From positions 744,001-808,000 of the forward strand of contig NZ_UPHU01000001.1 in assembly GCF_900566075.1 (NCBI RefSeq): a stretch of DNA of 64,000 bases. Reading direction: 5' to 3'. Under the pieces are notes generated by a model. That model did no database searches and was not told where the DNA came from. It saw only the letters and a list, made by a program, of their open reading frames with translations. The first letter of the stretch is position 1, and each line of letters opens with the position of its first letter. This stretch comes from Mycobacterium pseudokansasii (GTDB lineage Bacteria > Actinomycetota > Actinomycetes > Mycobacteriales > Mycobacteriaceae). Position numbers and translations under genes: made by a program. Positions 1 to 64,000 of this stretch are shown piece by piece.

Positions 1-236
1 GTGCGCACGAACTGGTCGTGAAACATCGCTACCCGAGCGCTGAACTCCTGGTACTCCCGAGCGTGTGCGTTGAACAGCGCGGCGATGGCCGCCGACACCT
101 CATCGCCGGCGGCCGCCGCCAACCCGGTCGTGGGGGCGGCCCCGGCCACGTTGGCTGAGCTGATTGCCGAGCCGATGCCGATCAAGTCTCCTGATGCCGA
201 CGCCAGAACTTCGGGCGTCGCAATCACGAATGACAT
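1..236 (-). CDS. PE family protein, N-terminal PE domain (partial, runs off the left edge)
   Basis: The minus strand encodes the start of a PE domain: ATG at 236, preceded by GGGAGGA, then [18 protein letters not shown] with the Pro-Glu pair at residues 8-9 and an Ala-rich helical stretch ending near FHDQFV. PE proteins are mycobacterial type VII (ESX) secretion substrates with a roughly 100-residue N-terminal helical hairpin; about 78 residues are visible. Whether a PGRS tail or another C-terminal domain follows lies outside the window. In the M. tuberculosis order I recall, regX3 borders Rv0492c directly, so this PE gene is extra here. Confidence 0.85.
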
Positions 237-344
237 GACTTGTCCTCCCAACGCAGGCCTTTGTCGCCGCCGGATCTCACTATCCGGATGCGCCTTTGGT
301 AGTTGTTGGGAGAACCTGAAATGCGCTGGCTGGCGCTCTTTAGC

Positions 345-2225
345 TCACATAGTCGGCGCTGTACGGCCGGCGACTATCTGGTCAGCCACCGCCAGCGCCG
401 TCGCCATGATCGACACCTGCGGGTTGACCTCCGGGCAGCTGGGCAGGATCGATGCGTCGGCAACCCACACGCCGTCGACGCCGCGCAGCCGGCCGCTCGG
501 GTCGACGGGACAGATCTGCGGGTCGGCGCCCGCGGCCGCGGTCCCGGTCGGATGGAACGCGGCCAGGTGCAGGCCGCGCGGGTCGGCGCGCCGCAGCACA
601 TCCTGCAGCGCGGCGGGTGATGCCACGGTGCCCGCGCCAGGCACACCGGTCAGCACCTCGGCCGCCCCGGCGGCAAAAAGCAGCCGGCCGATGGCCTCCA
701 TGGCGACTCGCAGCTTGGCGATGTCGGCGCGGGCGATGTCGTAGCGCACCAGCGCCTCCCCGCGCACCGACCGGACCGATCCCACGCCGTGGTCGGCCAC
801 CATCGCACCGAAGGTGGCGACCCGGGGAGCCCGGTCCAGCCAGCCGAGCAGTTCGGCGCCGTAGCCGGGAAAGACCATCGAGCCCATGCCCGGCGGCGTG
901 GCGGTCGCCTCGATCAGCACCCCGTCGGATTCGTGGAACTCGTGGACCGCCGCACTTTGCAGCACGCCGCGCCAGGCATACACGTCGTCATCGAAGCGGC
1001 CGGCGAGCATCGTCGCCGGATGCAGTGCGAGGTTCCGGCCGAGCCGGGGATGGCCGCCAAGACCGCTGCGCCACAACAACATCGGCGTCTCGGTGGCTCC
1101 GGCGGCGACGACGACGGTGTCTGCCAGCACATCGATCGCGGTGCCGTCGGGCCGGCGGGCCCGCACGCCACGGGCGCGTCCGTGCTCGTGCAACACCCGC
1201 TCCACACGCGCGTGGGAGACGATCCGCGCGCCGGCCGCGCAGGCCTGCGGCAGTGCGTTGAGATGTACGCCGAACTTGGCGTTGCCGGGGCAGCCGATCG
1301 CGCATTGGCAGCAGCCTTCGCAGCCTGGCGCGTTGCGCGGGATGGGCGCAGCCCGCCAGCCCAGCGCAGTGGCGGCCTCGAGCAGCAGGTTGCCGTTGCG
1401 GCCCATGACGTTGCGCGGCGCCGGTGCGACCTGAAGCGTGCGCTCCACCTCGTCGAGGTAACCGGCCAGCCGGTCCGGGTCCGCCAGGCCGAGCCCGAAT
1501 TCGTCGCGCCAGCGGCGTTGCACGGCATCGGGTGGCCGAAAGCAGGTGCCGGAATTGACGACGGTGGTGCCCCCGACCGCCCGGCCCATCGGCAGCACCA
1601 CCGACGGGCGGCCCAGCGCGATGGTGGCCCCGGCGCCGCGGTAAAGGCCGGCATAGCGGTCGATCGGGTGGGTGCTACGGAACTCCTCGACCGTCCAGCG
1701 CCGCCCCTCTTCGAGTACGACGACGCCGGCGCCGGCCTGCGCCAGCGTGCGCGCGGCCATGGCGCCGCCGGCCCCGGAGCCGACGATCACCGCATCGGTG
1801 GTGACGACCGAAGCGCTATCCGTCGACGAGCGGACGGTCAGCTCCGCGTCCGGGCGCGCCGGGTCGTTTCTCTGGGCGCGGGCGAGCAGCTCGTCGGCGT
1901 AGGCGTCCGCGCCGTTGGCCAGCAGCACGATCGCTTTCAGGCCCTCCACCGCGGCACCCATATCGGGGCCGACGGCGGCGACCCGGCCCAGCACCCGGGC
2001 CCGCTGCGCCGGACTCAATCGCGGCAACGACCGGCCCGTGGTCAGGTAGCTCGCGGCCGCCAGCGACAGCACCCCGGCGCGGACCGCGGACCGTTGCATC
2101 GCCGGCAACTGTTCGACGTAGCGCCCGACGCGTTCGACGAACTGAGCCGGCGCTGGACCACCGTGCTCGGGTGGTAGCAACGCCGTGCCGAACGCGGCCA
2201 CGGCCCGATCCGCCAGCCGGCTCAT
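345..2225 (-). CDS. GMC-family FAD-dependent oxidoreductase (Rv0492c homologue)
   Basis: This 626-residue protein belongs to the glucose-methanol-choline oxidoreductases, flavoenzymes that oxidise alcohols. The FAD dinucleotide fold is at about residues 144-165 (VIVGSGAGGAMAART). A Cys-rich CEGCCQCAIGCPGNAKFG segment resembles that of long-chain alcohol oxidases. The GMC C-terminal domain carries HPTGTAAAG and a terminal CPEVNPQVSIMATALAVAD block typical of the catalytic and FAD-contact region. I chose ATG 2225 because it overlaps the upstream gene's stop as ATGA, and the extra upstream open frame reads only Arg-rich noise. It is last in a three-gene, translationally coupled operon. A long-chain or sterol-like alcohol substrate is an inference; nothing in the sequence fixes it. 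Confidence 0.9.
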   Translation of the reverse strand: MSRLADRAVAAFGTALLPPEHGGPAPAQFVERVGRYVEQLPAMQRSAVRAGVLSLAAASYLTTGRSLPRLSPAQRARVLGRVAAVGPDMGAAVEGLKAIVLLANGADAYADELLARAQRNDPARPDAELTVRSSTDSASVVTTDAVIVGSGAGGAMAARTLAQAGAGVVVLEEGRRWTVEEFRSTHPIDRYAGLYRGAGATIALGRPSVVLPMGRAVGGTTVVNSGTCFRPPDAVQRRWRDEFGLGLADPDRLAGYLDEVERTLQVAPAPRNVMGRNGNLLLEAATALGWRAAPIPRNAPGCEGCCQCAIGCPGNAKFGVHLNALPQACAAGARIVSHARVERVLHEHGRARGVRARRPDGTAIDVLADTVVVAAGATETPMLLWRSGLGGHPRLGRNLALHPATMLAGRFDDDVYAWRGVLQSAAVHEFHESDGVLIEATATPPGMGSMVFPGYGAELLGWLDRAPRVATFGAMVADHGVGSVRSVRGEALVRYDIARADIAKLRVAMEAIGRLLFAAGAAEVLTGVPGAGTVASPAALQDVLRRADPRGLHLAAFHPTGTAAAGADPQICPVDPSGRLRGVDGVWVADASILPSCPEVNPQVSIMATALAVADQIVAGRTAPTM

Positions 2226-2551
2226 CGCCGGCGCCCGAACCGTCGACCGAGTTTGATGAAGAACGGATAGGTCCCGAAGATGCCGCCGGCGGCGGCGTGC
2301 AACGGCCACCCTGCTTCCGCGGTATCCACGTCGAACACGCCGCTGTTCCACATGAAGTCACGGCCGTTCTGCGAGCGGAACGGGCGCCACAAGAACCCCA
2401 GGCCGGGCACGTTGTTGTAGAGCCCGAACGATCCCGCGAAGAAGACACCGAGCACGGCGGCTTCGGCGAGATCACGACGGTCTTCGGGCACCCTGCGCTC
2501 GATGAGCGCTCCGCTGGCGAACAGCAGCGGCGGGTCCAGGAGAAAACTCAT
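2222..2551 (-). CDS. Small conserved protein (Rv0492A homologue)
   Basis: This 109-residue protein begins [20 protein letters not shown] and contains a hydrophobic stretch near residues 31-45, so a membrane anchor is possible. It overlaps its neighbours by 4 bp on both sides (ATGA with the upstream gene at 2548-2551 and with the downstream GMC gene at 2222-2225), so the three are translated as a coupled unit. No catalytic motif is recognised. Because it sits between a lipocalin-like protein and a GMC oxidoreductase, an accessory role for that oxidoreductase is plausible, but this is inference only. Confidence 0.8.
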   Translation of the reverse strand: MSFLLDPPLLFASGALIERRVPEDRRDLAEAAVLGVFFAGSFGLYNNVPGLGFLWRPFRSQNGRDFMWNSGVFDVDTAEAGWPLHAAAGGIFGTYPFFIKLGRRFGRRR

Positions 2552-3516
2552 GACGGGGTCCTTTCGTGGACGGCGGGTGCGTCGGCTCCGCGCAACCCGA
2601 CTTCGGCATGCCCGATGCCCAACACCGACCAACGCCGGTCCTCGACCTCGACGTAAATGTCCGCCTGCTCGGTGTTGGTGCACACCGCCCGGCCCCCGTC
2701 CGGGTCGGTGTATTCCAGCCTCACGCACCTGTCCGGGGGTTGATCGACACGGATCAGCACCTTGCGGCCGCCGATGTGTCCCTCCAGCTGCCAGTGCGCC
2801 ACGCCGAGCGTGGTGCGCATCCGCAGGGACGGGAAAGGGCTTGCCGGCCAGTCTTTTCCGTCGATGCGGAACCGGACGAACGCCAGTGGCGCAAGCTTGC
2901 GCAGTCCCGGCTTGTGCGACACCGCGGTGACGGCCTCCACCACGTCGCCGCCGCCGAGGTCGGCATGGATCCAGCCCCAGCGCTTGGCATTGCCATGCCC
3001 GTAGATGTGTGCGACGCCGCCGCGCCAGCCGGTGACGGGATGGGTGGTGTTGCCTTGAGAATCCACGTTCAGCGAGCCGGTGAAGTCGGCCGTGGGGGCA
3101 AGCACCACCTGCGCGCCCGGCAGCAACTCGCGCTCCCACGCTACCCGGGGAAACGTCCACAGCGGCGCGCCGGCGTCCTCCCAAGCCAGGTCCCAGGCCA
3201 GTGATCCCGCCCGCCCGGTCAGCTTTCCGGGCGCCACCCGGGCGCCGGCGGCGTCGAACCACGCCGAGCCGGCGGCGGGCTGGACCGGTGTCGGACCGAA
3301 ACGTTCGGTGCGCGGCGGGCCCTCCGGCGGAAACCAGGTGACCCAACCGTGCCCGTAGGGCGATCCGGTTGTCGGCGCCACCGTTTCGCAATGGACCCAC
3401 AGACCCGCACGCGTCGACGGGTCGGACAGGGTGGCGTACCAGACTTCCAGGCGTCCGGCCCTACCTTGCCAGCGCGGGGCTGTCGCCGACCGCAATTCAT
3501 CGTCCACTTGCTCCAC
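2548..3516 (-). CDS. Conserved protein, lipocalin-like or AttH-like fold suspected (Rv0493c homologue)
   Basis: This 322-residue protein is rich in Trp and in alternating beta-type segments (for example [31 protein letters not shown]), a pattern seen in two-domain lipocalin-like proteins such as hydroxyneurosporene-synthase/AttH relatives. That fold call is a guess from residue pattern. No signal peptide is evident. It is the first gene of the leftward operon. Its ATG at 3516 lies only 35 bp from the divergently transcribed GntR-type regulator, so both promoters must share the short interval and co-regulation is likely. Confidence 0.8.
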
Positions 3517-3538
3517 CTCCGGTTGATTCGTCCACTAT

Positions 3539-3553
3539 ATTGGTTGAGCCAAT
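3539..3553. promoter_or_regulatory. Perfect inverted repeat, candidate operator of the FadR-like regulator
   Basis: ATTGG and CCAAT arms of 5 bp flank a 5-bp centre. The site lies in the 35-bp divergent gap and reaches into the start codon of the regulator at 3552. GntR/FadR proteins bind short palindromes and often repress themselves; I recall that M. tuberculosis Rv0494 is autoregulatory. A protein bound here would block both the regulator and the leftward operon. The short arms make this a candidate only. Confidence 0.45.
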
Positions 3554-4274
3554 GAACCAGTCAAGTGCCTTTCAGCCGCCGGACCGTCAGCGCGTCGACG
3601 AACAGATCGCCGCGTCGATCGCGGACGCCATCCTGGACGGGGTCTTCCCGCCGGGCTCGACGCTGCCGCCGGAACGTGACCTGGCCACGCAGTTCGGGGT
3701 CAACCGCACGTCGCTGCGGCAGGGGCTGGCCCGGCTGCAGCAGATGGGCCTGATCGAGGTCAGACACGGCAGCGGCAGCGTGGTACGCGATCCCGAGGGG
3801 CTTACTCATCCCGCCGTTGTCGAGGCGCTGGTACGCAAACTGGGTCCGGATTTCCTCGCCGAACTGCTGGAGATCCGCGCGGCTTTAGGTCCGTTGATCG
3901 GCCGCCTGGCCGCGCAGCGACACACCCCCGACGATGCCCACGCATTGCGCGACGCGCTGGCGGCCCTGCGGGACGCCGATGATGCCGCCGGCCGGCAGGA
4001 GGCCGACCTCGCCTATTTCCGGGTGCTCATCCACAGCAGCCGCAACCGCGCGTTGGGGTTGCTGTATCGCTGGGTCGAGCACGCCTTCGGCGACCGCGAG
4101 CACGGGCTGACCGGGGCCTACGACGATGCCGAGCCGGTCCTGGCCGATCTGCACGCGATCACCGAGGCGGTGCTCGCGCGCGACCCCGTTGTCGCAGGTG
4201 CGGCCGTCGAGGCGTATCTACGCGCCAGTGCGCTGCGGATGATCGTGGCCTACACCGAGGGATCTACGAGCTGA
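3552..4274 (+). CDS. FadR-like GntR-family transcriptional regulator (Rv0494 homologue)
   Basis: This 240-residue protein has an N-terminal winged helix-turn-helix at about residues 14-80 ([20 protein letters not shown] followed by a [13 protein letters not shown] wing). An all-helical FadR-type ligand-binding domain fills the rest. FadR-like regulators sense acyl-CoA or related ligands and control lipid metabolism. ATG 3552 gives a length matching Rv0494 (about 242 residues as I recall); the longer open frame upstream runs through the neighbouring gene. It is divergent to the GMC oxidoreductase operon, its probable target. The bound ligand cannot be read from sequence. Confidence 0.9.
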
Positions 4275-4281
4275 CTGTGTG

Positions 4282-4645
4282 CTAGCCGTTGATCCCGTAC
4301 TGGCCGAACAGCAGGCCGCCGGTGCCACCGGTGCCGCCCGGCCCCTGGTTGAGGGTGCCAGAGACGCCATTGCCCCCGTTTCACGATCAATATCCCGGCA
4401 TCCCCACCGTTTTTGCCACTGCCCGCGGGCGCCGCGGCGCCATTGCCGATCAGCGGACGCCCAGCAGCCCCAGGGTGGGCGCGTTGATCAGGTCGAGTAT
4501 CGATTGCAGCGGTCCGGCGTTGGCGGCCTCGGCCGCCGCATACGAGCCGGCGCCCGCGGTCAACGCCTGCACCAACTGCCACGAACTGCCACGAACTGCT
4601 GATGAAACGCCGTAGCCTGGGCGCCGATCGTATCGTGCTGCGGAG
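4282..4645 (-). pseudogene. Decayed PE_PGRS gene remnant
   Basis: The minus strand holds pieces of a PE_PGRS gene in different frames. There is a PE-domain tail (DTIGAQATAFHQQFV, then SYAAAEAANAGPLQSILDLI), the usual linker INAPTLGLLGRPLIGNGA, and a normal C-terminus (GTGGTGGLLFGQYGING, stop at 4282-4284). Most of the Gly-rich domain is missing, the N-terminal PE half is not recognisable, and at least two frame changes separate the parts. One coincides with a triplicated 10-bp unit. It fills the gap between the regulator and the Rv0495c homologue. Confidence 0.75.
4571..4600. repeat. Three tandem copies of a 10-bp unit inside the PE_PGRS remnant
   Basis: The unit ACGAACTGCC is repeated at 4581 and 4591, with a first near-copy at 4571 (ACCAACTGCC) and a last-base change in the third. 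Ten base pairs is not a multiple of three, so the duplication shifts the PE reading frame exactly where FHQQFV should continue into the Ala-rich helix. Slippage is the likely cause of one inactivating lesion. Confidence 0.7.
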
Positions 4646-4688
4646 GCCGGATAGCGCCGTTGCGGCAAACTCCCCCGGGGCCTGTCCG

Positions 4689-5486
4689 CTACCTCGGCGC
4701 TGCGCGCGTCGCAGGATGGACGGCCACCAGCCCTAACCGGCTGCGGCGTTTACATATTTCGGCCAGTTCCGCATACGCCTTCACGCCGAGCAGTTCGGTG
4801 AGCTCGTCGGCCAGGCTCTCCCACACCTGTCTGGTTCCGATATGGGCGGCCGGATCGCCGGTGCAATACCAATGCAGGTCGGCCCCGCCGGAACCCCAGC
4901 CGCGGCGATCGTATTCGGTGACGGTGGTTTTCAGAATCTCGGTGCCGTCGGGCCGGGTCACCCATTCCTGACTGCGCCGGATCGGCAACTGCCAGCAGAC
5001 ATCAGGTTTCATCGTCAGCGGCGCCACACCCAACTTCAGTGCCTTGGTGTGCAGCGCACAGCCGGGGCCGCCCTTGAAGCCCGGCCGGTTCAAGAAGATG
5101 CAGGCGTCCTTGTGTTTTCGGGTGCGGTACTGCGGTTGGCCGTCGTGCTCGTCGAGTTCCAGATATCCCTTGCGGCCCAGGCCTTTTCCGCGGAATTGCC
5201 AGTCCTCGTCGGTCAGTTTCTGCACCGCGTCGTCGAGCCGGGCACGGTCGTCGTCATCGGATAGGAAGGCTCCGTGCGAGCAACACCCGTCGTCCGGCCG
5301 GCCCGCCACCGTACCCTGGCAGGCGGGCGTGCCGAACACACATGTCCAGTGCGACAGCAGCCAGGTGAGGTCGGCCGCGATCAGGTGCTCGGGATTGTCG
5401 GGATCGTAGAATTCCACCCACTCACGGGGGAAATCCAATTCGACCTCTTGCCCCGGGTGCACCGGCCTCAGGCGCGAGTTTGCCAC
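4689..5486 (-). CDS. Conserved Cys-containing protein (Rv0495c homologue)
   Basis: This is a 265-residue protein when started at GTG 5486 ([19 protein letters not shown]). An upstream ATG at 5669 would overlap ppx1 and add an unlikely Arg/Cys-rich leader, so I rejected it. Cysteines are grouped as CVFGTPACQ, then CCSHG, then single Cys residues in [19 protein letters not shown] and DVCWQLP, which suggests a bound metal or Fe-S cluster. The protein is acidic and soluble-looking, without a signal peptide. No catalytic family is recognised. It is divergent from ppx1. Confidence 0.75.
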
Positions 5487-5627
5487 GGTTGCAACGTTAG
5501 TCCACCGTTGCGGTCGTCTGGGCGGCCAGCGGCAGGCGCATCCTGCGCGGGCTCTCCCCGCAAGCCCGATGGTGCTCCCGCATCGGGTCGCTGAGCGACC
5601 CGCGTCGTCGCCCGCTAGTTTGATCTC

Positions 5628-6662
5628 GTGCGATTGGGCGTGCTGGACGTGGGCAGCAACACGGTCCATCTACTGGTGGTAGATGCTCACCGTGGCGGGC
5701 ATCCGACGCCGATGAGTTCGACGAAGGCCACGCTGCGGCTGGCCGAAGCCACCGACAGCTCGGGCAAGATCACCAGGCGTGGCGCCGACAAACTGGTGTC
5801 GACCATCGACGAGTTCGCCAAGATCGCGGTGAGCTCCGGTTGTGCCGAGTTGATGGCCTTCGCCACCTCGGCCGTGCGGGAAGCCGAGAACTCCGAAGAT
5901 GTGCTGGCCCGGGTAGGCAAGGAAACCGGTGTCGAGTTGCAGGTACTGGGCGGGGTCGACGAGTCCCGGCTGACCTTCCTGGCGGTGCGACGATGGTACG
6001 GCTGGAGTGCGGGCCGCATCGTCAACCTCGACATCGGCGGCGGTTCGCTGGAGCTGTCCAGCGGCGTGGACGAGGAGCCCGAGGTGGCGCTGTCGCTGCC
6101 GCTGGGCGCCGGCCGGTTGACCCGCGAATGGCTGCCCGACGATCCGCCCGGCCGGCGGCGGGTGGCGATGCTGCGTGACTGGCTCGACGCAGAGCTGTCG
6201 GACGCCAGTGTGGCCGTTCTGGAGGCGGGCAATCCTGACCTCGCGGTCGCCACATCGAAGACCTTTCGGTCGCTGGCACGGCTGACCGGAGCCGCGCCGT
6301 CGGCCGCCGGACCGCGGGTGAAACGGATGCTGACGGCCGACGGCCTCAGGCAACTCATATCTTTCATCTCTAGGATGACGACCGCTGACCGTGCAGAACT
6401 GGAAGGAGTCAGCGCCGAGCGCGCGCCGCAGATCGTAGCGGGGGCTCTGGTCGCGGAGGCAAGCATGCGAGCGCTGTCGATAGACGCGGTGGATATCTGC
6501 CCGTGGGCGCTGCGAGAAGGTGTGATCTTGCGCCGACTCGACAGCGAGGCCGACGGGACCGCCTTCATGGAAACTTCGCCGGTGGCGACGTCGGTGCGCG
6601 ATGCTGGAGGTCAGTTAGCAGATCGGAATGCCGCTCCCCGATCGAGAGGCAACAAACCATGA
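5628..6662 (+). CDS. ppx1: Exopolyphosphatase/guanosine pentaphosphatase family protein (Rv0496, Ppx1)
   Basis: This 344-residue protein has the ASKHA ATPase fold of Ppx/GppA enzymes, which remove terminal phosphate from inorganic polyphosphate. The N-terminal phosphate-binding loop is [15 protein letters not shown] (about residues 6-20), and the second nucleotide/phosphate motif is [14 protein letters not shown]. Mycobacterial Ppx1 is the short form without the extra C-terminal domains of the E. coli enzyme, consistent with this length. The GTG start at 5628 is supported by similarity at residue 1 onward. It overlaps the next gene as ATGA at 6659-6662, so the two are coupled. Confidence 0.93.
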
Positions 6663-7708
6663 CTGGACCACATTCCGACACGGAGGACACCAAGCAGATC
6701 TCGGTCGCCGAACTACTGGCCAGAAACGGCACCATCGGCGCCCCTGCCGTGACCCGGCGGCGTCGCCGTCGCCGCGGCGATAGCGATGCGGTCACGGTGG
6801 CCGAGCTGACCGGCGAAATCCCGATCATTCGCGAGGACCGGCGCGAAGACCGGCGCGAGACGGCCGAGACTCCGGCGCCTACAGTCCCGGCCGAACCGCC
6901 AACTCAGCCACAGCCCGGCAAACCACGCGTCGAGGTTGCCGAGCCGGTCACGCCGTCGCCTCCACAACCTGAGCCGGTCGCCGCAGAACCGGTAATCGAG
7001 GAGCCGGCCAAGGCCAGGTACTGGTCCGAGCCCGAACCGCGCTGGCCCAGATCCGAGCCGATCGCCCGACGCAAGTCGGGCCCCGAACGCAGCGAGTACC
7101 CGCGACCCTTGCGTCACACCGAAGAAAGCGACACCTCCGAGCAGCAGTCCGGTGCCGAGCACATGAGTCCCGACCCGGTAGGCCACTACGTCGACACCTC
7201 GGTGGACGCGATAGACGTTGCGGTGGACGAGGCTGAACCGGCCGCCGACGAGACAGCCTACGTGCGTTCCTACCTACACGATGTGGACGGCGCCGCGGAG
7301 CGGACCCTGTTCGGCGGGCAGTCGCTGGCCGACGAGGTGGCCCGGCGGCGGGGCGAGGCGGCCCCGGCGGTGTTCGACGAGGAACGGCTCGACCGTGACC
7401 GTGCCGACAAAACCGGAGGCTCCGGCCGTGCCCCGGGTGCGCTGGTGGCCCTGTGGCGCGGCACTGTGGTGGTGCTGCAGTCGATCCTGGCCGTCGTGTT
7501 CGGCGCCGGTCTGTTCATCGCCTTCGACCAGCTGTGGCGATGGAACAGCATCGTGGCATTGGTGCTCTCGGTCTTGGTGATCCTCGGGCTGGTGGTCGCG
7601 GTGCGAGTAGTCCGTAAGACCGAGGACATCGCCAGTACGTTGATCGCGGTTGCGGTTGGCGCGCTGATTACCTGGGGACCGTTGGTGCTATCCCTGCAAA
7701 CAGGCTAG
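6659..7708 (+). CDS. Conserved membrane protein with long disordered N-terminus (Rv0497 homologue)
   Basis: This is a 349-residue protein. The first roughly 250 residues are charged, Pro/Glu/Arg-rich and probably disordered and cytoplasmic, with an RRRRRRRG basic run. The C-terminal roughly 90 residues contain three hydrophobic segments (around [39 protein letters not shown] and [18 protein letters not shown]). ATG 6659 overlaps the ppx1 stop; the longer frame upstream is shadow. No enzyme motif is visible. Because ppx1 and this gene are translationally coupled, a membrane role linked to polyphosphate signalling is conceivable but unproven. Confidence 0.85.
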
Positions 7709-7723
7709 GCGCGCCGATACCCA

Positions 7724-8566
7724 GTGCGTCCAGCAATCAAAGTCGGCTTGTCGACGGCTTCGGTGTACCCGCTGCGGGCCGAAGCCGCATTCGAGTACGC
7801 GGCCCGACTCGGCTACGACGGAGTCGAGCTGATGGTGTGGGGCGAGTCGGTCAGCCAGGACGTCGACGCGGTCAAGAGACTGTCGCGACGCTACCGCGTG
7901 CCGGTGCTGTCCGTGCATGCGCCATGCCTGCTGATCTCGCAACGGGTATGGGGCGCCAACCCGATTCCCAAGCTGGAGCGCAGTGTGCGGGCCGCCGAAC
8001 GACTGGGCGCGCAGACGGTCGTGGTACACCCGCCGTTCCGGTGGCAACGTCGCTACGCCGAGGGGTTCGGCGAGCAGGTCGCCGCGTTGGAAGCGTCCAG
8101 CGACGTGATGGTCGCCGTCGAAAACATGTTTCCGTTCCGGGCGGACCGGCTTTTCGGGGTCGGCCAATCACGGGAACGGATGCGCCGGCGCGGCGGTGGT
8201 CCGGGTCCGGCGATTTCGGCGTTCGCGCCGTCCTACGACCCACTGGACGGCAATCACGCCCATTACACGCTGGACCTCTCGCATACCTCGACCGCGGGCA
8301 CCGATGCGCTGGATATGGCCCGCCGGATGGGCCGGGGTCTGGTCCATCTGCACCTGTGCGACGGCAGCGGGCTGCCCGCCGATGAACACCTGGTGCCCGG
8401 TCACGGCACGCAGCCCACTGCCGAGGTGTGCCAGATGCTGGCGAGCGGTGGCTTTACCGGTCATGTGGTGCTGGAGGTGTCCACCTCGTCCGCACGTTCG
8501 GCGAGTGAGCGGGAAGCCATGCTGGTTGAGTCCCTGCAGTTCGCCCGGACCCATCTGCTGCGGTGA
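7724..8566 (+). CDS. Sugar phosphate isomerase/epimerase-type TIM barrel protein (Rv0498 homologue)
   Basis: This 280-residue protein belongs to the xylose-isomerase-like (AP endonuclease 2/IolE) TIM-barrel superfamily. Metal-ligand-type strands are visible: VPVLSVHAPCLL, TVVVHPPFRW, MVAVENMFPF, YTLDLSHTSTAG and LVHLHLCDGSG, ending in GHVVLEVSTS. The GTG start at 7724 (MRPAIKVGLSTASVYP) lies 15 bp after the previous stop. The superfamily includes isomerases, epimerases and endonucleases, so the substrate is open. It is encoded between a membrane protein and a thioesterase-like protein, which does not help to assign it. Confidence 0.85.
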   Translation: MRPAIKVGLSTASVYPLRAEAAFEYAARLGYDGVELMVWGESVSQDVDAVKRLSRRYRVPVLSVHAPCLLISQRVWGANPIPKLERSVRAAERLGAQTVVVHPPFRWQRRYAEGFGEQVAALEASSDVMVAVENMFPFRADRLFGVGQSRERMRRRGGGPGPAISAFAPSYDPLDGNHAHYTLDLSHTSTAGTDALDMARRMGRGLVHLHLCDGSGLPADEHLVPGHGTQPTAEVCQMLASGGFTGHVVLEVSTSSARSASEREAMLVESLQFARTHLLR

Positions 8567-8567
8567 A

Positions 8568-9413
8568 ATGAGCGCGATGTTCACCACCGCGATGGCGCTG
8601 CGGCAGGTCGACGCTGCTGCCGATGACGCGGTGTTTCACGGCGAGCTGAACCGGCACTGGACGATCGGTCCCAAGGTGCATGGCGGCGCGATGATGGCGC
8701 TGTGTGCCAATGCCGCCCGGATGGCTTATGGAGGGGCGGCGCCACAGCCGGCACTGCAACCGGTGGTCGTATCGGCCAACTTCCTGTGGGCGCCGGATCC
8801 GGGAGCGATGCGACTGGTGACGTCGATCCGCAAGCGTGGCCGCCGGATCGGCGTGGTCGACGTCGAGCTGACCCAGGGTGAGCGCACCGCGGTGCATGCC
8901 GTCGTCACGCTGGGCGAACCCGAGCACCAACTGCTCGGCGTGACGACCCCGCTGCTGTCGGCGAACCCGGTCGTGGATCTGATGGCACCTGAACCTCCCG
9001 ACGATGTGGCGCCGATCGGACCGGGCCACCCGCTGGCCGGGCTGGTGCACCTGGGCGAGGGCTGCGACGTGCGGCCGCTGCTGTCGACGCTGCAGCCCGG
9101 TACCGACGGGCGGCCGCCGGTCATCCAGATGTGGGCGCGCCCGCGCGGGGTGGCTCCTGATCCGCTTTTCGCGCTCATGTGCGGGGATTTGTCGGCGCCG
9201 GTCACCTTTGCCGTAGACCGCACCGGCTGGGCGCCGACCGTCCAGCTCACCGCCTTCCTTCGGGCACTGCCCGCCGACGGCTGGCTGCGGATCATCGCCA
9301 CCTGCATGGAGATCGGACACGACTGGTTCGACGAGGACCACACCGTCGTCGACAGCAACGGCCGTCTGGTGGTGCAAGCACGTCAATTGGCAATGGTCCC
9401 GGCCGCTGGCTAG
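8568..9413 (+). CDS. Double hotdog acyl-CoA thioesterase-like protein (Rv0499 homologue)
   Basis: This 281-residue protein has two hotdog-type halves of the TesB/acyl-CoA thioesterase superfamily. The first contains HWTIGPKVHGGAMMAL with the long helix around ANAARMAYGG; the second contains FAVDRTGWAPTVQLTAFLR and CMEIGHDWFDEDHTVVDSNG. Such enzymes hydrolyse acyl-CoA thioesters. The ATG at 8568 is just after the upstream stop codon, so the two genes are probably co-transcribed. Chain-length preference cannot be read. Confidence 0.85.
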   Translation: MSAMFTTAMALRQVDAAADDAVFHGELNRHWTIGPKVHGGAMMALCANAARMAYGGAAPQPALQPVVVSANFLWAPDPGAMRLVTSIRKRGRRIGVVDVELTQGERTAVHAVVTLGEPEHQLLGVTTPLLSANPVVDLMAPEPPDDVAPIGPGHPLAGLVHLGEGCDVRPLLSTLQPGTDGRPPVIQMWARPRGVAPDPLFALMCGDLSAPVTFAVDRTGWAPTVQLTAFLRALPADGWLRIIATCMEIGHDWFDEDHTVVDSNGRLVVQARQLAMVPAAG

Positions 9414-9441
9414 CGCTCCGGGGTCTGCGATGCTGTGCGGC

Positions 9442-10314
9442 ATGGCAAGAATCGCGATCATCGGTGGGGGCAGTATCGGCGAAGCGTTGCTGTCGGGTTT
9501 GCTGCGCGCGGGCCGGCAGGTCAAGGACCTGGTCGTGGCCGAACGGATCCCCGAGCGCGCCAAGTACCTGGCCAGCACCTACTCGGTACTGGTCACCTCG
9601 GTCAGCGAAGCGATCGAGCACGTGACGTTTGTGGTCGTCGCGGTGAAACCGGCCGACGTCGAAACGGTGATGGGGGACTTGGCTGCAGCGGCCACGGCTG
9701 CCGGCAGCGACAGTGTCGAGCAGGTGGTCGTCACGGTCGTCGCCGGTGTCACGACCTCCTACTTCGAATCCAAGCTGCCGGCGGGCACGCCGGTGGTCCG
9801 GGCGATGCCGAACGCCGCCGCACTGGTGGGAGCCGGGGTCACCGCGCTGGCCAAGGGGCGGTTCGTTACCCCGCAACAGCTGAACGAAGTGTCCGCACTC
9901 TTCGATGCCGTCGGCGTCGTGCTGAACGTTCCGGAGCAACAGTTGGACGCTGTGACCGCAGTGTCGGGCTCCGGGCCGGCGTATTTCTTCCTGCTGGTCG
10001 AGGCCCTGGTCGACGCCGGCGTCGCGGTGGGCTTGAGCCGTCAGGTGGCCACCGAGCTGACCGCGCAGACCCTGGCCGGGTCGACGGCGATGCTGCTGGA
10101 GCGGATGGAGCAAGAGCGTCCGGCCGCCGGTGAGCCGACGGGGTTGCTGGTCGACACCACGGCGCTGCAACTGCGGGCGTCGGTCACCTCCCCCGGTGGG
10201 ACGACTGCCGCCGCGCTGCGCGAGCTGGAGAAAGGCGGGTTTCGGGGGATCGTCGATGCGGCCGTCCAAGCCGCCAAAAGCCGCTCTGAGCAGCTAAGAA
10301 TTACATCGGAATAA
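9442..10314 (+). CDS. proC: Pyrroline-5-carboxylate reductase
   Basis: This 290-residue enzyme reduces 1-pyrroline-5-carboxylate to L-proline with NAD(P)H, the last step of proline synthesis. The N-terminal Rossmann fold begins ARIAIIGGGSIGEALLSGLL, followed by VVVAVKPADVE. The C-terminal dimerisation domain carries the family signature TAVSGSGPAYFFLLVEALVDAG and the TSPGGTTAAALRELEKGGFR block. I start at ATG 9442; an in-frame ATG at 9430 would add four residues. Confidence 0.95.
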   Translation: MARIAIIGGGSIGEALLSGLLRAGRQVKDLVVAERIPERAKYLASTYSVLVTSVSEAIEHVTFVVVAVKPADVETVMGDLAAAATAAGSDSVEQVVVTVVAGVTTSYFESKLPAGTPVVRAMPNAAALVGAGVTALAKGRFVTPQQLNEVSALFDAVGVVLNVPEQQLDAVTAVSGSGPAYFFLLVEALVDAGVAVGLSRQVATELTAQTLAGSTAMLLERMEQERPAAGEPTGLLVDTTALQLRASVTSPGGTTAAALRELEKGGFRGIVDAAVQAAKSRSEQLRITSE

Positions 10315-10454
10315 TTCGGGAATTTTGAACTGATTTCCTCTCACCAGTACCAATAACCCCACTAGTCCCGCTATTCTCCTCTTTGTATGCACGTGTGGGT
10401 GCCAGCGGAGGGGAAGCCGCTGGCATTGCGCGTGCCTGACATGATTGGGTTGCG

Positions 10455-10712
10455 ATGACGTCAACGAACGGGCCATCAGCACGGGATTCCGCAGGTAAAT
10501 CGGTGCGCGACAGCGGCACGGGGGAAGGCCAGCAGGCCGGTACTCAATTCCTCACCGTGGCCGAGGTGGCTTCGCTGATGCGGGTCTCGAAGATGACCGT
10601 GTACCGGCTGGTGCACAACGGCGAGTTGCCCGCGGTTCGGGTCGGGCGGTCTTTCCGGGTGCATGCCAAGGCCGTCCACGACATGCTGCAGACCTCGTAC
10701 TTCGCCGGCTAG
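10455..10712 (+). CDS. Excisionase/MerR-type helix-turn-helix DNA-binding protein (Rv0500A homologue)
   Basis: This 85-residue protein has a disordered first third, then a single compact DNA-binding domain: FLTVAEVASLMRVSKMTVYR, then GELPAVRVGRSFRVHAKAV. This is the excisionase-family/BldC-like winged helix pattern, in which the second segment is the wing. BldC-type proteins in actinobacteria bind DNA cooperatively and control development, so a regulatory role is likely. It stands alone between proC and the bS22 gene, with no phage genes nearby, which argues against a mobile-element excisionase. Confidence 0.85.
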   Translation: MTSTNGPSARDSAGKSVRDSGTGEGQQAGTQFLTVAEVASLMRVSKMTVYRLVHNGELPAVRVGRSFRVHAKAVHDMLQTSYFAG

Positions 10713-10891
10713 CCGACAGCGCCGCAGGTCCGAGCAGGCCGCCACGGGTCTGCTTCGGCTGGCCCGGCGGCCACCAATGGCGCCGGTTTGGTGTTGGGTG
10801 CGGCGGGCTGGGTAAAGTGACTGGGTCCTTTGTAGTCATTGGTAGTCCCTTGTAAACATTGACAAGCGGGCATGGTCAGGTAGCGGAGTCC

Positions 10892-10993
10892 ATGGGTTCA
10901 GTAATCAAGAAGCGGCGCAAGCGCATGTCGAAGAAAAAGCACCGCAAGCTGCTGCGCCGCACCCGGGTACAGCGCAGGAAACTCGGCAAGTAA
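10892..10993 (+). CDS. Small ribosomal subunit protein bS22 (Rv0500B homologue), 33 residues
   Basis: ATG 10892 to TAA 10993 encodes a 33-residue, extremely basic peptide starting [19 protein letters not shown] and ending in VQRRKLGK. This matches the AURKAIP1/COX24-domain peptide identified in mycobacterial 30S subunits as bS22. It is too short for ordinary gene-length cut-offs. The upstream sequence is weakly Shine-Dalgarno-like (TAGCGGAG, 3 bp before the ATG). It sits alone between the small HTH gene and galE2, as I recall for M. tuberculosis. Confidence 0.93.
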
Positions 10994-11071
10994 GGCTCGG
11001 CCGGCCCCAGTTGACGCGTACCGTCACCGGCTTGTAACGCCGCTGTCTCTCGACGCCGCTAGGCTGTCGGG

Positions 11072-12208
11072 GTGAACTCATCGAGCGGCCAGGGGGGCGG
11101 CGCCGGAGGAATCGGCGGCCGCAATGACGACACCGTGCACTACCCCAAGGTAGTGCTGGTTACCGGTGCGTGCCGGTTTCTGGGTGGCTACCTGACCGCC
11201 CGGCTGGCGCAGAACCCGTTGATCAACTCGGTGATCGCGGTCGATGCGATCGCACCCAGCAAGGACATGCTGCGTCGCATGGGCCGGGCCGAGTTCGTCC
11301 GCGCCGACATTCGAAATCCCTTCATTGCCAAGGTGATTCGAAATGGCGATGTCGACACTGTGGTGCATGCGGCCGCCGCTTCCTACGCGCCACGGTCCGG
11401 CGGTAGTGCCGCGTTGAAGGAAATCAACGTGATGGGCGCCATGCAGCTGTTCGCGGCTTGCCAGAAGTCACCCTCGGTTCGCCGCGTCGTGCTGAAATCC
11501 ACGTCCGAGGTCTACGGCTCGAGCCCACACGACCCGGTGGTGTTCACCGAGGACAGCACCAGCCGTCGACCCTTCCGGGAGGGTTTCGCCAAGGACAGCC
11601 TCGATATCGAGGGGTATGCGCGCGGGCTGGGCCGGCGTCGACCCGATATCGCGGTGACCATCCTGCGGCTGGCCAACATGATCGGCCCCGCGATGGACAC
11701 CACACTGTCGCGGTATCTTGCCGGGCCGTTCGTGCCCACGATGTTCGGTCGCGACGCGCGACTGCAATTGCTGCACGAGCAGGATGCGTTGGGTGCCCTG
11801 GAGCGCGCTGCGATGGCCGGCAAAGCCGGCACCTTCAACATCGGTGCCGACGGCATCATCATGCTGTCGCAGGCGATCCGCCGGGCCGGCCGAATTCCGT
11901 TGCCGGTACCGGGATTTGGGGTGTGGGCGCTTGATTCGCTGAGACGAGCCAACGGATACACCGAGATCAACCGCGAGCAATTCGATTATTTGAGTTACGG
12001 CAGGGTGATGGACACCACCAGAATGCGTTCCGAACTTGGCTATCAGCCCAAGTGGACGACGGCCGAGGCTTTCGACGACTACGTTCGGGGCCGTGGCCTA
12101 ACTCCCATTATCGATCCGCATCGGGTACGCTCCTGGGAGGGTCGCGTGATCGCGTTAGCGCAACGGTGGGGAACCCGGAAGCCAATTCCATGGGTGGGGG
12201 TCAGGTAG
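11072..12208 (+). CDS. galE2: NAD-dependent epimerase/dehydratase family protein (GalE2, Rv0501 homologue)
   Basis: This 378-residue protein has the extended-SDR fold. The N-terminal dinucleotide segment reads VVLVTGACRFLGGYLTARL, close to but not the usual TGxxGxxG. It also has VVHAAAASYAPRS and the strand LKSTSEVYGSS. The Tyr-x3-Lys pair expected after that strand is not seen: the corresponding region reads IEGYARGLGRRRPD, with no Lys. It is annotated as UDP-glucose 4-epimerase by homology, but the missing Lys and altered glycine loop make that activity doubtful. GTG 11072 is used. The next gene begins 15 bp downstream. Confidence 0.85.
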   Translation: MNSSSGQGGGAGGIGGRNDDTVHYPKVVLVTGACRFLGGYLTARLAQNPLINSVIAVDAIAPSKDMLRRMGRAEFVRADIRNPFIAKVIRNGDVDTVVHAAAASYAPRSGGSAALKEINVMGAMQLFAACQKSPSVRRVVLKSTSEVYGSSPHDPVVFTEDSTSRRPFREGFAKDSLDIEGYARGLGRRRPDIAVTILRLANMIGPAMDTTLSRYLAGPFVPTMFGRDARLQLLHEQDALGALERAAMAGKAGTFNIGADGIIMLSQAIRRAGRIPLPVPGFGVWALDSLRRANGYTEINREQFDYLSYGRVMDTTRMRSELGYQPKWTTAEAFDDYVRGRGLTPIIDPHRVRSWEGRVIALAQRWGTRKPIPWVGVR

Positions 12209-12223
12209 ATTTGGGTAGCTATC

Positions 12224-13300
12224 GTGGCGGGTGAGACCAGAGCGAATGTCATTCCACTGCACAGTAATCGGGGTCGGGTAGCAGCGCGCCGCCGTGCCGG
12301 TCAACGCGCCGACTCGTCCCGTGAGCATCCGTCGCTGCTGTCCGATCCGAACGGCCGCGCGTCGGCCGAACAGATCGCCGCAGTGGTCCGTGAAATCGAC
12401 GAGCATCGGCGTGCCGCGGGTGCGACTGCCGTTCCCGGGTCGGGCGAAGCGCCGCTCAGCGATCTCGCGCAGCGTGTCGCCGCGGTCGCCGGATTCCTGC
12501 GGCAACGCCTGACCGGCGATTACAGCGTCGACGAATTCGGATTCGACCCGCATTTCAACGACGCGATCGTTCGGCCTTTGCTGAGGTTTTTCTTCAGGTC
12601 ATGGTTCCGCGTGGAAGTCAGCGGAATCGAGAATCTTCCGAGCGATGGCGCCGCGCTGGTGGTGGCAAACCATGCCGGAGTGTTGCCGTTCGACGGGTTG
12701 ATGCTTTCGGTGGCGGTTCACGACGAACATCCCGCCCACCGGGATCTGCGGCTGCTTGCCGCCGACATGGTGTTCGACCTGCCCGTGGTGGGCGAGGCCG
12801 CCCGCAAGGCCGGGCACACCATGGCTTGCACCACCGACGCGCACCGACTGCTGGCCTCCGGCGAACTCACGGCCGTGTTCCCCGAAGGTTACAAGGGCCT
12901 GGGTAAGCGCTTCGAGGACCGTTACCGCCTGCAGAGATTCGGACGCGGCGGCTTCGTATCGGCGGCGCTGCGTACCCAGGCGCCGATTGTGCCCTGCTCG
13001 ATCATCGGGTCGGAGGAGATCTACCCGATGCTGACCGATGTCAAATTGCTGGCGCGGCTGTTCGGTTTGCCCTATTTCCCGGTCACTCCACTGTTCCCGT
13101 TGGCCGGCCCCGCCGGATTGGTGCCGCTGCCGTCGAAGTGGCGCATCGCATTCGGGGAGCCGATCCACACGGCCGACTACGCGACCACCGACGCCGAGGA
13201 TCCGATGGTCACCTTCGAGTTGACCGATCAGGTGCGTGAGACCATTCAGCAGACGCTGTACCGGCTGTTGGCCGGGCGCCGCAACATTTTCCTAGGCTGA
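12224..13300 (+). CDS. PlsC-like 1-acyl-glycerol-3-phosphate acyltransferase family protein (Rv0502 homologue)
   Basis: This 358-residue protein has a basic, Arg-rich N-terminus and an acyltransferase domain from about residue 120. Its motif 1 is ALVVANHAGVLPFDG, with the longer His-to-Asp spacing seen in the diacylglycerol-acyltransferase-like branch rather than the classical HX4D. Motif 3 is AVFPEGYKGLGKRF, followed by APIVPCSIIGSEEIYP. The family transfers acyl chains from acyl-CoA to glycerol-type acceptors at the membrane. GTG 12224 is 15 bp after galE2, so the two genes form an operon. Confidence 0.87.
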   Translation: MAGETRANVIPLHSNRGRVAARRRAGQRADSSREHPSLLSDPNGRASAEQIAAVVREIDEHRRAAGATAVPGSGEAPLSDLAQRVAAVAGFLRQRLTGDYSVDEFGFDPHFNDAIVRPLLRFFFRSWFRVEVSGIENLPSDGAALVVANHAGVLPFDGLMLSVAVHDEHPAHRDLRLLAADMVFDLPVVGEAARKAGHTMACTTDAHRLLASGELTAVFPEGYKGLGKRFEDRYRLQRFGRGGFVSAALRTQAPIVPCSIIGSEEIYPMLTDVKLLARLFGLPYFPVTPLFPLAGPAGLVPLPSKWRIAFGEPIHTADYATTDAEDPMVTFELTDQVRETIQQTLYRLLAGRRNIFLG

Positions 13301-13328
13301 CGTACTGGGCGCGGTCTGTTGGAGGTGC

Positions 13329-13374
13329 GCGAGCGTAACGCCGGGGCCGGAATTCGCCTTGGCGTTACGTTCGC
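13329..13374. terminator. 14-bp stem hairpin between convergent genes
   Basis: Arms at 13329-13342 (GCGAGCGTAACGCC) and 13361-13374 (GGCGTTACGTTCGC) pair over 14 bp with one mismatch, around an 18-nt loop. The hairpin lies in the 95-bp gap where the rightward acyltransferase gene and the leftward cmaA2 converge. No T-run follows on either strand; mycobacterial terminators often lack one. A bidirectional terminator is the simplest reading; a dispersed intergenic repeat is possible. Confidence 0.55.
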
Positions 13375-13395
13375 GACTGAAGCAAAATGCGAGCG

Positions 13396-14304
13396 CTACT
13401 TCACCAATGTGAACTGGCAAACATCGGTGTAGTGGTCGCGGAACAGGTCCGAACAGCCCCGCAGGTAATGCATGTAGATGTCGTAGGTCTCCTGCCCCTT
13501 CAGGGCGATCGCCTCATCCTTGTGTGCCTCGAGCGCATCGGCCCAGGCGTTCAGCGTCGGAACATAGTTGGAGCCGATGCGGTGGTAGCGCTCGACCTTC
13601 CAGCCGGCGTTGGACGAGTAGTGGTCGACCTGCGAGATTCGCGGCAACCGACCGCCCGGGAAGATCTCGGTCAGGATGAACTTGATAAAGCGCAGCAGGC
13701 TCATCGGCGACGTCAAGCCGAGCTCCTTGGCTTCGTCGGCATCCGGGATGATGATCGTGTGCAGCAGCATCCGGCCGTCGTCTGGCGTCAAGCTGTAGTA
13801 CTTCTTGAAGAAGGTGTCGTAGCGCTCGAACCCGGCATCGCCGGCGCCGTCGGCGAAGTGCTCGAACGCACCGAGTGACACGATCCGGTCGACCGGCTCG
13901 TCGAATTCCTCCCAGCCCTGGATCCGCACCTCCTTGCGGCGGGGGCTGTCGATCTCTTCGAACTTCGCCACGTCGTGGGCGTACTGGTTCTCGCTGAGCG
14001 TCAGGCCGATCACGTTGACGTCGTATTCCTGCACGGCGTGGCGCATGGTGGCGCCCCAGCCGCAGCCGATGTCGAGTAGCGTCATGCCCGGCTCGAGGTT
14101 CAGCTTGTCCAGGGCAAGTTTGCGTTTGGCGTACTGCGCCTCTTCCAACGTCATATTGGGGCGCTCTTCGAAGTACGCGCAGCTGTACGTCATCGACGGG
14201 TCAAGCCAAAGCTTGAAGAATTCGTTGGATTTGTCGTAGTGGGAACGGACTGCTTCGACCGGCGGCTTGAGCTGCGTGCCACCCGTTTCACCCTGAGACG
14301 TCAT
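13396..14304 (-). CDS. cmaA2: Cyclopropane mycolic acid synthase CmaA2
   Basis: This 302-residue S-adenosylmethionine-dependent enzyme has the same length as M. tuberculosis CmaA2. The N-terminal segment [20 protein letters not shown] and [19 protein letters not shown] are characteristic of mycolic acid methyltransferases. The SAM-binding motif is [16 protein letters not shown], and [17 protein letters not shown] and [15 protein letters not shown] follow. CmaA2 introduces a trans-cyclopropane ring into alpha- and oxygenated mycolates. The ATG at 14304 is followed upstream by the HadA-like gene on the same strand 33 bp away, so co-transcription is likely. Paralogues (MmaA1-4, PcaA) are close, so the assignment rests on synteny as well. 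Confidence 0.92.
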
Positions 14305-14337
14305 TGAACGGACCCTACCTTCTGGCTTCGACTTGTT

Positions 14338-14838
14338 TCAAATAGATGCAATTGCCGCCACGGTGGCATCGGCCTCGGCCTCGTGGTGCGCTGCTTCCCC
14401 CAACATGGTGACGACGCCGGTAGCGACCGGCTTGCCGTCGGCATCTGTGATTTCACTTCGAATCTCGGCGAGCACTGTGCCGTGTGACTCAATCACAGAG
14501 TCTAGGTAAGTATGAAAGAAAAGCTTGTCGCCCGCCAGGATCGGCCGGTGGAACCGGAACTTTTGGTCGCGATGGAAGACCCGGGCGATGTTGATCGGAA
14601 TGCTGAATTTGGTGAAAATCTCCATCTGCACGCGCCGTCCGGCGACCGCCAGGAAGGTCGGCGGGGCCACCAATGCGGGATAGCCCGCTTCGGCCGCGGC
14701 CGCATCGTCATAGTGCGCCGGATGCTCGTCGTTGACCGCGGCCGCGAACTCGCGGATCTTCTCCCGCCCGACTTCGAAATAGTCGGGGGCGCGGTAGTTC
14801 TTGCCGATGAGTCCTTCTGCTTCCTGGGGGACTGTCAT
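14338..14838 (-). CDS. MaoC/HadA-like (3R)-hydroxyacyl dehydratase (Rv0504c homologue)
   Basis: This 166-residue single-hotdog protein resembles the HadA/HadC subunits of the FAS-II dehydratase. The N-terminal block [26 protein letters not shown] is the typical MaoC N-terminal dehydratase start, followed by [14 protein letters not shown] and [20 protein letters not shown]. The catalytic Asp-His signature of HadB is not obvious, which fits a substrate-holding HadA-type subunit. It is encoded between serB1 and cmaA2, all leftward, and a role in mycolate chain synthesis is suggested. Confidence 0.85.
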
Positions 14839-14883
14839 GCCGCTGTGCTCTCTGCTCGAATGTGTGCTCAGCGGCGCAGCTTA

Positions 14884-15792
14884 TCAGCGTGATTGGCGCC
14901 GGGACGCCAGAGCCGCCAACGCGCCGCCGGCCGCGCCCAGCGCCAGGGCCGACGGCACCCCGATCCGGGCGGCCTTGCGCGCGGTCCGGAAATCCCGAAT
15001 TTCCCAGCCCCGCTCGCGGGCCAGGCTGCGCAGCCGCGAATCCGGGTTGATGGCGACGGCGGTGCCCACCAGCGACAGCATCGGCACGTCGTTGTAGCTG
15101 TCGGAATAGGCGGTGCAGCGTTTGAGGTTCAGACCTTCCCGGATGGCCAGTGAACGCACCGCGTGAGCCTTACCGGTGCCGTGCAGGATGTCGCCGACGA
15201 GCCGGCCGGTGAACACCCCGTCGACGGACTCCGCCACCGTGCCCAGCGCGCCGGTCAGGCCAAGCCGGCGGGCGATCGTCGCCGCGAGCTCGTACGGCGT
15301 CGCGGTGATCAGCCAAACCTGCTGCCCGGCTTCGAGATGCATCTGGGTGAGCTCGCGGGTGCCCGGCCAGATCTTGTCGGCGATGAATTCGTCGTAAATC
15401 TCCTCGCCCAGGTTCATCAGTTCGGCCACCGAACGGCCCTCGATGAAGGCCAGCGCCTTGCGCCGCCCGGCTGCGACGTCCTCGCTGTTCTCCACGCCGA
15501 GCAGCTGGAACTTGGCTTGCGCGTAGACGAAGCCCAGGACGTCGCGGTAGGTGAAGTAACGACGGGCGGCCAGCCCCCGGCCGAAGTGCACCGCGGACGA
15601 GCCCTGGACCAACGTGTTGTCCACATCGAAGAACGCCGCCGCGGTCAGGTCGATCGGCGGCTGCGGACGATCCTGCGCAGCGGCGGTCGCGCGCAGGCCG
15701 TCGAGGGCGCGTTCGGCGCTGGCATTTGCGGCCACCGACTCCAGGTCGGCGCCGGTGATGCGATTCGAGGTGCCCAGATCAGAGGAAGCCAT
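14884..15792 (-). CDS. serB1: HAD-superfamily phosphoserine phosphatase SerB1
   Basis: This 302-residue HAD-IB hydrolase has the nucleophile motif [13 protein letters not shown], the second motif [20 protein letters not shown], and the metal motif [17 protein letters not shown]. The C-terminus is hydrophobic and Ala/Leu-rich ([18 protein letters not shown]), suggesting membrane contact. M. tuberculosis SerB1 is annotated longer (373 residues as I recall) through an N-terminal extension not present here from ATG 15792. Related actinobacterial proteins may act on other phosphomonoesters, so L-serine formation is not certain. It is the first gene of the leftward serB1, HadA-like, cmaA2 group. 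Confidence 0.88.
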
Positions 15793-15960
15793 CAGAAACC
15801 TCTCACAATCGCGGTACCCGGCCGGTGGGCGACACTTCGGCCAACATAAACCCTATCCGGCATATGTGTTGGGGAGGTTTTCCAGGCTGACGCGAGACGA
15901 ACACGGGCCGGGATCCGAGTTTATCAACGATGTTGCGAGCTGCGCTTCTACAGTTGAGCC

Positions 15961-16551
15961 GTGGACGACCGACTTGGGTTCCGAGTCAATCGCCGGACGT
16001 TTGTGGGTGCCTCCGTCGCCGCGGGCGGTGTCGTCGCCGTCACTACCGTTGCCGGATCTGAGCGAACCGTCCAGGACGAAATCCACACCGCCGTGGTGCG
16101 GGCCGAGATCAACGGCGAACCTCGAGAAATCGCCGTCGACAACCGCACGTCGCTGCTGGACATGCTGCGCGAGCGGGTGGGATTGCCCGGCACCAAGAAG
16201 GCCTGCGACCACGGCGCATGCGGTGCCTGCACGGTGCTGGTCGACGGTCGGCGGATCAACTCCTGCCTGACTTTGGCGGTCATGCACGAGGGTGCGCAGA
16301 TCACCACCATCGAGGGCTTGGCCGGTTCGGGCGGCCGACTCCATCCCCTGCAACAAGCGTTCATCGATGAGGACGCCTTCCAGTGCGGCTACTGCACCGC
16401 CGGCCAAATCATGTCCGGCGTCGGTTGTATCGCCGAAGGGCACGCGGGTTCGCCCGCGGAAATACGAGAGTGGATGAGCGGCAACATCTGTCGGTGCGGT
16501 GCATACACCAACATCGTCAAGGCGGTCGCAACCGTGGCACGAGACCGGTAG
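15961..16551 (+). CDS. paoA: Tat-exported [2Fe-2S] subunit of a PaoABC-type molybdenum aldehyde oxidoreductase
   Basis: This 196-residue protein has a twin-arginine signal (NRRTFVGASVAAGG, Arg-Arg at residues 11-12), which predicts export of the folded complex. A plant-type [2Fe-2S] domain follows (Cys 82, 87, 90 and 102 in ACDHGACGACTVLVDGRRIN). The second, helical [2Fe-2S] domain has Cys 142, 145, 177 and 179 (QCGYCTAGQIM and GNICRCGAYTN). This is the small subunit of the xanthine-oxidase family, most like periplasmic PaoA. GTG 15961 keeps the Tat signal. It is the first gene of a three-gene operon absent from the M. tuberculosis order I recall between serB1 and mmpS2. Confidence 0.9.
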   Translation: MDDRLGFRVNRRTFVGASVAAGGVVAVTTVAGSERTVQDEIHTAVVRAEINGEPREIAVDNRTSLLDMLRERVGLPGTKKACDHGACGACTVLVDGRRINSCLTLAVMHEGAQITTIEGLAGSGGRLHPLQQAFIDEDAFQCGYCTAGQIMSGVGCIAEGHAGSPAEIREWMSGNICRCGAYTNIVKAVATVARDR

Positions 16552-16554
16552 CAC

Positions 16555-17532
16555 GTGTTCCCGTTCCGCTACCTCAAAGCGTTCGACGAGCAGGCGGCGT
16601 TGCGGGCGGCGGCGGCCGGCGCCCGTTATATCGCCGGGGGCACCACGCTGGTCGACTTGATGAGGGAATCGGTCGAACGCCCCGATTCGCTGGTCGACAT
16701 CAACGCGCTTCCGTACCGCTGGATCGACGTGCAGCCGGGAATGATCCGTGTCGGATCCCTGGTGCGGATGTCCGACCTTGCTGCTCATCCCGTCGTCCGG
16801 CAACAAGCCCCGGTGATCGGTCAGGCACTCGAGCTCAGCGCCTCGGCTCAGCTTCGCAACATGGCATCGATCGGCGGCAACCTGCTGCAACGCCCGCGGT
16901 GTCTGTATTTCCGCGACGTGTCGGCCGCATGCAACCGTCGCGCTCCGGGCACCGGCTGCTCGGCGATCGACGGACGTAACCGCACCCACGCAATCCTCGG
17001 TACCAGCCGGCACTGCAGCGCTACCCACCCTTCGGACCTCGCGGTTGCGCTGCTGGCATTGGACGCCGTCGTCGTCAGTCGGGGAGCCGCCGGGCAGCGG
17101 CGATTTGCGCTGGCGGAACTCTTCCGCCAGCCAGGTGACTCACCGCACCGCGAGCACAACCTCGAACCGGGCGAGCTGATCGTCGGGATCGAGGTACCTC
17201 TCGGGCCGGAGGCCCGCCGGTCCGGATATCTCAAGGTGCGCGATCGGCAGTCATACCAATTTGCGCTGGCCTCGGCGGCCGTGGCACTCGACATCGTCGC
17301 CGGCACGATACGCAGCGCGCGGGTCGCCGTTGGCGGCGTCGCCACCGTCCCGTGGCGGTTACCGGCCGTCGAAAGGGAGCTGCAGGGCCGCCCGATCGAC
17401 ACGGGCCTGTTCCGCCGCGCCGCCGAACTTTCGGTTGCCGGTACTCAACCGTTGCGGGAGAACGGTTTCAAGGTCGAACTTCTCCAGCGCACTGTCGAAA
17501 AGCAATTGGCCACCGTGGCGGCAATGCCATGA
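16555..17532 (+). CDS. paoB: FAD-binding (and probable [4Fe-4S]) subunit, PaoB type
   Basis: This 325-residue protein is the FAD subunit of the molybdenum hydroxylase. It has the flavin loop ARYIAGGTTLVDLMRESVER and NMASIGGNLLQRPRC. After it come four cysteines at residues 116, 126, 135 and 154, within RCLYFRDVSAACNRRAPGTG and the following GTSRHCSATHPSD. This arrangement is that of the extra [4Fe-4S] insertion of E. coli PaoB and 4-hydroxybenzoyl-CoA reductase-like enzymes. The C-terminal CO-dehydrogenase flavoprotein domain follows. The GTG start is 3 bp after the stop of the iron-sulfur subunit, and its own stop overlaps the next ATG. Confidence 0.9.
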   Translation: MFPFRYLKAFDEQAALRAAAAGARYIAGGTTLVDLMRESVERPDSLVDINALPYRWIDVQPGMIRVGSLVRMSDLAAHPVVRQQAPVIGQALELSASAQLRNMASIGGNLLQRPRCLYFRDVSAACNRRAPGTGCSAIDGRNRTHAILGTSRHCSATHPSDLAVALLALDAVVVSRGAAGQRRFALAELFRQPGDSPHREHNLEPGELIVGIEVPLGPEARRSGYLKVRDRQSYQFALASAAVALDIVAGTIRSARVAVGGVATVPWRLPAVERELQGRPIDTGLFRRAAELSVAGTQPLRENGFKVELLQRTVEKQLATVAAMP

Positions 17533-19706
17533 CCCACGCATTCAACGCCGCCCAGGTCGTTTCCGGCCAGCCGGTCAGCCGGGTGGACGGGCCGCTGAAG
17601 GTGACCGGCAAGGCCAGCTACGCCGCCGACAACCAGATTCCCGGATTGCTCTACGCCGCACTGGTCTGTAGCACGGTGGCATGCGGCGGGATCAAGCGCA
17701 TGGACGCCGGTGCCGCGTTGCGGCAGCCTGACGTGCTTGCCGTGCTGACCGACTTCACCGGGGTGAAACTGCCCTTCGACACCCGGCTGGTGACCTTCTT
17801 CGGACAGCCGGTCGCCGTGGTGATCGCGACGACGCTCGAGTCGGCGGTCCACGGGTCAGAACTGGTCGACGTCCGGTATTCGAGTCGGCCGCCGCTGACC
17901 GATATTGATGCGGCACAAGCGGACAAGCGACCCGGCCGGTTCATCCGCGACTATTTCCGCGGGTTCGCCGATCAGGCGATTCGCCGTACCGCGGTGATGA
18001 CGGACATGCGGTTCAGCATCGCGCGCAACGATCACAGCCCCATGGAGATGCCTGCGACGATTGCCACCTGGGAGCGCGATCGGCTCACGGTATGGGACAA
18101 GGTGCAAGACATCAGCGCTGCCCGACAGTTCTACGCCGACGCCTTCGGTCTACCCACAGATCGTGTCCGGCTGATCTCGCCGTTCGTGGGCGGCTCGTTC
18201 GGTAGTGCCAGCCGGACCTGGCCGCATCAAGTGCTGACCGCTTTCGCGGCTCGCCGGATGCGACGACCCGTCAAGCTGGTATTGACCCGCCGGCAGATGT
18301 ACAGCGCAATCGGATACCGGCCCACCAGTCGGCAGCGTATGGCGATCGGGACAGACGAATCCGGGCGCCTCAGGGCGATGATCCACGAAGGGCATACGGA
18401 GACGGCCAGGTACGGGGACTATGAGGACGGACTCGTCCGCAGTCCCCGACTGCTCTACCGCGTCCCCAACATGCGTTCGACGTATCGCGTGGTGCCGTTG
18501 GATGTTGGCCTGCCGTGGTTCATGCGGGGCCCCGGCGCGGTCACCGGAGCGTTTGCGCTCGAGTGCGCCATGGACGATCTGGCACACCGTCTGCGCATGG
18601 ACCCGATCGAATTGCGGATGCGCAACGAACCCGACGTCGACCAGACCAACGGGATGCCGTTCTCCACCCGTCGGCTCACCGAATGCCTGACCCGGGGCGC
18701 GGCGAGGTTCGGATGGAACCGGCGCAATCCGGCGCCCGCCGCCACCCGCGAGGGCGATCTCTTCGTCGGGATCGGGGTGGCCGCCGCTGCCTACTACACG
18801 TATCGCAGCCAGTGCTCGGCGATCGCGAAGGTTTTCGCCGACGGCACCGCCGAAGTGCAATGCGGAACCAGCGACATGGGGCCCGGGACCTATACGTCGA
18901 TGACGCAGGTCGCTGCCGATGCCCTCGGAATGCCGTTGAGCCGGGTACGATTCGCGTTGGGTGATAGCAGTTTTCCGCCGGCGCCCCCGCACTCGGCCTC
19001 GCGAACCATGGCCAGTGTGGGTTCTGCGGTGTACACCGCCGCGAACATGCTGCGCGACAGGTTTATTCGCACGGCGGTCACCGACCCGCGATCTCCGCTG
19101 AGCGGCCTGCGTCCGGAGGAGGTGGTGGTTGCCGACGGCCGTATGTGCGCCACGGCTTCCAGGGCCGGATCCGAGCGCGGCGAGTCGTATCAGGACTTGT
19201 TGCGCCGCCGCGGCTGGTCCGGTTTGGATTCACAACAGACCTGGACGCCGGACGACGCCGATCGCCGATACTCCACCTACGGCTACGGAGCCGTATTCGC
19301 CGAGGTGGTCGTCGACCGTTTGCTGCCGACGGTGCGGATCCGCCGCATGTATGCGTGCTACGACGCCGGCCGGGTGATCAATCCCAAACTCGCGCACAGT
19401 CAGGCGATTGGAGGCATGGTCGGCGGGATCGGGATGGCGTTGCTGGAGCGGACGGAGCTGGATTACCGCGACGGCCGGATAGTCAACGCAAACATGTCCG
19501 ACTACCTGGTTCCGGTCAACGCCGACGTCCCCGCCCTGGACGCGACCTTTTTGCCGGCCGAGGACACGATTGCCGACCCGATCGGCGTCAAGGGACTCGG
19601 CGAGTTGGTCATCGTCGGGGTACCCGCTGCGATCGCCAATGCCGTGTTCAACGCCACCGGCAGACGCGTCACCGATTTGCCCATCACCCTGGAGAAGCTG
19701 CTGTGA
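17529..19706 (+). CDS. paoC: Molybdopterin-binding catalytic subunit, PaoC/xanthine dehydrogenase family
   Basis: This is a 725-residue large subunit. It begins with the substrate-channel domain (SRVDGPLKVTGKASYAADNQ), then the molybdenum-cofactor domains (SPFVGGSFGSASRTWPHQVL, WFMRGPGAVTGAFALE, CGTSDMGPGTYTSMTQVAAD). The C-terminal GVKGLGELVIVGVPAAIANA contains the catalytic Glu expected of this family. ATG 17529 overlaps the preceding stop (ATGA). No XdhC/PaoD-type cofactor-insertion chaperone is encoded next to it, so insertion must rely on a gene elsewhere. Oxidation of aldehydes outside the cytoplasm is inferred from the Tat signal on the small subunit. Confidence 0.92.
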   Translation: MTHAFNAAQVVSGQPVSRVDGPLKVTGKASYAADNQIPGLLYAALVCSTVACGGIKRMDAGAALRQPDVLAVLTDFTGVKLPFDTRLVTFFGQPVAVVIATTLESAVHGSELVDVRYSSRPPLTDIDAAQADKRPGRFIRDYFRGFADQAIRRTAVMTDMRFSIARNDHSPMEMPATIATWERDRLTVWDKVQDISAARQFYADAFGLPTDRVRLISPFVGGSFGSASRTWPHQVLTAFAARRMRRPVKLVLTRRQMYSAIGYRPTSRQRMAIGTDESGRLRAMIHEGHTETARYGDYEDGLVRSPRLLYRVPNMRSTYRVVPLDVGLPWFMRGPGAVTGAFALECAMDDLAHRLRMDPIELRMRNEPDVDQTNGMPFSTRRLTECLTRGAARFGWNRRNPAPAATREGDLFVGIGVAAAAYYTYRSQCSAIAKVFADGTAEVQCGTSDMGPGTYTSMTQVAADALGMPLSRVRFALGDSSFPPAPPHSASRTMASVGSAVYTAANMLRDRFIRTAVTDPRSPLSGLRPEEVVVADGRMCATASRAGSERGESYQDLLRRRGWSGLDSQQTWTPDDADRRYSTYGYGAVFAEVVVDRLLPTVRIRRMYACYDAGRVINPKLAHSQAIGGMVGGIGMALLERTELDYRDGRIVNANMSDYLVPVNADVPALDATFLPAEDTIADPIGVKGLGELVIVGVPAAIANAVFNATGRRVTDLPITLEKLL

Positions 19707-19968
19707 CCCGTCTGATCCGGCCGTCGCCGGGGGCACCGGTAACGAGGTTTGTCTGAAATCCGAAATGCATTCAGCGGGTCGGCGGTAGCGTCTACGCTGC
19801 GAGCGCAAACGACGCATCGGATTGCCACACACGTTGGAGATTTCTGGGAGGTTCAGATTCGCGCAATGGGCGCTCTCGACCACGCACCTTGATTGGGACG
19901 AGCCGGGGGCGACGCACCCGATGCCGCAGTCTATGGTGTGGGCCCGGTGGCGAAGCACGAAGGTGAGG

Positions 19969-20406
19969 ATGAGTCCGGTTACCAGCGTTGTGAAACGAAT
20001 GTGGCTGCTGCTGGCCGTCTCAGCCGTGGCGATTGTCGCGGCGCTGGGTATCTATCGTCTGCACCGCGTATTCGGCGTTCACGAGCATCCCGCCGTGATG
20101 GCCAAGGCTGATGTCGATGTCCCGCTGTTCAACCCGAAGCAAGTGATCTACGAAGTTTTCGGCCCCGCCCCGACCGCAAGGATCGCCTACCTGGACCCCG
20201 ACGCCCATGTGCTGCAGCTGCCGGACGTGCCGCTGCCGTGGTCGCAGACGGTCACCACGACGCTGCCCGCGGTCAGTGTGAACCTGATGGCGCAGAGCAA
20301 CGCCGACACCATCGGCTGCCGGATCATCGTGAACGGCACCGTCAAGGACGAAAGGTCGGTCACCAGACCCAAAGCCCTGACCTTTTGCCAGGTGACATCG
20401 GCATGA
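19969..20406 (+). CDS. mmpS2: MmpS-family accessory protein (MmpS2 position)
   Basis: This 145-residue protein has one N-terminal membrane segment ([20 protein letters not shown]) and an external beta-rich domain with typical MmpS motifs: [53 protein letters not shown] and [15 protein letters not shown]. MmpS proteins assist MmpL lipid transporters. ATG 19969 is preceded by AAGGTGAGG. The longer upstream frame lacks mycobacterial MmpS features. Its stop overlaps the mmpL start as ATGA, so the pair is translationally coupled. Confidence 0.93.
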
Positions 20407-23400
20407 GCGAACGGGATGGCGCGGCGGCGCCAAAGCGCCCGCCTCTGCCGCGATTGATCCGCCGTTTTGCGGTGCTGATCCTGTTGTTATGGCTGGGGTT
20501 CACCGCGATCGTCAATCTCGCCGTTCCGCAGCTGGAGGCGGTGGGAAAGGCCCACTCGGTATCGATGAGCCCCAGCGACGCGCCGTCGATCGAGGCGATA
20601 AGGCGCGTCGGCCAAGCATTCAAGGAGTTCGACTCCGATAATGCCGTGACCATTGTGCTGGAAAGCGATAAGCCACTCGGCGACGAGGCACACCAATTTT
20701 ACGGCGAGCTGATGAAAAGGCTTTCAGCTGATACCAGGCACGTCGCGCACATTCAGGACTTCTGGGGTGATCCGTTGACCGCCGGCGGATCTCAGAGCCC
20801 GGACGACAAAGCCGCATATGTCGTGGTGTATCTCGTCGGTGACAACGAAACCGAAGCATACGCATCGGTGCACGCCGTCCGGCATATCGTGGACACCACA
20901 CCGCCGCCGCGGGGGGTCAAAGCTTACGTCACCGGCCCATCGGCACTGAACGCTGACCAGGCCGAGGCCGGGGATAAAAGCATCGCCAAGGTCACCGCGA
21001 TCACCAGCCTGGTGATCGCGGTGATGTTGCTTTTCATTTACCGCTCCGTGGTTACCGCGTTTCTCGTCTTGATCATGGTCGGGATTGACCTGGGGGCAAT
21101 CCGGGGAACCATTGCCTTTCTCGCCGACCACAACGTATTCAGTCTCTCCACCTTCGCAACCAATCTGCTGGTCCTGTTGGCCATTGCGGCCACCACGGAC
21201 TACGCCATATTCATGCTCGGTCGTTACCACGAAGCGCGCAACGCCGGCGAAGATCGCGAGACCGCGTTCTACACGATGTTCCATGGGACCGCCCACGTGA
21301 TCTTGGGCTCCGGATTGACCATTGCCGGCGCCATGTATTGCCTCAGCTTCGCCCGGCTTCCGTATTTCAATACACTCGGCCCGCCATGCGCGATAGGCAT
21401 GCTTGTCGCGGTCTTCGCAGCCCTCACGCTTGGGCCCGCGGTGCTAACCATCGGCAGTTTATTCAAGCTTTTCGATCCCAAGCGGAGATTGAACACCCGC
21501 CGATGGCGACGCGTGGGGACGGCAATCGTCCGCTGGCCGGGGCCGGTTCTAGCCGCGACCTGCGTGATCGCGTTTATCGGCCTGCTGGCGTTGCCCAGTT
21601 ACAAGACGACATACGATCTGCGCAAGTTCATGCCGGCCAGCATGCCGTCCAACGTCGGGGATGCGGCAGCGGGCCGGCATTTTTCGCGGGCCCGGCTCAA
21701 CCCCGAGGTGCTGATGGTCGAGACCGACCACGATATGCGTAATCCGGTGGACATGCTGGTATTGGACAAAATAGCCAAGAACATTTACCACAGTCGCGGT
21801 ATCGAACAAGTCAAAGCGATTACCCGGCCGCTGGGAACCACCATCAAGCACACTTCGATACCATTTATCATCAGCATGCAAGGGGTATCGAACACCGAAA
21901 ACATGCAGTTTATGAAGGCCCGCATGGACGACATGCTGATACAGGTAAAGGCGATGGATGTCTCCATTGCGACCATGCACACCATGTACGAACTCATGGG
22001 TGAAGTCATCGACAATACCGTCGACATGGATCACCTCACTCATGATCTGTCGAATATCACGAACACGTTGCGAGATCACATCGCCGACTTCGAGGATTTC
22101 TTCCGGCCGATTCGCAGCTACTTTTACTGGGACAAACATTGCTACGATATCCCGGTTTGCTGGTCCATCAGATCAATATTCGACATGATCGACAACGTCG
22201 ACCAGATGAGCGAGAAACTCGAATATCTGGTCACCGACATGGATATTCTGGTGAAACTCCTGCCGCAAATGCGTGCCCAGATTCCGCCGATGATAGAGAC
22301 GATGACGATCATGCGGGACATGCTGGTTGTCTGGCACGGCACGTTGCAGTCTTTCTATGACCAATCGGATACGGGCAGCAAGGATCCCGGCGCGATGGGC
22401 CGGGTCTTCGACGCCGCCCAAATCGATGATTCCTTCTATCTGCCGCAGTCGGCCTTCAAGAATCCCGACTTCCAGCGCGGCCTGAAGATGTTCTTGTCGC
22501 CGGACGGCAAAGCGGCCCGTTTCATCATTGCCCTGGAGGGGGACCCCGCGACATCGGCCGGTATCGCCCGGGTCGAGCAGATCAAGGATGAGGCGCGGGA
22601 GGCCATCAAAGGCACTCCGTTGCAGGGTGCCGCGATCTATCTGGGTGGTACCGCGGCGACGTTCCGGGACATTCAAGAGGGCGCCACCTACGACCTGCTG
22701 ATCGCCGGAGTGGCCGCGATCAGCCTGATCGTGATCATCATGATGCTCATCACCCGGAGTGTCGTCGCCGCGGCCGTCATCGTCGGGACGGTGCTGCTGT
22801 CTATGGGGTCGTCTTTCGGTCTGTCCGTGCTCGTATGGGAGGACATCCTCGGCATCGAGTTGTACTGGCTGGTATTGGCGATGTCGGTGATCCTGCTGCT
22901 GGCCGTGGGATCGGATTACAACCTGTTGCTGATCTCGCGGCTCAAAGAAGAGATCGGAGCCGGGCTCAACACCGGGATCATCCGCGCGATGGCCGGCACC
23001 GGCGGAGTGGTGACGGCCGCGGGCATGGTGTTCGCCGTGACCATGTCCCTCTTCGTGTTCAGCGATCTGCGGATTATCGGTCAGATCGGCACCACCATCG
23101 GGCTGGGCCTGTTGTTCGACACGTTGATCGTCCGCTCGTTCATGACACCGTCCATTGCCGCGCTGCTGGGACGCTGGTTCTGGTGGCCGCAGCGGGTGCG
23201 GCCGCGTCCGGCGAGTCGGATGCTGCGGGCCTACGGGCCTCGCCGGCTGGTTCGCGCCCTGCTGCTGCCGCCCAACGGCGGATCGGCAACCGGGGACCGG
23301 CGCGGGGGCGTCGGTCCCGGCGGAGCCCGATCAGGGATGTCGTCGCCCCACGAGTCGGCATTCCGGCGTTCCGACGACGCCGACGATTCAGGCCCCGCCG

Positions 23401-23450
23401 GCCCACGCCGGTGGCAAGCCCGGGACACCGACCCCGAACCCGCGCCCTAA
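20403..23450 (+). CDS. mmpL2: MmpL-family RND lipid transporter (MmpL2 position)
   Basis: This 1015-residue RND transporter has two halves, each with one and then five membrane helices around a large external loop. The proton-relay Asp-Tyr pairs are visible: [13 protein letters not shown] in helix 4 and [17 protein letters not shown] in the second half. The second periplasmic domain contains a long coiled region (about residues 490-660) with two Cys flanking YDIPV ([10 protein letters not shown]), likely a disulfide. A disordered Pro/Gly/Arg tail of about 90 residues ends the protein. MmpL proteins export cell-envelope lipids or siderophores; the cargo of MmpL2 is not known to me. Confidence 0.93.
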
Positions 23451-23552
23451 CGGACCCGGCGCCCGGAAGGCGCGCTCCGCCGTGCACTCGAGAACCCGAC
23501 GAGTCCGCATCCTGCGGCACCGGGAGTGCCACCGAATGCCACACTGGTGCCC

Positions 23553-23831
23553 ATGACGCCGTCAGCACCGCGATCCGGGCGCCGGCAGGTGGAGCTACTG
23601 ACCCGCGACGGCTGCGCGATCTGCCTGCGGGTACACGCGCAGCTGGCCGAGCTGTCCCAGGAGCTGAGGTTCGAGTTGGTCAGCACCGACGTCGACGCCG
23701 CGGCCGCGGCCGGTAACACCGGCCTGCGGGCCGAGTTCGGCGACCGGCTGCCGGTGATCTTGCTCGATGGCCGCGAACATAGCTACTGGGAAGTAGACGA
23801 AGCCCGGCTGCGCGCTGATCTGGCCGGCTGA
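23553..23831 (+). CDS. Glutaredoxin-like small protein (Rv0508 homologue)
   Basis: This 92-residue thioredoxin-fold protein of the DUF836/YbaK-glutaredoxin-like type starts QVELLTRDGCAICLRVHAQL, with a CAIC active site, and has the cis-Pro region GDRLPVILLDGREHSYWEVD. A dithiol redox role is likely; the partner is unknown. I start at ATG 23553; an in-frame GTG two codons upstream and an ATG at 23526 are alternatives. It precedes the haem operon by 110 bp, as in M. tuberculosis. Confidence 0.88.
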   Translation: MTPSAPRSGRRQVELLTRDGCAICLRVHAQLAELSQELRFELVSTDVDAAAAAGNTGLRAEFGDRLPVILLDGREHSYWEVDEARLRADLAG

Positions 23832-23940
23832 GAAGGCGCTGGCAGGTCGCTCAATTATTTGGTAGCCCACCTGACGAGCGTCTACCGTAGAAAGCAGTTC
23901 ACTTCTCAATGCGCAAGGGAGCGGGCCAGGTGGTGCTGCC

Positions 23941-25347
23941 GTGAGCATCCTGCTCTTCGGGGTTTCGCATCGCAGCGCGCCGGTTTCCGTCTTGGAGCAA
24001 CTCAGCATCGACGAATCCGAGCAAGTCAAGATCGTCGACAAGGTTTTGCAATCACCGCTGGTCACCGAGGCCATGGTGCTGTCGACGTGCAACCGCGTCG
24101 AGGTGTATGCGGTGGTGGAGGCGTTTCACGGCGGCCTGTCGGTGATCGGCCAGGTGCTGTCCGAGCACTCCGGCATGTCGATGGGTGACCTGACCAAACA
24201 CGCCTACGTCCGCTACAGCGAGGCCGCGGTCGAGCATCTGTTCGCGGTGGCCAGCGGCCTGGATTCGGCCGTGATCGGCGAGCAGCAGGTGCTGGGCCAG
24301 GTACGGCGCTCGTATGCCGCCGCCGAGGCCAACCGCACCGTCGGCCGGGTGTTGCACGAACTGGCCCAGCGGGCGTTGTCGGTGGGCAAGCGGGTGCACT
24401 CCGAAACCGGAATCGACGCTGCCGGTGCTTCCGTGGTGTCCGTCGCCCTGAGCATTGCCGAACGACACCTGGGCGGGCTGGAGGCCAAGACCGCCGTGGT
24501 GGTCGGCGCCGGGGCGATGGGTGCGCTGTCGGCCGCACACCTGACTCGGGCCGGTATCGGGCGGATCCATGTGCTCAACCGCTCGCTGCCGCGGGCGCAG
24601 CGGCTTGCGGGCAAGGTCCGCGGAGCAGGTGTGCCGGCCGAGGTGATGAGGCTCGACCGCCTGGCCGAGGCGCTGGCCGATGCCGACGTGGTGGTCAGCT
24701 GCACCGGAGCGGTGAGTCCGGTGGTTTTGCTGGCCGACGTGCACCACGCGCTGGCTCATGCCCGCCGAGACGAAGAGACACAGCCGCTGGTCATCTGCGA
24801 TCTGGGGATGCCCCGCGACGTCGATCCGGCGGTGGCCGGCCTGCCGGGCGTCTGGGTCGTCGACGTCGACCGCGTCCAACACGAGCCGTCGGCCCACGCC
24901 ACGGCGGCCGACGTCGACGCCGCCCGCCACATCGTCGCCGCCGAAGTCGCCGCCTACCTGGTGGGGCAGCGGATGGCCGAGGTCACCCCGACGGTCACGG
25001 CGTTGCGCCAGCGGGCCGCAGACGTGGTCGAGGCCGAGTTGCTGCGCCTGGAGAACCGGCTCCCCGGGCTGGAGCGCGCCGAGCGGGACGAGGTGGCCCG
25101 CACCGTGCGGCGGGTGGTGGACAAATTGCTGCACGCGCCCACGGTGCGGATCAAGCAACTGGCCAGCGCTCCCGGCGGCGACAGCTACGCCGAGGCGCTG
25201 CGCGAGCTTTTCGAACTCGATCAGACGGCCATAAACTCCGTAGCTGCCGTCGCCACCGCAGCCGAATTGCCGGCGGTGTCCAGCGGATTCGACGCGGGCA
25301 TGCACCCCGGTGACCTGCCGCACGACCGGAACCCGTTTGGCGAGTAG
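23941..25347 (+). CDS. hemA: Glutamyl-tRNA reductase HemA
   Basis: This 468-residue enzyme reduces glutamyl-tRNA to glutamate-1-semialdehyde with NADPH, the first committed step of the C5 haem pathway. The catalytic Cys is residue 50 in [15 protein letters not shown]. The NADPH fold is [21 protein letters not shown], and the C-terminal dimerisation helix region begins near [15 protein letters not shown] 23941 starts [15 protein letters not shown], the conserved N-terminus. The glutamate-1-semialdehyde aminotransferase hemL that takes its product lies about 28 kb to the right in this window. Confidence 0.95.
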
Positions 25348-25360
25348 CTGATTGTCACAC

Positions 25361-26314
25361 GTGATCCGGATAGGTACCCGGGGCAGTCTGCTGGCCACCA
25401 CCCAGGCCGCGACGGTCAGAGACGCGCTCATCGCCAACGGCCACCCGGCCGAGTTGGTGACCATCAGCACCGCCGGCGACCGGTCGTCAGCGCCGATCGA
25501 GACGCTCGGGGTGGGCGCCTTCACGACCGCGTTGCGTGAGGCCATCGAAGACGGTCGCGTCGACGCGGCCGTGCACTCGCACAAGGATTTGCCCACCGCC
25601 GAAGATCCGAGGTTCACGATCGCGGCGATACCGCCGCGCAACGATCCCCGCGATGCGGTGGTGGCCCGCGACGGGCTGGTGCTTGGGGAGTTGCCGGCCG
25701 GATCGCTGGTCGGCACCTCCTCCCCGCGGCGGGCCGCACAGCTTAGAGCATTGGGTCTCGGTTTGGAAATCCGCCCCCTAAGAGGCAACCTAGATACCAG
25801 GTTGAACAGGGTAAGCAGTGGTGATCTTGACGCCATCGTGGTGGCCCGGGCAGGTCTGGCCCGGCTGGGCCGCCTCGATGATGTCACCGAGACGTTGGAG
25901 CCCGTGCAGATGTTGCCAGCGCCGGCGCAAGGCGCGCTCGCCGTCGAATGCCGGGCCGCTGACCGCTGGTTGGCGGCAGTGCTGGCGGAGCTGGACGATG
26001 CCGACACGCGGGCGGCGGTCACTGCGGAGCGAGCCCTGCTGGCCGAACTGGAGGCCGGTTGCTCGGCACCGGTGGGCGCGATCGCCGAGGTGGTCGAGTC
26101 CATCGATGAGGAGGGGCGGGTCTTCGAAGAGCTGTCGTTGCGCGGCTGCGTGGCGGCGCTGGACGGATCCGACGTGATCCGCGCGTCCGGCGTCGGCACC
26201 TCCGGTCGGGCACGGGAGCTGGGGCTCTCGGTCGCCGCGGAGCTGTTCGAACTGGGCGCCCGAGAACTGATGTGGGGAGCGCGGCAAGACCCGCGCAAGG
26301 AAAAATTTGAGTGA
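25361..26314 (+). CDS. hemC: Porphobilinogen deaminase (hydroxymethylbilane synthase)
   Basis: This 317-residue enzyme polymerises four porphobilinogens into hydroxymethylbilane. Signature segments: [61 protein letters not shown], and [13 protein letters not shown] with the Cys that carries the dipyrromethane cofactor. I choose GTG 25361, which gives [10 protein letters not shown] at the N-terminus; a TTG at 25352 is the alternative. It follows hemA with a 13-bp gap, and its end overlaps a possible upstream start of hemD. Confidence 0.94.
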
Positions 26315-26327
26315 CGTGGGAGCGACA

Positions 26328-27998
26328 ATGATGACGCGAGGGCGTAAGCCGACTCCGGGCCGCATCACTTTCGTGGGTTCTGGTCCCGGCGACCCGGGTC
26401 TGCTGACCACCCGGGCTGCCGCGGTGTTGGCCAACGCCGCTCTGGTGTTCACCGACCCCGACGTACCCGAGCCGGTGCTGGCGCTGATCGGCAAGGACCT
26501 GCCACCGGTATCCGGGCCGGCGCCGGCTGCCCATGCGGGGGAGAACGTCGGCGCGGGTGCGGGAGAGCCCGCCCAGAGCGCCCCGGCGGTGGTCTCGAGC
26601 GGCCCCGATATCCGCCCGGCGCTGGGCGAACCCGCCGACGTGGCCAAGACGCTGACCGCCGAGGCACGTTCGGGTGCCGACGTGGTGCGGCTGGTCGCCG
26701 GCGACCCATTGTCGGTGGACGCGGTGATCACCGAGGTGAACGCCGTGGCACGCACCCACGTGCACTTCGAGGTCGTGCCCGGGCTGGCCGCCACCAGCGC
26801 GGTCCCGACGTATGCCGGGCTGCCGCTGGGCTCCTCGCACACGGTGGCCGACGTGCGCGGCGAACTCGATGACACCGACTGGGACGCGCTGGCCGCCGCC
26901 CCCGGACCACTGATCCTGCAGGCGACCGCGTCGCATCTGGCCGACGCCGCACGCACCCTGCTCGACCACGAGCTGGCCGACACGACACCGTGCGTGGTCA
27001 CCGCGCACGGCACCACCTGCCAGCAGCGCTCCGTCGAAACCACGCTGCAGGGACTGACCGATCCGGCCATCCTGGGCGGCGCCGACCCCGCTGGCCCGTT
27101 CGCCGGGCCGCTGGTGGTGACCATCGGCAAGACCGTGAGCAACCGGGGCAAGCTGAACTGGTGGGAGAGCCGGGCGCTGTACGGCTGGACGGTGCTGGTG
27201 CCCCGCACCAAGGACCAGGCCGGCGAGATGAGCGAGCGGTTGACGTCCTACGGGGCGCTGCCGGTCGAGGTGCCGACCATTGCCGTCGAACCGCCGCGCA
27301 GCCCCGCGCAGATGGAACGCGCCGTCAAGGGCCTGGTCGATGGCCGGTTCCAATGGGTGGTGTTCACCTCGACCAACGCGGTGCGGGCCGTCTGGGAGAA
27401 GTTCGGCGAATTCGGTCTGGATGCGCGGGCGTTCTCCGGGGTCAAGATCGCTTGTGTTGGCGAGTCGACCGCCGACCGGGTTCGTGCCTTCGGGATCAGC
27501 CCCGAGCTGGTGCCGTCGGGCGAGCAGTCGTCGATGGGTTTGCTCGACGAATTCCCGCCGTATGACAGCATTTTCGACCCGGTTAACCGGGTCCTGCTGC
27601 CGCGCGCCGACATCGCCACCGAAACGCTGGCCGAGGGGCTGCGCGAACGCGGCTGGGAAATCGAGGACGTCACCGCCTACCGGACCGTGCGGGCGGCGCC
27701 GCCGCCGGCGGCCACCCGGGAAATGATCAAGACGGGCGGTTTCGACGCGGTGTGCTTCACCTCGAGCTCCACGGTGCGCAACCTGGTCGGCATTGCCGGC
27801 AAGCCGCACGCACGCACCATCATCGCCTGTATCGGCCCCAAGACCGCCGAGACCGCCGCCGAATTCGGGCTTCGGGTGGATGTCCAGCCGGAGACCGCCG
27901 CGGTGGGTCCGCTGGTCGACGCCCTGGCCGAACACGCCGCCCGATTGCGCGCCGAGGGCGCACTGCCGCCGCCGCGCAAGAAGAGCCGCAGGCGCTAG
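26328..27998 (+). CDS. hemD: Fused uroporphyrin-III methyltransferase-like/uroporphyrinogen-III synthase HemD
   Basis: This 556-residue protein has two domains. The N-terminal roughly 260 residues look like a uroporphyrinogen-III C-methyltransferase (FVGSGPGDPGLLTTRAAAVL, then VRLVAGDPLSVDAVI, VVPGLAATSAVPTYAGLPLG). The C-terminal roughly 270 residues are the HEM4 synthase fold (GWTVLVPRTKDQAGEMSERL, VFTSTNAVRAVWEKFGEFG, CFTSSSTVRNLVGI, CIGPKTAETAAEFGLR). The fused synthase closes hydroxymethylbilane to uroporphyrinogen III. ATG 26328 is supported by GGGAG seven bases upstream; a TTG at 26307 is an alternative. Its TAG stop overlaps the GTG that opens the repeat-encoded frame leading into hemB. 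Confidence 0.93.
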   Translation: MMTRGRKPTPGRITFVGSGPGDPGLLTTRAAAVLANAALVFTDPDVPEPVLALIGKDLPPVSGPAPAAHAGENVGAGAGEPAQSAPAVVSSGPDIRPALGEPADVAKTLTAEARSGADVVRLVAGDPLSVDAVITEVNAVARTHVHFEVVPGLAATSAVPTYAGLPLGSSHTVADVRGELDDTDWDALAAAPGPLILQATASHLADAARTLLDHELADTTPCVVTAHGTTCQQRSVETTLQGLTDPAILGGADPAGPFAGPLVVTIGKTVSNRGKLNWWESRALYGWTVLVPRTKDQAGEMSERLTSYGALPVEVPTIAVEPPRSPAQMERAVKGLVDGRFQWVVFTSTNAVRAVWEKFGEFGLDARAFSGVKIACVGESTADRVRAFGISPELVPSGEQSSMGLLDEFPPYDSIFDPVNRVLLPRADIATETLAEGLRERGWEIEDVTAYRTVRAAPPPAATREMIKTGGFDAVCFTSSSTVRNLVGIAGKPHARTIIACIGPKTAETAAEFGLRVDVQPETAAVGPLVDALAEHAARLRAEGALPPPRKKSRRR

Positions 27999-28225
27999 TG
28001 CTCGCGGAGATCGCAAGCGCGGCGGGAGCCGGGCGCAGCGGGTCGCCGCGCATGAGCTCCGCGGAGATCGCAAGCGCGGCGGGAGCCGGGCGCAGCGGGT
28101 CGCCGCGCATGAGCTCCGCGGAGATCGCAAGCGCGGCGGGAGCCGGGCGCAGCGGGTCGCCGCGCATGAGCTCCGCGGAGATCGCAAGCGCGGCGGGGCC
28201 GGGCGCAGCGGGTCGCCGCGCATGA
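27998..28225 (+). CDS. Repeat-encoded bridging mini-ORF between hemD and hemB
   Basis: A 75-codon frame begins with a GTG that shares its first base with the hemD stop (TAG at 27996-27998). It ends with a TGA (28223-28225) that overlaps the hemB ATG at 28222 as ATGA. It reads a repeating 19-residue unit, MSSAEIASAAGAGRSGSPR, because the 57-bp repeats are in frame; a 1-bp deletion in the last unit sets the exit frame. MIRU elements of mycobacteria are known for such stop/start overlaps with flanking genes. The product may be incidental; the likely role is keeping ribosomes moving from hemD into hemB. Confidence 0.5.
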   Translation: MLAEIASAAGAGRSGSPRMSSAEIASAAGAGRSGSPRMSSAEIASAAGAGRSGSPRMSSAEIASAAGPGAAGRRA

Positions 28226-28228
28226 GCT
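28004..28228. repeat. MIRU-like VNTR: four tandem 57-bp units (last one 56 bp)
   Basis: Units start at 28004, 28061, 28118 and 28175. Units 1-3 are identical over the repeat except the first bases before unit 1, and unit 4 lacks one base (GGGGCC in place of GGGAGCC). Each unit contains CATGAGCT; in the last unit this ATG is the hemB start codon. The unit length, in-frame coding, G+C richness and overlap with gene boundaries match mycobacterial interspersed repetitive units. Copy number is expected to vary between strains. Confidence 0.85.
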
Positions 28229-29202
28229 GGCCGCGGCAGCGGCCACGCCGGCTCCGCTCAACCCCCGCGATGCGTCGTTTGGTGGCGCAAACCTCTTTGG
28301 AGCCAAGGCATTTGGTACTACCGATGTTCGTCGCCGACGGTATATCGGAATCGCGACCCATCCGTTCGATGCCGGGCGTGGTGCAGCACACCCGTGATTC
28401 GCTGCGCACCGCCGCCGCCGACGCGGTCGCCGCCGGAGTGGGCGGGCTGATGCTGTTCGGTGTGCCCCGGGACCGGGACAAGGACGCTGTCGGTTCGGTC
28501 GGCACCGACCCGGATGGCATCCTCAACGCCGCGCTTCGGGACCTGGCCAAGGACCTGGGCGACGCGACGGTGTTGATGGCCGACACCTGCCTGGACGAGT
28601 TCACCGACCACGGGCACTGCGGTGTCCTCGACGAGCGTGGCCGGGTCGATAACGACGCAACTGTGGCTCGCTACGTGGAATTGGCTGTGGCACAAGCAGA
28701 CTCGGGTGCCCACGTGGTCGGTCCGAGCGGGATGATGGACGGCCAGGTGGGCGCTATCCGCGACGGCTTGGACGCCGCCGGCCACACCGACGTGGTGATC
28801 CTGGCCTACGCCGCGAAGTTCGCCTCGGCGTTCTACGGCCCGTTCCGTGAGGCGGTGAGCTGCAGCCTGTCCGGCGACCGGCGCAGCTACCAGCAGGAGC
28901 CGGGCAATGCGCGGGAGGCGCTGCGCGAAATCGACTTGGACCTGCAGGAGGGCGCCGACATCGTGATGGTCAAACCGGCGATGGGGTACCTGGACATCGT
29001 GTCTGCGGCGGCCGCCGATTCGCCGGTGCCGGTGGCCGCCTACCAGGTCTCGGGGGAGTACGCGATGATTTGCGCGGCCGCGGCCAACAACTGGATCGAC
29101 GAACGGGCCGCTGCGCTGGAATCGTTGACCAGTATCCGGCGCGCCGGGGCCGATATCGTGCTCACCTACTGGGCCGCCCACGCGGCGGGTTGGCTTTCGT
29201 GA
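28222..29202 (+). CDS. hemB: Delta-aminolevulinic acid dehydratase (porphobilinogen synthase)
   Basis: This 326-residue enzyme condenses two 5-aminolevulinates into porphobilinogen. Start MSWPRQRPRRLRST is chosen because ATG 28222 gives the conserved N-terminus and overlaps the stop of the repeat-encoded frame. Visible motifs: MADTCLDEFTDHGHCGVLD (metal-binding region), YAAKFASAFYGPFREAV with one active-site Lys, and IVMVKPAMGYLDIV with the Schiff-base Lys. The start codon lies inside the last tandem repeat unit, so changes in repeat number could change its translation initiation context. Confidence 0.95.
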   Translation: MSWPRQRPRRLRSTPAMRRLVAQTSLEPRHLVLPMFVADGISESRPIRSMPGVVQHTRDSLRTAAADAVAAGVGGLMLFGVPRDRDKDAVGSVGTDPDGILNAALRDLAKDLGDATVLMADTCLDEFTDHGHCGVLDERGRVDNDATVARYVELAVAQADSGAHVVGPSGMMDGQVGAIRDGLDAAGHTDVVILAYAAKFASAFYGPFREAVSCSLSGDRRSYQQEPGNAREALREIDLDLQEGADIVMVKPAMGYLDIVSAAAADSPVPVAAYQVSGEYAMICAAAANNWIDERAAALESLTSIRRAGADIVLTYWAAHAAGWLS

Positions 29203-29213
29203 CGGAGGCTTCC

Positions 29214-29753
29214 ATGACATCAGCGGGGGACACCAAATCCAAGCCGTTGTTCTACGAACCCGGGGCCAGCTGGTTTTGGCTGTTGGCCGGTCCGATCGCG
29301 GCGGTGTCGATGATTTTGATCGAAATGTCCGGCGGCGGCGGGGTTGGGCTGGTGACGCCGGCGATTTTCCTGGTGATGGTGTCGGCGTTCGTGGCGGTGC
29401 AAGTGAAGGCGGCGCGGATCCACACCTCCGTGGAGCTCACCGAAGACGCGCTGCGGCAGGGCACTGAGACCATCCTGGTGTCCGAGATCGTGAAGGTGTT
29501 TCCCGAGGCGGAGAATTCGGAGGCATCGGGCAAGCCGTTGGCCAAGTGGCAGTCGGCGCGGGCCCTCGGCGAACTGGTCGGGGTGCCGCGGGGCCGGGTG
29601 GGCATCGGTCTGAAGCTCACCGGGGGCCGCACCGCCCAAGCCTGGGCGCGCCGGCATCGTCACCTGCGGGCTGCGCTGACTCCACTGGTCACCGAGCGCG
29701 TCGAGCCCGTCCAGGTGGACGTCGATGACGACGACACCGGGCCGGCGCGATGA
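29214..29753 (+). CDS. DUF3093-type membrane protein (Rv0513 homologue)
   Basis: This 179-residue protein has two membrane segments near the N-terminus (FWLLAGPIAAVSMILIEM and VTPAIFLVMVSAFVAVQV) and a cytoplasmic C-terminal domain with VELTEDALRQGTETILVSEI and an acidic tail VDVDDDDTGPAR. ATG 29214 is preceded by GGAGG at a good distance, which decides against earlier frames. It follows hemB by 11 bp and overlaps the next gene as ATGA, so it is the tail of the haem operon. Its function is unknown. Confidence 0.85.
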   Translation: MTSAGDTKSKPLFYEPGASWFWLLAGPIAAVSMILIEMSGGGGVGLVTPAIFLVMVSAFVAVQVKAARIHTSVELTEDALRQGTETILVSEIVKVFPEAENSEASGKPLAKWQSARALGELVGVPRGRVGIGLKLTGGRTAQAWARRHRHLRAALTPLVTERVEPVQVDVDDDDTGPAR

Positions 29754-30034
29754 CCGGCCGTCACCGGGCGGTGGCCGAGCTGGCCCTGGCCTTGGCCGCG
29801 GCAGTGGCCACTGCGGCAAGCTGGCTGCACACCCGCTCAACGGTGGCCGTCGGACCGGTTGCCGACGGGCAACCGGTCACCGTGTCGGTGGTCTATCACC
29901 CGCAACTGTTGGTTCTGACGTTGTTGCTGGCAACGGTCGCCGGAATTCTCGCGGTGGTGGGGACGGTCAGGTTGCGGCGCAGCGCCCGGCCAGGTCCGAT
30001 CAAGGGCCCCGTCGACACCCCGGCCGGCGACTAA
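29750..30034 (+). CDS. Small two-helix membrane protein (Rv0514 homologue)
   Basis: This 94-residue protein has two hydrophobic helices ([17 protein letters not shown] and LVLTLLLATVAGILAVVGTV) separated by a roughly 35-residue outer loop (TVAVGPVADGQPVTVSVVYH) and a basic tail. ATG 29750 overlaps the upstream stop. Its TAA at 30032-30034 overlaps by 4 bp the end of the convergent anti-anti-sigma gene. No family function is recognised. Confidence 0.82.
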   Translation: MTGRHRAVAELALALAAAVATAASWLHTRSTVAVGPVADGQPVTVSVVYHPQLLVLTLLLATVAGILAVVGTVRLRRSARPGPIKGPVDTPAGD

Positions 30035-30480
30035 GCCGTCTTCTTGATCAGCGGCAGGACCAGCTGACGGCGGTTGACGATGGCGTCGGCCAGGTCGCGA
30101 AGCGCCTCGTGGACGGAGCCGGTGAGCGGAAACGGTGCGTTGTCGCGGTCGTCACCGAGCAGTTGGCGGACGGCCGGGCTCGCGACCAGTGACCACTGCA
30201 CACCGGCGGCATGGCAGTTCTCGTCAAGCGTCTGCAACAGTGAGATGCTGGCCGCGGAGAAATAGCTGACGCCGCTCAGGTCGAGGACGACCGGGTGATC
30301 CTCGAGGATGAACCGCCGAAGGTACCGGTTGACCTCATCGATATTGACGGCGTCGATGTCTCCCCGGATCGTTAGCACCGTCGCCAGGTGACGACAGTGC
30401 GCCCGGATCTGTGCGCCGGCGCAGTCGTAGGTCCAGTTTCCCCGTCGACCCGTCGGATCAGTGACGTCGGCGATAGTCAT
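30031..30480 (-). CDS. STAS-domain anti-anti-sigma factor-like protein (Rv0516c homologue)
   Basis: This 149-residue protein has a STAS domain: ATVLTIRGDIDAVNIDEVNR, then PVVLDLSGVSYFSAASISLL. The usual DSSGL phosphorylation loop is altered to FSAASISLL, still with candidate Ser residues. Such proteins bind anti-sigma factors and free the sigma factor; I recall the M. tuberculosis homologue Rv0516c being linked to osmotic stress and SigF-related regulation. ATG 30480 is preceded by GGAG; an ATG at 30528 is an alternative. The STAS C-terminal region GSVHEALRDLADAIVNRRQL is conserved. Confidence 0.87.
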   Translation of the reverse strand: MTIADVTDPTGRRGNWTYDCAGAQIRAHCRHLATVLTIRGDIDAVNIDEVNRYLRRFILEDHPVVLDLSGVSYFSAASISLLQTLDENCHAAGVQWSLVASPAVRQLLGDDRDNAPFPLTGSVHEALRDLADAIVNRRQLVLPLIKKTA

Positions 30481-30850
30481 GAGCGGCCTCACTCCCCGTG
30501 GCAGTCTGTGCCCCACGCTAACCCGCAAACCTAAGGGGACCGAAAGCCGCGTTTAACTCTTTGCTAAGAGCGATTTTCGCGACGCTTGCCAAGCCTTCAG
30601 CAACGTCGGTCGCAGCGGGGCGGCGGTTTCCCACGGCAACCTCCCACGATGCGCCGGTGCCGTCGGGACCGTGTCGCTGTTAGGCTGCGATGGCTGCCCA
30701 TCGCCAGTCGGCGGGCTGGAGAACAGGCCGGTCGCCCGCTCGGCCGAAGCAGCAGGCGCACGCCCGACGACAATGCGCGCCACGTAGCGAGGTGGGGTAC
30801 CGGCACCGCCCGCCCGTCGGGGAGCTTGCGGGGCGGAGTCGGGCAATCAG
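30481..30850. other. 370-bp divergent intergenic region
   Basis: This interval separates the leftward anti-anti-sigma gene from the rightward acyltransferase gene and must hold both promoters. Part of it (30530-30590) is less G+C-rich than the surroundings (GTTTAACTCTTTGCTAAGAG), where a promoter is most likely. The open frames crossing the region are Arg-rich shadows and I see no gene. The M. tuberculosis order has a 13E12 repeat gene (Rv0515) on the other side of Rv0516c; it is not present in this window. Confidence 0.5.
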
Positions 30851-32143
30851 ATGACGAAACAGCAGAGTCCAGACGGAAAGAGCGTCGTGCGCACCGGAGA
30901 CATCACCGCAGACATCAGGGGTGAGATCCGCGGGGAGATCAAGTCGCTGACCGGACTTCGCATCATCGCCGCGGTGTGGGTCGTGCTGTTTCACTTCCGG
31001 CCCATGCTGGGCGATGCATCGCCGGATTTCCGTGATGCGCTCGCGCCGGTGCTCAACTGCGGTGCACAGGGCGTCGACCTGTTCTTCATTCTCAGTGGCT
31101 TTGTGCTGACCTGGAACTACCTCGACCGCATGGGCAGGTCCTGGTCGACCCGGGCCACCCTGCACTTTCTGTGGCTGCGGCTGGCCCGGGTGTGGCCGGT
31201 CTACCTGGTCACCTTGCACCTGGCGGCACTCTTGGTGATCTTGAGCCTGCACGTGGGGCATGTGCCGCTACCGGAAGTGAGAGATCTCACCGCTATCAGC
31301 TACGTGCGGCAGATCCTGTTGGTGCAGTTGTGGTTTCAGCCTTTCTTCGACGGGTCCAGTTGGGACGGTCCGGCCTGGTCGATCAGCGCCGAATGGCTGG
31401 CCTACCTGTTGTTCGGTGTACTCATCCTGGTGATCCTGCGGATGGAGCGCGGTACGCGCGCCCGCAGCCTGATGCTGTTGGCTTTCGCCGCGTCGTTGCC
31501 GCCGGTGCTGCTGTTGCTGGCCAGCGGTCAGTTCTACACGCCGTGGAGTTGGCTGCCGCGCATCGTCACACAGTTCATCGCGGGCGCGCTGGCCTGCGCC
31601 GCGGTGCGCCGGTTGCGGTTGTCCGATCGTGCTCGCCGCGTGGCCGGCTACCTTTCCCTGCTGCTGATCGCGGTCATGGTGGTCGTCATGTACTGGTTGG
31701 ACGCGCATCCCATCAGCGGAGTCGTGGACAGCGGCGGCGTGGTGGACGTGTTGTTCGTTCCGTTGGTGATCACGCTGGCGGTCGGCCTGGGCAGCCTGCC
31801 GAGACTGCTGTCGACGCGGCTGATGGTTTACGGCGGGCAAATCTCATTTTGCCTGTACATGGTGCACGAGCTGGTGCACACCGGGTGGGGCTGGGCCGTT
31901 CTTCAATTCGATCTGACGCCGCAGGACAACCCGTGGAAATGGAACATCATCGGCCTGCTCACGATCGCCGTCGGTGCCTCGATCTTGCTGTATCACTTCG
32001 TCGAGGAGCCCGCGCGCCGCTGGATGCGCAAGATGGTAGATGTAAGAGGAGTGCACCGGAAAAGCGAATCCGCTGAGTCGACGAGCGCCACGCTTCATCC
32101 GATCGACGGTGCGCGGGAAGCGGTTTCGGCGCGCGCGGGGTGA
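30851..32143 (+). CDS. Acyltransferase 3 family integral membrane protein (Rv0517 homologue)
   Basis: This 430-residue protein has about ten membrane segments. The family start is SLTGLRIIAAVWVVLFHFRP, with the conserved His, followed by GVDLFFILSGFVLTWNYLDR and HFLWLRLARVWPVYLVTLHL. Such proteins transfer acyl groups onto cell-surface carbohydrates or lipids. ATG 30851 is used. It directly precedes a secreted GDSL esterase, so modification and removal of acyl groups may be paired. The acceptor is unknown. Confidence 0.9.
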   Translation: MTKQQSPDGKSVVRTGDITADIRGEIRGEIKSLTGLRIIAAVWVVLFHFRPMLGDASPDFRDALAPVLNCGAQGVDLFFILSGFVLTWNYLDRMGRSWSTRATLHFLWLRLARVWPVYLVTLHLAALLVILSLHVGHVPLPEVRDLTAISYVRQILLVQLWFQPFFDGSSWDGPAWSISAEWLAYLLFGVLILVILRMERGTRARSLMLLAFAASLPPVLLLLASGQFYTPWSWLPRIVTQFIAGALACAAVRRLRLSDRARRVAGYLSLLLIAVMVVVMYWLDAHPISGVVDSGGVVDVLFVPLVITLAVGLGSLPRLLSTRLMVYGGQISFCLYMVHELVHTGWGWAVLQFDLTPQDNPWKWNIIGLLTIAVGASILLYHFVEEPARRWMRKMVDVRGVHRKSESAESTSATLHPIDGAREAVSARAG

Positions 32144-32220
32144 CGGTTGCAGCGCGTCGACGGCGAGTTCGCCTGTTCTCCTCGTACGATGACGACGCCG
32201 TATCCCAGCGGAGGTTGGTA

Positions 32221-32895
32221 ATGAGCCGGGTGGCCATGTTCATCATTGGTCTGACTCTGATGACCGGCGCAACCCCGGCAACCCCCGGCTACCGCCCGCT
32301 GACCATGGATTTCCGGCTCACCCACCTCGCGGTCATCGGTGACTCCTATACCGCCGGCACCGACGAGGGCGGCCTGGGTGCCAAGTCATGGACGGCACGT
32401 GCCTGGCAGATGCTGGCACAAGGCGGTGAGCGGGTTGCACCCGAGGTGGCAGCCGAGGGCCGGGCCGGCTACGGGGTACCGGGCGACCACGGCCGCATCT
32501 TCGAGGATCTGACCGCCCGGGCCGTCAAGCCCGACGACGTGCTGGTGGTGTTCTTCGGTTCCCGCAACGACGAGGGCGTCGATCCCGAACTCCTGCCCGA
32601 AAAGGCCCGCGGGACTTTCGAGTTGGCGCGCCGCCACGCACCGGCCGCGAGGTTGCTGGTGATCGGGCCACCGTGGCCGACCGCCGACGTCCCCGACTGG
32701 ATGCTGCAGATTCGCGACGTGCTCAACGCCGCGGCTCACGCCGCGGGAGCAGCATTCGTCGATCCGATCGGCGACAGCTGGTTCGTGGACAGGCCCGAGT
32801 TGATCGGCGCTGACGGCGTGCACCCCAACGACGCCGGGCATCAATATCTGGCGGACAAGATCGCACCGCTCATTCGCGCGCAGTTGCTTCGATGA
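32221..32895 (+). CDS. Exported GDSL/SGNH lipase-esterase (Rv0518 homologue)
   Basis: This 224-residue protein has an N-terminal hydrophobic export signal (VAMFIIGLTLMTGA). The catalytic motifs of SGNH hydrolases follow: block I HLAVIGDSYTAG with the nucleophile Ser, a downstream Gly/Asn block (VFFGSRNDEG), and the terminal DGVHPNDAGHQYLAD with the Asp-His pair. ATG 32221 has GGAGG six to seven bases upstream. It follows the acyltransferase 3 gene in the same orientation. It probably deacylates an envelope lipid or sugar. Confidence 0.9.
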   Translation: MSRVAMFIIGLTLMTGATPATPGYRPLTMDFRLTHLAVIGDSYTAGTDEGGLGAKSWTARAWQMLAQGGERVAPEVAAEGRAGYGVPGDHGRIFEDLTARAVKPDDVLVVFFGSRNDEGVDPELLPEKARGTFELARRHAPAARLLVIGPPWPTADVPDWMLQIRDVLNAAAHAAGAAFVDPIGDSWFVDRPELIGADGVHPNDAGHQYLADKIAPLIRAQLLR

Positions 32896-32949
32896 ACGGG
32901 CCGATTGTCGTCCAAACCGTCAGCCGCCCAACGTCTCAAGTGTCGCCAT

Positions 32950-33066
32950 TCAGTCTTCTGCGTGCCTTTCGTAGTCCCAACGCTCAAGGCGCGCTTGCAA
33001 TTGCACGAGACCGAGCCCGGCGACTGGCGTGAGCGCCGTCACAAATATCAGCATCAACGGACTCAT
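32950..33066 (-). CDS. Small membrane-anchored protein of 38 residues, unrecognised
   Basis: On the minus strand ATG 33066 is preceded by a perfect GGAGG (33074-33078, seven bases away). It opens a 38-residue frame starting MSPLMLIFVTALTPVAGLGL and ending in a charged tail LERWDYERHAED. One membrane helix with a short charged cytoplasmic tail is predicted. It lies 92 bp downstream of the large OafA/SGNH acyltransferase on the same strand and could be part of that operon or independent. Its quality rests on the ribosome binding site and residue pattern. I do not recognise a function. Confidence 0.65.
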   Translation of the reverse strand: MSPLMLIFVTALTPVAGLGLVQLQARLERWDYERHAED

Positions 33067-33158
33067 CTCGAAACCTCCAAGACTCTTTCAGTGATAACAC
33101 GTCCTGCGTGGTTATGTGGTTCATTCGCAAAGAAATTCATCCGTGTCATCACCCAACT

Positions 33159-35336
33159 TCACCGATCGCCCAGGGCGCGATCGGCCAGCGCACCGATAAC
33201 CGGTGTCAGCAGCTGCGAGTACTCGGTCGTCACGTGGTTGTCGTCGCGGAACACCAGCGTGTTGCCCACGATCACCGGGCATCGCTCGGTGCTGCAGAAC
33301 AGATCGGTCAGATCCGCATAGTGGCCGCCGGCGGCTGCGGTGGCCGCCTGCTCGGCGCCGATGCCGTCGCCGTTGACGGCCACCGACCGAAGGGGCGCGC
33401 AGCCGCGTGCGTCGTCCAAGTGGGCGGAAAGGCACGTCGGCACCGAAGACTGCGGATCGGCCACCGGGCCCAGCACCAGCACCGCCGAACCGTTGCTGCG
33501 CAGCTGGGCCACAGTCCGGAACAGCGCATCGATCCAGGCCGGGTCGTAGGACGCGAAGCTGAAGTCGGCGTGGTAGCGGCGGCTCATGCCCAGCACCACC
33601 AGGCGCGGCCGCTCGGCCCGCAGCCGGTCGAGTATCTCGGCGCGCCACTGTTCGCACTCGGTGTACCTGCGGCCCAGGTACGGGCTGACGATCGGCAGGT
33701 CCAGCAGCGGGCAGGTGACTTTGGCCAACGTCTCCAGCCGCCAGTGCCGCTGCTCGGCGGCCTGCTGCAGCGCCGGGTCCCACATGGCGGCATGCGAGTC
33801 GCCGACCAGCGCGATGGTCGTCGCCGACGAGGTGTCGGCCGAAGCGCACTCGCGCTGACCGACGTCACGCCAGGACCGCAGGCAGCCGTTGGCGAAGACC
33901 GGGGCCTTGTCGCCGGGCGCCACAGCCAGCGGCGGGTTCAGATTCGCCGGCACCGCCTGCAGGTCCGCGGCGGCTGCGACGGCGTCGCGCACCTGGGCGA
34001 AGAGGCTTCGGATTGCCGCCTCCTGCGGGCTCGGGGCGTTCGCGCCCGCGGCCGCCGACGGTAGCGCGGCGATCTTGGCCTCGGGCGCGGCCGCTCCGCG
34101 GCCGGCCGGCACCGGTACCGCGGTCAGCAGGACCGCGGACGCGCACGCAGCGACGCCGCTGGCCGCACCGGCCAGCGCCAGGCTCGCCTTGGCGGATCGG
34201 CGGAACGCCGCGGCGAACCGGCCGGGATTCTCGACCAGATGCAGCGTGATCACCGCGAGCCCGGCCGAGACGATGGTGGCCGCCAGCCTGGCCGGCAATC
34301 CGGCGGCATTGCCCAGCAGCGGCGGCATTAGCAGCAGCACCGGCCAGTGCCACAGGTACCACGAGTACGACACCCGCCCGATCGCCCGCATGGCCGGGCG
34401 GCACAGCACGCGACCCACTCCCATCGCGCCGGTGACGCAACCGCTGCCGATCACCAGCGCGGTGCCCAGCACCGGCAGCAGCGCCGCGGTGCCGGGGTAG
34501 GGAGTGCTTCGCCCGAGCTGGGTGCAGGTCAGCAGGATCAGCGCCAGACCGCCCCAGCCGACGACTGCCGCGGGCGCCAGCGGCAGCCGTCGCCAATGAC
34601 CGATCGAGAGGGCCACCAACCCGCCGACCGCCAGCTCCCAGGCGCGGGTGGGCAGCGAGAAGAACGCCCACGACGGCGATGTGCGGGTCCAGATCGCCGC
34701 CGCTGCCAGCGACGCCGCCGCCACCAAACCCAGGGCGACGGCATACGGCATGGAACGCGACCCGGTGCCGCGACCGACACGTCGGACCAGCCACCCGGTA
34801 CCGATGATCAGCGCCGGCCACACCAGGTAGAACTGTTCCTCGACGCCCAGTGACCAGTAATGCTGGAAGGGCGACGGCGGCTGGTCGGCGGACAGGTAAT
34901 CGGTGCCTTGCCCGGCGAACCGGTAGTTGCCGACATACAACGCGCTGGCAATGCCGTCGACGAAGACCCGCCGCGCCTGCAGGGGTGGCAGCAGTGCGGC
35001 GGCGCCGATCGCGGTGGCCACGCCGACGGTAGCCGCGGCGGGCAGCAGCCGGCGCGCCCGCGCACCGTAGAAGCGGCCCAGCCGGACGGTACGGGTGGTG
35101 GTCACCTCGCGCCACAGCAAGCCGGTGATGAGGAAGCCGGAGATGACGAAGAAGACGTCCACACCGATGTACCCGCCGACAACGCCCGGTATGCCTGCGT
35201 GGTAGAGCACGACGGCGACCACCGCGACCGCGCGCAAGCCCTCGATGTCGGGGCGGAAACCGATCCCCCGACGGGGTCGCCCCCCGGGAGGCAGCGGGCC
35301 CGCGGGGCCTGCTGGGTTTGCTGGGGGGAGTGTCAT
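33159..35336 (-). CDS. OafA/YrhL-type acyltransferase with C-terminal SGNH domain
   Basis: This 725-residue protein has an N-terminal acyltransferase 3 membrane domain (GFRPDIEGLRAVAVVAVVLYH, FFVISGFLITGLLWRE, HYWSLGVEEQFYLVWPALI). A periplasmic SGNH domain follows from roughly residue 540 (IALVGDSHAAMWDPALQQA, and near the end RDDNHVTTEYSQLL with the Asp-His pair). Such fusions acetylate or acylate surface polysaccharides using an inner-membrane acyl relay. ATG 35336 is preferred; a longer frame overlaps the esterase behind it. It is an extra gene relative to the M. tuberculosis order between Rv0518 and Rv0519c. Confidence 0.9.
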   Translation of the reverse strand: MTLPPANPAGPAGPLPPGGRPRRGIGFRPDIEGLRAVAVVAVVLYHAGIPGVVGGYIGVDVFFVISGFLITGLLWREVTTTRTVRLGRFYGARARRLLPAAATVGVATAIGAAALLPPLQARRVFVDGIASALYVGNYRFAGQGTDYLSADQPPSPFQHYWSLGVEEQFYLVWPALIIGTGWLVRRVGRGTGSRSMPYAVALGLVAAASLAAAAIWTRTSPSWAFFSLPTRAWELAVGGLVALSIGHWRRLPLAPAAVVGWGGLALILLTCTQLGRSTPYPGTAALLPVLGTALVIGSGCVTGAMGVGRVLCRPAMRAIGRVSYSWYLWHWPVLLLMPPLLGNAAGLPARLAATIVSAGLAVITLHLVENPGRFAAAFRRSAKASLALAGAASGVAACASAVLLTAVPVPAGRGAAAPEAKIAALPSAAAGANAPSPQEAAIRSLFAQVRDAVAAAADLQAVPANLNPPLAVAPGDKAPVFANGCLRSWRDVGQRECASADTSSATTIALVGDSHAAMWDPALQQAAEQRHWRLETLAKVTCPLLDLPIVSPYLGRRYTECEQWRAEILDRLRAERPRLVVLGMSRRYHADFSFASYDPAWIDALFRTVAQLRSNGSAVLVLGPVADPQSSVPTCLSAHLDDARGCAPLRSVAVNGDGIGAEQAATAAAGGHYADLTDLFCSTERCPVIVGNTLVFRDDNHVTTEYSQLLTPVIGALADRALGDR

Positions 35337-35346
35337 CGGGCTCGCT

Positions 35347-36207
35347 TCACGACGCCATCCAGGCCAACTCGCCGGGCAGTTGTCCGCGCCAATAGTCCAT
35401 GTCATGCCCGCCGACGGAGAAGCTGCCCGCCGGGGCCGTCTTCAGTTGGCTGACGAACTGACGCGTAGCGAAGTAGAACCGATCGCCGATGCCGCAGTCC
35501 ACCCGCAACGGAATCTGGTTCAGCGCCGGCAGACCCATGACACTGTGGGCCACCCAGTCGTCGTAGCTGTCGAACGCGCCCGGTGCGCTGCCGGTGAACG
35601 AGCTGTACAAGGCCGGGCTGATCGCGCAGATTCCGGCCGTCCGCGCCGGGCCCAGCCGAGCACCCAGCAGCAGCGCGCCGTATCCACCCATGGACCATCC
35701 CAGGAACCCCACCCGGGTGGTGTCCATCCCCATCGAGGCCAGCAGCGGCAGCAGCTCGTCGAGCACCATCGCGCCGGAGTCGGTGCCGGATGCCCTGCGG
35801 TGCCAGTAGGTGTTGCCGCCGTCGACACCGACCACCGCGAACGGCGGCTTGCCCGCCTTGACCAGCTGGGCCAACCCCTCTTCGACGCCGAGGTCGAGCA
35901 TCATGCCGGCGTTGCCGTCCTTGCCGTGCAGGGCGATGACCGGCCGCAATAACCTGGTCTGGCCCGGCGGCAGGGCGATCACCCAGTTCGTCTGGATACC
36001 GCCGCGGGCTGCCGAGATGAATGAGCCGGACAGCTTGGTCGGCAAGCTGCTGCCGGCTGCCGGGGGCTCGAACGGGGCGGGCGCCTGCGGTGGCGCCGCC
36101 TGGGGTTTGAGCGGATCCAGCAGGGCGCTCAGAGCCCACACACCAGCGGCTGCTGCGCTGGCTCCGGCGCCCATCCGCAGCACTGCGCGACGGGTCAGGT
36201 CAGCCAC
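35347..36207 (-). CDS. Exported alpha/beta-hydrolase esterase (Rv0519c homologue)
   Basis: This 286-residue protein has a twin-arginine-like signal at the N-terminus (LTRRAVLRMGAGASAAAAG). A putative-esterase (feruloyl esterase/antigen 85-like) fold follows: GFLGWSMGGYGALLLGARLG holds the nucleophile Ser, with the catalytic His expected in VGGHDMDYWRGQLP near the C-terminus. GTG 36207 keeps the Tat motif close to the N-terminus. It ends 10 bp before the OafA-like acyltransferase starts, so the two are co-transcribed, again pairing acyl transfer with ester hydrolysis. Confidence 0.88.
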   Translation of the reverse strand: MADLTRRAVLRMGAGASAAAAGVWALSALLDPLKPQAAPPQAPAPFEPPAAGSSLPTKLSGSFISAARGGIQTNWVIALPPGQTRLLRPVIALHGKDGNAGMMLDLGVEEGLAQLVKAGKPPFAVVGVDGGNTYWHRRASGTDSGAMVLDELLPLLASMGMDTTRVGFLGWSMGGYGALLLGARLGPARTAGICAISPALYSSFTGSAPGAFDSYDDWVAHSVMGLPALNQIPLRVDCGIGDRFYFATRQFVSQLKTAPAGSFSVGGHDMDYWRGQLPGELAWMAS

Positions 36208-36532
36208 GGGGCCATAATGCCGCCCCGACAGGGTTTTTCCCGGCGAGCCACGCCGCATCGGTAGCCCAATCGTGACGCTGGGCCGGGGCTGCTGGGATCC
36301 CAGGGGTCCTCACGCTGCGAATGCACACTCTTGCACCACCCGTCGGTCGGATTGGGGAGGTTTCGCCCTTGGGCGGCGGGGGTGTGGCCCCGATCATGGA
36401 AAGCACGCGGTCGGGCATCGGAGATGACCAGGGCACGTCATGGCAGCTCAAAATCAGGACAGCGACCCGCGCCCGGCCCGGCGTCGGTGGGCACGATCGG
36501 CCGTTGACCTTGGTAGCAGAAAGAGGACCCGG
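36208..36532. other. 325-bp intergenic region without a convincing gene
   Basis: This gap separates the leftward esterase from the rightward monooxygenase and should hold both promoters. A 71-codon frame on the plus strand (36321-36536) has no ribosome binding site and no recognisable content, so I do not call it. AAAGAGGACCC at 36520-36530 is the ribosome binding site of the downstream gene. Confidence 0.5.
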
Positions 36533-37675
36533 ATGAGCCTGGCTTTTCATTGGTTTCTGCCGACGTACGGCGATTCTCGCAATCTGGTTGCGGGTGGGCA
36601 CGGTACCGCGATGCGTGGCGACCGGCCCGCGACGCTGAAGTACCTGCACCAGATCTGTGCGGCCGCCGAAACCAACGGTTTCGAGGCGGTGCTCACCCCC
36701 ACCGGGTTGTGGTGCGAGGACGCGTGGCTGACGACGGCGATGCTGGTCGAGCGCACCGAGACGCTGAAGTTTCTGGTCGCCCTGCGTCCCGGCCTGACCA
36801 GTCCCACCCTGGCCGCCCAGATGGCCGGCACCTTCCAGCGCCAGTCCGGTGGCCGGCTGCTGCTCAACGTCGTCACCGGCGGTGAACCGCACGAGCAGCG
36901 CGCCTACGGGGACTTCTTGGACAAACAGTCGCGGTATGCCCGCACCGGGGAATTCCTGCACGTGGTGCGGCAACTGTGGACGTCGAGTGAGCCGGTGACC
37001 TTCACCGGCGACCACATCCGTGTGGAAGGCGCGGCGCTGAACAACCGGCCCGACCCGGTTCCCGCGGTGTTTTTCGGCGGATCGTCCGGCTCTGCCGGGC
37101 CGGTCGCAGCGAAGTATTCCGACGTCTACCTCACCTGGGGCGAGCCGGTGGGCGCGGTCGGCGACAAACTGGACTGGATTGGCGGGCTGGCGGCCGAGCA
37201 CGGCCGAACCCTGCAGTACGGCTTACGGATTCACGTCATCAGCCGGGACACCTCCGCGCAGGCCTGGGCGGAGGCCGATCGGCTGCTCGCCGGTGTCGAC
37301 CCGGCAGATGTCACCAGGATGCAGGCCAACCTGGCGCGCAGCGAGTCGGAGGGACAGCGCCGCATGGTCGAGTTGCGCGGCGGCAACAACGACCGGCTGG
37401 TGATCGCGCCCAACCTGTGGGCCGGGGTCGGCCTGGTGCGCGGCGGGGCGGGCACCGCGCTGGTCGGGTCGCACGACGAGGTCGCCGACCGGTTGGCCGA
37501 GTATGCGCAGTTGGGCATCACCCACTTCGTCCTGTCGGGATATCCGCACCTGGAAGAGGCCTACTGGTTCGGTGAAGGCGTGCTGCCGCTGCTCGAGCGC
37601 AGGGGTCTGTGGGCGCGGCCCAACGATCAGTCGACACCGGCCCCGATGCCGTTGGCGGTTGTCTCGGCGCATTAG
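36533..37675 (+). CDS. ssuD: FMNH2-dependent LLM-family monooxygenase, SsuD (alkanesulfonate monooxygenase) type
   Basis: This 380-residue luciferase-like TIM-barrel protein has strong SsuD character: LAFHWFLPTYGDSRNLV at the start, ETNGFEAVLTPTGLWCEDAW, FLVALRPGLTSPTLAAQMAG, RLLLNVVTGGEPHEQRAYGD, and PAVFFGGSSGSAGPVAAKY. SsuD releases sulfite from alkanesulfonates under sulfur limitation. ATG 36533 has an AGAGGA site upstream. No SsuABC transporter and no SsuE reductase adjoin it, so it is an orphan. A different LLM substrate is possible. Confidence 0.87.
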   Translation: MSLAFHWFLPTYGDSRNLVAGGHGTAMRGDRPATLKYLHQICAAAETNGFEAVLTPTGLWCEDAWLTTAMLVERTETLKFLVALRPGLTSPTLAAQMAGTFQRQSGGRLLLNVVTGGEPHEQRAYGDFLDKQSRYARTGEFLHVVRQLWTSSEPVTFTGDHIRVEGAALNNRPDPVPAVFFGGSSGSAGPVAAKYSDVYLTWGEPVGAVGDKLDWIGGLAAEHGRTLQYGLRIHVISRDTSAQAWAEADRLLAGVDPADVTRMQANLARSESEGQRRMVELRGGNNDRLVIAPNLWAGVGLVRGGAGTALVGSHDEVADRLAEYAQLGITHFVLSGYPHLEEAYWFGEGVLPLLERRGLWARPNDQSTPAPMPLAVVSAH

Positions 37676-37695
37676 CGCCGTATCGCTTTACCCTG

Positions 37696-37716
37696 CCCGC
37701 CAGGTGATTTGGCGGG
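37696..37716. terminator. 7-bp hairpin downstream of the ssuD-like gene
   Basis: CCCGCCA and TGGCGGG arms flank a 7-nt loop and begin about 20 bp after the stop codon at 37675, followed by TTGATCGG. Its position and shape fit a mycobacterial intrinsic terminator without a T-run. Confidence 0.45.
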
Positions 37717-37827
37717 TTGATCGGTGCGCCACATGGCGCCGTACCGGCGTTCCCTCGCCCATCTTTTTGTAGACGCTTGCGTTCCCTGCGTGCGTCGATT
37801 AGGCTGCGGATTTAGTGAACGACACCG

Positions 37828-37835
37828 TATACAAT
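37828..37835 (+). promoter_or_regulatory. Candidate -10 promoter element of the methyltransferase gene
   Basis: TATACAAT stands out in G+C-rich DNA and matches the mycobacterial SigA -10 pattern TANNNT. It lies 43-50 bp before the chosen ATG at 37878. A convincing -35 element is not seen, which is common in mycobacteria. If transcription starts a few bases downstream, an upstream GTG at 37815 cannot be the start codon. Confidence 0.4.
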
Positions 37836-37877
37836 CTGCGCATGCCGTTCCCTGTCGGAGAAGGAAGCGAGAAGAAC

Positions 37878-38621
37878 ATGACAATCGAGACCAACGTTGC
37901 CGGATTCGAGCCGTTGTACGGCGACGCGGAACTGGCCGAGGGACTGATCCCGTGGGACATCGGCGGACCGCAGCCCGTCGTCGAGCAGCTGGTCGCCTAT
38001 GGCGCCATCCGCGGCGAGGTCCTCGACCCGGGCACGGGTCCCGGCTACCATGCGATTCACTATGCGTCGCAAGGGTTTTCGGTGACCGGGATTGACGGGT
38101 CGCCCTCGGCCATCGAGCGGGCCAGGCGCAACGCGGAACGCGCCGGCGTCACAGTCGACTTCCAGGTGGCCGATGCCACTCGCCTGGACGGCTTCGAGGG
38201 CCGCTTCGACACCGTGGTGGACAGCGCTTTCTATCACGTCTTCCTGGGCGACGAGGCCACCCAGACGCGTTACGCGCAGGCGCTGCACCGGGCCACCAAA
38301 CCCGGGGCACGGCTCTACATGTTCGAGTTCAGCCCGCACAACGTCAACGGCATCCAATGGGCCGGCATCCCGGCGGACAATTTCGACCGGGTGCTGGGCG
38401 CAAGCGGGTGGCGCGTGGATTACCTGGGTGGCACCACCTATCAAGCACGCTTCCTGCCAAAGACTTTCGATGCCATGACCAAAGTGGTTTCGGAAAGTCA
38501 GGACGAGATGCTCGAGCGCATGCGACCGCTCATGCAGCAGTTGAACGTCCTGCAGCCGCTGCTGCAGGACCACCGGGTACACATTCCGGTGTGGTCGGTG
38601 GTGGCCACCCGCCGGGACTGA
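37878..38621 (+). CDS. Class I SAM-dependent methyltransferase
   Basis: This 247-residue protein has the SAM-binding motif EVLDPGTGPGYHAIHYASQG, acidic loop VTGIDGSPSAIERARRNAE, motif II VADATRLDGFEGRFDTVVDS and post-motif YHVFLGDEA. It resembles small-molecule methyltransferases of the thiopurine/UbiE-like group common in mycobacteria. I start at ATG 37878, after GAAGGAAGCGAGAAG. An in-frame GTG at 37815 is less likely because it precedes the candidate -10 element. The gene is monocistronic between a monooxygenase and a stress-protein pseudogene; the substrate is unknown. Confidence 0.82.
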   Translation: MTIETNVAGFEPLYGDAELAEGLIPWDIGGPQPVVEQLVAYGAIRGEVLDPGTGPGYHAIHYASQGFSVTGIDGSPSAIERARRNAERAGVTVDFQVADATRLDGFEGRFDTVVDSAFYHVFLGDEATQTRYAQALHRATKPGARLYMFEFSPHNVNGIQWAGIPADNFDRVLGASGWRVDYLGGTTYQARFLPKTFDAMTKVVSESQDEMLERMRPLMQQLNVLQPLLQDHRVHIPVWSVVATRRD

Positions 38622-38651
38622 GGCCGCCGCCCGCCTGGACTGAGACCGCCG
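38608..38651. repeat. Two tandem 22-bp copies spanning the methyltransferase stop codon
   Basis: CCCGCCGGGACTGAGGCCGC at 38608 recurs as CCCGCCTGGACTGAGACCGC at 38630, with two differences over 22 bp. The duplication copies the last codons and the stop of the methyltransferase. It has no evident function; it marks local slippage. Confidence 0.7.
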
Positions 38652-38826
38652 CGGTAGTAGCCAAACCCTCATGAGTCCAACGGTTTTCGCGTCACCGCCG
38701 GTCAGGCCGGTACGCCGGCAGCCGGTCCGCGCTCGACGTGTGACGGGTGACCGGACGATTAGCGACCAATGCCTCCCGACGCCGCGGCCGACGTTTGCTT
38801 AACGTCTGTGGTGAGGAGGTGCGCGA

Positions 38827-39706
38827 GTGCCGGTGGATGCGATTGTGGGATACGACGGCTCGCCGGGTGCGAGCGCGGCGATAGCTGCCGGCGCATTGTT
38901 GTTTCCCGGGGCGCACGGGTGGACCACCTATCTATGGGTTCCGCCGTTCGCGAGTGACAAGGTTCGTCGGCGGCTGTGCCCCATGGCTCGCGACGCAAAC
39001 GAGCTGGCTGAAATGGTCGAGCGCGAGGGTGAGTGCGAGGCCCAGCGAATAGTCGGGATGGGCGTGACGCTGGCTCGCGCCGCCGGGTGGCATGCCGAGC
39101 GGCTGCTGAGGCGGACCTGGGGTCCGGAGGGGCTGCGAATCGCGCAAGCGGTCGACGACGTGCAGGCGGACCTGGTGGTTGTCGGGGCTCGCGGGTTCGG
39201 AGGTACCCAAGCGGTGCTGGGCAGCGTGTCCGACATGGTGCTGCATTACTTGCCCCCGGCCGGTGGTCGTGGTACCGCATCCGATGCTGTCAGCCGAGTA
39301 CGAAGCGCTCGCCAACGGACCGATCCTCGTCGGCTGGGACGGCTCGAGCGGTGCCGCTACGGCGTTGGCGGCGGCCAAGCGGCTGTGCCCGCGGCGAGAT
39401 GTGTTGCTGATAGCCGTCGGCGACGGCCCAGCGCCCGGACCGCCGGTCGATCCCTCGGGAGCGGTAGCCGCAGACGTGCTTCGGTTGACCGTCAACCGCG
39501 GTCATGGTTTGCGTGCCCGTGCCGTCTCGGAAGCACTGGTGGCGGCCGCCGACGACCACAATGCGGCTCTGGTGGTCGTCGGATCGCGAGGACGCTCCGG
39601 TGCTCGGGACGTCGTGCTGGGCAGCGTAGCCGTGGGAACCGTGCACCACTCCCATCGACCGGTGATGGTCGTCCCGGGCGGGTGGGAGGTCGTCTCCGGA
39701 TCGTGA
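38827..39706 (+). pseudogene. Tandem universal stress protein gene, frameshifted
   Basis: Two universal stress protein domains of a roughly 293-residue protein are encoded in two frames. The first (from GTG 38827, with GGAGG upstream) runs PVDAIVGYDGSPGASAA to VVVGARGFGGTQAVLGSVSD. The second runs GPILVGWDGSSGAATALAAA to VVVGSRGRSGARDVVLGSVA and VMVVPGGWEV, stop at 39706. The frame is lost at a C5 run (39253-39257): removing one C gives LHYLPRPVVVVPHPM, the expected junction. Both ATP-binding loops are intact. It lies next to a ctpF relative that is also broken. A sequencing error in the homopolymer is the main alternative. Confidence 0.85.
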
Positions 39707-39776
39707 TCGGCCGGCCCGGGCCGGCAGCGGTGCCGCGGCCCCCGCCGGCACTGTGAAACGAACAGGTGGTTGGTCA

Positions 39777-39845
39777 GTGCGCAAGGGTCGCAAGGGTCGC
39801 AAGGGTCGCAAGGGTCGCAAGGGTCGCAAGGGTCGCAAGGGGTAG
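39777..39845 (+). other. Repeat-encoded mini-ORF, Met-(Arg-Lys-Gly)7
   Basis: GTG 39777 followed by seven CGC-AAG-GGT/GGG triplets and TAG encodes a 22-residue peptide with 14 basic residues. AGGTGG lies about 7-12 bases upstream. It ends 15 bp before the ATPase start. Any 9-bp repeat yields open frames, so coding is uncertain, but its place is that of an upstream leader of a P-type ATPase gene. Confidence 0.35.
39780..39842. repeat. 9-bp tandem repeat, about seven copies
   Basis: The unit GCAAGGGTC is repeated six times without change from 39781 to 39834 and continues partially to 39841. It lies in the 5' untranslated region of the ctpF-like gene. As a pure short tandem repeat it should vary in copy number between isolates. 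Confidence 0.9.
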
Positions 39846-39860
39846 CGAGGGGTGAGGTGA

Positions 39861-42614
39861 GTGCCGGAATCCACGGCTCATCACGGTTTGCCGGTGCATG
39901 AAGTGGTGCTGCTCGTGGAGACCGATCCGCACCGCGGGCTGTCCGGCGGCGAAGCGGCGGAGCGATTGCAGCGCTTCGGACCCAACACGTTGCCGATGGC
40001 TGCGCGGGGCAGCGTGCTGGTGCGCATTCTGCGGCAGTTTCACCATCCGCTCATCTACGTTCTGCTCGCCGCGGGGCTGATTACCGCGGGCCTGCGGGAA
40101 TACGTCGATTCCGCCGTGATCTTGGGCGTGGTTGTCGTCAACGCCATCGTGGGTTTCATCCCAAGAATCCAAGGCCTAGGCCGCGCTGGAGGGATTGCGG
40201 TCCATGGTGCGCACCCAGGCCAAGGTGGTCCGTGGCGGCCACGAGCGCACCGTGCCGTCGGCGGACCTGGTTCCCGGGGACCTCGTGCTGCTGGAGAGCG
40301 GCGACAAAGTGCCGGCCGACCTGCGGCTGGTGCGGGCAACCGAACTGCACGTCAACGAATCAGCGCTCACCGGAGAGTCGGTGCCGGTCCATAAGGACGC
40401 GGTCGCACTACCGGAGGCCACTCCGGTCGCCGATCGCCGCAATATGGTCTACTCCGGCACCCTGGTGACCGCGGGGCACGCCGCCGGCATCGCCGTCGCG
40501 ACCGGCGCCGAAACGGAACTGGGTGAAATTCATCGGCTGGTCGGTGCCGCGGAAACCCTGATGACGCCGCTGACCGCGAAGCTGGCCTGGTTCAGCAAGG
40601 TCCTGACCATCGCCATCCTGGCCCTGGCGGCGGTCACCTTCGCCGCGGGATTGCTGCGCCGCCAGGATGCCGTCGAAACCTTCACCGCGGCGATCGCCCT
40701 CGCGGTCGGGGCCATCCCCGAAGGCCTGCCGGCCGCCGTCACCATCACGCTGGCTATCGGTGTGGCCCGAATGGCCAAGCGCCGCGCGGTGATTCGCCGG
40801 CTGCCGGCGGTGGAGACGCTGGGCAGCACCACCGTCATCTGCAGCGACAAGACCGGAACGCTGACCGAGAACCAGATGACCGTCCAGGCGATCTGGACTC
40901 CCGACGGCATGGTCGAGGTGACCGGAACGGGCTATGCGCCCGACGGTGTCCTGCAGGATCGCGACGGCGCCCCTGTGTCGGTGGATGCCCATGCGGCACT
41001 GCGCTGGTCACTGATCGCCGGTGCGCGCTGCAACGACGCGGCACTGAGCCACGACGATGGGCACTGGAGTGTTATCGGTGACCCGACCGAGGGCGCGATG
41101 CTGGTCGTCGCGGCCAAGGCTGGGCTCGATGTGGAGCGCGCCGCCGCGGGCATGCCGCGGGTGGCGGCCATCCCGTTCAGCTCCGAGCGCCAGTACATGG
41201 CCACCCTGCATCGTGACGGCGCTGACCACGTGGTGCTGGCCAAGGGCGCGGTGGAGCGGATGCTCGAGTTGAGCAGCACGCAGCTGGGTGCCGACGGCGC
41301 GTTGCGTCCGCTGGACCGCGCGACGGTGTTGCGGGCCGCCGACCTACTCAGCGCCCGGGGTCTACGGGTACTGGCCACTGCCGTCCGCGCCGGAAGCGAG
41401 CCCGGCGAATTCGACGACGATGCGCTGCCGGGCACGTTGGCGTTCACCGGGCTGCAGGCAATGCTTGATCCTCCTCGGGCCGCCGCGTCATCCGCTGTCG
41501 CGGCCTGTCACACCGCCGGTATCGCGGTCAAGATGATCACCGGTGACCACGCCGGTACCGCTACAGCGATCGCGGCCAAGGTCGGATTGCTCGACGACGA
41601 GGAACCGACCGCGGGCGCGGTGCTCACCGGTGCTGAGTTGGCCGCCCTGAGTAGCGACGAGTATCCCGACGCGGTGGATCGGGCCACGCTATTCGCCCGG
41701 GTATCGCCGGAGCAGAAGCTGCGGCTCGTGCAGGCGTTGCAGGCCAGGGGTCACGTGGTCGCCATGACCGGTGACGGCGTCAACGACGCACCGGCCTTGC
41801 GGCAGGCCAACATCGGCGTCGCGATGGGACTCGGTGGCACCGAGGTCGCCAAGGACGCCGCCGACATGGTGTTGACCGACGACGACTTCGCCACCATCGA
41901 GGCCGCGGTCGAAGAGGGCCGCGGGGTCTTCGACAATCTGACGAAGTTCATCACCTGGACGCTGCCCACCAACATCGGTGAGGGACTGGTGATCCTGGTT
42001 GCGATCGCAGTCGGCGCCGCCCTGCCGATACTGCCGACCCAGATTCTGTGGATCACCATGACCACCGCGATCGCGCTCGGCCTCATGCTCGCCTTCGAGC
42101 CCAAGGAAGCCGGCATCATGACTCGTCCGCCGCGCGATCCCGACCAGCCGCTGCTGACCCGGGGCCTGGTGGCGCGGATTCTGCTGGTCGCCACCATGCT
42201 GGTCGCCACTGCCTGGTGGTTGTTCGAATGGGAAATCGGCAAGGGCGTCAGCGTCGAAGCGGCCCGGACCGCGGCGCTGAACCTCTTTGTGGTGGTTGAG
42301 GCGTTTTACCTGTTCAGCTGCCGGTCGCTGACCCACTCGGCCTTCCGATCGGCATCTTCTCCAACCGCTGGATCATCGTGGGCGTGACCGTGCAGGCCAT
42401 CGCTCAACTTGCCATCACCCATCTACCCGCGATGAACGCGGTGTTCGGTACCGCACCGATCGGGGCGCGCGCCTGGATGCGGATCTTCGCCGTCGCCACG
42501 GTCGTCACCCTCGTCGTGGCCGCCGACAAGCTGCTGCGCAGGAGCCGTGGCGCGCACCGCACAGGAGAACACGATCGCTCACGAGGCGCCGCGCCAACTG
42601 GCGGCGATCGCTGA
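39861..42614 (+). pseudogene. ctpF: CtpF-type P-type cation ATPase, broken by two frameshifts and a stop
   Basis: The DNA encodes a P2A-type cation ATPase of about 900 residues closely resembling CtpF (Rv1997), but not in one frame. The N-terminus (HHGLPVHEVVLLVETDPHRG) runs in frame from GTG 39861 to a C-run at 40160-40162, where one extra C breaks GFIQESKA. Three codons later TAG (40177-40179) replaces the Glu codon expected from CtpF. The central part is intact: ALTGESVPVH, the phosphorylation motif SDKTGTLTENQ, KMITGDHAGTA and AMTGDGVNDAPA. Near 42346 a base is missing, moving IGIFSNRWIIVGV and the last helices to another frame. Three lesions argue for true decay. Confidence 0.9.
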
Positions 42615-42714
42615 CAACTACTGCTAGCGTCCGGTAATGCGGCGGACGCAGAACCGAGCGCATCGCGTGGCTCGCACGAACACCGAGGGTGGGCCGGCCC
42701 GCCCGCCTTCGGGT

Positions 42715-44064
42715 ATGACTTCTCAACTGCGCCAAGGGCTGTCACAGCGTCAGCTCAACATGATCGCCATCGGTGGGGTGATCGGCGCCGGCTTATTCGT
42801 CGGCTCCGGCGTGGTGATCCAGGCGACCGGGCCCGCGGCCTTCCTGACCTACGCGATGTGCGGGGTGCTGATCGTGCTGGTGATGCGGATGCTCGGGGAG
42901 ATGGCTACCGCGAACCCGTCCACCGGTTCCTTTGCGGATTACGCGGCCAAGGCCCTGGGGGGCTGGGCCGGGTTTTCGGTGGGCTGGCTGTATTGGTACT
43001 TCTGGGTGATCGTCGTCGGTTTTGAGGCCGTGGCCGGCGGCAAGGTGCTGGCCTACTGGTTTCCTGCGCCGCTGTGGCTGTTGTCGTTATGTCTGATGGT
43101 GCTGATGACCGCGACCAACTTGTTCTCGGTGTCGTCGTTTGGTGAGTTCGAATTCTGGTTCGCCGGAATCAAAGTCGCGACCATCATGATCTTTCTCGGT
43201 GTCGGCACGGCTTTCGTGCTTGGGTTCTTGCCGGGCCATGATCTAGATTTCGCCAATCTCAGCGCGCATGGCGGGTTTTTCCCGAAGGGTGTCGGGGCGG
43301 TCTTCGCCGCCATCGTGGTGGTGATCTTTTCCATGGTCGGCGCCGAGGTGGTCACCATCGCCGCGGCCGAAAGTCGAGACCCGCAGCGCGCGATACACCG
43401 AGCCACCAACTCGGTGGTGGCGCGGATCGCGATCTTCTTCGTCGGCTCGGTATTTCTGGTGGTCGTGATCTTGCCTTGGGACTCAGTGGAACTCGGCGCC
43501 TCGCCGTACGTCGCGGCCCTCAAGCACATGGGTCTTGCCGGCGCGGACCAGATCATGAACGCGGTGGTGCTCACCGCGGTGCTCTCCTGTCTCAACTCCG
43601 GCCTGTATACCGCGTCGCGGATGCTGTTCGTGCTTGCCGACCGGCGCGAGGCGCCGGCACTTCTGGTCAGGGTCGGCCGGCGCGGGGTACCGCACGTCGC
43701 CATCCTGTCCTCGTCGGCGGTGGGGTTCGGTTGCGTCGTCATGGCGTGGCTCGCGCCCGGCACGGTGTTCCTCTTCCTGCTCAACTCCTCAGGTGCGGTG
43801 ATCTTGTTCGTCTACCTGCTCATCGCGCTGTCGCAAATTATGCTGCGCCGCCGCACACCCGCCGAGAAGCTGAGGGTGAAAATGTGGTTCTTCCCGGCGC
43901 TGTCGATCCTCACGGTCGCCGGAATCGTCGCCGTACTGGTGCAAATGGCGTTCGAACGCACCGCGCGCACCCAGCTGTGGCTCAGCCTGCTGTCCTGGTT
44001 GGTGGTGGTCGCGGTCTACTTCGTCGCCAAGAAGACGACGCGCAGACTCTTGCGCCGCGTGTGA
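42715..44064 (+). CDS. gabP: Amino acid permease, GabP type (Rv0522 homologue)
   Basis: This 449-residue APC-family permease has twelve membrane segments. The conserved first helix motif is QLNMIAIGGVIGAGLFVGSG, followed by TGPAAFLTYAMCGVLIVLVM, and the helix 6 region VVVIFSMVGAEVVTIAAAES. It imports gamma-aminobutyrate or related amino acids by proton symport by homology. ATG 42715 gives an N-terminus like M. tuberculosis GabP; in-frame upstream starts at 42637 and 42667 would add Arg-rich residues. The next gene starts within 12 bp or overlaps. Confidence 0.9.
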   Translation: MTSQLRQGLSQRQLNMIAIGGVIGAGLFVGSGVVIQATGPAAFLTYAMCGVLIVLVMRMLGEMATANPSTGSFADYAAKALGGWAGFSVGWLYWYFWVIVVGFEAVAGGKVLAYWFPAPLWLLSLCLMVLMTATNLFSVSSFGEFEFWFAGIKVATIMIFLGVGTAFVLGFLPGHDLDFANLSAHGGFFPKGVGAVFAAIVVVIFSMVGAEVVTIAAAESRDPQRAIHRATNSVVARIAIFFVGSVFLVVVILPWDSVELGASPYVAALKHMGLAGADQIMNAVVLTAVLSCLNSGLYTASRMLFVLADRREAPALLVRVGRRGVPHVAILSSSAVGFGCVVMAWLAPGTVFLFLLNSSGAVILFVYLLIALSQIMLRRRTPAEKLRVKMWFFPALSILTVAGIVAVLVQMAFERTARTQLWLSLLSWLVVVAVYFVAKKTTRRLLRRV

Positions 44065-44075
44065 TACTGCAACGC

Positions 44076-44984
44076 ATGAGGACGGCCGGCGTTCGTCGCG
44101 GAACGAAATTGTTGCTTTCTCCCGCCGCGGCGCCGGAGACCGGTGGTCTGATAGCTCTGGCCGGTCTGCGGCTGCTGGCCGGCTTGATCTGGCTCTACAA
44201 CGTGGTCTGGAAACTGCCACCTGATTTCGGGCAGCGCAGCAACAGCGGGTTGTACCACTTCACCCATCTGGCGATCGAACATCCGGTGTTCAAACCATTC
44301 AGCTGGGCCGTCGAGCACCTGGTGCTGCCGTACTTCACCGCCTTCGGTTGGGCGGTGCTGGTCGCCGAGTCCGCGTTGGCGGTGCTCCTGCTGACCGGTA
44401 CGGCGGTGCGGCTGGCTGCCCTGATCGGCATCGGGCAGTCACTGGCGATAGGCCTTTCCGTCGCCGAGTCCCCCGGGGAATGGCCGTGGGCGTATGCGAT
44501 GCTGCTCGGCATCCACGTCGTCTTGTTATTCGTGGCGTCGACCCGGTACGCCGCCGTCGACGCCGTGCGCGCGGCGAGCACCCCATCGGCAGTCCGGTCG
44601 GCCGCGCAGCGGTTGCTGGCTGGTTGGGCAACCGTGCTGTTGCTGATCGGGCTGATCGCCGTGTGGCGCGGTCTTGCCGGTAGTTGGCCCGCCTACGTCG
44701 GCATCCGGCCGCTGGAATTCTCACTTGGCCAATACAATCTGCGCGGCGCCGTGGTGCTGATCGCGGTCGCAGTGGCGATGCTGGCAGCGGCTAAGGTCGG
44801 CCAGCGCGTGATCGCGATCGCGGCCGCCGCGGTAGCAGCGCTGGCCGCGGCCTCCATCTATGTCCAAGTAGCCGGGACTTCGGTATGGCTCGGTGGAACC
44901 AACACCACCGCAGTAGTTTTCGTCTGCGCGGCGGTGGTGAGTCTGGCAGCGGGGCCAAGAATCGGATGGACGAAAGGGGCGTGA
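44076..44984 (+). CDS. DoxX/TQO-small-subunit-like membrane protein
   Basis: This 302-residue protein has about seven to eight hydrophobic helices. The first part (GLRLLAGLIWLYNVVWKLPPDF) looks like a DoxX/DoxD domain, the family that includes a thiosulfate:quinone oxidoreductase subunit. A second helical bundle fills the C-terminal half. ATG 44076 lies 11 bp after gabP; a GTG at 44061 would overlap its stop. The TGA stop at 44982-44984 shares one base with the ATG of the acyl-CoA-dehydrogenase-like gene, so they are translationally coupled. A redox role in the membrane is inferred from family and context. Confidence 0.75.
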   Translation: MRTAGVRRGTKLLLSPAAAPETGGLIALAGLRLLAGLIWLYNVVWKLPPDFGQRSNSGLYHFTHLAIEHPVFKPFSWAVEHLVLPYFTAFGWAVLVAESALAVLLLTGTAVRLAALIGIGQSLAIGLSVAESPGEWPWAYAMLLGIHVVLLFVASTRYAAVDAVRAASTPSAVRSAAQRLLAGWATVLLLIGLIAVWRGLAGSWPAYVGIRPLEFSLGQYNLRGAVVLIAVAVAMLAAAKVGQRVIAIAAAAVAALAAASIYVQVAGTSVWLGGTNTTAVVFVCAAVVSLAAGPRIGWTKGA

Positions 44985-46105
44985 TGACCGCATCGGGGGT
45001 TGTTCCGCAAGTCGTTGCCGTCGCTGCAGAACACGCCGAGCGAGTGGACGCCGACTGTTCGTTTCCGGTGGAGTCGGTGGATGCCCTGCGGGCCAACGGC
45101 CTCCTTGGTCTGGTGCTACCGGCCGATGTCGGTGGAATGGCTGCTAGCCCAAGGGAATTCACGCAGGTAGTGGCGCAACTATCGGCCGCCTGCGGATCGA
45201 CAGCCATGATCTATCTGATGCATGTGGCCGCGGCCGTCGCGGTCGCCGCAGCGCCCCCGCCGGGCCTGCCGGATCTGTTGGCGGACATGGCTTCTGGCAA
45301 GAAACTAGGCACGTTGGCGTTCAGCGAAAAGGGCTCTCGTTCGCACTTCTGGGCGCCGGTGTCCACCTCGACGGCCGACGGGGACGCCGTCGTCGTGCAG
45401 GCCGACAAGAGCTGGGTGACGTCGGCGGGGTTCGCCGACGTCTACGTCGTCTCCACCGGTTCGGTCAGTGGCGTCGCCGGAGACGTTGATCTCTACGCGG
45501 TTCCGGCGGATACGCCCGGCCTGCGGGTGACCGGCACCTTCACCGGGATGGGTCTGCGCGGCAATGCCTCGGCGCCGATGTCGGTCGACATTCGCGTGCC
45601 CGCCTCCAATCGCCTGGGCCCGCCGGGCGGCGGATTCGGCATGATGATGGAAACCGTCCTGCCGTGGTTCAACCTCGGAAATGCGGCCGTGTCACTGGGT
45701 TTGGCGACCGCCGCCACCAGCGCCGCGGTCAAGCACGTCACCAGCGCCCGGCTGGAACACCTCGGCGGGAGCCTGGCCGAGTTGCCGACGATCCGCGCCC
45801 AGATCGCTCGGATGGGCACCGGGCTGGCGGCGCAGGAGGCATATCTGGCGCAGGTCGCCGACCGGGTGAGTTCGCCCGACGACACCACACTGACACATGT
45901 GCTGGGAGTCAAAGCGTCGGTCAACGACGCCGCGCTGACCATCACCGAGTCGGCGATGCGGGTGTGTGGCGGTGCGGCGTTCTCCAAGCATCTGCCCATC
46001 GAACGGGCTTTCCGCGACGCTCGCGCCGGGGCGGTGATGGCACCGACCGCCGACGCACTGTACGACTTCTACGGCCGGGCCGTCACCGGGCTGCCGCTGT
46101 TCTAG
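44984..46105 (+). CDS. Acyl-CoA-dehydrogenase-fold flavoprotein
   Basis: This 373-residue protein has the three-domain ACAD fold: helical N-terminus (ESVDALRANGLLGLVLPADVG), beta domain (LGTLAFSEKGSRSHFWAP, ADKSWVTSAGFADVYVVSTG), then MGLRGNASAPMSVDI and a helical C-terminus (MRVCGGAAFSKHLPIERAFR). Members are either acyl-CoA dehydrogenases or FMN/FAD monooxygenases such as those for sulfur compounds (DszC/SfnB-like). The gene is squeezed between a DoxX-like and a substrate-binding protein gene, with no CoA ligase or hydratase. That context makes a non-beta-oxidation role more likely; this is inference. Confidence 0.85.
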   Translation: MTASGVVPQVVAVAAEHAERVDADCSFPVESVDALRANGLLGLVLPADVGGMAASPREFTQVVAQLSAACGSTAMIYLMHVAAAVAVAAAPPPGLPDLLADMASGKKLGTLAFSEKGSRSHFWAPVSTSTADGDAVVVQADKSWVTSAGFADVYVVSTGSVSGVAGDVDLYAVPADTPGLRVTGTFTGMGLRGNASAPMSVDIRVPASNRLGPPGGGFGMMMETVLPWFNLGNAAVSLGLATAATSAAVKHVTSARLEHLGGSLAELPTIRAQIARMGTGLAAQEAYLAQVADRVSSPDDTTLTHVLGVKASVNDAALTITESAMRVCGGAAFSKHLPIERAFRDARAGAVMAPTADALYDFYGRAVTGLPLF

Positions 46106-46113
46106 GGAGGGAT

Positions 46114-46938
46114 ATGTCAGCCGAACCGCTGGTTGTCGGGGCTGTGGCATACACGCCCAATGTGGTCCCGATCTGGGAGGGCATCCGAAGCTACTTTCGG
46201 GACTCCCAAAACCCGGATACCGACATGGATTTCGTGCTCTACTCTCACTACGGGCGGTTGGTCGACTCGCTGATTGCTGGTCACATCGACATCGCCTGGA
46301 ACACCAACCTCGCTTATGTGCGAACCGTGCTGCAGACGGGCGGGCACTGCACGGCCCTGGCCCAGCGGGACACCGACGTGGACTACACCACCGTCTTCGT
46401 GGCGCGCGCCGGCGGTGGACTGCACGGCGCGGGCGATATTGCCGGAAAACGTCTTGCGCTCGGGTCCGCCGACTCCGCGCACGCAGCGATCCTGCCGCTG
46501 TATTACCTGCGGCGCGCCGGCATCGCCGAGACGGCCTTGCACGTCATCCGATTCAACACCGACATCGGCAAACACGGCGACACCGGCCGCAGCGAACTGG
46601 ACGCGGTGGACGCCGTGCTGGCCGGGGAGGCCGATGTGGCGGCCATCGGGAGCTCGACGTGGGCGGCTATGGGTGCCGCAGAGCTGATGGGGGAGTCGCT
46701 GGCCGAAGTCTGGCGCACCGACGGCTACTGCCACTGCATGTTCACCGCGTTGGACACCTTGGCCGCCGAGCGGTACCAGCCGTGGCTGGACCGGTTGCTG
46801 GCGATGAACTGGGAGAACCCCGAGCACCGAAAGATATTGGAACTCGAGGGGTTACGACGCTGGGTGCCGCCGCATCTGGATGGATACAAGCCGTTGTTCG
46901 AGGCCGTCGAGGAGCAGGGTATCGACCCGCGATGGTAA
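46114..46938 (+). CDS. PhnD/SsuA-type substrate-binding protein without signal peptide
   Basis: This 274-residue periplasmic-binding-protein fold begins LVVGAVAYTPNVVPIWEGI and contains DFVLYSHYGRLVDSLIAGHI, DIAWNTNLAYVRTVL, AGKRLALGSADSAHAAILPL and AIGSSTWAAMGA, the pattern of phosphonate/aliphatic-sulfonate binding proteins. It lacks any export or lipoprotein signal and no ABC permease or ATPase is nearby. It may therefore bind its ligand inside the cell as an enzyme partner. A GGGAGG ribosome site precedes ATG 46114. Its end overlaps the radical SAM gene by 7 bp. Confidence 0.83.
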   Translation: MSAEPLVVGAVAYTPNVVPIWEGIRSYFRDSQNPDTDMDFVLYSHYGRLVDSLIAGHIDIAWNTNLAYVRTVLQTGGHCTALAQRDTDVDYTTVFVARAGGGLHGAGDIAGKRLALGSADSAHAAILPLYYLRRAGIAETALHVIRFNTDIGKHGDTGRSELDAVDAVLAGEADVAAIGSSTWAAMGAAELMGESLAEVWRTDGYCHCMFTALDTLAAERYQPWLDRLLAMNWENPEHRKILELEGLRRWVPPHLDGYKPLFEAVEEQGIDPRW

Positions 46939-47930
46939 TCCTGGACTTGATGCGCCAGGTGGGTGGTCTTGCACAGGGCGCCACCGTCGAGGTTGCCGTC
47001 AGCAGTCCCGGCGACCGAGAGCTTGCCGAAAAGTGGTGCGCCCGAACCGGAAACACTCTGGTGCGTGCGGACCTGGACGAGGCGGGAGCCGGTACCGTGA
47101 TAGTGCGGCGCGGTCATCCGCCCGATCCCGCCGAGGTGCTGGGCGCCGATCGGCTGCCCGGGGTCCGGCTGTGGCTCTATACCAATTTTCATTGCAATCT
47201 GTCTTGCGACTACTGCTGTGTCTCCTCGTCGCCGCAGGCTGCGCACCGCGAACTCGGGGCCGAACGAATCGGCCGCATTGTCGGTGAAGCCGCGCGCTGG
47301 GGGGTACGGGAGTTGTTCCTCACCGGCGGTGAGCCGTTCCTGCTGCCCGACATCGCCACGATCATCTCGACCTGTGTCGAGACGCTGCCCACCACCGTCC
47401 TGACTAACGGGATGGTGTTCAAAGGCCGGGCGCGCCGGGCGCTGGAATCCTTGCCCAGAGATGGGCTCGCCCTGCAGATCAGCCTGGACTCGGCGACGCC
47501 GGAGCTGCACGACTTGCATCGCGGCGCCGGGACGTGGGAAAAGGCGGTCGCCGGAATCCGTTTCGCGTTGTCGCTGGGCTTCCGGGTACGCGTGGCCGCG
47601 ACGGTCGCCGCCCCCGGGCCCGGCGAACTGGCCGCATTTCACGAGTTCCTCGACGCACTCGGCATCGCTGGCGAGGATCAGCTGGTGCGACCGATCGCCT
47701 TGGAAGGCGTTGCGTCCAAGGGGTTGTCGCTGCGCCGCGAATCGCTGGTTCCGGAGGTGACCGTCACCGCCGACGGCGTGTACTGGCATCCGGTAGCCGC
47801 CACCGACGAGCGGGCCCTGGTGTCGCGGACCATCGAACCGCTGACCCCGGCGCTGGACGCGGTAAGCCGGCTGTTCACCGAGCAGTGGGCGCGGGCCGCC
47901 GAGGCGGCCGCGCTGTTCCCGTGCGCGTAG
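46932..47930 (+). CDS. Radical SAM protein with TusA-like N-terminal domain
   Basis: This is a 332-residue protein. Residues 1-60 look like a TusA sulfur-carrier domain that starts just after the place of the CPxP motif (LMRQVGGLAQGATVEV, SSPGDRELAEKWCARTGNTL). The radical SAM core has Cys 88, 92 and 95 (FHCNLSCDYCC), then RELFLTGGEPFLLPD (GGEP at 132-135). No SPASM cluster motif is visible; the protein ends LFPCA. Radical SAM enzymes cleave SAM with a [4Fe-4S] cluster to start radical chemistry, often on peptides. It is the last gene of the doxX, ACAD, phnD-like, radical SAM operon and faces a Cys/His-rich mini-gene. The substrate is unknown. Confidence 0.87.
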   Translation: MVILDLMRQVGGLAQGATVEVAVSSPGDRELAEKWCARTGNTLVRADLDEAGAGTVIVRRGHPPDPAEVLGADRLPGVRLWLYTNFHCNLSCDYCCVSSSPQAAHRELGAERIGRIVGEAARWGVRELFLTGGEPFLLPDIATIISTCVETLPTTVLTNGMVFKGRARRALESLPRDGLALQISLDSATPELHDLHRGAGTWEKAVAGIRFALSLGFRVRVAATVAAPGPGELAAFHEFLDALGIAGEDQLVRPIALEGVASKGLSLRRESLVPEVTVTADGVYWHPVAATDERALVSRTIEPLTPALDAVSRLFTEQWARAAEAAALFPCA

Positions 47931-47952
47931 TGCGCGACGCTCAGCCGACCGA

Positions 47953-48225
47953 CTAATCGCGGCTGCTCATCGAAGGCGCCTCGATCTCGGAGTCCCACCC
48001 CGCGGCAATCACATCGTTCTCGTGGGCGCTGACTGATTCGGTACCCAATTTGCCTGCCTTGCAGCGACAACCGAAGGGGGCAATGGACTTGTCGCTGAAA
48101 GACGGGCACCACCCCCCTTACCCGTGGAGACACGTGTGGTTGAAGTGACAGTGGTAGTCGCATCCGACGGTGATGGTGCCGAATTCGGGGAGGGCCGCAG
48201 GCCGCGCAGAGGCGGTGGCAGTCAT
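47953..48225 (-). other. Cys/His-rich small frame with an in-frame TAA (35-residue peptide, or a disrupted 90-codon gene)
   Basis: On the minus strand ATG 48225, with GAGAAGGG five bases upstream, opens a frame whose residues 21-35 read GCDYHCHFNHTCLHG (Cys 22, 26 and 32; His 25, 27, 30 and 34). TAA follows at 48118-48120. The same frame then stays open for 54 more codons to TAG at 47953-47955, with protein-like composition (GGWCPSFSDK, PFGCRCKAGK, HENDVIAAGWDSE) and three more Cys. It is either a real 35-residue metal-binding or RiPP-like peptide, or a 90-codon gene broken by one stop. It lies 59 bp downstream of the panE-like gene on the same strand and converges on the radical SAM gene. 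Confidence 0.45.
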
Positions 48226-48284
48226 CGACGCCCTTCTCTCGGTCGCAGCCTCGTCGACGCACCAGGCGTATATCCGACCTCGGA

Positions 48285-49208
48285 TCAGCAGCCGCCCCAA
48301 TGCTTTTCCACCGACTTGGCCACCGCCGTCAAGGTCGCATTCACCGGCGTCGCCACCCCGACCCGGGCGCCGTACCGCGGGACCGCACCGTTGATGACGT
48401 CGATCTCGCTGATCCGGCGCGCTTCGTGGTCCAGCAGGGCCGACGGCTTCGCGTCGGGCATCGCCGCGCCGAAGGCCCGGACATGGGAGACGGGGTCAGT
48501 CACCGCCACCGCAATACCCGATGCCCGCGCTACCTCCCACGCCTCGGTCGCGGCCGCGCGGCTCACCGGGCCCATCTCCGGGTCGTCCATCACCTGGCCC
48601 ACCGTCATCGCGGTCAATGCGCACGGCGCGCTGTAGGCCACATTGCAGATCAGCTTCTCCCACTGCATGGCGGCGATGTCGGTGACCGCGGCGGCATCGA
48701 AACCGGCTTGGGTCCAGGCCCGGGCGATCGACTCGACGGTCTCGTGCGGCAGCGACGCATAAGCCCCGAACCGCATGGCGCGCATGGCGTTGTGGCGCAC
48801 GTGCCCGGGTGCGATCCGCGCCGCGCCGAAGCCGCTGGCGATCCCGACCGCGACCCGCCGGTCTCCGACGATACCGGCGACGGTCTCGGCCGACCCCAGA
48901 CCGTTCTGGATGGTCAGGACCGCGGTAGCGGCGCCCAGCATCGGAAGCGCCTGCCGCGCAGCGGTTTCCACATCAGCGGCCTTGACGGCCAGCACAATCA
49001 GGTCCATCGCCTCGGCGGGGGCGGCGGTGGCGGCCCGCAGCGGCACCAGCTGCTCATAACCGGGTCCGGTGACCCGCAGCCCGTGTCGGGCGATCTGCTC
49101 GACGCCGGCCCGCTGCCGATCGATGACCACGACGTCATTGCCCGCGGCGGTCAGCTTGGCTGCATAGATGGAACCCATTGCGCCGCAGCCTATTATCGCG
49201 ATTTTCAT
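48285..49208 (-). CDS. 2-dehydropantoate 2-reductase family protein (PanE/ApbA-like)
   Basis: This 307-residue protein starts KIAIIGCGAMGSIYAAKLTA (NADPH fold) and has the DLIVLAVKAADVETAARQAL strand, TIQNGLGSAETVAGIVGD and the C-terminal WEKLICNVAYSAPCALTAM with the Lys and Asn of the active-site helix. The family reduces ketopantoate or other 2-oxo acids. ATG 49208 is decided by the conserved N-terminus. It follows a TarD-like dehydratase by 11 bp. Since tartrate dehydratase makes a 2-oxo acid (oxaloacetate), a reductase for that type of product is a fair guess and pantothenate synthesis is not proven. Confidence 0.85.
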   Translation of the reverse strand: MKIAIIGCGAMGSIYAAKLTAAGNDVVVIDRQRAGVEQIARHGLRVTGPGYEQLVPLRAATAAPAEAMDLIVLAVKAADVETAARQALPMLGAATAVLTIQNGLGSAETVAGIVGDRRVAVGIASGFGAARIAPGHVRHNAMRAMRFGAYASLPHETVESIARAWTQAGFDAAAVTDIAAMQWEKLICNVAYSAPCALTAMTVGQVMDDPEMGPVSRAAATEAWEVARASGIAVAVTDPVSHVRAFGAAMPDAKPSALLDHEARRISEIDVINGAVPRYGARVGVATPVNATLTAVAKSVEKHWGGC

Positions 49209-49219
49209 CCGGGGTGCTC

Positions 49220-50377
49220 CTATGCCGTCAGCTCGGTGATCAGGTCGGCTAAGCCGGGTTTCTGCTCGAGCCCGAAGCCCGGCGCGTCCGTCGGCGAGAT
49301 CCGGCCCTCGGTTACCGCGCACTCGTCGGGATATCCGCCGAAGGGCTGGAAAACTCCCGGGTAGGACTCGCAACCGCCCAGCCCCAGGGCCGCCGCGATG
49401 TGCAGGTTGATCAGGTGCCCGCCGTGCGGGAAGGCGAACCTCCGATCGAATCCGTGCGCCTCGATCACCTGGAGCATCCGCGCATACTCACCCAGCCCGT
49501 AGCTCAGGCCGGCGTCCATCTGGAAGACGTCGCGGCCGGGCCGCATGCCGCCGTAGCGGACCAGGTTGGTCACGTCGGGCACCGAGAACAGGTTTTCACC
49601 GGTGGCTATCGCGCCGTCGTAGTAGGCAGTCACCTCGCGGTTCAGTTCGAAATCGAGTGGATCACCGGGCTCTTCGTACCAGCGCAGGCCGTAAGGCGCC
49701 AGCGCGGTCGCCCAGTGCGTCGCGGCGGACCGGTCGAACCGGCCGTTCGCGTCGACCGCGATGCGTTCGGCGCCCACGACGTCGATCACCGCCTCGATGC
49801 GGGCGAGGTCGTCGGGCAACGCGGCGCCGCCGATCTTCATCTTGACCGCGTCATAGCCCTGATCGAGATAGCCGCGCATCTCGTCGCGCAACCCGGCCAG
49901 GCCGCGTCCCGGGTGGTAGTAGCCGCCGGCGGCATACACCGCGACCGCGGGCGCCGGGGTTCGCCCGAAATGACGTGCGATGGTCGCGTAGGCGGGTTCG
50001 TCGTCGAGTTTGGCGGTAAGGTCCCAGCACGCCAGTTCCAGGGCGGCGGCCGCGGCCGCCCGGTCGCCGTGGCCGCCCGGCTTCTCGTCGGTCAGCGCAG
50101 CTGCCAAGACGGCGGCGGGGTCGATCCGGCCGCATTGATCCAGGAGGGCGTCCGGGGCTGCCGACATCAGGCGGGGGGTCATCCGGTCACGCAGGATCCC
50201 GCTCTGGGCGAATCGCCCGATCGAGTTGAATGCCACCCCGGTGGCGGGCTTTCCGTGCCGGACCACGTCGGTGACCACTGCCACCAGCGACACCGTGTGG
50301 TGGGCGAAGTTGACGACGGCGTTGGCGGGGCCTCCGTGCAGTGCGACCGGGTGTTCCCGGACCGCGGTGAGCCGCAT
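49220..50377 (-). CDS. tarD: Enolase-superfamily dehydratase, D(-)-tartrate dehydratase (TarD) type
   Basis: This 385-residue protein has the capping domain then a beta-barrel with the expected acid/base and metal residues. The Lys motif VKMKIGG is at 178-184 and VDANGRFD carries metal ligand Asp 209. WYEEPGDPLDFEL (Glu 235) and AIATGENLFSV (Glu 261) supply the other ligands, and FPHGGHLINLHIAAA has the His near 318-321. The blocks AAGGYYHPG, RYGGMRPGRDVFQMD and YPGVFQPFGGYPDE are those I know from D-tartrate dehydratase. It would convert D-tartrate to oxaloacetate. It forms an operon with the PanE-like gene; this pair is not in the M. tuberculosis order I recall. Confidence 0.85.
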   Translation of the reverse strand: MRLTAVREHPVALHGGPANAVVNFAHHTVSLVAVVTDVVRHGKPATGVAFNSIGRFAQSGILRDRMTPRLMSAAPDALLDQCGRIDPAAVLAAALTDEKPGGHGDRAAAAAALELACWDLTAKLDDEPAYATIARHFGRTPAPAVAVYAAGGYYHPGRGLAGLRDEMRGYLDQGYDAVKMKIGGAALPDDLARIEAVIDVVGAERIAVDANGRFDRSAATHWATALAPYGLRWYEEPGDPLDFELNREVTAYYDGAIATGENLFSVPDVTNLVRYGGMRPGRDVFQMDAGLSYGLGEYARMLQVIEAHGFDRRFAFPHGGHLINLHIAAALGLGGCESYPGVFQPFGGYPDECAVTEGRISPTDAPGFGLEQKPGLADLITELTA

Positions 50378-50386
50378 CGCCCGGAG

Positions 50387-50782
50387 TCAGGAGGTCCGGG
50401 TAAACAGCACCGCGTCTTCGAACGGCAGCCGCGCGAAAACTGGCCGCCAGCCGCGGGTCACGTGCGAGGCCGCCTCGGCCATGCTCACCACCCGCGGATC
50501 GGTGATGCCAAATACCTTGGCGCGCCGGCGCATTCGCCCGCCGCCCGCCGCCGTGAGGTTTTTCAGCCAGTCCCGGTCCGGGCCGTAGGTGAGCACGATC
50601 GCCACGCCGGGCTTGCCGTCGACGGCGGCGTCGAAGGCGTTGACCGGGGTGCGGTACGGCTTGCCGGAGCGCCGTCCGACGTGCTCGATGATCGCGAACG
50701 GGGGCAGCCAGCCGGCCCACATCCGCTGAATGGGATTGGTGACATGGCGGTTGAACCGGGCGAGCCGTTGCGGAAACTGCAT
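50387..50782 (-). CDS. F420-dependent deazaflavin nitroreductase (DDN/DUF385) family protein
   Basis: This 131-residue split-beta-barrel protein is of the mycobacterial nitroreductase family: FNRHVTNPIQRMWAG, IIEHVGRRSGKPYRTPVNAF, VAIVLTYGPDRDWLKNLTAAGG, and DPRVVSMAEAASHV. Relatives include Ddn, which binds F420 and reduces quinones or nitroimidazoles. ATG 50782 is used, and the long frame upstream is shadow. It ends 9 bp before the tarD start and is probably co-transcribed. Confidence 0.88.
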   Translation of the reverse strand: MQFPQRLARFNRHVTNPIQRMWAGWLPPFAIIEHVGRRSGKPYRTPVNAFDAAVDGKPGVAIVLTYGPDRDWLKNLTAAGGGRMRRRAKVFGITDPRVVSMAEAASHVTRGWRPVFARLPFEDAVLFTRTS

Positions 50783-50884
50783 GCCACCATCCAACTCGCT
50801 TCCGGCGGCACATCTCAAGGCGGGCAATCGGCCGCGCCGGCTGTCGAAAACGTGCACTATCGAAACCGACAGGGAGGTGGGCCG

Positions 50885-51178
50885 ATGATTCGCGCCGTAT
50901 GGAACGGGACCGTGCTCGCAGAAGTGGCGCAGACCGTCAGGGTGGAGGGCAATCACTACTTCCCGCCGGAATCGGTGCGCCGCGAGTATTTGATCGACAG
51001 CCCCACCACGTCGATATGCCCGTGGAAAGGGGTGGCCAACTACTACACCGTCGTGGTGGACGGCCAGACCAACCCGGACGCTGCCTGGTATTACCCGGAC
51101 CCCAGCCCGCGGGCCAGCGACATCAAGAACCACGTGGCGTTCTGGCGGGGTGTGAGCATCGAGGGCCGGCCGGGCTAA
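50885..51178 (+). CDS. DUF427 protein
   Basis: This 97-residue protein has the full DUF427 signature: AVWNGTVLAEVAQTV, HYFPPESVRREYL, TSICPWKGVANYYTVVVDG, DAAWYYPDPSPRASDIKNHV and AFWRGVSIEG. The family is a small beta fold widespread in actinobacteria with no agreed function. ATG 50885 follows a GGGAGGTGGG site. The gene overlaps the convergent glutaredoxin-like gene by 4 bp and is divergent from the nitroreductase. Confidence 0.9.
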   Translation: MIRAVWNGTVLAEVAQTVRVEGNHYFPPESVRREYLIDSPTTSICPWKGVANYYTVVVDGQTNPDAAWYYPDPSPRASDIKNHVAFWRGVSIEGRPG

Positions 51179-51492
51179 CGGCGCCTCAGCTTTGGCCCCC
51201 GAAATGTCCACGGCCACCGGGTAGACGAGACGTGGGCGAGAAGGTGCGGAGCCTGGTTGCGGACCGCATCGATGACCTGGCCGGCCGTCGGGTTGACCAT
51301 GGCGATGTCGCCGACGACGACGGTGGGCACGGTCTCGTTGCCATCGGCGATCGAGCGGACCACCGCGGCCGCGTCCGGGTCGGTCCAGATGTTGACCTCC
51401 CGGGTGGGCAGCCGGCGTCGTCGTAGCGCCCTGCGCAGGCGCCAACAGAACGGACAGCCCGGACGCCAGTAGACCACGACTTCGCTGGCCAT
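51175..51492 (-). CDS. Glutaredoxin/mycoredoxin-like protein
   Basis: This 105-residue thioredoxin-fold protein begins VVVYWRPGCPFCWRLRRAL, with a CPFC redox pair, and continues NIWTDPDAAAVVRSIADGN and ETVPTVVVGDIAMVNP with the cis-Pro. Actinobacterial relatives (mycoredoxins) reduce mycothiol mixed disulfides. It follows a peroxiredoxin-like gene by 4 bp on the same strand, so a thiol-oxidant defence pair is likely. The basic C-terminus (RGPKLRRR) is unusual. Confidence 0.88.
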   Translation of the reverse strand: MASEVVVYWRPGCPFCWRLRRALRRRRLPTREVNIWTDPDAAAVVRSIADGNETVPTVVVGDIAMVNPTAGQVIDAVRNQAPHLLAHVSSTRWPWTFRGPKLRRR

Positions 51493-51496
51493 GCCG

Positions 51497-52063
51497 TTAC
51501 CCCAGCGACCGATCGATACTCAGCAGCTCGTCGACCGACCACTGGTCGTCGGCGTGACGCCCGTAATGCACCGCGACGAGCCTGCCTTCCGGATCGATGA
51601 GAAAGTCCGCGGGCAGTCCCAAATGCGTTGTGCCGTCAGTAGATCCGACGCCGGCGTAAGCCGGGTCGCGGCGATGCCGCAGCGCGTCGCGGTAGCCGCG
51701 GACTGAAGCCGACCAGGCACGCGGACTGGCCAGGGCACGCCAGCTCCTCTCCACCCCGAATCGCCGGTAGTGCACCTTGTCGGGGTCGGCGACCACGGCG
51801 AACGGCAGCACGGTCGGATATCCGCGCAGCGCGTCGGCCGGCGAGTGAAAGAACACCACCTCGGTGATACCGGCGTCGGTGAGCTGGTCGTGGCGGTCGG
51901 CGAAGCTGTGCAGATGCAGACTGCAGATCGGGCACCCGGCAAACCGGCGAAACTGCAGATGGGTGCGCCTACGGGGTGCCGGCACCGGCACGGACCGGCC
52001 GGTGATGGTTTCCAGCACCTGTGCGGGAATCGTCGCGCCCGTCGACAATCTGGCAGCCGTCAT
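51497..52063 (-). CDS. AhpC/TSA-like redoxin family protein
   Basis: This 188-residue thioredoxin-fold protein contains QFRRFAGCPICSLHLHSFAD with a CPIC motif, GITEVVFFHSPADALRGYP, LPFAVVADPDKVHYRRFGV and GLPADFLIDPEGRLVAVHYG. It resembles the peroxiredoxin-like Rv2521/AhpC-TSA branch, in which the first Cys attacks peroxide. ATG 52063 starts MTAARLSTGATIPAQ; an in-frame ATG at 52099 is an alternative. It is paired with the downstream glutaredoxin-like gene. Confidence 0.85.
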   Translation of the reverse strand: MTAARLSTGATIPAQVLETITGRSVPVPAPRRRTHLQFRRFAGCPICSLHLHSFADRHDQLTDAGITEVVFFHSPADALRGYPTVLPFAVVADPDKVHYRRFGVERSWRALASPRAWSASVRGYRDALRHRRDPAYAGVGSTDGTTHLGLPADFLIDPEGRLVAVHYGRHADDQWSVDELLSIDRSLG

Positions 52064-52114
52064 AAACGTAGTACACCGCGCCGGCTCGGCTGTCTCCAAC
52101 TTTCAGGCCGGGTT

Positions 52115-52606
52115 TCAGCGAGCCGCGCTCTGCGCTGCCGGCAGAAAGTGGGCGGCGTGGTCGGCGTACTCGGCGGTGACATAGACGTGGTAACGGCGCG
52201 CCAGCAGGCTCTGCTCGCTGGTGAAGTCTCGCTTTCCACCCGTCGACGCATGCGCCGCGAAGCCGAAGACGGCCCCCCACAGCGCGCCGAAAGCAATCGG
52301 TAGCAGCAGCACCCACACCCACAGCCATAGCGGACTGACGGCAAAGAGCAGGAACAGCAGGCCGATCAGCGCACCGATCCAGGCGCCGCTGGCCGCACCG
52401 GCGAGCGCGGCCTTGCCCTTGGTCATGCGGCCGGTGACTTGTTCGACGGTGCGCAGGCCGTCACCGACGATGCGCACGTGCTCGACGGGAAATCCCCCGT
52501 CAGACATGCGGTCTACCAACTCCTGAGCCGCGTGGTAGGTGTCAAACGATGCGACCAGCCGTTGTCCGGTGCTCGATGTCGGGCGTTCCCCCGCGCGGTC
52601 GGTCAT
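52115..52606 (-). CDS. General stress protein with glycine-zipper membrane segment
   Basis: This 163-residue protein has an N-terminal YflT/general-stress-17M-type domain (VASFDTYHAAQELVDRMSDG and FPVEHVRIVGDGLRTVEQVT). After it comes a Gly/Ala-rich membrane hairpin (AALAGAASGAWIGALIGLLF and WLWVWVLLLPIAFGALWGAV) and a C-terminal RRYHVYVTAEYADHAAHF. Mycobacterial relatives are membrane-associated and stress-induced. It lies upstream of the redoxin/glutaredoxin pair on the same strand, giving a three-gene stress group. Confidence 0.85.
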   Translation of the reverse strand: MTDRAGERPTSSTGQRLVASFDTYHAAQELVDRMSDGGFPVEHVRIVGDGLRTVEQVTGRMTKGKAALAGAASGAWIGALIGLLFLLFAVSPLWLWVWVLLLPIAFGALWGAVFGFAAHASTGGKRDFTSEQSLLARRYHVYVTAEYADHAAHFLPAAQSAAR

Positions 52607-52745
52607 CAGTCCTCATTCCTCCCGGTTCGTGTCTTTGTCTGTCACTGTCAGTCGTCAGAGGGTTACCCCGTGCCGGCCGGTCGTATGCACACCGCGTCGA
52701 ATCCGGCCGAAAGCGGTTGTTTGCCATGGCTTTTCGACCTCGGGG

Positions 52746-53269
52746 CTACTGCTGGTTGGGACACGCCTCGATGGGCACCCGCATGGTCAGGTCGCCGTAG
52801 TTGTCGAAGACGAAGGTCACCAGCACCGACGTACCCGGCCTGGCGGATTCCCGAAGGCCACGCACGCTGACGGTGAACGGTTGGTCCGAAGCGCCCTGAC
52901 CGACCTGCTCGATCGGTTGTCCCGCCGCGATCGACGATCCCGGGGGATTTCCAGTGGCGCGGCCGGAGCGATGTGCACGGCATCGGCCGCGTGGGTGGCG
53001 ATCGAGAGCAGGTGTTCCGATTCGGTGCTGCGATTGTTGGTGGCCGTGAAAGCCAGCGCCGCGGCGTCACCCACCTGTATCGCACACGATCCGGGTTGAA
53101 AGCAGGGCACGATGTAGGCGTTCTGCACCGTCGTGTCCTTGGTGTGGGAGTTCGAGCCGCGGTTGGACGAGTCGATCACCGGGTTGTCGCTGCCGCAGCC
53201 GCCGGTGAGTACTGCCGTCACCAGGTCCGCGGATGCCGCGCCCACTCTGGCTGGCTTGCCTACGCCCAT
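52746..53269 (-). pseudogene. LpqE-like (PCuAC-type) lipoprotein gene, frameshifted
   Basis: The minus strand encodes a lipoprotein start from ATG 53269 (signal, then lipobox LTGGC and GSDNPVIDSSNRGSN). It continues TTVQNAYIVPCFQPGSCAIQ and AALAFTATNNRSTESEHLLS. At a G5 run on the plus strand (52942-52946) the frame is lost. Adding one base restores PPGSSIAAGQPIEQVGQGA, then PGTSVLVTFVFDNYGDLTMR and the end IEACPNQQ with stop at 52746-52748. Its layout matches LpqE and copper-chaperone-like lipoproteins. A homopolymer sequencing error is possible. It diverges from hemL, 104 bp apart. Confidence 0.75.
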
Positions 53270-53373
53270 GGAGGATGCTTTCCCCGCCATGCGCGTGCTT
53301 ACACCCGCGCGCGGCCGGCGGACTCTTACACCCTGTAGTTGAACGGGCCGCGGCGGCTGGGACACTAGTCGTC

Positions 53374-54705
53374 ATGGGCAGCACGGACCAGGCGACCGCG
53401 CGGACGCGCGTCTCCGCGCAGCTGTTCGCCGACGCCTGCGCGGTGATCGCCGGCGGGGTGAACTCCCCGGTGCGCGCCTTCACGGCCGTCGGCGGCACCC
53501 CGCGGTTCATCACCCAAGCGCACGGCTGCCGGCTTAGCGACGCCGACGGCAACCACTACGTCGACCTGGTGTGCTCCTGGGGACCGATGATCCTCGGCCA
53601 TGCCCATCCCGCCGTCGTCGACGCCGTCGCCACCGCCGCCGCCAACGGCCTGTCGTTTGGGGCGCCGACGCCGGCCGAGACCGAGCTGGCCGCCGAGATC
53701 ATCGCCCGCGTGGCACCCGTTGAGCGGATACGGCTGGTCAACTCCGGCACCGAGGCCACCATGAGCGCGGTCCGGCTGGCGCGGGGGTACACCGGCCGCG
53801 CCAAGATCATCAAGTTCTCCGGCTGCTACCACGGCCACGTGGACGCGCTGCTGGCCGACGCGGGCTCGGGCGTGGCCACGCTGGGCCTGCCGTCGTCGCC
53901 GGGCGTCACCGGCGCCGCGGCAGCCGACACCATCGTGTTGCCCTACAACGACGTCGACGCTGTCCGGGAGAGTTTTGCGTGTTACGGCGAGCAGATCGCC
54001 GCGGTGATCACCGAGGCCAGCCCGGGCAATATGGGCGTCGTCCCGCCCGGGCCGGGCTACAACGCTGCGCTGCGCTCGATCACCGCCGAACACGGCGCGC
54101 TGCTGATCGTCGACGAGGTGATGACGGGGTTCCGGGTCAGCCGAAGTGGCTGGTACGGCCTGGATCCGGTGGCCGCCGACCTGTTCACCTTCGGCAAGGT
54201 GATGAGCGGCGGGTTGCCCGCCGCCGCGTTCGGCGGCCGCGCCGAGGTGATGGAGCGGCTGGCACCGCTGGGGCCGGTGTATCAAGCCGGGACGCTGTCG
54301 GGCAACCCGGTGGCGGTGGCCGCCGGGCTGGCCACGCTGCGGGCTGCCGACGACGCGGTGTACGCGGCGCTGGACACCAATGCCGACCGATTGGCAGCGC
54401 TGCTGGCCGAGGCGCTGACCGAGGCCGAGGTGCCGCATCAGATTCCACGGGCCGGCAACATGCTCAGCGTGTTCTTCACCGACCGGCCGGTCACCGACTT
54501 CGCGTCGGCCCGGGCCAGCCAGACGTGGCGTTATGCCCCGTTCTTTCACGCCCTGCTGGACGCGGGCGTCTACCCGCCGTGCAGTGCGTTCGAGGCGTGG
54601 TTCGTCTCGGCCGCCCTCGATGACGCCGCGTTCGAGCGGATCGCCGACGCGCTGCCTATTGCGGCCCGTCGGGCCGCCGCCGCCGCCCGAGAGGACAGCG
54701 CCTGA
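53374..54705 (+). CDS. hemL: Glutamate-1-semialdehyde 2,1-aminomutase
   Basis: This 443-residue PLP enzyme converts glutamate-1-semialdehyde to 5-aminolevulinate, the step between HemA and HemB. Signatures: [76 protein letters not shown], and [17 protein letters not shown] with the PLP Lys, then [19 protein letters not shown] 53374 gives the usual N-terminus. It overlaps the next ATG by one base (TGATG) and starts the cytochrome-c maturation operon. Confidence 0.95.
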
Positions 54706-55313
54706 TGGCCGAAGAAACCCGGGTGCACGTGGTGCGCCACGGCGAGGTGCACAACCCCAGCGGGGTTCTCTACGGCCGGTTACCCGGCTTCCACCTGTCG
54801 GATGCCGGCCGAACGCAGGCGGCCGCGGTCGCCGACTTCCTGGCCGGCCGCGACGTCGTCGCGGTGATCGCCTCGCCGCTGCAACGCGCCCAGGAGACGG
54901 CTGCGCCCATCGCCGCCCGCCACGATCTGCCGGTGGACACCGACCACGACCTGATCGAATCGGCGAATTTCTTCGAGGGCCGCCACGTCGGCCTCGGTGA
55001 CGGTGCCTGGCGTGACCTGCGGGTGTGGTGGCAGCTGCGCAACCCGTTCACCCCGTCGTGGGGTGAGCCGTACACCCAGATCGCGCAGCGGATGTCGACC
55101 GCGGTGGACAAGGCGCGGGCGCGCGCCGCCGGCCACGAGGTGGTGTGCGTCAGTCACCAGCTTCCGGTCTGGACGCTGCGACTGCACGTGACCGGCAGGC
55201 GGCTGTGGCACGACCCGCGGCGCCGCGAGTGCTCGCTGGCGTCGGTGACCTCCCTGGTTTATGACGGCGACCGGCTGGTCGACGTGGTCTACTCCGAACC
55301 GGCGGGCTGCTGA
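54705..55313 (+). CDS. Histidine phosphatase (phosphoglycerate-mutase-like) protein (Rv0525 homologue)
   Basis: This 202-residue protein has the RHG motif of the histidine phosphatase superfamily (VHVVRHGEVHNPSGVLYGRL), the second-half motif SPLQRAQETAAPIAAR, and the second catalytic His in EVVCVSHQLPVWTLRLHV. It could dephosphorylate a small metabolite. It sits between hemL and the cytochrome c genes, coupled to hemL, and this order is conserved in mycobacteria. Confidence 0.88.
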   Translation: MAEETRVHVVRHGEVHNPSGVLYGRLPGFHLSDAGRTQAAAVADFLAGRDVVAVIASPLQRAQETAAPIAARHDLPVDTDHDLIESANFFEGRHVGLGDGAWRDLRVWWQLRNPFTPSWGEPYTQIAQRMSTAVDKARARAAGHEVVCVSHQLPVWTLRLHVTGRRLWHDPRRRECSLASVTSLVYDGDRLVDVVYSEPAGC

Positions 55314-55315
55314 GC

Positions 55316-55912
55316 GTGCGGCGGCTCGCGATTGCTCTGGCCGTGGCAGCCGTGCTGACCGGCTGTTCCGGGCGCGATGCCGTCGCACAGGGCGGCACCT
55401 TCGAATTCGTCTCTCCCGGCGGTAAGACCGACATCTTCTACGACCCGCCGGCCAGCCGCGGCCGTCCGGGGCCGCTTTCCGGGCCGGACCTGCGCGACCC
55501 GGCGCGCACGCTGTCCCTCGACGACTTCCCCGGGCAGGTCGTCGTCGTCAATGTCTGGGGCCAGTGGTGCGGGCCCTGCCGGGCCGAGGTCACCCAGCTG
55601 CAGCGGGTGTATGACGCCACCCACGCATCCGGGGTGTCCTTCCTCGGCATCGACGTGCGCGACAACAGCCGCGACGCCGCACTGGATTTCGTCAACGACC
55701 GGCACGTCACGTTCCCGTCCATCTACGACCCGGCGATGCGCACCCTGATCGCGTTCGGCGGCAAGTATCCGACGACCGTCATTCCGTCCACGCTGGTGCT
55801 GGATCGCCGGCACCGGGTCGCAGCGGTGTTTCTGCGCGAGTTGCTGGCCGAGGATCTGCAGCCGGTGGTGCAGCGGGTAGCTGCCGAGGAACCCCCGCCG
55901 GGACGCCAATGA
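55316..55912 (+). CDS. ResA/TlpA-like thiol-disulfide lipoprotein (Rv0526 homologue)
   Basis: This 198-residue protein has an N-terminal lipoprotein signal (RLAIALAVAAVLTGCSGRDA, lipobox Cys at about residue 17). The thioredoxin fold follows (VVVNVWGQWCGPCRAEVTQL with the CGPC pair, FLGIDVRDNSRDAALDFV, and TVIPSTLVLDRRHRVAAVF). It would reduce the haem-binding cysteines of apocytochrome c outside the membrane. GTG 55316 lies 3 bp after the previous stop; its end overlaps the ccdA start. Confidence 0.92.
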   Translation: MRRLAIALAVAAVLTGCSGRDAVAQGGTFEFVSPGGKTDIFYDPPASRGRPGPLSGPDLRDPARTLSLDDFPGQVVVVNVWGQWCGPCRAEVTQLQRVYDATHASGVSFLGIDVRDNSRDAALDFVNDRHVTFPSIYDPAMRTLIAFGGKYPTTVIPSTLVLDRRHRVAAVFLRELLAEDLQPVVQRVAAEEPPPGRQ

Positions 55913-56673
55913 CAGGTTTCACCGAGATCGCCGCCGCCGGGCCGCTGCTGCTGGCGCTGGGCGTGTGCGTGCTGGCCGGGCTGGTGTCGTTCGCTTCCCC
56001 CTGCGTGGTGCCGTTGGTGCCGGGCTACCTTTCCTATCTGGCGGGCGTGGTCGGCGTCAACGAGGAGCCACGGCCCCAGCCCGCGGCCCGGTGGCGGGTC
56101 GCGGGGTCGGCGGCGCTGTTCGTCGCGGGGTTCACCGCGGTGTTCGTCCTGGGCACGGTCGCCGTGCTCGGTATGACGACCACGTTGATCAGCAACCAGG
56201 TGCTGCTGCAGCGGATCGGCGGGGTGCTGACCGTCGTGATGGGGTTGGTGTTCGTGGGTCTGATCCCGGCCCTGCAGCGTCAGGTCAAGTTCAGTCCGCG
56301 GCTGTTGACGACGGTGGCCGGGGCGCCGCTGCTCGGCGCGGTGTTCGCGCTCGGGTGGACGCCGTGCCTGGGGCCGACGCTGACCGGGGTGATCACCGTG
56401 GCTTCGGCCACCGACGGCGCCAGTGTGGCGCGCGGGATCGTCCTGGTGATCGCCTACTGCCTGGGTTTGGGCATCCCGTTCGTGCTGCTGGCGTTCGGCT
56501 CGGCGGGGGCGGTCGCGGGCCTGGGCTGGCTGCGCCGGCACACCAGGGCCATCCAGGTCTTCGGCGGCGTGCTGCTGATCACCGTCGGCCTGGCGCTGGT
56601 CACCGGCGTGTGGAACGACGTCGTGTCCTGGCTGCGCGACGCCTTCGTCTCCGACGTGAGGTTGCCGATTTGA
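55909..56673 (+). CDS. ccdA: Cytochrome c biogenesis protein CcdA
   Basis: This 254-residue protein has six membrane helices. The two conserved Cys are in LVSFASPCVVPLVPGYLSYL and ALGWTPCLGPTLTGVITVA. It carries reducing equivalents from cytoplasmic thioredoxin across the membrane to the ResA-like lipoprotein encoded just upstream. ATG 55909 overlaps that gene's stop. Its stop TGA (56671-56673) overlaps a possible TTG start of the resB gene. Confidence 0.94.
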   Translation: MTGFTEIAAAGPLLLALGVCVLAGLVSFASPCVVPLVPGYLSYLAGVVGVNEEPRPQPAARWRVAGSAALFVAGFTAVFVLGTVAVLGMTTTLISNQVLLQRIGGVLTVVMGLVFVGLIPALQRQVKFSPRLLTTVAGAPLLGAVFALGWTPCLGPTLTGVITVASATDGASVARGIVLVIAYCLGLGIPFVLLAFGSAGAVAGLGWLRRHTRAIQVFGGVLLITVGLALVTGVWNDVVSWLRDAFVSDVRLPI

Positions 56674-58364
56674 CGGCGCGAGTAGCCGGGCGAGCCGGGC
56701 GAGCTGGGGGCACCTCCCGCTCGCGAGCAGCCGCAAAAGCTCCCAAAACCGGCGGTTTTGGGGGGCTTTTGCGGCTGCTCGCGGGGAAGGCGCGCAACAC
56801 CTGGCGATCGCTCACGTCGATGGGCACCGCGCTGGTGCTGCTGTTTCTGCTGGCGCTGGCTGCCATCCCCGGGGCAATGCTGCCGCAGCGCAGCCTCAAC
56901 GCGGGCAAGGTCGACGACTATCTCAAAGCCCACCCCGTGATCGGCCCGTGGCTCAACGAGCTGCAGGCCTTCGACGTGTTCTCCAGCTTCTGGTTCACCG
57001 CGATCTACGTGCTGCTGTTCGTGTCGCTGGTCGGCTGCCTGACCCCGCGGATGATCGAGCACGCCCGCAGCCTGCGGGCCACCCCGGTCGCCGCGCCGCG
57101 CAACCTGGCCCGGCTGCCCAAGCACGCCAGCTCCCAGATCGCCGGGGACCCCGACGCGCTGGCCGCGACCATCGCGGCCAGGCTGCGTGGCTGGCGCACC
57201 GCCGTCCGCCGCAATGACCCGGCCATCCCCAACACCGTCGAGGTTTCCGCCGAAAAGGGCTACCTGCGCGAATTCGGCAATATCGTGTTCCACTTCTCGC
57301 TGCTGGGCCTGCTGGTCGCGGTGGCCGTCGGCAAGCTGTTCGGCTACGAGGGCAACGTCATCGTCATCGCCGACGGCGGTCCCGGCTTCTGTTCGGCCTC
57401 GCCGGCGGCCTTCGACTCGTTTCGCGCCGGCAACACCGTCGACGGCACGTCGCTGCATCCGATCTGCATCCGGGTCAACGACTTCCAGGCGCACTACCAG
57501 CCGTCGGGCCAGGCCACGTCGTTCGCTGCGGACATCACGTATCAAGCCGGAGACGATCTGGCGGCCAACATATGGCGGCCCTACCGGCTGGAGGTCAACC
57601 ATCCGCTGCGGGTCGGCGGGGACCGGGTGTATCTGCAGGGCCACGGCTACGCTCCCAGCTTCACCGTGACCTTCCCCGACGGGCAGACCCGCACGTCGAC
57701 CGTGCAATGGCGGCCCGACAACCCGCAGACCCTGCTGTCGTCGGGCGTGATCCGCATCGACCCGCCGGCCGGCAGCTATTCCACCGCCGAAGAACGCCGT
57801 CGGCACCAAATCGCGATCCAGGGCCTGCTGGCGCCGACCGAGCAGCTCGACGGCACCCTGTTGTCGTCGCGTTTCCCGGCGTTGGACGCCCCCGCGGTGG
57901 CCATCGACATCTACCGCGGCGACACCGGCCTGGACACCGGGCGACCGCAGTCGCTGTTCAGCCTGGATCCCCGGCTGATCGACCAGGGCCGGCTCACCAA
58001 GGAAAAGCGGGTCAACCTGCGCGCCGGCGAACAGGTGCGCCTCGATCAGGACGGCACCACCGTTCGCTTCGACGGCGCCGTGCCCTTCGTCAACCTGCAG
58101 GTCTCGCACGACCCCGGCCAGACGTGGGTGCTGGTGTTCGCCGTCACGATGATGGCCGGGCTGCTGGTGTCGCTGCTGGTGCGCCGGCGGCGGGTGTGGA
58201 TTCGGCTGACGCCCGCGGCGGGTACGGTGAACGTCGAGCTGGGCGGCCTGGCGCGGACCGACAACTCCGGCTGGGGTGACGAGTTCGAGCGGCTGACCGA
58301 GCGGTTATTGGCCGGGCTTGCCGAAACGGCGCCCGCCAGAAGGAGCCCGCAGGACGTCAGATGA
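56670..58364 (+). CDS. resB: Cytochrome c biogenesis protein ResB (Rv0528 homologue)
   Basis: This 564-residue protein counts from TTG 56670; the conserved protein starts near KARNTWRSLTSMGTALVLL, so a start further in (for example TTG 56769) is equally possible. Membrane helices follow at ALVLLFLLALAAIPGAMLP, WFTAIYVLLFVSLVGCLTP, VFHFSLLGLLVAVAVGKLFG and the C-terminal VFAVTMMAGLLVSLLV, with the large external domain between the last two. Together with CcsA it moves haem and attaches it to apocytochrome c. The first 33 residues cross a 62-bp palindrome, which makes their translation doubtful. Confidence 0.9.
   Translation: MTARVAGRAGRAGGTSRSRAAAKAPKTGGFGGLLRLLAGKARNTWRSLTSMGTALVLLFLLALAAIPGAMLPQRSLNAGKVDDYLKAHPVIGPWLNELQAFDVFSSFWFTAIYVLLFVSLVGCLTPRMIEHARSLRATPVAAPRNLARLPKHASSQIAGDPDALAATIAARLRGWRTAVRRNDPAIPNTVEVSAEKGYLREFGNIVFHFSLLGLLVAVAVGKLFGYEGNVIVIADGGPGFCSASPAAFDSFRAGNTVDGTSLHPICIRVNDFQAHYQPSGQATSFAADITYQAGDDLAANIWRPYRLEVNHPLRVGGDRVYLQGHGYAPSFTVTFPDGQTRTSTVQWRPDNPQTLLSSGVIRIDPPAGSYSTAEERRRHQIAIQGLLAPTEQLDGTLLSSRFPALDAPAVAIDIYRGDTGLDTGRPQSLFSLDPRLIDQGRLTKEKRVNLRAGEQVRLDQDGTTVRFDGAVPFVNLQVSHDPGQTWVLVFAVTMMAGLLVSLLVRRRRVWIRLTPAAGTVNVELGGLARTDNSGWGDEFERLTERLLAGLAETAPARRSPQDVR
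56722..56783. repeat. 62-bp near-perfect palindrome between ccdA and resB
   Basis: Arms at 56722-56751 and 56753-56783 are complementary over about 30 bp with one mismatch and a one-base bulge. They meet at a single central base and begin and end with CGCGAGCAGCCGC and its complement. It lies in the 5' extension of resB, inside the frame that starts at TTG 56670. RNA from here would fold into a very strong hairpin. It may be an inserted palindromic element or a processing/attenuation structure between the two genes. Confidence 0.85.
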
Positions 58365-59335
58365 ACACCGCACACATCAACATCGGCCTGGCCCGTTACT
58401 CCGACTGGGCGTTCACCTCAGCCGTGGTGGCTCTGGTGGTGGCGCTGCTGCTGCTGGCCTTCGAGCTGGCCTACGTCCGCGGCCGCAAACTCGAACCGGT
58501 CGCGGTGGCCGCCGGATCGGTCGCCGTCGACAGCGCCACCCCGGGCATCGTGACCGACGGACCGCGGCGACCGTTCGACGAACGCGTCGGGCGAGCCGGG
58601 CTGGCAGTGCTCTACCTCGGCATCGGGCTGCTGGCTGCCTGCATCGTGCTGCGGGGCCTGGCCACCCTGCGGGTGCCGTGGGGAAACATGTACGAGTTCA
58701 TCAACCTCACCTGCATGTCCGGGCTGGTCGCCGGCGCGGTGGTGTTGCGCCGCCCGCAGAACCGGCCGCTGTGGGTCTTCCTGCTGGTCCCGGTCCTGAT
58801 CCTGCTGACGGTGTCCGGGCGCTGGCTCTACGCCAACGCGGCCCCGGTGATGCCGGCACTGCAGTCGTACTGGCTGCCCATTCACGTCTCGGTGGTCAGC
58901 CTGGGTTCGGGGGTGTTCCTGGTTGCCGGCATCGCCAGCATCCTGTTCTTGTTGCGGACCTCGCCGCGGGGCGAACCCGACGCGCAGGGCACCCTCGCCC
59001 GTCTCGTGCAGCGGTTCCCCGATGCCCAAACCCTGGACCGGATCGCCTACCGGACCACGATCTTCGCCTTCCCGGTGTTCGGCTTCGGGGTCATCTTCGG
59101 CGCCATCTGGGCCGAGGAAGCCTGGGGCCGCTATTGGGGCTGGGATCCCAAGGAGACCGTGTCCTTCGTCGCGTGGGTGGTGTATGCCGCATACCTTCAT
59201 GCCAGGTCAACCGCGGGTTGGCGGGACCGGAAGGCGGCCTGGGTCAACGTCGTCGGGTTCGTGGCCATGGTCTTCAACCTGTTCTTCGTTAACCTGGTTA
59301 CCGTCGGTTTGCACTCCTACGCTGGTGTGGGGTGA
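58361..59335 (+). CDS. ccsA: Cytochrome c synthase CcsA (ResC)
   Basis: This 324-residue protein has about eight membrane helices and the tryptophan-rich haem-handling motif WAEEAWGRYWGWDPKETVSF followed by AWVVYAAYLHARST. Other family blocks are VPWGNMYEFINLTCMSGL and YWLPIHVSVVSLGSGVFLVA, with conserved His. With ResB it forms the system II cytochrome c synthase. ATG 58361 overlaps the resB stop (ATGA). Confidence 0.94.
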   Translation: MNTAHINIGLARYSDWAFTSAVVALVVALLLLAFELAYVRGRKLEPVAVAAGSVAVDSATPGIVTDGPRRPFDERVGRAGLAVLYLGIGLLAACIVLRGLATLRVPWGNMYEFINLTCMSGLVAGAVVLRRPQNRPLWVFLLVPVLILLTVSGRWLYANAAPVMPALQSYWLPIHVSVVSLGSGVFLVAGIASILFLLRTSPRGEPDAQGTLARLVQRFPDAQTLDRIAYRTTIFAFPVFGFGVIFGAIWAEEAWGRYWGWDPKETVSFVAWVVYAAYLHARSTAGWRDRKAAWVNVVGFVAMVFNLFFVNLVTVGLHSYAGVG

Positions 59336-59383
59336 CCAGGCAGCGGGTACAAAGACCAAGTACTGCGACGAGGGGACGTGCAC

Positions 59384-60682
59384 GTGTCTGACCATCCGAC
59401 GGAGGGCGTGGGGGCGCCACTGGGACAGGAAGGCCCGGAACGCCCGGACGCCGATCGCCCGACGACACAGCTGCCGGCCGGCGAGACGGGCGGCGACTCC
59501 AGCGAGGCGCCCACCCGGGCTTTCGCCGGATTCCGCACCGAGCGACGCTTCTCCGAATCGGAGACGCACGTCGTGCCCCCGCCGCCGACCCGCGCCGAAC
59601 CCCGCGCGTGGGCGGCCACCACGCCGGCCAAGGGGTTGCCGACCATCACGGATGCGCAGCCCTACGGCTACTTGGGCGGACAGCCGGCCGACACCTCGGG
59701 GGAGACCGCGCAGCGACCGGCGGGCACGCCGTCGACCCGTTATCCGGAATTGTCCACCAGCACGCTGTTGCGGCAGGTCAAACCGCCGCCGTCGGAGGGT
59801 TGGCGCCGCTGGCTCTACATGGTGTCCGGCAAGCTGATCAACCTGGGGGAAAGCCCGCGGGTCAACCGATACAACGACCTGGTGGTTCAGGTGAACAGGC
59901 CATTGCGCGGCTGCTATCGGATCGCGCTGCTCTCCCTGAAGGGCGGCGTCGGCAAAACCACCATCACCGCCACCCTGGGCGGTACCTTCGCCTCGATCCG
60001 CGGTGACCGGGTGGTGGCGGTCGACGCGAACCCGGACCGCGGAACGCTGAGCCAGAAGGTGCCGGTGGAGACGCCGGCCACGGTGCGCCATCTGCTGCGC
60101 GACGCCGACGGCATCGAGCGCTACAGCGATGTCCGTAGCTACACCTCGGTGGGCCCCAGCAGGCTGGAAGTGCTGGCCTCGGAAACCGATCCGGCGGTGT
60201 CGGAGGCGTTCAGCGCCGACGATTATGCCCGCACCCTCGAGATCCTCGAGCGGTTCTACGGCCTGGTGCTCACCGACTGCGGGACCGGGTTGCTGCATTC
60301 GGCGATGTCGGCGGTGTTGGCCACGGCCGACGTGCTGATCGTGGTCAGCTCGGCATCCATCGATGGCGCTCGCAGCGCCTCGGCAACTCTGGATTGGCTG
60401 GATGCACACGGATACGAGGAGCTGGTACGCGGATCGGTCGCGGTGATCAACGCCGTCCGGCCGCGGTCCGGCAAGGTCGACATGCAAAAGGTGGTCGATC
60501 ACTTCTCGCGGCGCTGCCGCGCCGTGCGGCTGGTGCCGTTCGACCCGCATCTCGAAGAGGGCGCCGAGATCCGCTTCGAGCGGTTGAAGCGGGAGACTCG
60601 CGAGGCGCTGATGGAGTTGGCCGCCGTGGTCGCCGACGGGTTTCCCAGCGATCAGCGGCGAACCAACCCGGCGTTCATCTAG
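59384..60682 (+). CDS. MRP/ParA-type ATPase with disordered N-terminus (Rv0530 homologue)
   Basis: This 432-residue protein has about 150 Pro/Thr/Glu-rich residues, then a deviant Walker A P-loop IALLSLKGGVGKTTITATL, VVAVDANPDRGTLSQKV, and LVLTDCGTGLLHSAMSAVL. This layout resembles EspI-like ATPases of ESX loci and other ParA/MinD proteins that position or regulate membrane complexes. GTG 59384 is chosen over GTG 59378 because GAGGGG lies 8 bases upstream. It follows the cytochrome c genes by 48 bp. Confidence 0.88.
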   Translation: MSDHPTEGVGAPLGQEGPERPDADRPTTQLPAGETGGDSSEAPTRAFAGFRTERRFSESETHVVPPPPTRAEPRAWAATTPAKGLPTITDAQPYGYLGGQPADTSGETAQRPAGTPSTRYPELSTSTLLRQVKPPPSEGWRRWLYMVSGKLINLGESPRVNRYNDLVVQVNRPLRGCYRIALLSLKGGVGKTTITATLGGTFASIRGDRVVAVDANPDRGTLSQKVPVETPATVRHLLRDADGIERYSDVRSYTSVGPSRLEVLASETDPAVSEAFSADDYARTLEILERFYGLVLTDCGTGLLHSAMSAVLATADVLIVVSSASIDGARSASATLDWLDAHGYEELVRGSVAVINAVRPRSGKVDMQKVVDHFSRRCRAVRLVPFDPHLEEGAEIRFERLKRETREALMELAAVVADGFPSDQRRTNPAFI

Positions 60683-60698
60683 GTCGACCTAGCGGCAG

Positions 60699-60845
60699 TC
60701 AGCCTTGTCCCAACCGGCGCAAGAATTCTGGGTCGTCGTCGGGTCCGATAACGCGAGTCTTGGGCCGGCTTGTCTGCGACCGTGCCGCACGCCAGCCGAT
60801 GTAGATCAGCGTCCCCAATACCAGGACGACGAGCAGGTAAAGCAC
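60699..60845 (-). CDS. Small single-helix membrane protein (Rv0530A homologue), 48 residues
   Basis: On the minus strand GTG 60845, with a perfect AGGAGGT five bases upstream, encodes a 48-residue protein. It has one membrane helix (MLYLLVVLVLGTLIYIGW) and a charged tail containing RPKTRVIGPDDDPEFLRRLG. I recall a gene of this size annotated as Rv0530A in M. tuberculosis. It is divergent from the next gene and converges on the ATPase gene. Its function is unknown. Confidence 0.88.
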   Translation of the reverse strand: MLYLLVVLVLGTLIYIGWRAARSQTSRPKTRVIGPDDDPEFLRRLGQG

Positions 60846-60891
60846 TCGACACCTCCTGTGAGCGAATATACCCGCGCCGTAGGCTCAGGCT

Positions 60892-61251
60892 GTGTCAGCA
60901 GCGCCTAACGGCAACAGCGCCGAGAAAACCACCGGGCACCGCGGCGTCGTCGACGTGGCGCTCTACGCTACGGCCCGGTTGCTGCTCGCCCTCGTGGTCA
61001 CCGGGGTGATCTACGGGGTGGCGCGGCTGGCCGGCATCGCCGAGTTCCCGGTTGTCGTCGCCGCGCTGTTCGGCCTGACCATTGCGATGCCCCTGGGTAT
61101 GTGGATGTTCACTCCGCTGCGCCGGCGGGCGACCGCCGCCTTGGCGTTTGCGGGGGAGCGCAGGCGCGCCGAACGCGAACGGCTGCGGGCCCGGCTGCGA
61201 GGTGAGAATCCCGACGATCCTAACTCCGACCAGCGCGCCGGCGAAGGCTGA
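60892..61251 (+). CDS. DUF4229 membrane protein (Rv0531 homologue)
   Basis: This 119-residue protein has two membrane helices (VALYATARLLLALVVTGVIY and VVVAALFGLTIAMPLGMWMF) and a C-terminal basic region rich in Arg (AGERRRAERERLRARLRG), the DUF4229 layout. GTG 60892 is used. M. tuberculosis has PE_PGRS6 after this gene; here only 10 bp separate it from the convergent fabH, so PE_PGRS6 is absent. Confidence 0.87.
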   Translation: MSAAPNGNSAEKTTGHRGVVDVALYATARLLLALVVTGVIYGVARLAGIAEFPVVVAALFGLTIAMPLGMWMFTPLRRRATAALAFAGERRRAERERLRARLRGENPDDPNSDQRAGEG

Positions 61252-61261
61252 ACCCCCCCGC

Positions 61262-62278
61262 TTATCCCTTCGGCGCCTTAGGCATTCGGACCACTTGCGC
61301 GGCATAGCTGAGGCCGGCGCCGTAACCGATCAACAACGCCAGGTCACCCGGCTTGGCTGCCCCGGTCGCCAGCAGTTCGGCCATCGCCAGCGGAATGGAC
61401 GCCGCCGAGGTGTTCCCGGTGTGCTCGATGTCGTTGGCCACCACCGCATCCGGCCGCAGTTGCAGGGTCTTGGCGAGTAGTTCGTTGATCCGGCTATTGG
61501 CTTGATGCGGGATGAACACGTCGATCTCGTCGGGTGCGATGCCCGCTGCGTCCAGCGCCCGCTGACCGACTTTACCCATCTCGAACGCCGCCCACCGAAA
61601 GACGGCGGTACCTTCCAAGCGCAGGAACGGCCGTGGTCCGATCGGGTTCTCGGCGTGGGTGATCCAGTCGATGTCCTGCCGTATCGCCGTGGCCTGTTCG
61701 CCGTCACTGCCCCAGACGGTCGGTCCGATGCCTTGCGTCGGCGTCTGCCCGACCACCACCGCGGCGGCACCGTCGGCGAAGATGAAGCAGTTGCTCCGGT
61801 CCTGCATATCAACCGTGGGTGACAATTTTTCGGTGCCGATCACCAGCACCGTTCCGGCGCTGCCGCCCCGGATCATGTCGGCCGCGACCCCCACCGCGTA
61901 TCCGAATCCGGCGCATCCTGCTGAGATGTCGAATGCGGGAACGTCTTGGGTGCCCAACGCCGCGGCAACGATCGGGGCACACGCCGGGGTCTGCAGAAAG
62001 TGGGTGCTGGTGGCGACGATCACCCCGTCGATGTCGCTGCCCTCAAGGCCGGCACCGGCGATCGCCTGGCTACTGGCGTCGATCGCCATCGATGCGGCGG
62101 ATTCCTCGGCGGCGGCGAACCGGCGGGTCTTGATACCCGTTCGGGTGTAGATCCATTCATCGGATGAGTCGATGTTCTGACATATCTCGTCGTTGGTGAC
62201 CACCCGTGCGGGGCGGTACGCCCCGACGCTGAGCAACCCCACGTTGGTGGTCCCGCTGGCTGTGGCGATCTCCGTCAT
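61262..62278 (-). CDS. fabH: Beta-ketoacyl-ACP synthase III FabH
   Basis: This 338-residue condensing enzyme links FAS-I to FAS-II by joining long acyl-CoA to malonyl-AcpM to begin meromycolate elongation. The catalytic Cys 122 is in [19 protein letters not shown], His 258 in [18 protein letters not shown] and Asn 289 in [17 protein letters not shown]. The length is close to M. tuberculosis FabH (335). ATG 62278 is used. It is monocistronic or follows menA on the same strand, 104 bp downstream of it. Confidence 0.95.
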
Positions 62279-62382
62279 ACCCGTCCTCGGTCGCTGTTAT
62301 CCACATATCGAGTGTGCGCCCAGGGTCGCGGCGCGCCAACGGCACCCGCCTGAATACGCGGCCGACCCCCCGGCGCGCGCGC

Positions 62383-63255
62383 TCATGTGGCCACCGCCAA
62401 AGCCGCGGCCACCGCGACAGCCCACACCAGCATCGCCAGTCCGGTATCGCGCAGCACCGGGATCAGCTCGGGCCCGCGGCGGCCGGATCGCACCGGCGCG
62501 GCGGCACGCAGGGCCGGCGGTGTGGCCACCAGGCCCACGGCACACCACGGCGTCGCGATCGTCAGCAGCAGCGTCAACGCCCCCGCCGTGACCAGCAGCC
62601 CCTGGTAGAGGACTCGGGTGCGGGCATCGCCCAGCCGCACCGCCAGGGTGATCTTGTTCGACACGGTGTCGGTCGGGATGTCGCGCAGGTTGTTGGCCAC
62701 CAGCACCGACGAGGACAGCGCTCCCGTCGCGACGGCCAGCACCAGCCCCACCCAGTCGACCCGCAAGGCCTGGGTGTACTGGGTGCCCAGCACCGCGATC
62801 AGGCCGAAGAACACGAACACCGCGACCTCGCCGAAACCGGAGTAGCCGTAGGGTTTCGCCCCGCCGGTGTACAACCACGCCCCGGCGATGCAGGCGGCGC
62901 CGACCGCGATCAGCCACGGCTGGCTCACCAGCGCCAGCACCAGTCCGGCCAGCGCGGCGACCGTCAGGCTCACCATCGCCGCGGTCAGCACCGAGCGCGG
63001 GGCCGCCAACCGTGAGCCGACCAGCCGCACCGGGCCGGCCCGCTCGTCGTCGGTGCCCCGGATGCCGTCGGAGTAGTCGTTGGCGTAGTTGACGCCGACG
63101 GTCAGCGCAACCGCGACCGCCAGTGCCAGGAGCGCCTTCCACCACACGGCGGCATGCAGCCACGCGGCGGCGCCAGTCCCCGCGACGACGGGCGCCACCG
63201 CGTTCGGCAGGGTGCGTGGGCGAGCGCCGGCGATCCACTGCGCAAAACTGGCCAC
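62383..63255 (-). CDS. menA: 1,4-dihydroxy-2-naphthoate polyprenyltransferase MenA
   Basis: This 290-residue UbiA-family membrane enzyme attaches the polyprenyl tail to dihydroxynaphthoate in menaquinone synthesis. The two Asp-rich Mg-diphosphate motifs are [20 protein letters not shown] and [20 protein letters not shown]. About nine hydrophobic helices are present. GTG 63255 gives [19 protein letters not shown], the conserved N-terminus; an ATG at 63291 would add 12 residues. It is divergent from mtnP. Confidence 0.95.
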
Positions 63256-63302
63256 CAAGGCATCCTGCCGGTGCCCCGCACCCGCGATCAACTTCCGAGG
63301 GC

Positions 63303-64000
63303 ATGGACCACAATGATCGGATGCTCGCAGTGATCGGCGGTACCGGTTTCTACACCTTCTTCGGTCCCGATGCGCGCGCCGTCGAGCCGGATACCCCGTA
63401 CGGTCAGCCCAGCGGCCCGATCACGATAGGCACCATCGCAGGCCACGACGTCGCATTCCTGCCGCGGCACGGTGTCCACCACCAGTACTCGGCGCACACC
63501 GTGCCCTACCGGGCCAACATGTGGGCGCTGCGCGCCCTCGGCGTGCGACGGGTGTTCGCCCCCTGCGCCGTGGGTAGCCTCACTCCCCGGCTCGGTCCCG
63601 GCGCGGTGGTGGTGCCAGATCAGCTGGTCGATCGCACCCGGAGCCGGGCCGACACTTACTTCGATTCCGGCGGTGTGCACGCCACCTTCGCCGATCCGTA
63701 CTGTCCGACGCTGCGCGGCGCGGTCACCGGGTTACCCGATGTGGTCGACGGCGGCACCCTGGTGGTGATCCAGGGGCCGCGCTTTTCCACCCGCGCGGAA
63801 AGCCAGTGGTTTGCCGCCGCTGGGTTCAACCTGGTCAACATGACCGGCTACCCGGAGGCTGTCCTCGCCAGAGAGCTTGAATTATGCTATGCAGCAATAG
63901 CTTTGGTGACGGATGTCGATGCAGGTGTCGATGTCGGGGAGGGGGTGACGGCGGCCGACGTGTTCGCCAGCTTCGGCGAGAACATCGAGGTGCTCAAGCA
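63303..64000 (+). CDS. mtnP: S-methyl-5'-thioadenosine phosphorylase family (MtnP/Pnp, Rv0535 homologue), partial
   Basis: The gene runs off the right edge after about 232 residues. It begins [20 protein letters not shown] and has the family blocks [59 protein letters not shown], and [20 protein letters not shown] with [19 protein letters not shown]. It cleaves methylthioadenosine with phosphate, returning adenine and methylthioribose-1-phosphate. ATG 63303 is used; a second in-frame ATG lies six codons later. It is the first gene to the right of menA, in the opposite direction. Confidence 0.93.

What the first reader, a model, noticed from the sequence alone, without database searches (positions are those of the whole stretch)
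44076..47930. Four-gene operon DoxX-like, ACAD-like, signal-less PhnD-like and TusA/radical-SAM: candidate undescribed pathway
Genes overlap by 1 and 7 bp or are 8 bp apart, so they are one translational unit behind gabP. The parts are odd together: a DoxX/TQO-type membrane protein, a flavin enzyme of the acyl-CoA dehydrogenase fold without beta-oxidation partners, a binding protein with no export signal and no ABC transporter, and a radical SAM enzyme. DoxX, TusA and the DszC/SfnB-like branch of ACADs all have sulfur-linked members. A cofactor or sulfur-compound pathway is therefore one inference; peptide modification is another.
Basis: partly seen in the sequence, partly recalled or inferred. 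Interest (0 to 1): 0.7.

Follow-up and report, generated by a model that had tools for sequence, protein, structure and literature searches.

The report
Radical-SAM cassette of thio-pentose glycan pathway
Four tightly packed genes of unknown function, the same set as a long-known but unexplained tuberculosis-family operon, repeatedly sit beside the genes that put a rare sulphur-containing sugar on the cell surface of mycobacteria and related genes in other actinobacteria, which gives the set a first concrete, testable job.

Summary
In detail: four genes at window 44076-47930 overlap by 1 and 7 bp or lie 8 bp apart. They match the NCBIfam families Rv1678_C, Rv1679_FadE16, SBP_like_Rv1680 and radical_Rv1681 above cut-off, so the genes are known but their function is not. 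The set is a real unit: in 80 loci fetched with the radical SAM protein, the binding-protein-like gene is present in 80, the flavoprotein in 75 and DoxX in 71. The small Cys-rich ORF has no counterpart there.
New here: methylthioxylose-type sugar genes (MtxS-like GT2, DUF2064, MtxT-like GT-C, MTA phosphorylase) lie within 9 kb in 21 of 80 loci (12 of 34 genus-level groups), in different orders. The sets are contiguous even in a Dormiibacterota MAG and on a Miltoncostaea plasmid. In the window's own genome mtxT is 24 kb away.
Best explanation: a module that makes or tailors a 5-substituted pentofuranose which MTX-type machinery attaches to surface glycans. The chemistry is inferred. The flavoprotein lacks the acyl-CoA dehydrogenase Glu; the PhnD-fold protein is cytosolic. 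MTX is probably made without the cassette in some species, so an essential MTX step is unlikely.

The parts
44076..44984 (+). DoxX/DoxD-like membrane protein fused to a C-terminal membrane part (Rv1678-like); in many other genomes two separate ORFs
   Evidence: (NF049986 79.6 bits, cut-off 50)
44984..46105 (+). Acyl-CoA-dehydrogenase-fold flavoprotein without the catalytic Glu (Rv1679/FadE16-like)
   Evidence: (NF049984 632 bits, cut-off 600)
46114..46938 (+). PhnD/PtxB-fold binding-protein-like protein without signal peptide (Rv1680-like)
   Evidence: (NF049985 488 bits, cut-off 400)
46932..47930 (+). Radical SAM protein with a degenerate TusA-like N-terminus and an invariant Cys next to the C-terminus (Rv1681-like)
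   Evidence: (NF049973 532 bits, cut-off 380)
63303..64000 (+). Linked, not in the operon: start of a phosphorylase gene of the methylthioadenosine-phosphorylase type (runs past the window end), first gene of the MTX-type region that continues to the mtxT-like gene at G000:C1:815563-816915

Best explanation
The cassette is a biosynthetic module for a 5-substituted (thio)pentofuranose that MTX-type machinery (MTA phosphorylase, TIGR04282/DUF2064 nucleotidyltransferase-like protein, SDR epimerase, MtxS-like polyprenyl-phosphate sugar synthase, a GT-C transferase such as MtxT) puts on cell-surface glycans. Shown: the genes form one conserved unit; the unit recurs beside that machinery in distant lineages; the flavoprotein lacks the acyl-CoA-dehydrogenase base; the PhnD-fold protein has no export signal. 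Inferred: the radical SAM enzyme works in the cytosol on a nucleoside or nucleotide pentose (either adding the 5'-deoxyadenosyl group to an acceptor, as ArsS and HpnH do, recalled, or tailoring a furanose, as AbmM does); the PhnD-fold protein is its dedicated partner; and the flavoprotein and DoxX protein carry out a quinone-coupled redox or oxygenation step. It modifies or adds to the methylthioxylose pathway rather than being required for it.
For: Four equivalogs above curated cut-offs. Gene order conserved in 80 loci. At least one of GT2, DUF2064, MtxT-like or MTAP in 21 of 80 loci (18 of the 55 that are at least 18 kb long) and 12 of 34 genus-level groups; DUF2064 in 19 of 80 against an arithmetic expectation of about 0.5% per locus. 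Contiguous MTAP-GT2-DUF2064-GT-C-ACAD-SBP-rSAM-DoxX in Ca. Aeolococcus, phylum Dormiibacterota (L074), and DoxX-CMD-rSAM-GT2-DUF2064-ACAD-SBP in Miltoncostaea oceani (L127). mtxT-like gene 24 kb away in the window's genome, and intact in 14 of 14 cassette-positive mycobacteria against 21 of 36 cassette-negative ones that I chose from 184 (Fisher p 0.0025, not corrected for kinship). DUF2064 in 48 of 50 cassette-positive genomes. Divergent rSAM relatives are also near TIGR04282/TIGR04283 genes. The MTX donor derives from MTA, and MtxS/MtxT are Rv0539/Rv0541c (PMC11127046 and PMC8780516, passages). Nearest solved rSAMs include BlsE and AbmM besides peptide maturases.
Against: 59 of 80 loci show no such gene in the DNA held (37 of those are at least 18 kb long). 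Saccharomonospora genomes G424 and G437 carry the cassette but no DUF2064 or MtxT-like gene. MtxT-like matches in only 23 of 50 cassette-positive genomes, one of them in pieces; some others have GT87 or DUF2079 GT-C genes beside the set. DUF2064 also occurs in 7 of 11 same-class controls without cassette, all 7 of one family, f3, and 0 of the 4 others. The MTX-specific antibody S4-20 reacts with M. gordonae and M. intracellulare (PMC6258851 table passage), species not among the named Rv1681 homologues (top 120 listed, many unnamed), so the cassette is probably not needed for MTX. No chemistry was shown.
Confidence: 0.6

Rival explanations
1. The cassette performs the ribo-to-xylo (C3) inversion that turns methylthioribose into methylthioxylose, with the radical SAM enzyme as a thiol-dependent epimerase using its conserved Cys next to the C-terminus.
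For: C331 is invariant in 46 of 46 aligned homologues and kept in the divergent relatives L034, L035 and L037; the radical SAM epimerase EpeE is among the fold matches; the cassette is linked to MTX-type genes.
Against: An SDR epimerase gene is already beside the set in 13 of 80 loci, and an SDR is proposed to make xylofuranose in Citrobacter (PMC11127046 passage). S4-20-positive M. gordonae and M. intracellulare do not appear among named homologues. L038-L040 lack the Cys.
Confidence: 0.12
2. The cassette oxidises the sulfur of methylthioxylose or a related thioether; the ACAD-fold protein is a DszC-like S-monooxygenase.
For: The catalytic Glu position is Ala353 (73 of 73) followed by Pro354 (73 of 73); H80 73 of 73, H121 72 of 73, S147 70 of 73. 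An oxidised sugar (MSX) is named in PMC6258851 (figure legend passage).
Against: It does not explain the radical SAM or PhnD-fold partners; three loci have the cassette with no ACAD gene beside SBP (L053, L089, L093); SfnB and DszC models score far below cut-off (84.9 against 430.9 and 43.2 against 850 bits).
Confidence: 0.1
3. The cassette is an independent redox or sulfur/selenium pathway that merely travels with the MTX-type genes in a conserved menaquinone/cytochrome-c region.
For: TlpA-like and CcdA-like genes also recur, in 11 loci each, 6 of each Mycobacterium; selA-selB-selD flank the Miltoncostaea locus; the cassette exists without MTX-type genes in two Saccharomonospora genomes.
Against: Contiguous gene sets with GT2/DUF2064/GT-C in unrelated orders, with no men genes seen by eye in L074, L106 or L127.
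Confidence: 0.15
4. A RiPP or peptide-modification system.
For: Fold and sequence similarity of the rSAM to SkfB, SuiB and EpeE/YydG.
Against: No conserved precursor found: the window's 35-aa Cys-rich ORF has no counterpart at the 80 loci; no SPASM match in Pfam.
Confidence: 0.03

Closest known systems
Rv1678-Rv1681 families (FadE16, MoeX region) of NCBIfam
   Same: All four proteins score above the curated cut-offs.
   Different: Those models give no function; the link to MTX-type genes and the distribution are added here. The name MoeX is recalled.
Methylthioxylose (MTX) capping pathway, MtxS/MtxT
   Same: Shares gene neighbourhood with the cassette in 21 of 80 loci (MTAP, DUF2064, GT2 or MtxT-like).
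   Different: MTX is described from a five-gene cluster (PMC5911930 passage); the passages read do not mention this cassette; cassette-negative species probably make MTX.
Arsenosugar pathway (ArsS with TIGR04282/TIGR04283)
   Same: Radical SAM plus the same glycosyltransferase-like families near divergent Rv1681 relatives; the product class is also a 5-heteroatom-5-deoxy-pentofuranoside (recalled).
   Different: The rSAM is not ArsS (TIGR04167 43.5 bits against cut-off 300).
Futalosine menaquinone pathway (MqnA/MqnD SBP-fold enzymes, MqnE rSAM, nucleosidase)
   Same: Recalled logic: cytosolic SBP-fold protein plus radical SAM plus adenosine-type phosphorylase or nucleosidase.
   Different: Our SBP matches PhnD (PF12974), with no Mqn family hit at E<=1; not a member.
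AbmM (albomycin thiofuranose) and BlsE
   Same: Among the nearest solved radical SAM enzymes by sequence (BlsE E 5e-10; 8wm2, AbmM, E 1e-7); AbmM makes a thiofuranose core (PMC12691670 passage).
   Different: Distant, over the radical SAM core only; no shared accessory genes were tested.

Membership tests
Rv1678-Rv1681 NCBIfam families | score above curated cut-off | tested here: met
   79.6/50, 632/600, 488/400, 532/380 bits
Acyl-CoA dehydrogenase (beta-oxidation) | catalytic Glu in the YEGT motif | tested here: not met
   Ala in its place in 73 of 73 aligned sequences; also MAPT in L127
ABC-transporter periplasmic binding protein | PhnD-type fold | tested here: met
   PF12974 E 4e-32; AF2 model matches 7s6g, E 4e-24
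ABC-transporter periplasmic binding protein | signal peptide | tested here: not met
   predicted start is 6-15 residues before the Y(T/S)PN motif of the first strand region in 72 of 77 sequences; 5 lack the motif; the upstream ACAD gene ends at most 72 nt away
TusA sulfur carrier | Pfam cut-off and the CPxP motif (motif recalled) | tested here: not met
   18.7 bits against 28.6, match starts at profile position 14; no CPxP in P0004
Radical SAM | CxxxCxxC cluster motif | tested here: met
   C88, C92, C95 invariant
RiPP system | conserved precursor peptide | tested here: not met
   (the noted 35-aa ORF only)
Arsenosugar system | ArsS above cut-off | tested here: not met
   43.5 against 300 bits
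Arsenosugar system | TIGR04282/TIGR04283 beside the rSAM | tested here: inconclusive
   met only for divergent relatives: TIGR04283 near L034, L036, L037 (over cut-off in 2 of 3), TIGR04282 over cut-off in L036. The DUF2064 protein of L055, beside a true cassette, scores 117.4 against 134 for TIGR04282, and its GT2 45.5 against 182 for TIGR04283
MTX pathway | MtxS/MtxT/MTAP-type genes co-located | tested here: met
   21 of 80 loci, own genome within 24 kb
MTX pathway | cassette required for the MTX residue | tested here: inconclusive
   S4-20-positive species not seen among named homologues, argues against
DoxX/TQO | thiosulfate:quinone oxidoreductase activity | not testable with these tools
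   only DoxD/DoxX profile matches of proteins from other loci

The most novel reading that the evidence does not exclude
The cassette defines a third route to 5-heteroatom-5-deoxy-pentofuranosides, beside arsenosugars and methylthioxylose: the Rv1681-type radical SAM enzyme, fed by a cytosolic PhnD-fold partner, forms a new 5'-substituted adenosine or nucleotide sugar, and MTX-type enzymes then place an as yet unseen sugar on the surface glycans of cassette-bearing mycobacteria and many other actinobacteria.
Probability: 0.2. Interest if true: 0.85.

Novelty: new variant of a known kind. Interest (0 to 1): 0.6.

Why it matters
The Rv1678-Rv1681 families carry names but no role. Tying them to the machinery for the rare sulfur sugar that a TB urine LAM test targets (PMC6258851) gives a specific, testable hypothesis about mycobacterial envelope chemistry. 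It also suggests that MTX-like sugars, whose existence outside lipoarabinomannan was called unclear (PMC11127046 passage), may be widespread in actinobacteria.

Tried and rejected
Small Cys-rich ORF as RiPP precursor: rejected, no counterpart at the 80 loci and not in the aligned downstream regions of seven close relatives. TusA sulfur-carrier reading: rejected as below cut-off and without the motif. Auxiliary Fe-S cluster from C36/C96/C148/C331: considered, but C96 and C148 are absent from all seven divergent relatives aligned and C36 is kept in only one. Riboswitch or RNA element: none in 42000-50000 at gathering thresholds. MTX epimerase role: kept only as a rival because of the S4-20 species data. 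L041 was dropped as a family member because its aligned residues do not fit. No empirical random-locus control was run; the expectation is arithmetic from an assumed mean genome of 5.5 Mb and 1.5 DUF2064 copies per genome.
Full report
What is there. They score above the curated cut-offs of four NCBIfam models: NF049986 memb_Rv1678_C, NF049984 Rv1679_FadE16, NF049985 SBP_like_Rv1680 and NF049973 radical_Rv1681. The gene set is therefore one known from M. tuberculosis gene numbering. With P0004 as query the own genome shows one full match and two partial ones at 32-34% identity.

It is a unit. A genome-contig scan with 22 aligned homologues gave 80 loci, the best of 260 confirmed. The SBP-like gene is present beside the rSAM in 80 of 80, the ACAD-like gene in 75 of 80 by blastp (74 by HMM), and DoxX in 71 of 80 by HMM (the clustering gave 72 for DoxX). 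Of the five loci without ACAD by blastp, L109 and L113 are cut by the contig start and L053, L089 and L093 lack it beside the SBP gene. DoxX is usually upstream, but downstream of the rSAM in several Arthrobacter, Cryobacterium and related loci. In many genomes the window's fused DoxX protein is two ORFs. In mycobacteria the cassette is patchy: NF049973 over cut-off in 14 of 198 same-genus genomes. One copy lies on a Mycolicibacterium vanbaalenii plasmid.

What the parts look like. The ACAD-like protein has MAPT where acyl-CoA dehydrogenases have YEGT; the catalytic Glu position is Ala in 73 of 73 aligned sequences. The PhnD-like protein is predicted as a PhnD/PtxB/ArrX fold (pLDDT 89; best match 7s6g, E 4e-24) and starts directly at the mature fold, with no signal peptide in the loci examined. 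The rSAM has the CxxxCxxC motif, an invariant penultimate Cys, a degenerate TusA-like N-terminus and no SPASM match. Its nearest solved relatives by sequence are BlsE, SkfB and AbmM (8wm2 is named AbmM).

The new link. All-against-all clustering of predicted neighbours showed that the largest recurrent non-core group is a GT2/DUF2064 family in 21 of 80 loci; an epimerase, a two-component pair, a membrane transferase and an MTA phosphorylase also recur. In NCBIfam the L055 representatives are MTAP (over cut-off), a TIGR04282-like protein (117 bits, below its 134 cut-off) and a GT2 whose best match is a dolichyl-phosphate hexose transferase model (87 bits, below cut-off). Close homologues of the membrane protein are named methylthioxylose transferase by JGI and, once, NCBI. 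A figure legend in PMC8780516 names MtxT (Rv0541c) and MtxS (Rv0539); PMC11127046 says the MTX donor derives from methylthioadenosine (passages). With score thresholds, at least one of GT2, DUF2064, MtxT-like or MTAP is in 21 of 80 loci and 12 of 34 genus-level groups; of the 55 loci at least 18 kb long, 18. DUF2064 alone is in 19 of 80 against about 0.5% expected per locus (arithmetic null, not empirical). Orders differ. In M. pyrenivorans (L055) the cassette sits between MTAP-epimerase and GT2-DUF2064-MtxT, with menA and menE (by eye) outside. In Agromyces (L106, L108) GT2-DUF2064-MtxT run straight into the cassette on one strand. In Glycomyces (L087, L103) MtxT-epimerase do so, with GT2-DUF2064 and MTAP divergent. 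In Candidatus Aeolococcus (L074; phylum Dormiibacterota) MTAP-GT2-DUF2064-GT-C-ACAD-SBP-rSAM-DoxX are contiguous. On a Miltoncostaea oceani plasmid (class Thermoleophilia) DoxX-CMD-rSAM-GT2-DUF2064-ACAD-SBP is contiguous, with ACAD and SBP 45% and 41% identical to the window's.

In the window's own genome the mtxT-like gene is at C1:815566-816909, about 24 kb from the cassette, and the MTAP gene begins inside the window at 63303. Of 14 cassette-positive mycobacteria all have an intact mtxT-like gene, 8 of them about 19-26 kb from the rSAM, the other 6 farther away or on another contig. Of 36 cassette-negative ones, which I chose from 184, 21 have it, 12 have none and 3 have broken copies. The Fisher p of 0.0025 ignores kinship, and the shared position may be a single inherited event.

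More distant rSAM relatives from the same phylum keep the association. L034, L036 and L037 are rSAM proteins with a metallophosphoesterase-like N-terminal region (Pfam tested on L036 only; the others by similar N-termini), near TIGR04283 genes and, in L036, a TIGR04282 gene. L040 has epimerase, DUF2064, GT2 and an MtxT-labelled ORF; L038-L040 carry a small gene upstream of the rSAM in place of ACAD and SBP, a CMD/AhpD-family protein by profile in L039 and only weakly so in L040.

Against. Most loci (59 of 80) show no MTX-type gene in the DNA held. Two Saccharomonospora genomes with the cassette have neither DUF2064 nor an MtxT-like gene. MtxT-like matches are found in 23 of 50 cassette-positive genomes, one of them in pieces (50 of the 80 loci were searched). 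DUF2064 is in 48 of the same 50 but also in 7 of 11 same-class controls, all 7 of one family. The MTX antibody S4-20 gives signal with M. gordonae (25) and M. intracellulare (129) in PMC6258851 Table 1 (passage); neither appears among the named homologues of the rSAM (top 120 of 5676 listed, many without names). PMC5911930 mentions a five-gene MTX cluster present in M. smegmatis (passage). So the cassette is probably not an essential MTX step.

Mechanism. The best reading is a module that makes or tailors a 5-substituted pentofuranose delivered by MTX-type enzymes. Two chemistries fit: adenosyl-radical addition followed by phosphorolysis (the logic of ArsS and HpnH, recalled), or tailoring of a furanose (AbmM swaps sulfur for oxygen; PMC12691670 passage). 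The PhnD-fold protein would be a cytosolic partner or enzyme; SBP-fold enzymes MqnA/MqnD are recalled precedents, not tested. The flavoprotein and DoxX would supply a redox or oxygenation step. None of these steps is shown.

Literature. No paper in the searched library holds two of Rv1678-Rv1681. Fourteen hold Rv1681, and their titles are dominated by biomarker and antigen work (listing and abstract starts only). One search found one paper with FadE16 and DsbF (a drug-response transcriptome, listing only). One search listed 40 of 316 papers, nearly all matching other words that begin with 'moex'. One search found one paper, on Rv0536/galE3 (listing only). None of these listings links the cassette to methylthioxylose. 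The primary MTX biosynthesis paper (PMC5357196) is not held.

Noticed in passing
window 48118-48225, minus strand: 35-aa Cys/His-rich ORF beside the rSAM; no counterpart found at the 80 related loci, so probably not part of the system.
   Followed up: yes
L034 6893-8566; L036 6227-7924; L037 1883-3709: Rv1681-like radical SAM domains behind a metallophosphoesterase-like N-terminal region (Pfam tested on L036 only), near arsenosugar-type glycosyltransferases; a possible separate sugar pathway.
   Followed up: partly
L127 1727-16050 (Miltoncostaea oceani plasmid): Full divergent cassette with CMD, GT2 and DUF2064 next to selA, selB and selD; a second radical SAM/SPASM gene follows.
   Followed up: partly
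L126 2521-14041 (Mycolicibacterium vanbaalenii plasmid): Plasmid-borne cassette flanked by CMD, deiodinase-like, glutaredoxin, MFS, CcdA and disulfide oxidoreductase genes, and a TrsS/Tes-like radical SAM (below both cut-offs) with a methyltransferase.
   Followed up: partly
NZ_CP021356.1 70200-70817 (Rhodococcus oxybenzonivorans plasmid): Partial match to the rSAM protein (residues 127-332 only) under a helix-turn-helix annotation; perhaps a truncated copy.
   Followed up: no
L053, L058, L073, L089, L093, L036, L126: A similar MFS transporter gene recurs beside the cassette (related by clustering in the first five, by inspection in the last two).
   Followed up: no
L094 11771-14130: Two genes that look like EgtB/EgtD (ergothioneine type, by eye) lie inside the MTX-type gene set.
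   Followed up: no
G268, G308, G336 (mtxT-like locus); G433: mtxT-like gene broken in three mycobacterial genomes and found in two pieces in one Saccharomonospora genome.
   Followed up: no
L087 412-1716; L103 424-1722: GT2 and DUF2064 fused in one ORF in Glycomyces, supporting a joint function.
   Followed up: partly
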